Shown: one piece after another, positions 1 through 26,043 of the stretch
Layout: every line of letters begins with the position of its first letter
How positions within the stretch are numbered: the first letter of the stretch is position 1
Source of the DNA: a virus
DNA: 26,043 bases
Virus record (IMG/VR): IMGVR_UViG_3300046368_000068
Span: 1-26,043 of that record
Reading direction: 5' to 3' (one strand)
The notes under the pieces: model-generated
What the model saw: the letters and a program-made list of their open reading frames with translations, nothing else
Told to the model about the DNA's origin: nothing
Databases searched by the model: none
Made by a program: the position numbers and the translations under genes

Positions 1-102
1 CACTATTGGAAAGTGTAGCAAAACAACAACAAAAGCAGTCGACCACAACTGAAACTCGTTTTTTAAAACTAACTAACAATGCAAGATTTACACCAACAGA
101 AA
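1..102 (+). repeat. Leader direct repeat, copy 1
   Basis: These 102 bases are identical to 25558-25659. The repeat consists of a 78-nt untranslated leader plus the first eight codons (MQDLHQQK) of the following gene. After it the two copies diverge completely: here into a membrane protein gene, at the other site into a soluble protein gene. It contains a short inverted repeat (ACACT/AGTGT, complete only in the right-hand copy, where one more upstream base is present) and ends in the A-rich start region 'aactaacaATG'. The identity is seen directly. A role as a shared promoter/leader is inferred. Confidence 0.95.
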
Positions 103-309
103 TTTTTAGATGCTAAATTAGAGCTTGGAACACAAGTACAATTCTTTAGCTTTACATTAACTCAATTATGCTCATATTTAATGGTTTTAGCGTTTCTAAC
201 GCTACTTCTATTGAATTTGATACCAACATACTACACAGAGGTATTAAGTCTTTATACTGGCTCTTTTATCACTATGGTAGTTTTTTACATTATATACGGA
301 ACTAATTAA
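79..309 (+). CDS. Small membrane protein with two predicted TM helices
   Basis: This is a 76-residue protein of unknown function. Residues about 24-48 and 57-73 are almost entirely hydrophobic, giving a helical hairpin anchored in the inner membrane. The N-terminal 20 residues are polar and probably cytoplasmic. The ATG lies in a strong A-rich leader (aactaacaATG), typical of Bacteroidota start regions. The first eight residues, MQDLHQQK, are shared with an unrelated protein encoded at 25636. The 5' end of this gene recurs at 25925, where the window ends. It heads the early gene cluster, so a superinfection or membrane-takeover role is more plausible than lysis, but this is a guess. No family is recognised. 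Confidence 0.8.
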   Translation: MQDLHQQKFLDAKLELGTQVQFFSFTLTQLCSYLMVLAFLTLLLLNLIPTYYTEVLSLYTGSFITMVVFYIIYGTN

Positions 310-323
310 AATCAATAAATATT

Positions 324-797
324 ATGAAAAAAGTAGTAAAAACAGTAAAATCAGATGGCTCTTTTGAGTCGCAATACGGACACTTCTACAAGTGGCTATT
401 AGAGTTTGAAGATGGATTTAAGGGCGAGTACCTATCCAAGACTGAAACTCAAAACAAATTTATAGAAGGTCAAGAGGCTGAAATAGAAGTTAATACAAGA
501 GAGTACAACGGTACTACAATTAACAAGATTAAACCAGCTTCTACGTTTCAAGGTGGGCAATTTAATTCAACTGCAAATCAATCTAACAAGATGTCTAAAG
601 AAGAATGGAACGCTAAAGATTTAAAGAAAGAAACAGCAATAGCAAAACAAGTATCTCTTAAATGTGCTATAGATTATTGTATAGCAAACTCTGGAGGACC
701 AGCAGAAATTATTGAGATTGCTGATGCTTTCAAACAATGGATATTAAACGATGTAAAACCTAAATCAACAAAAAATGGAAACGACCTACCTTTTTAG
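324..797 (+). CDS. Putative single-stranded DNA-binding protein
   Basis: The protein has 157 residues. Residues about 1-60 are rich in alternating beta-strand pattern and aromatic/basic residues, compatible with an OB fold. A Gln/Asn/Ser linker follows, then a helical segment at about 100-140. The C-terminus is NDLPF, very like the acidic tip (D-D-I-P-F) that bacterial SSB proteins use to recruit partners. Its position at the head of the replication genes fits coating of single-stranded DNA during replication. The ATG at 324 follows an AT-rich spacer of 14 bases after the previous stop. The fold assignment is inferred from composition and the tip, not from a clear motif. A recombination annealing protein is the alternative. 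Confidence 0.5.
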   Translation: MKKVVKTVKSDGSFESQYGHFYKWLLEFEDGFKGEYLSKTETQNKFIEGQEAEIEVNTREYNGTTINKIKPASTFQGGQFNSTANQSNKMSKEEWNAKDLKKETAIAKQVSLKCAIDYCIANSGGPAEIIEIADAFKQWILNDVKPKSTKNGNDLPF

Positions 798-1047
798 TAA
801 AGAATCACGAGACGAAGTTTATGACCACGATACTAGCTATTGCTTTAGATTAAGACGTAAGGGTTGGATACACCTAAACAAGAAAGCTACTAAGCTCATT
901 GAACACGATGACCATTACGAAGTAAAATTAGCTGACTGGTATATAAACATTGGAGATAAATTTATAACAGAAACAATAGCAAGACAAGACAAATGTAAAG
1001 ATTTGCAAGATTATTATTACTTTTTAAAGAATGTAAAAGATGACTAA
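775..1047 (+). CDS. Hypothetical early protein
   Basis: This 90-residue protein is rich in charged and aromatic residues (several Tyr and Trp, a YYY run near residue 80) and has no membrane segment or signal peptide. It overlaps the SSB-like gene by 23 bases, and its stop overlaps the next start, so it is translated as part of the early operon. No family is recognised. The dense charged/aromatic composition suggests a small cytoplasmic protein, possibly a DNA mimic or host modulator, but nothing in the sequence shows that. Confidence 0.7.
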   Translation: METTYLFSKESRDEVYDHDTSYCFRLRRKGWIHLNKKATKLIEHDDHYEVKLADWYINIGDKFITETIARQDKCKDLQDYYYFLKNVKDD

Positions 1048-1228
1048 AAAAGAACGAATAGACAAGATTCTAAAAGATTCTCACTTGATAATCAACGAGG
1101 CTACTGGTACAGACATCAGTAAGACTAGGAAAGACGAAGCAAGGAGAGAATCAAGAAAGAAGCTAAGAGAGCTAAAAGACTTAGCTCCAGTAATTTATGA
1201 ACGAGTAAAAGTAGAATTTGATGGATAA
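1040..1228 (+). CDS. Hypothetical small helical protein
   Basis: A 62-residue, highly charged (Lys/Arg/Glu) protein predicted to be almost entirely helical, with a central segment of alternating Arg and Glu around residues 29-45. It overlaps the preceding gene by 8 bases and the next start by 8 bases (ATGGATAA), the usual coupling in this cluster. It is a single soluble helical bundle or coiled coil. Function is unknown. Confidence 0.65.
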   Translation: MTKKERIDKILKDSHLIINEATGTDISKTRKDEARRESRKKLRELKDLAPVIYERVKVEFDG

Positions 1229-1610
1229 AGTGGAGAGAGTAAAGAACGTGGTCTGCTACGTTGGTAAAATTAAAAAAACTGAGCTTATTTCTAAAAGAAG
1301 AGATAGATACATAGTAGATAACAGACGAATGGCTTTTGTACTTTGTAGAGATGTTTTAGAGATGGGATGGACACAAATAGCTAGAGAGTTTAAACTCAAT
1401 CACGCTAGTGTTATGCACCACTACAAAAAGCACAAAGATTTAATTATATTTGACGAATACTACAGAGATAAGTATTTAGATATGCTTGAGGTGTTTAAAT
1501 TACAAATAGACTATGTAGAGCCAAAAGAGCTAATTAGAGAAGTAGTAAACATCAAAAGAAAGAGATATAACGATTATTTAAAACAAAAACTAAAAAACAA
1601 TGAAAACTAA
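1221..1610 (+). CDS. DnaA domain IV-like DNA-binding protein
   Basis: Residues about 35-70 (129-residue form) fit the C-terminal DNA-binding domain of DnaA: a helix with RR.A..L.RD, then TQIAREF, then an N-H-A-S-V-M-H-H segment corresponding to the DnaA signature in which T/A-S/T-V-H contacts the DnaA box. The AAA+ ATPase domain is absent, so this is a stand-alone domain. It would bind specific sites, possibly at the phage origin, or compete with host DnaA. I chose ATG at 1221 over an in-frame TTG one codon upstream. It overlaps the previous gene by 8 bases. The C-terminal half (70-129) is a charged helical extension of unknown role. Confidence 0.65.
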   Translation: MDKVERVKNVVCYVGKIKKTELISKRRDRYIVDNRRMAFVLCRDVLEMGWTQIAREFKLNHASVMHHYKKHKDLIIFDEYYRDKYLDMLEVFKLQIDYVEPKELIREVVNIKRKRYNDYLKQKLKNNEN

Positions 1611-1821
1611 ATTATCACAGAAACAGAAAGTATTAAGACATCTTAAAGAGATTGGACCAATAACACCAGTACAAGCATTCTTTGACTATAGCATTATGCG
1701 ACTAGCAGCAGTAATATTTGATTTGAAAGAAGCTGGTAATAATATTGAGACTACTATATTACACAGCGAGAATAAGTTTGGAGAGCCAGTTCACTATGCT
1801 CAATACAAATTAGAACAATGA
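1600..1821 (+). CDS. Winged-helix phage DNA-binding protein
   Basis: The 73-residue protein has the layout of a widespread phage helix-turn-helix family: a basic start (QKQKVLRHLKE), a turn with ITPVQAF, a recognition-helix-like segment IMRLAAVIFDLKEAG, and a wing of two strands ending in HYAQYKL. The domain fills the whole protein. Relatives often sit next to replication genes. It overlaps the DnaA-like gene by 11 bases and the replication initiator by 4 (ATGA), so the three are translationally coupled. It could be a replication accessory factor or a small transcription regulator. The choice between them is inference from context. Confidence 0.65.
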   Translation: MKTKLSQKQKVLRHLKEIGPITPVQAFFDYSIMRLAAVIFDLKEAGNNIETTILHSENKFGEPVHYAQYKLEQ

Positions 1822-2522
1822 GAAGGATTAGAGTAGAAAAGTCCACTAACTATACAACTATAAACAATGAGTTTATATTTAACAAGGACTTATCGTTAAA
1901 AGCTAAGGGGTTGCTATGTCACCTCTTGGCTTTACCTAACGATTGGAAGTTATACGTGGAGGAGGTAGAGAAATGGCATACAGACGGCAAGGCTGCAATC
2001 TATTCAGCGTTTAAGGAGCTGACATCTAATGGCTATATGAAACGAGAGCAAAAACGTGAAAAAGGCAAGATAGTTTCTTGGGATTATATAGTCTTTGAAA
2101 AACCACATACCGATTTTCAAGATGTAGAAAATCAAGATGTAGAAATTCTAGATGTAGAAAATCGACCACTACTAAATACTAATAATACTAATAACTTAAA
2201 TAAACTAAATACTAATAATACTAAAACAGAAGGAGATTATCCTTTTGAATTAAATTTAGAGGCTTGGAATTTATGGAAAGAATTTAGGAAAGAGCAATTT
2301 AGAACTACCTACAAAAAACTAGGAGAAGCTGCTGCGATTTCCAAGCTATTAAGAATCTCCAACAACAACAAAGAAAACCAGGCGCAGATTATTCAGCAGT
2401 CTATTGAGAATGGATGGAAGGGATTATTTGAGCTGAAAACAGAAAAACAAACCAAAGTCCAAAAGATACTAACTAACTATCAGAAAGGACTAGAAATGAT
2501 AAACAAAGAATATAATGACTAA
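1818..2522 (+). CDS. Replication initiator, helix-turn-helix (RepO/RepA-like)
   Basis: The 234-residue protein starts with the domain typical of phage/plasmid initiators: R-V-E-K...Y-T-T-I-N, then LSLKAKGLLCHLLALPNDW, a winged helix with the recognition helix near residues 58-75 (AAIYSAFKELTSNGYM), and a wing ending DYIVFEKP at about 96. Residues 102-116 are three near-copies of DVEN-type pentapeptides encoded by 15-bp DNA repeats. Residues 117-137 are Asn/Thr/Leu-rich linker encoded by AT-rich direct repeats. A C-terminal helical region follows (about 145-234), in the place where related proteins contact the helicase or its loader. The arrangement parallels lambda O, whose gene contains the origin. 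It is the likely origin-recognition protein of this phage. Confidence 0.8.
   Translation: MRRIRVEKSTNYTTINNEFIFNKDLSLKAKGLLCHLLALPNDWKLYVEEVEKWHTDGKAAIYSAFKELTSNGYMKREQKREKGKIVSWDYIVFEKPHTDFQDVENQDVEILDVENRPLLNTNNTNNLNKLNTNNTKTEGDYPFELNLEAWNLWKEFRKEQFRTTYKKLGEAAAISKLLRISNNNKENQAQIIQQSIENGWKGLFELKTEKQTKVQKILTNYQKGLEMINKEYND
2121..2226. other. Candidate replication origin inside the initiator gene
   Basis: Three tandem 15-bp units start with GATGTAGAAA (2121-2135, 2136-2150, 2151-2165). Copies 1 and 3 differ at only one base, and copy 2 at two to three. An inverted GATTTTC precedes them at 2112. Directly after is a roughly 60-bp stretch that is almost only A and T, holding a perfect 21-bp direct repeat (2171-2191 and 2204-2224). 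Iterons followed by an AT-rich unwinding region between the two domains of an initiator gene is the arrangement of lambda-type origins. The repeats are seen directly. The origin function is inferred. Confidence 0.5.
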
Positions 2523-2763
2523 AGAACAAACAGCAGAACTAAATCTATTAATTGCTACCTTTCGCTGCTTTAATGAGCAACTATACAATCTAAAAGGCTC
2601 ACACTCTGGAGTAGTAAAGATGAAGTTTAATAGGCTAGTAAAAGTGGCTAATCAATATGAGAGAGAGATAGTCCAATGGACAGAGGGAAGTGAACAACTA
2701 GAGCTGATATATGACAGTCTAATGGAAGTATTAATAGAAGTTAAAAAGCAAGTAAATGAGTAA
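2515..2763 (+). CDS. Hypothetical small helical protein
   Basis: This 82-residue protein is predicted to be helical throughout, with regular Leu/Ile/Val spacing in residues 1-25 and 55-80 suggesting a two- or three-helix bundle. It has no recognised motif. It starts within the last codons of the initiator gene (8-base overlap), and its stop overlaps the ATGAGTAA start of the next small gene. The position directly behind an initiator would suit a helicase-loader helper or a structural partner, but there is no sequence evidence for that. Confidence 0.65.
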   Translation: MTKEQTAELNLLIATFRCFNEQLYNLKGSHSGVVKMKFNRLVKVANQYEREIVQWTEGSEQLELIYDSLMEVLIEVKKQVNE

Positions 2764-2923
2764 ATATTACGAGATTAAAAAACGTGAGGATGTAACGGTT
2801 AAAAATATGCTTGAGATATATGGCAAAAGCTCTAAGTATAGAAAGAAAATAACTTGGGACGCCTTTTACTTAATAACTGGATGGACACATATACAAATAA
2901 CAAAAGATGAAAGACAAAAGTAA
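2756..2923 (+). CDS. Hypothetical 55-residue basic protein
   Basis: A short open frame (MSKYYEIKKR... ending THIQITKDERQK) fills what would otherwise be the only sizeable hole in the early region. It overlaps the upstream gene by 8 bases (ATGAGTAA) and the downstream gene by 17 bases, the same coupling used by its neighbours. It is basic, with an alternating strand-helix pattern and no hydrophobic segment. The function is unknown. The tight packing is the main reason to believe it is real. Confidence 0.6.
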   Translation: MSKYYEIKKREDVTVKNMLEIYGKSSKYRKKITWDAFYLITGWTHIQITKDERQK

Positions 2924-3329
2924 ACAAGTATGGTATTTATATGCCAATGATATAAAAGAACTAAAAAGAGAATGCTATGAGATAATAGCAACGCTTTATG
3001 TACAGCTAGGACAAGCTCCAGAAGCTGAGATAGTAGTTCAGATGACTAATCTATTTTGCAACGACTTAGCTACTAACTATGGCTCTATGGAATTAGATGA
3101 GGTAAAGTTTGCTCTTAATAAACACATAAGAGAGAACGATGGACCACACTTTGTAAACGTACCAACGTGGAATGAGGCTCTAAGAAGTTACAAGATGACT
3201 AAAGCACTAAAAAAACAAACTAATCAAATAGACCAATACGAAGTCTACAAAAAGCGTGTTGAGTCATTTAGCAAGGTTATTGATAAGAGAGAAACTAAAA
3301 AGATAGGCAATGCCCACAACAATAAGTAA
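2907..3329 (+). CDS. Hypothetical replication-region protein
   Basis: The protein has 140 residues and is predicted mostly helical, with a charged C-terminal third (residues 95-140, many Lys/Arg/Glu). Residues about 15-75 include an amphipathic repeat with ...ELKRECYEII... and ...LNKHIREND, and the segment around 80-95 contains PTWNEALRSY. Its position between the initiator and a NinG nuclease suggests a replication or recombination accessory role, for instance a loader-like function, since this phage has no helicase or polymerase of its own. I do not recognise the family. It overlaps the next gene by 20 bases. Confidence 0.65.
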   Translation: MKDKSKQVWYLYANDIKELKRECYEIIATLYVQLGQAPEAEIVVQMTNLFCNDLATNYGSMELDEVKFALNKHIRENDGPHFVNVPTWNEALRSYKMTKALKKQTNQIDQYEVYKKRVESFSKVIDKRETKKIGNAHNNK

Positions 3330-3699
3330 ACTAAAGAAAAAGCTAGATGTATTGTTTAGTCAGTACATAAGACGTAGAAATGCAGACCACTTAGGTAGAG
3401 TTAAGTGCTTCACTTGTGGAATAGAGAAACATTGGAAAGAGCAACAAGCTGGACACTTTCAAAGTCGTTCACACCACTCTACTCGTTGGGATGAGGTAAA
3501 CGTTCAAGTCCAATGCGTTAAGTGCAATATGTTTAGACAAGGAGAGCAATATAAGTTTGGACTATACTTAGACGATAGGTTTGGAGATGGCACAGCAGAG
3601 GAGTTAGAAAACAGAGCAAAGACAATAGTAAAACTAAACAGAGTAGACTATGAAGAAGCAATCGAACGATACAAACAAAAGATTAATGAGCTGGATTAA
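3310..3699 (+). CDS. ninG: NinG/Rap-like recombination nuclease
   Basis: The 129-residue protein carries the NinG (lambda Rap) signature: a basic helical start, the motif VKCFTCG with Cys33 and Cys36, HWKEQQAGHF with His49, QSRSHHSTRWDE, and VQCVKCNMFRQGEQYKFG with Cys69 and Cys72. The four cysteines plus the central histidines form the zinc-bound HNH-like core. In lambda the protein is a Holliday-junction/D-loop endonuclease that directs recombination. Its length is shorter than lambda's (about 200) but matches the many compact phage versions. The ATG at 3310 is in the end of the previous gene. It probably resolves replication or recombination intermediates for this phage. Confidence 0.85.
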   Translation: MPTTISKLKKKLDVLFSQYIRRRNADHLGRVKCFTCGIEKHWKEQQAGHFQSRSHHSTRWDEVNVQVQCVKCNMFRQGEQYKFGLYLDDRFGDGTAEELENRAKTIVKLNRVDYEEAIERYKQKINELD

Positions 3700-3732
3700 C
3701 AATCGATTGTTTAAAACTTTAGACCCAAAAGA

Positions 3733-3762
3733 TTGGGAAATTGAATCTATTTTATATATTTA
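3733..3762 (+). promoter_or_regulatory. Weak candidate Bacteroidota promoter
   Basis: A TTG at 3733-3735 is followed after 19 bp by TATATTTA (3755-3762), seven of eight matches to TAnnTTTG. It lies in the only short non-coding gap in this part of the early region (3700-3767) and directly precedes the ATG at 3768, so the message would be almost leaderless. In such AT-rich DNA a match like this can arise by chance. Confidence 0.25.
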
Positions 3763-3767
3763 CAACA

Positions 3768-4133
3768 ATGAAAAAGACAGTAATATTCGAGGGAGGAGTG
3801 AACAAGGTAAGCACTCTAGCAGACGGAACTCTTAGTATTAACATACATACACAAGAGCTACCAGAGGAAACAATGATGAGAGTGTTTAGCTTACGTAAGT
3901 CTCCTGGAATGGTTCTAATAAGCTCTGACGATATAAGCAAGGCAGAGGTTGAAGAGGTTGAGAAGTTTACCACAGACTTTGAAGTAGGTAAGACTAAGAC
4001 AGCTTCACAAAGATTAAGAGCTGTACTATACAGAGTATGGGAGCAAAGCGAACAAGCTTACGATTTTCCCATATGGTATGAATCACAAATGGAAAGAATA
4101 ATAAACAAGTATAAAACAACACTTGAGCAATAA
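3768..4133 (+). CDS. Hypothetical protein, conserved-looking phage early gene
   Basis: A 121-residue protein. Residues 1-35 look like a beta sheet (KKTVIFEGGVNKVSTLADGT, then SINIHTQEL). Residues 45-60 hold a hydrophobic strand (GMVLISSDD), and the remainder is helical, ending in a basic tail. I chose ATG 3768 (acaacaATG) over an upstream in-frame TTG at 3741 because it has the A-rich leader seen at other starts in the window. No catalytic motif is visible and function is unknown. It may be an accessory factor of the preceding recombination module. Confidence 0.65.
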   Translation: MKKTVIFEGGVNKVSTLADGTLSINIHTQELPEETMMRVFSLRKSPGMVLISSDDISKAEVEEVEKFTTDFEVGKTKTASQRLRAVLYRVWEQSEQAYDFPIWYESQMERIINKYKTTLEQ

Positions 4134-4344
4134 TAGGGCAACCAGGCATCAAGAGATTTGGAAGAGAACGAAGAACGGACTAGAGCTTGTATTACCCAAA
4201 AAGATTAAAACAGACATAGGATTTCAGCTAATGTTTGGACATAGAGAGGACTACAGAGTAGAAGAAAAAAGAATAGAAGATAACGCAAACAGATACCAAG
4301 CAAAAACATATTTAAGCATTGAAGATTTTAAGCAGCATATTTAG
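4123..4344 (+). CDS. Hypothetical protein with TTG start
   Basis: This 73-residue, strongly basic frame has no ATG until mid-protein. The first usable start is TTG at 4123, overlapping the previous stop by 11 bases (TTGAGCAATAA). It has no hydrophobic segment. The N-terminal third is rich in Arg/Lys/Gln, and the end (YLSIEDFKQHI) is amphipathic helix. The tight packing with both neighbours argues that it is translated. Function is unknown, and the start codon remains uncertain. Confidence 0.5.
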   Translation: MSNNRATRHQEIWKRTKNGLELVLPKKIKTDIGFQLMFGHREDYRVEEKRIEDNANRYQAKTYLSIEDFKQHI

Positions 4345-4504
4345 AACACTATTAGCACTATTAGTTATAGTCAGTTGTTTACCTATATTTGTAGTAATAT
4401 TTTTACACTTTTTTATAGTGGGATTTGTAGCAGAAGAAAACAAAAGAAATGACGATAAAACAAATGCAAGAAAAACAAATGAAGAAAGCATTGAGCAAGT
4501 ATAG
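4319..4504 (+). CDS. Small membrane protein with TTG start
   Basis: The 61-residue frame begins with TTG at 4319, since no ATG is available. Residues about 6-36 are one long hydrophobic stretch with a Pro near position 22 (enough for one long or two short membrane helices). A highly charged cytoplasmic-type tail follows (EENKRNDDKTNARKTNEES). It overlaps its neighbours: 26 bases upstream and 56 bases downstream with the Fis-like frame. A hydrophobic frame can arise by chance in AT-rich DNA, but the clean hydrophobic/charged split supports a real protein. Its role is unknown. Confidence 0.45.
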   Translation: MKILSSIFRTLLALLVIVSCLPIFVVIFLHFFIVGFVAEENKRNDDKTNARKTNEESIEQV

Positions 4505-4601
4505 TACTATAGAAGAAGCTGCTAAAGTTTTAGGTATAAGTGCTAGAAAGTTATATTTCTTTAAAAGAAAATTAAAAGATGAAGATAATAGCATCGGTTA
4601 G
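4449..4601 (+). CDS. Fis-type helix-turn-helix mini-protein
   Basis: A 50-residue frame. After the start MTIKQMQEKQ it reads MKKALSKYSTIEEAAKVLGI, then SARKLYFFKRKLK. This matches the Fis/NtrC C-terminal helix-turn-helix (A-L...A-A..L-G-I-S...L-Y.K.K-L): first helix KKALSKY, second helix IEEAAKVLGI, recognition helix SARKLYFFKRK. The domain makes up nearly the entire protein, so it is probably a small dimeric DNA-binding regulator or architectural protein. It overlaps the membrane-protein frame by 56 bases and the next gene by 23. Translation could start at 4449, 4464 or 4479. The motif is clear. The target is unknown. Confidence 0.65.
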   Translation: MTIKQMQEKQMKKALSKYSTIEEAAKVLGISARKLYFFKRKLKDEDNSIG

Positions 4602-4773
4602 TATAGAGGTTAGAGTAGACGATACAGAGTTATTAGACGATGCTAAGGAAAGAGCAATAGACGAACTAATAGACTCTTTAGAGGATTGGATAAACAATAA
4701 CGGTATACCACCAATAATATCTATAGAGTATAAGCTGCCGGAGATAGATGAGAATCAGCAATTTTTAAACTAA
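4579..4773 (+). CDS. Hypothetical acidic small protein
   Basis: The protein is 64 residues and very acidic. It begins with a regular beta strand (IIASVSIEVRVDDTE), followed by one long amphipathic helix (residues 20-40, AKERAIDELIDSLEDW) and another strand (PPIISIEYKLPE). The beta-alpha-beta arrangement suggests a small folded domain, and the strong negative charge is compatible with a DNA mimic. No family is recognised. It overlaps the HNH gene by a single base (TAATG). Confidence 0.6.
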   Translation: MKIIASVSIEVRVDDTELLDDAKERAIDELIDSLEDWINNNGIPPIISIEYKLPEIDENQQFLN

Positions 4774-5114
4774 TGCCAAGTCTACCAAAAGGAAAGAAAA
4801 AGAAATGGATAGCAAGTAGTAAGAAGACTACTGGCTTTACTGAGAAGCATAAGTCTGAGAACTATGACTTCTATAATAGTAGAGCTTGGAGACAGCTTAG
4901 AAAGTGGCATATAGAACGAGAGCCTCATTGTAGATGGTGTACTGAAGAAGGCAAAGTAAATTATAAAGATAAAATAATCATTGACCACATAATAGAGATT
5001 AAAGACGGTGGAGATAGATTAAACCAAGACAATCTACAGACTTTATGTCTACCACATCACAATCAAAAGACAGCGTGGGCAAAATCAAAACGTAAAAGAA
5101 ATGGCAAAGAGTAG
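4773..5114 (+). CDS. HNH endonuclease
   Basis: The 113-residue protein has the phage HNH arrangement: a lysine-rich start, the family-typical YNSRAWRQLRKW, a zinc pair Cys53/Cys56 (PHCRWC), the catalytic DH at 71-72 (IIIDHIIEIKDGG), the Asn-containing loop (RLNQDNLQ), and the second zinc pair with the third H-N-H histidines (LCLPHHNQKT, Cys92, His95/96). Such proteins next to terminase genes stimulate the large terminase to cut at cos ends in HK97-like phages. The small terminase gene is about 600 bp downstream, so this is the likely role here. The alternative is a free-standing homing nuclease. Confidence 0.85.
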   Translation: MPSLPKGKKKKWIASSKKTTGFTEKHKSENYDFYNSRAWRQLRKWHIEREPHCRWCTEEGKVNYKDKIIIDHIIEIKDGGDRLNQDNLQTLCLPHHNQKTAWAKSKRKRNGKE

Positions 5115-5388
5115 ATACTATTACGACTATACAAGGAATAAAGACGAAGCTAAAGAAGTTATAGAGGACTTAAAGAGTAATCCTATACCTAACTACTATG
5201 TAGGTAACACTTATGGCTATGAAGCTAGGAAAGTATGTGAGGACTGGGATTTAAGCTATAACATAGGCACAGCAGTAACCTATCTACTTAGAAGCTCATA
5301 TAAGCACGACAGCCCTTACGATTGCATACAGAAGGCTATAAATCATTTACAATTTGAATTAGATAAACTAAACAACAGAGAACAATGA
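5101..5388 (+). CDS. DUF3310-like (SaV-type) protein
   Basis: In this 95-residue protein, residues about 28-88 follow the DUF3310 pattern common in phages: NYYVGNTYGYEARKVCEDW, L-S-Y-N-I-G-T-A-V-T-Y-L-L-R, then a helix CIQKAINHLQFELDKL. In this family a short helix carrying W-x-L-x-[FY]-x-x-G-N/T is followed by a Y-[IL]-x-R motif and a long amphipathic helix. The function is poorly known. A nucleotide-kinase-like role and interactions with host enzymes have been suggested for relatives. It overlaps the HNH gene by 14 bases and the next by 4. Confidence 0.65.
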   Translation: MAKSRYYYDYTRNKDEAKEVIEDLKSNPIPNYYVGNTYGYEARKVCEDWDLSYNIGTAVTYLLRSSYKHDSPYDCIQKAINHLQFELDKLNNREQ

Positions 5389-5612
5389 CAAGCGAACTAC
5401 TAGACTTATTCGAGGAAGCTAAGCGAATAATAGACAAGCAAGAGCAACTAATTAAGCTACAACAATCATTAATAAAGACAATGCAACAAGGACTGCAAGG
5501 AGTAGAACTAAACGAGTTACTACTAAAGAAACAACTAGCAGACTTACAAGAGGAGTTGATGACCGTTACTAATGATTATATAGATGTAATGGGGGGGGGC
5601 GAAAAAGTATAA
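5385..5612 (+). CDS. Coiled-coil protein ending in a G9 tract
   Basis: A 75-residue protein, nearly all helix, with heptad-like spacing of Leu/Ile from residue 4 to 60 (LFEEAKRIIDKQEQLIKLQQ and following), indicating a coiled coil. Near the 3' end the gene contains nine consecutive G (5591-5599), coding G-G-G before the stop at 5610. One extra G, or a -1 ribosomal slip there, would read through for 37 more codons to 5713. The G9 run is out of character for this AT-rich DNA. Function is unknown. It lies just before the packaging genes and the probable cos region. Confidence 0.65.
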   Translation: MTSELLDLFEEAKRIIDKQEQLIKLQQSLIKTMQQGLQGVELNELLLKKQLADLQEELMTVTNDYIDVMGGGEKV

Positions 5613-5722
5613 CCAATATGTCAGTACATCGCATGGGAGAGCTTTCATTTTTCTTACGCAAAATTAAATCTAAATCGTGTGGGTATAGATATACCAAACT
5701 AAAACCAGTTTAAGTTCAGTTA
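5613..5722. other. Intergenic packaging-site (cos) candidate
   Basis: This is the only gap of about 110 bp in the early half, and it lies directly upstream of the small terminase gene, where cos sites of HK97/P27-type phages usually sit. It contains the near-palindrome GGTATAGATATACC (5682-5695, 6-bp arms) immediately followed by an inverted repeat AAACT-N6-AGTTT (5696-5711). The nearby HNH gene fits a cos-cleaving terminase system. A 31-codon frame starting at 5618 also lies here, in the frame a G-tract slip would enter. The repeats are seen. The cos role is inferred. Confidence 0.35.
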
Positions 5723-6196
5723 ATGAGAGGGAGAAAAAAAACACCAACAAAAGTAAAGGAGCTAAAAGGCACACTAGAGAAATCCAGGTTAGTGGGAAAT
5801 GAAATGGAGACATCTCAAGTTGTTAGTATGCCTTTGGCTCCCTCCTTTCTCAATAAACAAGGTGCAGACGAATGGGACTTAGTCACTAACGAACTAGCCA
5901 ATATAAAGATGTTACATCTAACTGACTTATCAATCTTAGCAGCGTACTGCAATGAGATAGGTATTTACAGAGAGATAGCTCAAGAGTTACAAGGCAACTT
6001 CACAGAACAGACCGTTGACAAAGATGGTCGGTTGAGGTCTAGTAAGATTGCTCCTAAGTACAAGGTAATGCAAAACGCTTTACAGAATGCTATGAAAATT
6101 GCTACGCAATTTGGATTTACTCCTAGCAGTAGAGCTTCTCTTAGTATGCCAGAGCAAGATGAGGAAAGGACTGACGACTTTAATTTCTTTGACTAA
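5723..6196 (+). CDS. terS: Terminase small subunit, P27 family
   Basis: The 157-residue protein begins RGRKKTPTKVKELKGTLEKS, the basic start of P27-type small terminases. It continues with a P-x-F-L-N-K-Q-G-A-D-E-W helix (PPEWL...A..EW in relatives), the segment LHLTDLSILAAYCNEI, and the conserved ending IATQFGFTPSSRASL (residues about 126-140). The protein oligomerises and selects the viral DNA end for packaging, then recruits the large subunit. The ATG at 5723 is preceded by the cos-like gap, so this gene opens the packaging module. Its stop overlaps the methyltransferase start (TAATG-type coupling). Confidence 0.9.
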   Translation: MRGRKKTPTKVKELKGTLEKSRLVGNEMETSQVVSMPLAPSFLNKQGADEWDLVTNELANIKMLHLTDLSILAAYCNEIGIYREIAQELQGNFTEQTVDKDGRLRSSKIAPKYKVMQNALQNAMKIATQFGFTPSSRASLSMPEQDEERTDDFNFFD

Positions 6197-6864
6197 TGAT
6201 AAACATTTATAATCAAGACTGCTTAGAGGCTATGAAAGAAATGTCGGATAATCAATTTGACTTAGCAATAGTAGACCCTCCTTATGGAATCGGATTTGAT
6301 GGTAATACAACCGTAAAAGGGAAAAGTGGAAAAGCAAGTACGTTTTCTAATAAGCAAAATCATATTAAGAAAGAATGGGATAGTGAAAGACCACCTTTAA
6401 AATACTTTATAGAATTACAAAGAGTTAGTAAAAATCAAATAATATGGGGAGGTAATTATTTTGCAGATTTATTACCAGCTAAAAAGGGTTGGGTTTATTG
6501 GGATAAAAAAATAACAAACGCAAATAATAAAAACTATTCTGATGGCGAATTAGCTTGGACTTCGTTTGATTGTATTTTGAGAAAATTCACTTACGATTGG
6601 ATAGGCTTCGGATATTTAAACAATCCACAAAAACAAAAGAAAATACATCCTACAGAAAAACCTATTAAATTATATGAATGGCTTTTAATGAATTATGCAA
6701 AGGAGGGCGATAAGATTTTAGATACACATCTAGGCTCTGGAAGTATAGCGATAGCTTGTCATAACCTAGACTATGACTTAGAGGGATATGAGTTAGATAA
6801 AGAGTATTACGATAACGCATTAAAAAGAATCAAAGAACACCAATCTCAACTAAGGCTAATATGA
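6196..6864 (+). CDS. DNA methyltransferase (N6-adenine/N4-cytosine type)
   Basis: The 222-residue enzyme has motif IV as DPPY (residues 27-30, in AIVDPPYGIGF), the H-P-T-E-K-P motif (151-156), and the S-adenosylmethionine loop late in the chain, THLGSGS (177-183), followed by GYELDKEYYDNALKRI. The order (catalytic motif first, SAM motif second) is that of beta-class enzymes. The usual D-P-F-x-G-S-G is replaced by D-T-H-L-G-S-G, a common phage variant. It would methylate phage DNA, protecting it from host restriction or marking packaging sites. It is inserted between the two terminase genes and overlaps both by 1-4 bases. No cognate restriction enzyme is present. Confidence 0.9.
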   Translation: MINIYNQDCLEAMKEMSDNQFDLAIVDPPYGIGFDGNTTVKGKSGKASTFSNKQNHIKKEWDSERPPLKYFIELQRVSKNQIIWGGNYFADLLPAKKGWVYWDKKITNANNKNYSDGELAWTSFDCILRKFTYDWIGFGYLNNPQKQKKIHPTEKPIKLYEWLLMNYAKEGDKILDTHLGSGSIAIACHNLDYDLEGYELDKEYYDNALKRIKEHQSQLRLI

Positions 6865-8429
6865 AACTTAAAGAGGACAAGACTTTTTACTTTGATGACA
6901 AGGCAGCAGATAGATGTGTTTACTTTATAGAGAATCACATTAAGCATATCAAAGGAGAGTTAGGAGGTCAGCCATTTAAGTTAGAGCCATTTCAGAAAAC
7001 AATAGTCAGAGATTTATTTGGTTGGAAGTATAGAGATAGTGGTCTAAGAAGATTTAGAACAGCTTACATTTGTCTACCAAGAAAGAACGGAAAGTCTACT
7101 CTGATAAGTGCTATTGCTTTGTATATGTTACTAGCCGACAACGAGCCTTCGGCTGAGTGTTACATCGCAGCTGGAGATAGACAACAAGCTGGTATTATAT
7201 TTGACGTAGCTAGTGGAATGGTCAGAGCTGACAATCAACTAAACAAGAATCTAAAAGTATTTAAGAACTCTATAATCCACGAGAAAAGCAACTCAGCATT
7301 TAAAGCTATTAGTTCAGAGGCATCTAGTAAGTTTGGATACAACGCTAGTTTCATTTGTATGGATGAATTTTTTGTTCAGAAAGACTCAAGTTTATGGGAT
7401 GCATTGACTACTTCGGTTGGTAGTAGGAGACAGCCAATGACAATAGCCATTACTACTGCTGGATATAATCGTGAGTCTATATGCTACAAGACTGAGGAGT
7501 ATGGTCGTAAAGTATCAGAGGGAATAATCAAAGACGATAGCTTCTACTACGTTAAGTATTTTTGTGACTTAGAAACTGATTGGACTACAGAGGAAGCATT
7601 GAGAATAGCTAATCCAGGAATAGAAACTGGTGTAGTTAAATTAGACTATCTAAAAAGAGAACAAGAGAAAGCCATCAAGCTACCTAGCTATGAGAATACT
7701 TTTAGAATGCTACATCTCAATCAATGGATGAGTAGTGCTAGTAAATGGCTATCAGACCAGCAATGGATGGAATGCAATAAAGCTCCAATTAACTTAGAGG
7801 ATTATAAAGGGATGACTGCTTACGCTGGACTTGACCTTGCAACAGTTAGAGATATTTCTGCCTTTGTTATAATCATTCCAGAAGATGATAGGTTTACGGT
7901 AATCCCTTACTTCTTTGCTCCTAAAGAAAATGCTTTTATACGTTCAAGACGTGACCAAGTAGATTATATTTCTTGGGAGCAAGAGGGATTAATGGAACTA
8001 ACAGAGGGAGATGTCACAGATTACAACTATATAAAACGTAGAATAAAAGAAGTTGCTGAGGTTGTTAATATCAAGTCTATAGCCTATGACCGTTGGAACT
8101 CAAGTCAATTAGTGATTGACTTAACAGAGGATGGTTTGCCAATGGAAAGTTATGGGCAAGGCTTTGCTAGTATGTCAGCACCAACTAAAGAACTTGAGAA
8201 GCTAGTACTTGGCAAACAGATTAATCACGCTGGTAACAAAGTGTTGAGGTGGATGTGTAGTAACTTAGCTATGAAAACAGACCCAGCTGGTAATATTAAA
8301 ATGGATAAGAGTAAGTCAAGTGAAAAGATTGACGGAATGGTGGCTTTAGTTATGGCTTTAGGTTGTTATATGAATGACGATAGTAGCGACACTTCTACCT
8401 ATGATGATAGGGGTATTGTATGGATTTGA
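6861..8429 (+). CDS. terL: Terminase large subunit
   Basis: The 522-residue protein is the packaging motor ATPase and nuclease of the HK97/P27 terminase type. Residues 73-80 are the Walker A loop PRKNGKST, and Walker B is FICMDE at 164-169 (Asp168, Glu169). The C-terminal RNase H-like nuclease shows the three expected acidic positions: Asp325 (YAGLDLATVRD), Asp410 (IAYDRWNSSQL) and Asp491 (KIDGMVALVMAL). The length is normal for the family. It acts at the portal with TerS, cutting concatemers and pumping DNA into the prohead. It overlaps the methyltransferase gene by 4 bases (ATGA). A promoter for the structural genes lies at its very end. Confidence 0.95.
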   Translation: MKLKEDKTFYFDDKAADRCVYFIENHIKHIKGELGGQPFKLEPFQKTIVRDLFGWKYRDSGLRRFRTAYICLPRKNGKSTLISAIALYMLLADNEPSAECYIAAGDRQQAGIIFDVASGMVRADNQLNKNLKVFKNSIIHEKSNSAFKAISSEASSKFGYNASFICMDEFFVQKDSSLWDALTTSVGSRRQPMTIAITTAGYNRESICYKTEEYGRKVSEGIIKDDSFYYVKYFCDLETDWTTEEALRIANPGIETGVVKLDYLKREQEKAIKLPSYENTFRMLHLNQWMSSASKWLSDQQWMECNKAPINLEDYKGMTAYAGLDLATVRDISAFVIIIPEDDRFTVIPYFFAPKENAFIRSRRDQVDYISWEQEGLMELTEGDVTDYNYIKRRIKEVAEVVNIKSIAYDRWNSSQLVIDLTEDGLPMESYGQGFASMSAPTKELEKLVLGKQINHAGNKVLRWMCSNLAMKTDPAGNIKMDKSKSSEKIDGMVALVMALGCYMNDDSSDTSTYDDRGIVWI

Positions 8430-8453
8430 CTTTTGCGATTTCTCTTATCTTTG
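8426..8453 (+). promoter_or_regulatory. Structural-operon promoter (Bacteroidota type)
   Basis: TATCTTTG (8446-8453) is a perfect TAnnTTTG -7 element, with TTG at 8426-8428 seventeen bases upstream as the -33 element. This is within the spacing known for Flavobacterium promoters. It overlaps the end of the large terminase gene and lies 18 bases before the portal start, giving a short leader (about 10 nt) ending 'acaattttATG'. It would allow head genes to be expressed separately from the early/packaging genes. Motifs are seen. Activity is inferred. Confidence 0.6.
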
Positions 8454-8471
8454 TAATGTAATTACAATTTT

Positions 8472-9662
8472 ATGGGACTATTTGACTTCTTGCGTTCTGA
8501 GAAGAGGGGCGATAATTTTTTAAAGGCTGTATTTGGTGGCTATGGTGCAGCCAACAGAACAGCAGTAACTAGAGATACATCTTTAACATTTAGTGCAGTA
8601 TTTGCTTGTGTTAGAGTTATTAGTGAATCAATAGCAAGTCTACCCATAAAAGTTTACAGAGTCGAGGAGGATGACGACAAGATAACTGACGTTAGCCATC
8701 CAATCTACCGACTACTAGCTCGTAATCCTAACGAGTATATGACACCATACACATTCCTAGATACTCTTATGACTAACTTATTGCTAGAGGGGAATGCGTA
8801 TTTTTATATTGAGAGAGATAGCAACGCTAGACCAATAGCATTAATACCTATCAATCCACAAGACGTTAAGGTAATTAAGCACGAAGGTCAAATCTATTAC
8901 GACATCAAAGACTATGAGATAGGAGTTATGAAGGAAGATATGTTACACTTCTTTAACTTATCGTTTAATGGTTGTGAGGGAGTAAGCGTATTGAAAGCAC
9001 AAAATACAACAATAGCAACGTCAATAGCTGCTAACGATACAGCTAATAGTTATCTTGGAAACTCTGCACAAGTAGGTGGTGTTATTAAGCATCCTGGCAA
9101 ACTAAGTAAAGAAGCTGTTGCAAGACTTAAAAATAGTTGGAATCAAAACTACTCTGGCTCGTTTGTAGCTGGTAAGACTGCTATCCTTGAGGAAGGTATG
9201 ACGTTTGAGCAAACTAACATTGATGCTAACAAGTATCAACTTTTAGAGACTAGACGTTTTCAGATTGAGGAAGTAGCTAGAATATTTAAAGTGCCATTAT
9301 CTTTAATAGGTCACTTAGAGAAAGCTGCTAACTATTCAAGTATTGAGGCTTTGAGTATAGACTTTGTAAGATTTACGTTGATGCCTTATATGGTAATGGT
9401 AGAGCAAGAGTTAAATCGTAAGCTATTTAGAGAAACAGAGTTCGGCTCGTTTACTATTAAGCTAGATGCTAATGCTTTACTAAGAGGAGATAGTGCTTCT
9501 CGTGCAAGTTATTACAGAGAGATGGCTAGTATCGGTGCTTTGTCTATTAATGAGATTAGACGAATGGAGGACTTGAACAGAGTAGGTCCAGAAGGCGACC
9601 AATTATTTATGCCGTTAAACTTTGCTCCAGTTGGAGATATAGAGGAGGAGGATAAAGAATAG
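8472..9662 (+). CDS. Portal protein, HK97 family
   Basis: The 396-residue protein starts MGLFDFLRSEKR and has the family landmarks: LTFSAVFACVRVISESIASL, a LLLEGNAYFYI strand, NSAQVGGVIKHPGKLSKEA, GKTAILEEGMTF, and LLETRRFQIEEVARIFKVPL followed by the IGHLEKAANYSSIE loop and the long helix to QELNRKLF. It forms the dodecameric ring at one head vertex through which DNA enters and the tail attaches. The length is typical. It is followed without a gap by the prohead protease gene and probably transcribed from the promoter at 8426. Confidence 0.93.
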   Translation: MGLFDFLRSEKRGDNFLKAVFGGYGAANRTAVTRDTSLTFSAVFACVRVISESIASLPIKVYRVEEDDDKITDVSHPIYRLLARNPNEYMTPYTFLDTLMTNLLLEGNAYFYIERDSNARPIALIPINPQDVKVIKHEGQIYYDIKDYEIGVMKEDMLHFFNLSFNGCEGVSVLKAQNTTIATSIAANDTANSYLGNSAQVGGVIKHPGKLSKEAVARLKNSWNQNYSGSFVAGKTAILEEGMTFEQTNIDANKYQLLETRRFQIEEVARIFKVPLSLIGHLEKAANYSSIEALSIDFVRFTLMPYMVMVEQELNRKLFRETEFGSFTIKLDANALLRGDSASRASYYREMASIGALSINEIRRMEDLNRVGPEGDQLFMPLNFAPVGDIEEEDKE

Positions 9663-10784
9663 ATGCCTATACCTACTAAAAATATCGACGAGACTAACGA
9701 GGAGTTCATCGAAAGATGTATGGCTGATGATACTATGGTAGAGGAGTATGAAGATGACCAAAGGTTAGCTATCTGTTCTTTACAATTAGAAGAAGAAAGA
9801 GCGTTAGACGATATAAACACTAAGCCAACTCAAGAGATGGCAGACGAAGCTGCACAAGGCTTAGAATGGCGTGAGGAGTTTGGTAGAGGTGGAACAGAGG
9901 TAGGCGTTGCAAGAGCTAGAGATATTAAGAACAGAGTAAATCTTAGTATCAAAACAATAAAGAGAATGTACTCTTATTTTAGTAGGCACGAAGTAGACAA
10001 AGAAGGTCAAGGCTTTTATAAAGGAGACGAAGGTTATCCTAGTGCTGGTCGAATAGCTTGGGCATTATGGTCTGGAGATGTAGGCTTTGCTTGGACTAAA
10101 AGAAAGATAAAAGAAATAGAAAAAGAAGAAAAATCTAATAATATGAAAAATAAAGAAGTAAGAACTTTTGAAGTCCAAGACTTAGAGCTAAGAATGGACG
10201 GAGAGAATCCAGTAGTAGTAGGCTACGGAGCTGTGTTTAATTCAGAGTCAAATGACTTAGGAGGCTTCAGAGAGTTTATAGCTCCAGGTGCTTTTGAAGG
10301 TCGATTAGAGGACGATGTACGTTTCTTAATTAATCACGATGGCTTACCACTAGCTAGAACTACTAACGGAACTCTAAGACTATCTGTTGATGAGAGAGGA
10401 TTAAGGTATGAGGCTAAGTTAAATCCTAATGTATCAACGTCAAGAGACTTAATCGAATTGCTTAAAGACGGTACTATTAACCAGTCTAGCTTTGCATTCA
10501 TTGTAGAGGATGACTCTTGGGAGGTAAAAGACGGAACTAACTACAGAACGATTAACAAAGTATCTAGGCTTTACGATGTATCGAGTGTAACTTACCCAGC
10601 TTATGATGCTGCTAGTAGCTCTGTTGCTTTACGTTCAATGGAACAATGGCAAGAAAAAGAAGAAGCTAAAAAACTAGAAGAAAGTTTAGAGGCTGAAAAA
10701 TTAGAGGGTATAAAAGAAGAAGAAGATTTGAAACAGCGCTCCCTCAATGAAATGCGTTTAAGAATCTTAAAAAATAAATATTAA
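9663..10784 (+). CDS. Prohead protease with extra N-terminal domain
   Basis: The 373-residue protein has two parts. Residues 1-160 are a separate domain (start PIPTKNIDETNEEFIERCM; WREEFGRGGTEVGVARARDI; YPSAGRIAWALWSGD) that recurs in phage portal/protease neighbourhoods and is not part of the protease fold. Residues 161-373 are the HK97 prohead protease: VVVGYGAVFN, FLINHDG with His225, TINQSSFAF with Ser275/276, and a Glu/Lys-rich coiled tail. The enzyme cleaves the capsid protein's N-terminal scaffold during maturation. An internal ATG at 10143, with an A-rich leader, would make a normal-size protease alone. The His and Ser assignments follow the family pattern. Confidence 0.85.
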   Translation: MPIPTKNIDETNEEFIERCMADDTMVEEYEDDQRLAICSLQLEEERALDDINTKPTQEMADEAAQGLEWREEFGRGGTEVGVARARDIKNRVNLSIKTIKRMYSYFSRHEVDKEGQGFYKGDEGYPSAGRIAWALWSGDVGFAWTKRKIKEIEKEEKSNNMKNKEVRTFEVQDLELRMDGENPVVVGYGAVFNSESNDLGGFREFIAPGAFEGRLEDDVRFLINHDGLPLARTTNGTLRLSVDERGLRYEAKLNPNVSTSRDLIELLKDGTINQSSFAFIVEDDSWEVKDGTNYRTINKVSRLYDVSSVTYPAYDAASSSVALRSMEQWQEKEEAKKLEESLEAEKLEGIKEEEDLKQRSLNEMRLRILKNKY

Positions 10785-10801
10785 TATTAATTTTCTATAA
10801 A

Positions 10802-12007
10802 ATGAAAAACTCAAAATCTTACAAAGAGGAAAGAGCTGAGGTTATCGAAAAGATGGAAGGACTTGTAGCATCTGCTGAAGGTCGTGACTTATCTAACGAT
10901 GAGCAAAGCAACTTTGACTCTTTAAATGATAAAGTAGAGGAGTTAAATAAGATGGCAGTTCGTGCTGAATCTTTTGAGAAACTTCAAGCTACTAAAGCTG
11001 TTAAAGAAGTAACAGAAAACACTCCTAGCGAAGTGAGAGACTATTCTTTCCAGGATGCTATGAATCAAGCTGCTACTGGTCGTTTAGAAGGTCTTGTAAA
11101 AGAGATGGACCAAGAGGCAAGAAACGAGGCTCGTTACACTGGTCAATCATTCAAAGGTATTGCTATACCTTCATCTGTTTTAACTCGTGCTGCTGTAGCT
11201 ACTGCTGCTGGTAATGCTACTGAGGTTATGGCTTGGACTGACCAATTAGAAGCAAACTTAGTTTTAGCTTCTGCTGGTGCTAATTTTTACACAGCTGTCG
11301 ATAACCAAAAATTCCCAGTATTTAGTGCTATAAACTCTGGCTTCGTTGCTGAGACTGGTGGTTCTGCTCCAGCTGCTAATGGTACTGCTTCTAGCGTAAC
11401 ATTATCTCCTAAGAAACTTATCTCTATTGTTAATGTTTCTGCTGAGGCTATAGCTCAAAACGCTTCTATTGAGGCTAGTTTGAGAAGAAATATGGCAATG
11501 TCGGTAGCTTCTACTTTAGAGGCTGCTTTATTAGGAACTGGTGATGTATCTAACGCACCTACTTCTATCTTTGCTGATGCTGCTACTGGACCAACTGCTG
11601 TAACTGCTGCTGATTGGATTGAAATGGAAACTGACTTGATTGCTAATGGCGTACAAATAAACGGAGCTAGAATGGCTTACTTATTAGACCCATCTGCTTA
11701 CGCTACTGTTAAAACATTAGCACAAGTTACTGATGTTTCTCCTATCTGGGACAACGCTAGAAAAGAGCTTAACGGTTATTTCTCTTTCGTATCTCCTAAC
11801 GTAGGTAACGGTGGAGTTGCTGGTAAAGACCACGCTCTTTTCGGAGACTTCTCAAAATGTCACATTGCTCAGTTCGGTGGTTTAGACGTTATTTATGACA
11901 TCTACACTAACGCTGGAACTGGAGAGCCAAGATACATCTTGACTTCTTTAGTAGACGGAGACTGTGTGCAAAATGATACTGCTTTTGTTAAATTAATTGA
12001 AGCGTAA
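10802..12007 (+). CDS. Major capsid protein, HK97 fold
   Basis: The 401-residue protein has an N-terminal helical, charged segment (residues 1 to about 75; SYKEERAEVIEKMEGL) acting as a fused scaffold (delta domain). It is followed by the HK97-fold region: IAIPSSVLTRAA, the E-loop region LEANLVLASAGANFY, PKKLISIVNVSAEAIAQNAS, the helix RRNMAMSVASTLEAALLGTG, and a C-terminal P-domain ending FVKLIEA. It assembles the shell, and the preceding protease would remove the delta domain. The codons look optimised (many GCT/ACT), as expected for the most abundant virion protein. It has its own leader (ttttctataaaATG) and a terminator directly after it. Confidence 0.92.
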   Translation: MKNSKSYKEERAEVIEKMEGLVASAEGRDLSNDEQSNFDSLNDKVEELNKMAVRAESFEKLQATKAVKEVTENTPSEVRDYSFQDAMNQAATGRLEGLVKEMDQEARNEARYTGQSFKGIAIPSSVLTRAAVATAAGNATEVMAWTDQLEANLVLASAGANFYTAVDNQKFPVFSAINSGFVAETGGSAPAANGTASSVTLSPKKLISIVNVSAEAIAQNASIEASLRRNMAMSVASTLEAALLGTGDVSNAPTSIFADAATGPTAVTAADWIEMETDLIANGVQINGARMAYLLDPSAYATVKTLAQVTDVSPIWDNARKELNGYFSFVSPNVGNGGVAGKDHALFGDFSKCHIAQFGGLDVIYDIYTNAGTGEPRYILTSLVDGDCVQNDTAFVKLIEA

Positions 12008-12022
12008 TTTGTTTATTTTAAC

Positions 12023-12059
12023 GGAGGGAGTGGAAACACTCTCTCCATTAATTTTTTTT
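12023..12059 (+). terminator. Terminator after the capsid gene
   Basis: A 10-bp stem (GGAGGGAGTG at 12023-12032 with CACTCTCTCC at 12037-12046, one G-U pair) with a GAAA tetraloop is followed by eight T (12052-12059). It lies between the capsid gene and the connector genes, so it would lower connector and tail transcription relative to capsid. The T tract is five bases from the stem, so termination is probably partial. Confidence 0.8.
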
Positions 12060-12061
12060 AA

Positions 12062-12691
12062 ATGGAATACTATAACTACAACTTTAACACATTAAGAGGC
12101 TCTGACTATGTGCCTTATGGTAAGCTAGTTTTAAAGACTGCTCCAACGTCTACGGTAATATCATTATCAGAGGCTAAAGCATTTTTGAGAATAGACTCAG
12201 ACTATGACGATGACAATACTTATATTACGTCTTTAATTAATGTTGCTACGCAAGTTGTAGAAGAGTTCACTAGACGTAGACTAATGACTCAGACGTACAA
12301 TATATTTTACGATGAGTTCCCTCCTTACATTGACTTACAAGTAGGAGACGTTGCTAGTGTTACTCATATTAAGTATTACGATGCCGACAATACATTACAA
12401 ACCTTAGCAGCATCTAATTACGATGTTGATACTAAGGTAAGACCAGGAAGGATATATGAATCGGAAACTGGAGACTATCCAAACACTTACGAAAGACCAA
12501 ACGCTGTAGAGGTTGAGTTTATAGTAGGTGCTACAGCTAGTGACGTTCCAGCTCCAATAGTACAAGCTATTTATATCATCGTTGGTCGATATTATGAGAA
12601 CCGACAAGATGTTGTTACTGGAACTATTGCTAGTGAATTACCACTAATGGTAGACCACTTATTAACTCCTTACCGATTGCTTGAACTATGA
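12062..12691 (+). CDS. Head-tail connector (HK97 gp6-like adaptor)
   Basis: The 209-residue protein matches the phage connector family (HK97 gp6/phiE125 gp8 kind): LSEAKAFLRIDSDYDDDNTY, helix LINVATQVVEEFTRRRLM, strand/turn region YNIFYDEFPPYIDL, and a C-terminal helix VPAPIVQAIYIIVGRYYENR ending LLTPYRLLEL. The adaptor ring sits under the portal and prevents leakage of packaged DNA. The N-terminal 30 residues (YYNYNFNTLRG...) precede the recognisable domain. The gene starts directly after the capsid terminator and overlaps the next gene by 4 bases. Confidence 0.8.
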   Translation: MEYYNYNFNTLRGSDYVPYGKLVLKTAPTSTVISLSEAKAFLRIDSDYDDDNTYITSLINVATQVVEEFTRRRLMTQTYNIFYDEFPPYIDLQVGDVASVTHIKYYDADNTLQTLAASNYDVDTKVRPGRIYESETGDYPNTYERPNAVEVEFIVGATASDVPAPIVQAIYIIVGRYYENRQDVVTGTIASELPLMVDHLLTPYRLLEL

Positions 12692-14094
12692 TAATAGGCA
12701 AACTAGATAGAAAGTTAAAACTATATACACAGACTTACTCTACTAACGCTTATGGCGAGAGAGTAGTATCTGACAATAGTTACGTTACCATCTACGCAGA
12801 CTTTGATTTCAAAGGTGGTAATACTAACTTCGATGCTGATGCCTTAATCAATGATGAGCGTATAGAATGCCTAATAAGATACAGAACTAACATTGGAGTA
12901 AGCCCACAATATTTTATCTCTAATGGCTCTACTAATTATTCTATCAAGAGTATTAAGGAAGTAGGTCGTAAAGATGCTATGGTGCTTTTATTAGAGAAGA
13001 ATGACGTTGTAGATTTATCACAGACAGCTCCTAATCAATTTGTCTTTACTATTGACACAGAGAACACTTCTAGTGGCTCTAGCTTGAACACTCAATTTAT
13101 GATGCCTTTGGTTAGTAGTGGTAGTTATAATGCTACGGTAAACTGGGGAGATGGCTCTAGCGATACAATAACAAGTTACAATCAACAAGAGGTTACACAC
13201 ACTTATAGTAGTGCTGGACAATACGAAATAAGCATAGAGGGAACATTACAAGGATGGCAATTCAATAACGCTGGAGATAGGCTTAAAATGCTTGATATAA
13301 AACAATGGGGAGTCTTAGATTTGTCTACAGAATCTGCATTTATTGGTTGTACTAATTTAGATGCTAGTGCTACAGACGCTCCTACTGTTTCTACTACATC
13401 TTTAAGAACTATGTTTAAAAATTGCACTAACTTTAATGGAGCGATTGGTAATTGGGATATAAGTACAGTAACAAGAATAGACCAATGTTTTTTCGATTGT
13501 TCTTCATTTAATAAAAGTTTAAATAATTGGAACGTTGGTAATGTTACTAGAATGGATTTTCTATTTTACAATTGTATATCTTTTGACCAAGATTTAAACT
13601 CTTGGGATACTTCTAATGTTACGAATATGTCTACCGTTTTTAGAGGTTGCACACAATTTAACGGAGACATATATAGCTGGGACACTACTAACGTACAAAA
13701 TATGAGCGTTATGCTTTATGATTGCGACTTATTCGACCAATCTCTAGCAGCGTGGAATATAGAAAACGTGACTAACTTTACAAGCTTTATGCAGAACGCT
13801 AGTGGTTTAAGCACATCTAACTACGATGCAACGCTAATAGCTTGGCAAGCTGGAGGACACGATAACGATATTAGTATAAACTTCGGAGGCTCACAATTTA
13901 CAGAGTCAGCTTATGCTGCACGATTTAGCTTAATAGAAGACGATGGTTGGACTATTGTTGATGGAGGTATATTTAACCCAACACCAGCCGATTACATAAG
14001 CATACTAACAACAAGAGTAGAAGCTGCTGGAGGAGTAATAGAGAACACTACAGCTAGTCAGCAATTCTTACAAGACTTAAACGATATTGACTAA
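12688..14094 (+). CDS. Head-tail joining protein fused to PKD and DUF285/BspA-like repeats
   Basis: A 468-residue fusion. Residues 1 to about 112 fit a head-tail joining/stopper protein (SPP1 gp16-like): IIGKLDRKLKLYTQ, a central RIECLIRYR, YSIKSIKEVGRKDAMVLLLEK. Residues about 118-185 resemble a PKD-type domain (ATVNWGDGSSDTI, THTYSSAGQYEISIEG). Residues about 200-372 contain about five repeats of the DUF285/BspA-like kind with the consensus F-N-x-x-[IL]-x-x-W-[DN]-x-[SG]-x-V-T-x-M/I, then F/C-x-x-C. Residues 373-468 are a mixed tail ending ADYISILTTRVEAAGG. The repeats occur in bacterial surface adhesins and suggest a receptor-binding appendage at the neck. A stopper normally has only about 110 residues. 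Confidence 0.75.
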   Translation: MIIGKLDRKLKLYTQTYSTNAYGERVVSDNSYVTIYADFDFKGGNTNFDADALINDERIECLIRYRTNIGVSPQYFISNGSTNYSIKSIKEVGRKDAMVLLLEKNDVVDLSQTAPNQFVFTIDTENTSSGSSLNTQFMMPLVSSGSYNATVNWGDGSSDTITSYNQQEVTHTYSSAGQYEISIEGTLQGWQFNNAGDRLKMLDIKQWGVLDLSTESAFIGCTNLDASATDAPTVSTTSLRTMFKNCTNFNGAIGNWDISTVTRIDQCFFDCSSFNKSLNNWNVGNVTRMDFLFYNCISFDQDLNSWDTSNVTNMSTVFRGCTQFNGDIYSWDTTNVQNMSVMLYDCDLFDQSLAAWNIENVTNFTSFMQNASGLSTSNYDATLIAWQAGGHDNDISINFGGSQFTESAYAARFSLIEDDGWTIVDGGIFNPTPADYISILTTRVEAAGGVIENTTASQQFLQDLNDID

Positions 14095-15656
14095 TGGCAG
14101 ACGGACTATTAAATAAAGCAAGTATTATCTTAACTCCTACTGGTTACAAGGCTGGAACGCTTTACAACGTAGCTCCAGTAGTAGAGCCTTATGAGGACTT
14201 TGACTTTGCTAGAGCTAGTGTTGCTAGTCGAGTTAATTCTAGTGGCTTAGTCGAGATGGTAGGTAGAACTCTTGGTAGTGAGTTAGTTACTAATGGAGAT
14301 TTTGCTACAGATAGTGATTGGACTTTTAGTAATATAGGTGGAAGTAATGGTTGGAGAATAGCTGATGGTAGAGCGATATGTGATACAAGTGCTGCTACTA
14401 AAAATAGAAACCTTACATCAAGTCTTAGTTTAGATGGTAGTAAAGATTATAAATTGACTATTGATATTCTACAATCTGCTGATAATATCACTATTTATGT
14501 AGGTGCTACAGCGTTATCTCCAAAATTACCAACTGGCGAAAACTTAGGATATGAATATTATATATCTTCGTCAGACCATAGTGGAGGCGCACTTATGTTT
14601 TACGCTGGAAGTAGCGATTTACAAGAAATAGACAACGTTTCAGTAAAAGAAATAATAGACACCAACAACATACCAAGAATAAACTATGATAGTAATGGAG
14701 ATAATGGTCATATATTGTTAGAGCCTACTTCTACTAATCTTATTCCTTATAGTGAGGACTTTAGTCAAAGTATATACATTAAAGATAGTACTGTAAGTGT
14801 TGGTACTATAAATAATGTTTCTCCAAGTGGAGAATCTAATGCAACTAAAATAGATGTTACGGCAAGTGGTCGTATTTATGCAAATTTTACAACAGACACT
14901 TATGTTTCAAGTATTTTTATAAAGGCAGGAACTTTTGCTTATTTTAAATTAGCAGGTGTTCAAGTAGATTTAGTTGCCGTAACAAATGCAAACGGAACAA
15001 TAGAATCTTTAGGTAATGGGTGGTTTAGAGTAAGCATCAATTATACAGGTAATAGACCATTTCAAATTCAAGCATACCCCGATGGTAGTTATGCAACACA
15101 TACAACTTCTGGTAATTATTTTATATGGGGCGCACAACTAGAAACCTTATCCCACCCAACTTCATACATACCAACACTAACTGGAAGCACAGAGACAAGA
15201 GCTACAGAGACTGCAACTGGTGCTGGTAGTGCTGACTTAATAAACTCAACAGAGGGTGTGTTATATGCAGAGATAGCTGCTTTAGATGATAGTTCAATAT
15301 CAATAGGTATGTGTGATGGAAGCACAGATAATAGAGTGCTTATTTTATTACAATCAAATAATACTATTAGAGGATTTGTAGAAAGTTCAGACACTATTGT
15401 TTTTGATGAAATTTATCAAGTATCATCTACTTTAGATTATCATAAGATTGCAATAAAATACAAAGCTAATGATTTTGCTTTATGGATTGATGGAGTAGAA
15501 AGAGATACTGATACAAATGGAGCTATTCCTATTGGACTTAATGAATTACTATTTAATAATGGAGGTGGTGGTAGTGCTTTCTACGGTAAATGCAAAGCAC
15601 TAGCAGTATTTAATGAGGCTTTAAGTGATGACGAACTAAATAATTTAACTGGCTGA
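14094..15656 (+). CDS. Multi-domain fibre/lectin-like structural protein
   Basis: The 520-residue protein begins with a conserved phage-fibre module (YEDFDFARASVASRVNSSGL). A carbohydrate-binding-like beta sandwich follows at about 60-190 (TNGDFATDSDWTF...). A linker motif ILLEPTSTNLIPYSEDF introduces a second beta sandwich (about 225-360, ending IWGAQLE, SYIPTLTG), and a C-terminal LamG/concanavalin-A-like domain (about 385-520) ends FYGKCKALAVFNEALSDDEL. Such proteins are carbohydrate-recognition or decoration proteins. The place between the joining protein and the tail-completion genes suggests a neck or head fibre rather than a tail tip. Domain calls are from pattern, not from a search. 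Confidence 0.7.
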   Translation: MADGLLNKASIILTPTGYKAGTLYNVAPVVEPYEDFDFARASVASRVNSSGLVEMVGRTLGSELVTNGDFATDSDWTFSNIGGSNGWRIADGRAICDTSAATKNRNLTSSLSLDGSKDYKLTIDILQSADNITIYVGATALSPKLPTGENLGYEYYISSSDHSGGALMFYAGSSDLQEIDNVSVKEIIDTNNIPRINYDSNGDNGHILLEPTSTNLIPYSEDFSQSIYIKDSTVSVGTINNVSPSGESNATKIDVTASGRIYANFTTDTYVSSIFIKAGTFAYFKLAGVQVDLVAVTNANGTIESLGNGWFRVSINYTGNRPFQIQAYPDGSYATHTTSGNYFIWGAQLETLSHPTSYIPTLTGSTETRATETATGAGSADLINSTEGVLYAEIAALDDSSISIGMCDGSTDNRVLILLQSNNTIRGFVESSDTIVFDEIYQVSSTLDYHKIAIKYKANDFALWIDGVERDTDTNGAIPIGLNELLFNNGGGGSAFYGKCKALAVFNEALSDDELNNLTG

Positions 15657-15865
15657 TGAGTTTAAGATTAACAGAAATATGTTACCCAGAGGTAAAGAGT
15701 TACTACATCGTATGGAACGATAGTGATGCGATAGTATCGTATGGAGTGCTAGAGACTTATCAATGCTTAGAGACTAAGTGGGACAATGTAGACTTATACA
15801 CTAAGGAAATAGATTGGATAAACATATTAATAGATAACGGTATTAACCCATTCCCAGAGCAATAA
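15656..15865 (+). CDS. Hypothetical small protein after the fibre gene
   Basis: The 69-residue protein is rich in aromatic residues (YYIVWNDSDAIVSYGVLE; four Trp/Tyr clusters) and acidic overall, with beta-strand pattern in the first half and a helix near the end (EIDWINILIDNG). The gene overlaps both neighbours by one base (TGATG, TAATG). A small gene with this 'IVWND...VSYG' pattern directly behind a fibre gene could be a fibre-tip or chaperone-like component. Function is unknown. Confidence 0.6.
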   Translation: MSLRLTEICYPEVKSYYIVWNDSDAIVSYGVLETYQCLETKWDNVDLYTKEIDWINILIDNGINPFPEQ

Positions 15866-16344
15866 TGGCAATAGGAACAAGTAAAATATTAAGAGGTAAT
15901 CAAGGTGGTCACGCTGGTTTTGTTACAGCTACCATTGATGAGAAAGAGCTAAATTCTTTAATTAAGGACTTAGAGAAACTTAATATGTCTGATAGTAAAA
16001 ATAAGACACTACTAAGACAAGGAATGCGCAAAGCATCTAAGCCTATTCTACAAGAGCTTAAATCTATTGTTCCAGTTGAATCTAAACAACTTAAAAAGTC
16101 TTTAGCTATAATCAACGGTAAGAACGTAAAAGGTAAGCCACCGACGGTATATGTAGGACCAAGAGTTAAAAAATCATTTGCTAGTAAAGAGAAGTCTGGT
16201 TTTTATTTCTATTTCTTAGAGTATGGATTTAGAGGTATTCCTGGACTAAGAATGTTAGATAAGACTGCTGCTAGTAAAGGTAACACAGCTATCAATAGTG
16301 TTATAGGAGAAATAAAAAAACTCATTGACAAAAGAATGAAGTAA
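15865..16344 (+). CDS. Tail-completion protein, HK97 gp10-like
   Basis: The 159-residue protein fits the gp10-like head-tail family: a basic helix with KTLLRQGMRKASKPILQELK, then SIVPVESKQLKKSLAI, a strand VYVGPRVKKS, the conserved YFYFLEYGFRG turn (F-x-E-Y-G), and a C-terminal helix INSVIGEIKKLIDKRM. It joins the completed tail to the neck. The order here (gp10-like, then DUF3168-like, then tube) is standard for siphoviruses. A single-base overlap links it with both neighbours. Confidence 0.75.
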   Translation: MAIGTSKILRGNQGGHAGFVTATIDEKELNSLIKDLEKLNMSDSKNKTLLRQGMRKASKPILQELKSIVPVESKQLKKSLAIINGKNVKGKPPTVYVGPRVKKSFASKEKSGFYFYFLEYGFRGIPGLRMLDKTAASKGNTAINSVIGEIKKLIDKRMK

Positions 16345-16760
16345 TGGAGATAGGAAAAGTAATATACAATATTTTAAGCAACGACTCAAACGTAGCTCCT
16401 TTAGTTACTACTGACGGTAATTTAAGAATATTTCCTAGTCGTTACAATTTCCCTACAGACGTTAAGTTACCATACATTACTTATCAGATGTTTGGAGATG
16501 AGCCTAACAACACTAAGAACGGTGTAAGTGAGTATGACTATGTAAGAGTACAGATAAGCATTTATCACAATAGCTACGCTGATATGGTAACTCTAGCTGG
16601 TCACGTTAGAACAGCTCTAGACTACGTTAGTGGTACTTATAGTGGTGTAGTAGTAGACAAGATATTTTATCAAGACCAGAACGAGCTATACGATGATTCT
16701 GCTGGTTCTATTGGTTTATATGGTATAGCACAAGATTACAGATTTAACATAAATAGATAG
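16344..16760 (+). CDS. Tail terminator/completion protein (DUF3168-like)
   Basis: The 138-residue protein begins with a helix (EIGKVIYNILSNDSNVAPLV), then RIFPSRYNFPTDVKLPYITYQMFGDEP, a strand EYDYVRVQISIYHNSYADMV, the helix TLAGHVRTALDYV, and a last strand IAQDYRFNIN. This is the DUF3168 pattern. These proteins cap the tail tube at its head-proximal end and determine when polymerisation stops. It directly precedes a small acidic/basic frame and the tube gene. Confidence 0.75.
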   Translation: MEIGKVIYNILSNDSNVAPLVTTDGNLRIFPSRYNFPTDVKLPYITYQMFGDEPNNTKNGVSEYDYVRVQISIYHNSYADMVTLAGHVRTALDYVSGTYSGVVVDKIFYQDQNELYDDSAGSIGLYGIAQDYRFNINR

Positions 16761-16762
16761 AT

Positions 16763-16942
16763 ATGTATAAAGTATATATAAAAAAAGATATTGAGATTCG
16801 AGGAGTAGAATATACGAAAGACGAGTCTTATGAGGTAAGTCAAAAAATCTATAGAATATTAATATTCAATGATGCTTTAGGCAAACCCAAAAAGAAATCT
16901 AAGAAGAAAATCGAATCTTCTGATGATTTAAATATTAGCTAA
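16763..16942 (+). CDS. Hypothetical 59-residue basic protein
   Basis: A short frame (start MYKVYIKKDIEIRGVEYTKD) occupies the gap between the tail terminator and tube genes. The first two thirds have a beta-strand pattern (VYIKKDIEIRG, EVSQKIYRILIF). The end is a Lys-rich tail (KKKSKKKIESSDDLNIS). It starts two bases after the previous stop, in keeping with the packed arrangement. Its place before the tube gene is one where small tail or neck accessory proteins are found. No family is recognised. Confidence 0.6.
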   Translation: MYKVYIKKDIEIRGVEYTKDESYEVSQKIYRILIFNDALGKPKKKSKKKIESSDDLNIS

Positions 16943-16967
16943 TTATAAATTTAAAAATTAAAAAACG

Positions 16968-17408
16968 ATGGCAATTTTCAATGGAACCGATTTAATTATC
17001 GAAATTCAAGAAGTAAATGGCGTTGCAGCAGAATACAAACTGCTACACGCACAAAATGTAAGTTTAAGTATTAATGTAGATACAATAGACATCTCAACAA
17101 AAGACTCTGCTGGTTTCAGAGATTTGTTAGGTGGACAAAAGTCTTTTAGTATTTCTGCTGATGGTGTATATGATGTATCTCCTACTGCTGGAACTACAAC
17201 AGACCCAAGTGATTTAGTAACTCAGATGTTAGCAAGAACAGCAGCAACTTTCACTTTTAAATATAGTGGAGAAGCTACTGGCGATGCTTACTATACTGGT
17301 TCTGCATTTGTAACAAGTTTTGAGGCTAGTGGTGGTGTAGAAGATGCTCCTACTTATTCCGTATCTTTAGAAGGTACTGGAGCTATAACTCAATCATTTG
17401 TATCATAA
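16968..17408 (+). CDS. Major tail (tube) protein
   Basis: The 146-residue protein has the profile of a TP901-1-like tube subunit: MAIFNGTDLIIEIQEV, a strand VSLSINVDTIDISTKDSAGF, then the typical L-L-G-G-Q-K-S-F-S-I-S-A-D-G-V turn, LARTAATFTFKYSG, and YSVSLEGTGAIT at the end. It stacks in hexameric rings to form the tail. The gene is set off by its own AT-rich leader and followed by a stable hairpin, matching an abundant product expressed above its neighbours. Confidence 0.85.
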   Translation: MAIFNGTDLIIEIQEVNGVAAEYKLLHAQNVSLSINVDTIDISTKDSAGFRDLLGGQKSFSISADGVYDVSPTAGTTTDPSDLVTQMLARTAATFTFKYSGEATGDAYYTGSAFVTSFEASGGVEDAPTYSVSLEGTGAITQSFVS

Positions 17409-17419
17409 ATAATTTCTTT

Positions 17420-17458
17420 GTTGGTTGGGGTATGGGCTTCGGCTCTGCTCCAACTGAC
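17420..17458 (+). promoter_or_regulatory. Stable hairpin with UUCG tetraloop between tube and chaperone genes
   Basis: The outer stem pairs GTTGGTTGGGG (17420-17430) with CTCCAACTGAC (17448-17458), allowing three G-U pairs. The inner stem is GGGC/GCTC around a TTCG tetraloop (17434-17445). No clear T run follows, so it is a weak terminator, a 3'-end protector of the tube message or a translation block rather than a standard terminator. Confidence 0.6.
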
Positions 17459-17480
17459 ATAATTTAAAACCAATAAAGAT

Positions 17481-17831
17481 ATGTACGAAATAGTAGTAAT
17501 AAACGGTAAAGATTATAGTGTAAGGTTTGGGATGAATTCTCTTAGGCTATTCTGTAAAGATACTGGAAGAAGTTTAGCTGACTTAGATAAGCTAGGAGAG
17601 GGAATGAGCTTAGATGATGCTTGTTATCTAATCCTAAACGGAATAAAAGACGGCTCACGAGTGAGTGGTCAAGAATGTTCTTTAAGTGTTGATGATGTCG
17701 CAGACTTGCTAGACGAAGATTTTGACGCACTAAACAAAGTGCTAGAGATATTCTCTAATCAATTCTCTGCTAAATTTGAAACGGAGGGAAACGACAAAGC
17801 CACGAAGAAAGTGGCAAAGAAGAAGAAGTAG
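17481..17831 (+). CDS. Tail assembly chaperone (gpG-like)
   Basis: The 116-residue protein has the gpG-type fold pattern: VINGKDYSVRFGMNSLRLF, a helix with LSLDDVADLLDEDFDALNKV and VLEIFSNQF, and a Lys-rich end (KATKKVAKKKK). It precedes the tape measure gene, where it wraps the tape-measure protein during tail assembly. The stop at 17829 lies inside a frame open in -1 from 17780 to 18157, so a fraction of ribosomes should shift and make the longer gpGT form (about 225 residues). Position, length and the adjoining frame are the evidence. Confidence 0.8.
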   Translation: MYEIVVINGKDYSVRFGMNSLRLFCKDTGRSLADLDKLGEGMSLDDACYLILNGIKDGSRVSGQECSLSVDDVADLLDEDFDALNKVLEIFSNQFSAKFETEGNDKATKKVAKKKK

Positions 17832-18157
17832 GTTGGGATGATTTAGAAGCTATTGCATATGGCTTCGGATTACTTCCTAAAGACTTTTGGGATTTGACTT
17901 TCCACGAGTTTCAATGTATGCAAAAGGGCATAAATGATAGAATAGAACTTGAACAGAGATGGGAATGGGAACGAGTAAGATGGTTGGCTTGTGTTAATTT
18001 ACAGCCACATACTAAGAAAGGACAAAACCTAACACCACAAAAACTTGTTAAGTTTGAATGGGAGAAGAAACAAGTTAAGACCGACATCGAGAAACAAAGA
18101 AAGAGAGCAGAATATATTAAAAAGAAATACGAATTGTTAAACAAAGACAATGGCTGA
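17813..18157 (+). CDS. gpT part of the frameshifted tail chaperone (gpGT)
   Basis: The -1 frame is open from just after TGA at 17777 to the stop at 18155. It has no ATG in the overlap with gpG, and its first 30 codons read EEEVGWDDLEAIAYGFGLLP, then KDFWDLTFHEFQCM. This is the typical T start (a W-D-x-L-...-L-G-L-x-P-x-D-F-W-x-L-T-x-x-E-F pattern of many siphophages). Expression therefore needs a -1 slip, probably at GGCAAAG (17813-17819; codons GCA AAG), a variant of lambda's GGGAAAG. A TTG at 17894 is in frame but would omit the conserved start. The end of the frame is Lys/Glu-rich helix and overlaps the tape measure start. Confidence 0.75.
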   Translation, partial: GKEEEVGWDDLEAIAYGFGLLPKDFWDLTFHEFQCMQKGINDRIELEQRWEWERVRWLACVNLQPHTKKGQNLTPQKLVKFEWEKKQVKTDIEKQRKRAEYIKKKYELLNKDNG

Positions 18158-19982
18158 GAAAACATTAAGCGTTAAATTATCACTAAATGATAAGCAATTC
18201 CAAAGTAGTTTAAGAAAGGCTACTAGGTCAATGAAACGATTTGGTCAGTCTATGAAAAGGACTGGACAAACATTATCAAGAAATTTAACTCTGCCTATAG
18301 TTGCTATGGGAACAGCTAGTGTTATTGCTTTTGATAAACAAGCAAAAGCTATTGCACAAGTAGAAGCTGGTTTAAAAAGTACTGGCAATGCTGCTGGTTT
18401 TACTTCTGAACAGCTACAAAAGATGGCTTCTGAATTACAAGCAAAAACATTATTTGGAGACGAAGATATATTGCAAAATGCAACAGCTCAACTATTGACT
18501 TTTACTAATATAGCTGGTAAGGAGTTTTCAAGAACACAGAAAGTGGTTGCTGACTTAGCCACTAAATCATTTAAAGGAGATTTAAAGTCTGCAAGTATTC
18601 AATTAGGTAAAGCATTAAATGACCCAGTAGCAAACTTATCAGCTTTAAGTAGAGCTGGTATACAATTCACTAAAGAGCAAAAAGAATTAATAAAGTCACT
18701 AGTAGAAACTAACAAACTAGCAGATGCACAAAGTATAATTCTTGATGAATTAGAAACACAATTTGGAGGAGCAGCAGAGGCAGCAGCTAATGCTGGATTA
18801 GGACCATTTCAACAATTAAGAAACTCATTAGGAGATGTTTCAGAGGAGTTTGGTAAGTTAATAATGGAAAACATAGAGCCATTAAAAGCTGGTCTATTAA
18901 GTTTAATTGAATTTTTGAGAAATTTAACAACAGAACAGAAAAAAACCACACTTCAAGTAGCTGCTTTTGTTGCTGTTATTGGACCACTATTAATGATTTT
19001 AGGTTCTATAATAACTTCTGTTAGTTCAGTTTTAGGAGCATTTGGAAAATTAAGACTGTTTTTTATGAGGTCTTTACTTCCTATTATTAAATTATTAATA
19101 AAAGGATTTATGAACTTAACACCACAAGGTAGAATAATATCTGGTGTATTGTTAGCTGCTTCTTATCTTGTTACAAATTGGGGTAAAGTAAAAAAAGGTT
19201 TTGACGACTTAATAAAATCTGCTCAAAAATTATTAACTAAATTAGGATTATTAGAAAAGAAAGAAGATTTAGCTTTAGACTTTTCAGTACAAGAGGGAGA
19301 GGTTTTAACTATTGAGGAATTAAGACGTAGAGCTGCTGGTAGACAAGGAGTTAAGATTGTACCTAAGAAAAAGCCAGTACAAATGTCTCAAGAGGAAAGA
19401 GAAGGTAGAGCTAGAATGGCTAAACGTAAAGCTGAGGCTACAGCATTACCAATAATAGAGTCAATAAAAGTTACTTCAGTTGCACTGAAAGAATTAAAAA
19501 CTGATTTTGTTAATTTAGAACCAATATTAGAAGAATTTGAGGAAAGTGTTTCTGGTATTGATTTAGCAGTACAAGAAATGAACTCTATCTTTGGACAATT
19601 TGGCTCTAGTATTCAAGGAGCTTTTGTAACTGCTTTACAGAGTACAGATGGTTTCTTTGTTAGCCTTATAGACGGAATCAAAAGAGCTGTAAATGAAATG
19701 CTTAGTCTTTTATTAGTAACAGCTATATTCAATGCTTTGCTAGGAGGTACAGGTATGGGTGCATTAATGGGATTGAAAGATATAGGAGGATTTGGTGGTA
19801 TAGGAGGCGTTTTTGGAAGGTCTGTTGTAGGAGAAAATCCAGACTTTTTAGGTAGTGTAGGAGCTAGGTCAATGATAAATACTGGAGGCTCAACTGAAGT
19901 CTTTGGTGTAATAAGTGGAGCTGATATATTACTAAGTTCAGATAGAGCACAAGCTAATAGAAATAGAACAAGAGGTTACTAA
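18150..19982 (+). CDS. Tail tape measure protein
   Basis: The 610-residue protein begins with KLSLNDKQFQSSLRKATRSM, the standard start of tape measure proteins. A helix-rich N-terminal half (Ala/Gln-rich; FTSEQLQKMASELQAKTLFG) has the conserved segment SIQLGKALNDPVANLSALSR, then a hydrophobic stretch at about 268-300 (AAFVAVIGPLLMILGSII) and another around 305-340. The C-terminal part has charged helices and a Gly-rich region (IGGFGGIGGVFG). It sets tail length. Using the rough rule of 1.5 Angstrom per residue, the tail would be about 90 nm. It overlaps the chaperone frame by 8 bases. Confidence 0.9.
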   Translation: MAEKTLSVKLSLNDKQFQSSLRKATRSMKRFGQSMKRTGQTLSRNLTLPIVAMGTASVIAFDKQAKAIAQVEAGLKSTGNAAGFTSEQLQKMASELQAKTLFGDEDILQNATAQLLTFTNIAGKEFSRTQKVVADLATKSFKGDLKSASIQLGKALNDPVANLSALSRAGIQFTKEQKELIKSLVETNKLADAQSIILDELETQFGGAAEAAANAGLGPFQQLRNSLGDVSEEFGKLIMENIEPLKAGLLSLIEFLRNLTTEQKKTTLQVAAFVAVIGPLLMILGSIITSVSSVLGAFGKLRLFFMRSLLPIIKLLIKGFMNLTPQGRIISGVLLAASYLVTNWGKVKKGFDDLIKSAQKLLTKLGLLEKKEDLALDFSVQEGEVLTIEELRRRAAGRQGVKIVPKKKPVQMSQEEREGRARMAKRKAEATALPIIESIKVTSVALKELKTDFVNLEPILEEFEESVSGIDLAVQEMNSIFGQFGSSIQGAFVTALQSTDGFFVSLIDGIKRAVNEMLSLLLVTAIFNALLGGTGMGALMGLKDIGGFGGIGGVFGRSVVGENPDFLGSVGARSMINTGGSTEVFGVISGADILLSSDRAQANRNRTRGY

Positions 19983-22126
19983 TGAGTAGAGAAAAGAAAT
20001 TTGAGTTAAGTTTACAGAGTGACAATGGCACTTACTATAGAATAGACGTTTATAACAATAACGCTATTTCTTCAGCTACCTACACTCCTAAGCTAGGTGC
20101 TGATGGTTTTACTTTAACCTATCAGACTGACAATGACAATCGTTTTACTGGTCTTATTCCAAGTGAGGTAACATTTGATATATTAGTGACAGAAGATGGA
20201 GAACAAGCAGTTGTTAACGATATTAGAGGCTCTGTTTATGGAGGCTTTGATATGTCTATATTCAAAAGTACTGATGATGTAACATATGAGCTTTATTGGG
20301 CTGGTTTATTACTAAACGATATATCTCCAGAGCAAGATATTTCTAGACCAACTAGAATTAAGTTAACTGCTGTATGTGGATTAGCACCTTTAAGAGATAT
20401 TGACTTTAATGTAGATACTGGATATAGTACTCCATCTAGTTTCCAAACTTTAACATACTTTCAAAATATCTTTAACAATCAGATAGGTTTAAAAGATTAT
20501 TATTGGGGTGTATCTGATGATTATATCATAACATCTGTAGATTGGACTACAGACACTATGACTAGCCAAGCTGGTAGAGACCCATTAGTATCTAGTAGGT
20601 TCAACTTTATGGCTTATGTTGATGTAGACGAAGAGACTGGCACAAAAAAATTTAAAAGCTCTTTTGAGTTATTAGATAATGTTTGTAAGGCTTGGGGAAT
20701 GAGATGCTTTTTATCTGATGGCAAATGGCACTTAATACAAGTAAATAACTATGATAATTGGAAAGCACCAAACACACATTACTTTAGAAAGTATTACAAA
20801 AATAGTGGCACTACCATAGCTGATTATGGAAGCACAAGTTATACAACATCAGAGGGAACTAATATAAAAAGATATGGAGGCTCGTTTGATTTCTTACCTA
20901 TTTTTAGAAGTGTAGAAACTCAATACAATCATCTAAGTCCATTTGATATGCCTTTCTTTTATTATCAAAATAATGTTGATAGTGCTACAAGCTCACAATT
21001 TCAAGCTACTTCAAATGAGATTCCTATATGGAATGGATATAAAATAAGCAATGTATTAGTTCATAATGCTTCTGGCGCAACTGAGCCATATTCTATTAAT
21101 AATGCAGATGATGACAAATTAGTAATATCTCTTGGTAATATAACAAGTGTTACTGGAAGTGGTATTTTATTTAATAGAAATTTTCAGATACATCCTTTAG
21201 TTAGTGGAATGAACTTTACAGATGTTAGTGGCACTAATGAATTTATACTTACTAGAATTTTTGCTAGATTCAAATTGGTTGGTAGTTCACAAACTTATTA
21301 CTTCTTACTTTCAAACTTTGTTGAACAAGATTGGATAACATCTGATATTTTTACATTATCTGAAGGTTTTGGATATGCTAACTTACAACAGATAAATCAA
21401 AATCAAAATACAGTAAACTTATACTGTCAGACTACTGAAATACCAGTAGATGGAGAATTATTTTTAGAGGTATTTGCTAGACCATCTTATAACAATTTTG
21501 CTAATGTTTTTGATGATAATAATTCAACAACAGAAATAACTGAATCAACAACAACGATAGACCCTTTTGATATATTAATATATTCTCCTCCAGAAACTGC
21601 TCAAGAGCTTGGTATAATTTACACAGTAGATGATAATGTATCAATAAAAAAGTTCTTTAGAGCCTTCAATCAAGTAGGAGGTTCTACAATAACTAACGGT
21701 GTAAAGTTTGAAATACCAGAATTGTTTATTGGAACTGGTCCTACAAGTGGAGCTGTAGGTAGAATAGAGACTTATAATTACACTACTTCTTCTTGGGAAG
21801 ATGGTACTAATCAAACTTGGAAAGCATACAATACTGGTACTGGTAAAGAAATAACACAGCTTTTAGTTGAGGAGGTTATGAAAGGTCAAGCTAGTGGTTC
21901 AAGAGTATTTGACGGAAGTTTAAAGCTAACTAGTGGAGAGTTAAATTATTTTGAAGGAATAGAAATAGATGGAACTGCTTTTATACCTTATCAAGTAAGT
22001 TATAATGCAAATGAAGATACTTGGTCTGGAGAATGGTATGGAATTGATTTAAGTGGTAATACATTAAGTTTAGTTACTGGTACTATATCAAATATTCCAG
22101 ATGCTAACGAATTTACACCTTGGTAA
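19982..22126 (+). CDS. Distal tail/baseplate protein
   Basis: The 714-residue protein directly follows the tape measure gene (1-base overlap), the usual place of Dit/Tal-type tail tip proteins. Residues about 1-150 are beta-rich (YRIDVYNNNAISSATYTP; FTGLIPSEVTFDILV; ELYWAGLLLNDIS). The middle has aromatic- and Asp-rich strands with few helices (WGMRCFLSDGKWHLIQV around residue 240). The C-terminal part has ELLVEEVMKGQASG-like and WSGEWYGIDLSG segments. The LYWAGLLLNDI..Q-D-I and W.L.DGKWHLIQVN patterns are like tail-hub proteins of Bacteroidota phages. No enzymatic domain is seen. The exact role (hub or fibre-bearing) is inferred. Confidence 0.65.
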   Translation: MSREKKFELSLQSDNGTYYRIDVYNNNAISSATYTPKLGADGFTLTYQTDNDNRFTGLIPSEVTFDILVTEDGEQAVVNDIRGSVYGGFDMSIFKSTDDVTYELYWAGLLLNDISPEQDISRPTRIKLTAVCGLAPLRDIDFNVDTGYSTPSSFQTLTYFQNIFNNQIGLKDYYWGVSDDYIITSVDWTTDTMTSQAGRDPLVSSRFNFMAYVDVDEETGTKKFKSSFELLDNVCKAWGMRCFLSDGKWHLIQVNNYDNWKAPNTHYFRKYYKNSGTTIADYGSTSYTTSEGTNIKRYGGSFDFLPIFRSVETQYNHLSPFDMPFFYYQNNVDSATSSQFQATSNEIPIWNGYKISNVLVHNASGATEPYSINNADDDKLVISLGNITSVTGSGILFNRNFQIHPLVSGMNFTDVSGTNEFILTRIFARFKLVGSSQTYYFLLSNFVEQDWITSDIFTLSEGFGYANLQQINQNQNTVNLYCQTTEIPVDGELFLEVFARPSYNNFANVFDDNNSTTEITESTTTIDPFDILIYSPPETAQELGIIYTVDDNVSIKKFFRAFNQVGGSTITNGVKFEIPELFIGTGPTSGAVGRIETYNYTTSSWEDGTNQTWKAYNTGTGKEITQLLVEEVMKGQASGSRVFDGSLKLTSGELNYFEGIEIDGTAFIPYQVSYNANEDTWSGEWYGIDLSGNTLSLVTGTISNIPDANEFTPW

Positions 22127-22127
22127 T

Positions 22128-22925
22128 ATGGGAAATTTAAGAAACTATTTGAGAGGAGAAAGTGTTGCAGTAGTTAGTCAAGATACTACTAGCTTGACAT
22201 TGACTTTTATAAATATAATACCTACTACTAGCACAAATACACTTTTAAAGAGTGGCGATGTAGTATATGTTATATGTGCTGATACTGGCTCTAATATTGA
22301 GTTAACTTTAGATGCTGATATAAGTTATGATTCAACACGTATAACATTTGCTTCTACTACAGTTAGTCAGTTAATTCCAGGAGGAAGTGTTGTTATACTA
22401 AATAGAGAAAATAAATACGATTCACTATTCAGAGACTACACTATAGTAACTCATAAACTTTATGAGTCTGGAAATACACACGGTAATACAGCTTTAATCA
22501 ATCCTAGATACCCTAGTATAATGGATATTGATGGTGGTAGTACTTGGTCTAATGGAGATTCCTTAGCTAATTCATACGTCAATAATAGCATTTTCAGAAG
22601 TCCACACAATGGCTGTAAAATAGAGAGAATTACTTGGGATATTAACACAGATGCTACTACTGGTCATAACGGAGTATTTGAGTTATGGCAGAAGAGGATA
22701 ACAGAGAACGGAAATACTGCATCACTAATATCATTAGTAGATAGTATTGCTTTTACTTCTCAAAACGATGCAAACTATATATTCAACAGAGATGTACAAC
22801 TAACAACTACACTTGCTAATACTGAATGTCTTATACCAACTTTTAGAAAGACTGGAAGCACATCTAGTAGTGATAAATTTTATGCAACAATTACAATATT
22901 AATAAGCACAGACCCACGACAATAA
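22128..22925 (+). CDS. Putative tail tip/receptor-binding protein
   Basis: The 265-residue protein is almost entirely predicted beta (Ser/Thr/Asn-rich). An N-terminal region (GNLRNYLRGESVAVVSQDTT) includes a strand LTLDADISYDSTRITFAST. The C-terminal half (about 120-265) has alternating strands (IMDIDGGSTWSNGD, ITWDINTDATTGHNG, FYATITILIS) of the kind seen in receptor-binding tips. I used ATG 22128 (taATG after the upstream stop) rather than a TTG at 22101, because the latter would force a 26-base overlap. Its place between the distal tail protein and the lysis genes is typical of receptor-binding proteins. No family is recognised. Confidence 0.6.
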   Translation: MGNLRNYLRGESVAVVSQDTTSLTLTFINIIPTTSTNTLLKSGDVVYVICADTGSNIELTLDADISYDSTRITFASTTVSQLIPGGSVVILNRENKYDSLFRDYTIVTHKLYESGNTHGNTALINPRYPSIMDIDGGSTWSNGDSLANSYVNNSIFRSPHNGCKIERITWDINTDATTGHNGVFELWQKRITENGNTASLISLVDSIAFTSQNDANYIFNRDVQLTTTLANTECLIPTFRKTGSTSSSDKFYATITILISTDPRQ

Positions 22926-23107
22926 TGAAAAATATGATAAAAGAAAATGCTGATGTTCTAGGCTTAAATAGCGTATCTCTATCAATCAGCTTTACAACTT
23001 TACACGAGATGCTACAGATAACTCTATTAGTTGTCTCTATTATTTATACAGTAGACCGATTTATGTACTATAGAAACAAGAGAAAGAATGGCAAAGCAAA
23101 TAAGTAA
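22925..23107 (+). CDS. Small single-helix membrane protein (possible holin or antiholin)
   Basis: A 60-residue protein. Residues about 29-46 (MLQITLLVVSIIYTVDRFMY) form one membrane helix, followed by a basic end (YRNKRKNGKANK). It overlaps the previous gene by one base and a small basic gene by 20 bases, and is three genes before a second membrane gene of the lysis module. It is often seen in this position near the endolysin. It may be a pinholin, an antiholin or a virion-associated membrane protein. Confidence 0.6.
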   Translation: MKNMIKENADVLGLNSVSLSISFTTLHEMLQITLLVVSIIYTVDRFMYYRNKRKNGKANK

Positions 23108-23204
23108 TAATTTTAGAAAGAAGCCTAAGGTAAAACGCAAAGGAATACACTCTAAAAACCTTAGCAAATCACAAAGAAAAAAACTATCAAGGGGTCAAGG
23201 ATGA
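23088..23204 (+). CDS. Small basic protein (38 residues)
   Basis: The short frame reads MAKQISNNFRKKPKVKRKGI, then a Lys/Ser-rich end KSQRKKLSRGQG. It overlaps the preceding gene by 20 bases and the endolysin start by 4 (ATGA), tight coupling that argues for a real gene. It has over one third Lys/Arg. Short basic proteins ending in a Y/S-R-G-Q-G motif occur near the lysis genes of Bacteroidota phages, from memory. The role is unknown. Nucleic acid binding is plausible from charge alone. Confidence 0.55.
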   Translation: MAKQISNNFRKKPKVKRKGIHSKNLSKSQRKKLSRGQG

Positions 23205-23608
23205 ATTTAGATATTTGGAAGAAAAGCGTAAAGAAAATAGAAGAACAAATGGCGTTGAAATACTTTAAGCTAAGTGAGTTTGAATCTCCAGACTTACCAG
23301 GAGTTAATAATATGTGTCCTAAATACTTAAAAAAATTAGATAGAGCTAGAGCAATAGCTGGTATTCCTTTTTTTATTACAAGTGGTTATAGAAGTCCACA
23401 ACATAATTTAGATGTTGGAGGAGTACAAGATTCGGCACATACATTAATACCTTGCAAAGCAGTAGATATTGCTTGTGATAATAGCATAAATAGACAAAAG
23501 ATTATAAGAGCTTTAGCTGAAGTTGGCTTAACAAGAAGGCTTGGCATATCAAAATCATTTATACATACTGACGATTCATCAAAGACTGACGCTATATGGC
23601 TATATTAG
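23201..23608 (+). CDS. Endolysin, peptidase M15 (D-Ala-D-Ala/L-Ala-D-Glu type)
   Basis: The 135-residue protein has the M15A zinc motifs: ITSGYRSPQHNLDVGG, then the zinc-binding S-A-H...A-V-D (His80, Asp89, in DSAHTLIPCKAVDI) and a C-terminal FIHTDD with His122 and Asp124. Family proteins cleave peptidoglycan cross-links or stem peptides. A start at residue 17 (MALKYFKLSEF) is possible, with the first 16 residues an additional basic helix. There is no secretion signal, so it relies on a holin for release. It overlaps the holin gene downstream by 13 bases. Confidence 0.85.
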   Translation: MNLDIWKKSVKKIEEQMALKYFKLSEFESPDLPGVNNMCPKYLKKLDRARAIAGIPFFITSGYRSPQHNLDVGGVQDSAHTLIPCKAVDIACDNSINRQKIIRALAEVGLTRRLGISKSFIHTDDSSKTDAIWLY

Positions 23609-23979
23609 GAAACATACTAGGTAATCTATTAGGTAAAGCTGATACAATAATAGATGAGGTAATAACATCTCAAGAGGAAAAAATGCAGTTAAAGAACGAG
23701 CTGCAAAAGATTATCCAAGAGCAAGAGGCTTTAATAGAGCAAGAAGTTACTAAAAGATGGGAGTCAGATAACTTACAATCTAGTTGGCTACCTAGAAACA
23801 TAAGACCGTTAGTCTTAGCTTGGCTTGTAGTTTCAACAACTTTGCTTATATTTATTGATGCTGGAGTTATTACATTTAACGTAGATGAGCAATGGGTAGA
23901 CCTACTACAGATAGTTCTTATCACTTGTATAGGTGCTTATTTTGGTTCTAGAGGATTGGAGAAAATCAACAAAAAATGA
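23596..23979 (+). CDS. Holin, GTA-type 3-TM family
   Basis: The 127-residue protein has an N-terminal amphipathic helix (AILGNILGNLLGKADTIID), a long coiled/charged helix (about 25-60), and then two strong membrane helices: RNIRPLVLAWLVVSTTLLIF (about 66-85) and LLQIVLITCIGAYFGSRG (about 102-120). The W-L-P-R-N-I-R-P-L motif before the first helix and the G-A-Y-F-G-S-R-G end are characteristic of the GTA holin family. With the M15 peptidase it forms the lysis cassette. The overlap with its neighbours (13 and 4 bases) means co-translation. Confidence 0.8.
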   Translation: MAILGNILGNLLGKADTIIDEVITSQEEKMQLKNELQKIIQEQEALIEQEVTKRWESDNLQSSWLPRNIRPLVLAWLVVSTTLLIFIDAGVITFNVDEQWVDLLQIVLITCIGAYFGSRGLEKINKK

Positions 23980-25031
23980 CAAAAGAAAAGAGGTATAGAT
24001 TAAAGACAGATGAATGGGAACTAATAGACGAATATAGAAAAGACAAAGAGAGACAATCTCTATTAGCTGACGAATGTAACGAGGCTGGTATAGATGTCGG
24101 CTCTGTTTCTCATTATTGGTATAAAAGCCAAAAGTTCTCAATATTTGCTAAACCTAATGAATTTACTAAAGATGACTTTTTACAATCTATTGAGGAGCTT
24201 ATCTCACAATACTCTCCTAAATATCCCTCCATTGATTATCCTACTAGACAAGATGGTCACTTACTTATAATAAATCCAGCAGACGTTCACATTGGAAAGT
24301 ATGCCGATGCTACAGAAACTGGAGACGAGTATAACATAGAAATAGCTAAAAACAGAGTAAGAGAAGGAGTTAAGGGTATTCTAAGGAACGCAGAAGGCTA
24401 TCCTATTGAACGCATATTGTTTTGTATAGGTAATGATATATTGCACACAGACAACGTACAAGGAAACACTACAAAAGGCACTCCACAAGATAAAGACGGC
24501 AAATGGTATAAACACTTCACAGAGGCTTTAGAGCTTTACGTTGAGGTAGTAGAGATGCTAATGCAGTTAGCTCCAGTTGATTGTGTTCATTCTATGAGCA
24601 ATCACGACTATATGAGTGGCTTCCATTTAGCACACGCTCTAAAAGCTTGGTATCGTAATACAGAAGCTGTAAGCGTAGATGCTGACCCAATACACAGAAA
24701 GTACTATAAGTATAAGAATAGTCTAATAGGATTGACTCACGGAGACGGTGCTAAGTTGCCAAACTTACCTTTGCATATGGCTCAAGAAGAGCCTAAGTTA
24801 TGGGCAGATACTAAATATAGATACTGGTATTTACATCACTTACACCACAAACAACGCTATAAGTTTATGAGTTCTTTTGATAACGTAGGAGTGACGGTAG
24901 AGTTTTTACGTTCTCCAAGTGGCTCTGATGCTTGGCACTATCAAAAGGGATATACTGGTAGTATTAAAGCTGTTGAGGGATTTATACATAATGAATACGG
25001 ACAAATAGCACACTTAACTCATATTTTTTAA
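23976..25031 (+). CDS. Metallophosphoesterase (calcineurin-like)
   Basis: The 351-residue protein has the motif series of calcineurin-type phosphoesterases: D-V-H-I-G (Asp103, His105), GNDILHTDN (Asn153, Asp154), SNHD (Asn209, His210), THGDG (His255), and YLHHLHH (His287-His291, in place of the usual G-H-x-H). The first 90 residues are a separate helical domain with a basic start, possibly DNA-binding (KRYRLKTDEWELIDEYRKD). Such proteins appear in many phages as phosphodiesterases acting on DNA, or on nucleotides. Its late position after the holin, ahead of a terminator, is unusual for a DNA-processing enzyme. The substrate is not inferable. Confidence 0.8.
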   Translation: MTKEKRYRLKTDEWELIDEYRKDKERQSLLADECNEAGIDVGSVSHYWYKSQKFSIFAKPNEFTKDDFLQSIEELISQYSPKYPSIDYPTRQDGHLLIINPADVHIGKYADATETGDEYNIEIAKNRVREGVKGILRNAEGYPIERILFCIGNDILHTDNVQGNTTKGTPQDKDGKWYKHFTEALELYVEVVEMLMQLAPVDCVHSMSNHDYMSGFHLAHALKAWYRNTEAVSVDADPIHRKYYKYKNSLIGLTHGDGAKLPNLPLHMAQEEPKLWADTKYRYWYLHHLHHKQRYKFMSSFDNVGVTVEFLRSPSGSDAWHYQKGYTGSIKAVEGFIHNEYGQIAHLTHIF

Positions 25032-25039
25032 TATATTTG
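25032..25039 (+). promoter_or_regulatory. Possible TAnnTTTG element starting a short transcript
   Basis: TATATTTG matches TAnnTTTG perfectly, directly after the last codon of the metallophosphoesterase gene. I see no good TTG at the matching -33 distance, so it may be coincidental. If active, transcription would begin near 25045 and end at the terminator at 25124, an RNA of about 80 nt with two hairpins (25058-25076 and 25095-25116). Confidence 0.3.
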
Positions 25040-25092
25040 CGAACTTGTTTAAAATCAGAGGGAGTTGTTACCCCTCGTATTTGGTTTGTTTT

Positions 25093-25124
25093 AGGGGGTA
25101 GATTAACGTCTATCCCTTTTTTTT
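25093..25124 (+). terminator. Terminator of the late operon
   Basis: Stem GGGGTAGA/TCTATCCC (25095-25102 and 25109-25116, one G-U pair), loop TTAACG, then eight T (25117-25124). It is a textbook intrinsic terminator, about 60 bp after the last late gene. A second, smaller hairpin (GAGGG/CCCTC, 25058-25076) precedes it. Confidence 0.9.
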
Positions 25125-25199
25125 ATGCTTATAATTGAAAAACTTTAACATTTTTTTACTCTAGTAAACTAAAATAAATACACTTTTTTTGTGTAAAAG

Positions 25200-25231
25200 T
25201 TTGCACAGAAGTTTAGAATGTATTACTTTAG
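25200..25231 (+). promoter_or_regulatory. Bacteroidota-type promoter for the 25257 gene
   Basis: TTTG (25200-25203), 20 bp, then TACTTTAG (25224-25231), seven of eight matches to TAnnTTTG. It is followed after about 25 bp by the ATG at 25257 with an A-rich leader (acaaactaaaacaATG). The stretch 25125-25199 is AT-rich, with no gene. This makes the 25257 gene an independent unit between two terminators. Confidence 0.7.
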
Positions 25232-25256
25232 CCAAAGAATTTAACAAACTAAAACA

Positions 25257-25451
25257 ATGACAAATAAAATTAAACTAACTGAAAATTTATCTTTAAATGG
25301 AAAAATTACAAATCTTTCTATAAATGAGAATGAATTAATAATTAAATCAAATAGTCCAATAAGTTGGTCAAGTGCTGAGAGTGTTGCAAAATACTTAATT
25401 AAAAAAGGATATAATAAAATTGAAAAAATTACATTTAAAGAATTACACTAA
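25257..25451 (+). CDS. Hypothetical protein in a separate transcription unit
   Basis: The 64-residue protein has beta-rich residues 1-35 (IKLTENLSLNGKITNLSINE, then NELIIKSNS) and a helix with a strand at the end (AESVAKYLIKKGYNKIEKIT). It is framed by its own promoter (25200-25231) and terminator (25468-25490), unlike the rest of the genome, which is one long series of overlapping genes. This suggests early, constitutive or lysogeny/exclusion-type expression, for example a superinfection or anti-defence protein. No family is recognised. Confidence 0.7.
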   Translation: MTNKIKLTENLSLNGKITNLSINENELIIKSNSPISWSSAESVAKYLIKKGYNKIEKITFKELH

Positions 25452-25467
25452 ATAATATAACAACAAT

Positions 25468-25490
25468 GGGGAGAGCAATCTCCCCTTTTT
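25468..25490 (+). terminator. Terminator after the 25257 gene
   Basis: Perfect stem GGGGAGA/TCTCCCC (25468-25474 and 25479-25485) with a GCAA tetraloop, then five T (25486-25490). It follows the stop of the 25257 gene by 16 bases. Confidence 0.9.
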
Positions 25491-25557
25491 AAAACAACTA
25501 ACAAACGAGAAAAAAGAAAAAAAAGGAGTCACACAGATTGACTAACCAAAATTCTGA

Positions 25558-25659
25558 CACTATTGGAAAGTGTAGCAAAACAACAACAAAAGCAGTCGAC
25601 CACAACTGAAACTCGTTTTTTAAAACTAACTAACAATGCAAGATTTACACCAACAGAAA
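25558..25659 (+). repeat. Leader direct repeat, copy 2
   Basis: Identical to 1-102. The 5' edge of the identity cannot be seen, because the window begins at that base. A short hairpin ACACT-N7-AGTGT (25557-25573) lies at its upstream edge. Stretch 25491-25557 before it is A-rich, without a gene. A weak TTG (25538) with CACTATTG 17 bp on is the only promoter-like match seen. Confidence 0.95.
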
Positions 25660-25842
25660 AAATACATTGTAATTGAGTGCTGTAAATACACGGAAAAAAC
25701 AATAAATGAATTTCAATATAATTGTGAATTTCAAGCAGATAGTAAGTATATGGAATTATTTGAAAGCTATAATTGTGTGCAAGGTCATACAGAAATCATA
25801 TTACAAAAAGGTAAAGTTATCGGTCAAGCGATATTAAATTAG
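25636..25842 (+). CDS. Hypothetical protein sharing the MQDLHQQK start
   Basis: A 68-residue soluble protein. It starts MQDLHQQK, identical at protein and DNA level to the membrane protein at 79, and then differs totally (KYIVIECCKYTEKTINEFQY...). It has two adjacent Cys (residues 14-15) and two further Cys (residues 29 and 46), a beta-rich middle (TEIILQKGKVIGQAILN at the end) and no membrane segment. It is carried on the 289-bp segment (25628-25916) that lies between two copies of the 32-bp repeat and would be removed by recombination. Function is unknown. Confidence 0.65.
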   Translation: MQDLHQQKKYIVIECCKYTEKTINEFQYNCEFQADSKYMELFESYNCVQGHTEIILQKGKVIGQAILN

Positions 25843-25863
25843 TCTTTGGTGGCTATGCTTAAA

Positions 25864-25903
25864 CACCATCACCCCCTACTGAAATAAATAGGGGGTCTTG
25901 GTG
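25864..25903 (+). promoter_or_regulatory. Hairpin before the third leader copy
   Basis: CACCA-TC-ACCCCCTA (25864-25878) pairs with TAGGGGGT-CT-TGGTG (25889-25903), a 13-bp stem with a 2x2 internal loop. No T run follows. A second TGGTG (25847-25851) could pair with the same CACCA, allowing a switch between two foldings between the 25636 gene and the next start region. Confidence 0.5.
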
Positions 25904-25916
25904 GTATAACTAAAAC

Positions 25917-26043
25917 AACTAACAATGCAAGATTTACACCAACAGAAATTTTTAGATGCTAAATTAGAGCTTGGAACACAAGTACAATTCTTTAGCTTTA
26001 CATTAACTCAATTATGCTCATATTTAATGGTTTTAGCGTTTCT
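25917..26043 (+). repeat. Terminal overlap with 71-197
   Basis: The last 127 bases are identical to 71-197. The base before differs (C versus T). This is the sequence signature of a circular or permuted molecule read past its start, with a unit of 25,846 bp. The exact length of 127 equals a k-mer size often used by assemblers, which would explain why the window stops here (inference). Confidence 0.9.
25925..26043 (+). CDS. Partial copy of the small membrane protein gene (cut by window end)
   Basis: This is the 5' end (39 codons plus 2 bases) of the gene at 79-309, identical over the shared length, but preceded by a different leader (...gtggtataactaaaacaactaacaATG). In a circular genome this would be the genuine upstream context of the gene at 79, with the 25636 gene and the 25864 hairpin just ahead of it. 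Confidence 0.85.
   Translation, partial: MQDLHQQKFLDAKLELGTQVQFFSFTLTQLCSYLMVLAF

Follow-up and report, generated by a model that had tools for sequence, protein, structure and literature searches.

The virus record IMGVR_UViG_3300046368_000068 comprises 26,043 bp, is classed as linear in IMG/VR and was analysed over its full length (the window); the features of the locus described here all lie on the plus strand. Close to the 5' end is Z1 (79..309), a fixed gene conserved in relatives L001-L042 and encoding a 76-aa hydrophobic protein, probably a membrane protein, with no convincing family match in PHROGs or Pfam. Adjoining Z1 is the gene for a conserved 157-aa protein (324..797, alignment A3), the model of which (pLDDT 75.7) gives weak fold matches to PrgE and SSBs and tentatively suggests a probable OB-fold protein of the ssDNA-binding type. 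The start of Z1 is contained in a 32-bp element, Y (71..102), which consists of the leader AACTAACA, the ATG and the codons for MQDLHQQK. Y occurs in three exact copies starting at 71, 25628 and 25917; the first is followed by Z1, the second by a different gene, Z2, and the third by Z1 again, truncated by the end of the record. Together with the start-codon leader, the second copy spans 25623..25659 and forms the start of Z2, while the third spans 25912..25948 and forms the start of the cut Z1.

Z2 and the hairpin W behind it are one occupant of a hypervariable slot in a group of uncultured siphophages. The slot is located after a 351-aa exonuclease-like gene (phrog_704) and the promoter-like region downstream of it, and before the fixed gene Z1. 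At its upstream edge, the promoter-like region and slot leader (25190..25256, TTTGCACAGAAGTTTAGAATGTATTACTTTAGC ... AACAAACTAAAACA) are conserved 5' of the slot contents in relatives, and this region is a putative early promoter. In the window the slot would hold three modules, namely a 64-aa ORF (cassette 1), the noncoding module X and the Z2-W unit. Cassette 1 (25257..25451) has no assigned function and is closed by a terminator-like hairpin at 25468..25490. The surrounding block (25234-25457) matches contig L232 at 84%, and nothing else aligns in the 3.2 kb of L232 that we fetched.

Module X (25503..25622) is a noncoding stretch of about 120 nt closed by a 7-bp stem (AAACGAG/CTCGTTT), with a T-run after the stem and a fold z-score of -2.25. 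It is present in eight other viral contigs with varying gene order: in L065 it directly follows the promoter-like region and precedes Z1, in L066 it lies between an ORF and Z1, in L124 and L126 before ORFs, and it also occurs in another phage type (L122/L123). As its position differs among contigs, X behaves as one further module of the slot, a separate noncoding unit and not the leader of Z1 for which the first-pass annotation had taken it. No Rfam match was found for X. Pairing in the stem is complete and nearly invariant, leaving too little variation for covariation to support or reject the fold, and X is a possible phage small RNA.

The third module consists of Z2 (25636..25842), a 68-aa ORF with no assigned function taken from the ORF list, and W (25843..25911), a strong hairpin (z = -3.8) and probable terminator that ends the Z2 unit. 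W was recognized from its fold and from contig comparison; it also lies 3' of other ORFs in other contigs and phages, with compensatory stem changes (CTA/TAG versus CGCA/TGCG). The only relative of Z2 among viral contigs is in L064, and none was found in genome contigs or phages. A single-sequence structure model of Z2 was unusable (pLDDT 53.5). Z2 and W together (25623-25921) match L064 at 91% over 300 bp, with the edges of the match at the leader, while this 7.4-kb contig otherwise barely aligns to the window (10% of the contig aligned). The L064 copy of Z2 starts with MQDLHKPK, and the KP start is the commoner one among Z1 starts in this phage group; no Z1 was seen in the L064 contig. These starts suggest a Z1-type slot as the possible place where Z2 acquired its 5' end.

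The start-codon leader marks the boundaries of the slot. A search for AAAACAACTAACAATG with up to two mismatches returned four occurrences in the window, all at slot boundaries, where 0.11 would be expected. In 34 of 44 genomes Z1 is preceded by the form AACTAACA-ATG; of the 37 gene starts listed for the window, two carry it, those of Z1 and Z2.

Comparison of 43 relatives showed how variable the slot is. Its length ranges from 0 to 718 bp, against 663 bp in the window, and in 12 of the 43 it is 46 bp or shorter. Close relatives carry unrelated slot contents despite flanks that are 96-98% identical: the slot measures 278 bp in L037 and 6 bp in L040 between flanks of 97-98% identity, and L036 and L039 (12 versus 203 bp) as well as L038 and L040 (383 versus 6 bp) differ likewise with flanks within the 96-98% range. 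Relatives contributed 30 of the 33 slot ORFs considered, the window two and L064 one; they group into 26 families, for which PHROGs, Pfam and PADLOC had next to no matches. We infer that the slot genes are early accessory genes with a role in host interaction. Two units of the window recur in phages that are otherwise unrelated to it, Z2-W in L064 and cassette 1 in L232. As a separate observation, the slot ORF METLTQWQVWV of L038 (2536-2682) is also present in L237/L238, beside the same fixed gene as in L064, and is apparently a third cassette common to different backbones from two phage groups.

Units could be gained and lost by homologous exchange, of the recombinase or annealing type, at the start-codon leaders. 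For Z2, this exchange would occur at the 32-bp Y common to the 5' ends of Z2 and Z1, and a Y-Y deletion would excise exactly 289 bp and leave the start of Z1 intact. The phage encodes a NinG/Rap-type junction nuclease in addition to the exonuclease-like gene (phrog_704) and, more tentatively, the probable OB-fold ssDNA-binding protein next to Z1, and no integrase, transposase or invertase was found among the Pfam families of the window proteins. Homologous exchange or annealing at the leaders during coinfection would be the simplest route. More broadly, and tentatively, otherwise unrelated phage lineages might draw on one stock of tiny cassettes, either single-gene or noncoding, that enter an equivalent early-operon slot via a conserved start-codon leader, by homologous exchange and with no integrase, the loss of a cassette being visible within one natural population.

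We then considered the two ends of the record. Positions 1-102 are identical to 25558-25659 (100%), and these 102 bp are the longest prefix of the window that recurs elsewhere in it. Positions 25917-26043 are likewise identical to 71-197 (100%), the longest recurring suffix being exactly 127 bp. No other direct repeats of at least 24 bp were found in the window, which excludes chance. On re-examination of the repeats, the coordinates that the first-pass annotation had given for X, Y and the followers Z1 and Z2 proved exact, the two unit sizes it had derived (25,846 and 25,557 bp, a difference of 289) are arithmetically correct, and its argument that X-Y-Z1 and X-Y-Z2-W-Y-Z1 cannot share one circle holds. 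What it had missed is that the 3' duplication equals an assembler k-mer length, 127 bp, and that the prefix match is shorter than that.

Taking the 127-bp length by itself as a guide, the record appears to be a lasso-shaped de Bruijn contig. The closed loop (71-25916) would represent the dominant genome unit of 25,846 bp, holding X-Y-Z2-W-Y-Z1, and the duplication of 71-197 at 25917..26043 would be the k-mer overlap that closes it. The vertex at 71-197 would have two entries, one via W-Y and one via X-Y. The first 70 bp (1..70), which repeat the 3' half of module X and are delimited by the 102-bp prefix match, would be a dead-end tip and the only carrier of X-Y-Z1. The suffix does join the internal positions 71-197 and leaves this tip unconnected. 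The X-Y sequence common to tip and loop measures 102 bp, which is less than k, and the tip therefore fails to connect with the loop; another 25 bp would be needed for it to reach the k = 127 vertex (25533-25659), and a gap of this size indicates that few reads supported X-Y-Z1. In a Poisson coverage model, 150-bp reads would give X-Y-Z1 a depth of about 5-40x and 250-bp reads a lower one; these figures are rough owing to multi-k assembly. Terminal repeats of k-mer length are known assembly products (CheckV paper, PMC8116208), and a JGI metaSPAdes run used the k list 33, 55, 77, 99, 127, with k = 127 last (PMC11584781). In the 20 related contigs checked, no end overlaps that would confirm k = 127 were found. 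The window resembles the overlaps of the CheckV paper in that an exact repeat of one k-mer length marks the closure of a circle or concatemer, but it differs from them in that the 3' end joins the internal positions 71-197 and leaves a 70-bp tip, which is why the record was classed as linear rather than circular. A true 127-bp terminal repeat was rejected, because the match is internal and its length is that of an assembler k.

Virion ends were also rejected as the cause of the contig ends at 1/26043, because relatives end elsewhere. In ten of 20 related contigs the sequence stops exactly at GTACAT (window position 5629), and several contigs resume at about 5641-5647, upstream of the small terminase gene. 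The interval 5629-5647 is a candidate cos site whose overhang, some 11 nt long, would be missing from linear contigs. The window reads through 5629, so its source DNA was joined there, in circular or concatemeric form, and the break at 1/26043 is an assembly-graph effect. We found no relatives of this phage among cultured phages at the DNA level (best TerL about 44%) and no host prophages in GTDB genomes. In one contig, L112 (contig G018, 21829-23344), the large terminase gene is present in two open frames corresponding to residues 1-385 and 399-522 of the window's large terminase, which may reflect a frameshift, an insertion or a sequencing error.

The tip itself probably derives from a low-abundance, cassette-less form of the same phage that lacks the 289-bp Z2-W unit, and would then be real minor DNA. 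The exact sequence of the X tail joined to Y is present in two other contigs, L065 and L066, and is followed by Z1 in both. X-Y-Z1 is plausibly a natural genotype because it is contiguous in these two contigs, because the slot is empty or holds other contents in near relatives and because the tip is identical to this phage. Neither contig is the source of the tip, since their Z1 differs from that of the window at several bases inside the 127-bp vertex and the tip lacks those differences; a near-identical cassette-less sibling is the best candidate. Across the IMG/VR contigs searched, the X tail and Y lead into Z2 only in this phage, and the change may therefore have been either a loss or a gain. 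The first-pass annotation had set a mixed population against an assembly artefact, and each is partly right: the joined form was made by the assembler, as the 127-bp overlap and the tip indicate, and X-Y-Z1 is a plausible genotype in nature.

The main rival is that the tip arose from chimeric reads, by template switching between Y copies 289 bp apart during library PCR, with only the 25,846-bp form in the sample. Exact 32-bp repeats at this distance can fit within one library fragment, and a short tip unlinked to the loop is what rare reads would give. However, with 150-bp reads and k = 127, the 70 consecutive specific 128-mers of the tip require at least 3-4 distinct reads, and X-Y-Z1 is a natural arrangement in other contigs; we consider a pure artefact possible but less likely. 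Another co-occurring strain, in which Z2 was never present, is a very improbable source of the tip, with no loss in this population: relatives with X directly before Z1 do exist and several samples contain two or more relatives, but a divergence of about 4% would give several differences in 197 bp, whereas the 70 bp of X and the 127 bp of Z1 match this phage without a difference, and L065 and L066 differ at several Z1 bases. Least credible is a switch akin to phase variation, with frequent interconversion between two abundant forms, and the units of 25,846 and 25,557 bp that the first-pass annotation took to coexist do not appear to do so at comparable levels. A single gene unit bracketed by a direct repeat has a geometry that permits deletion, but an abundant deletion form would cover the missing 25 bp, join the loop and give a prefix match of 127 rather than 102 bp, re-insertion would require a donor, and the Pfam families found in the window proteins include no site-specific recombinase.

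This leader-bounded hypervariable slot is a variant of known phage accessory loci. As in phage morons and hypervariable accessory loci, small unrelated genes are present or absent between close relatives with the flanks intact, and some units end in a terminator, here the terminator-like hairpins at 25468 and in W. Each moron has its own promoter, whereas the units here seem to sit behind a single conserved promoter-like region and share a start-codon leader; in addition, one unit is noncoding and one shares N-terminal codons with the downstream fixed gene. Integron cassettes are similar in that an array of single-gene units occupies one set location under a shared promoter and gains or loses members there. 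In contrast to integrons, no integrase was found here in Pfam searches, no attC-like site was noticed, and the boundary consists of the leader and homology. Cluster K mycobacteriophages carry a 13-bp Start-Associated Sequence with the consensus GGGATAGGAGCCC at many start codons, and the likeness lies in a short conserved sequence directly 5' of the starts of genes from different families (PMC3203893). The leader described here, AACTAACA-ATG, differs from it in sequence and is found at 2 of 37 starts, so it does not qualify as such an element; it is confined to one slot, where it marks exchange boundaries, while the cluster K sequence is spread over the nonstructural half of the genome.

The slot is a marked address for the exchange of small early genes among uncultured siphophages, and it supplies dozens of uncharacterised candidate genes; in other phages, small early genes may often serve host takeover or anti-defence. 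A minor cassette-loss variant can leave a scar in public contigs, recognizable as a k-length suffix overlap combined with a shorter prefix overlap, and such scars could be mined at scale for gene gain and loss within populations. Elsewhere in the window, the ORF at 12688-14094 has an N-terminal part that resembles a head-completion protein and a long C-terminal part with repeats; in the scan of window proteins, DUF285 had a strong match to one protein and PKD a match to one, probably the product of this ORF.
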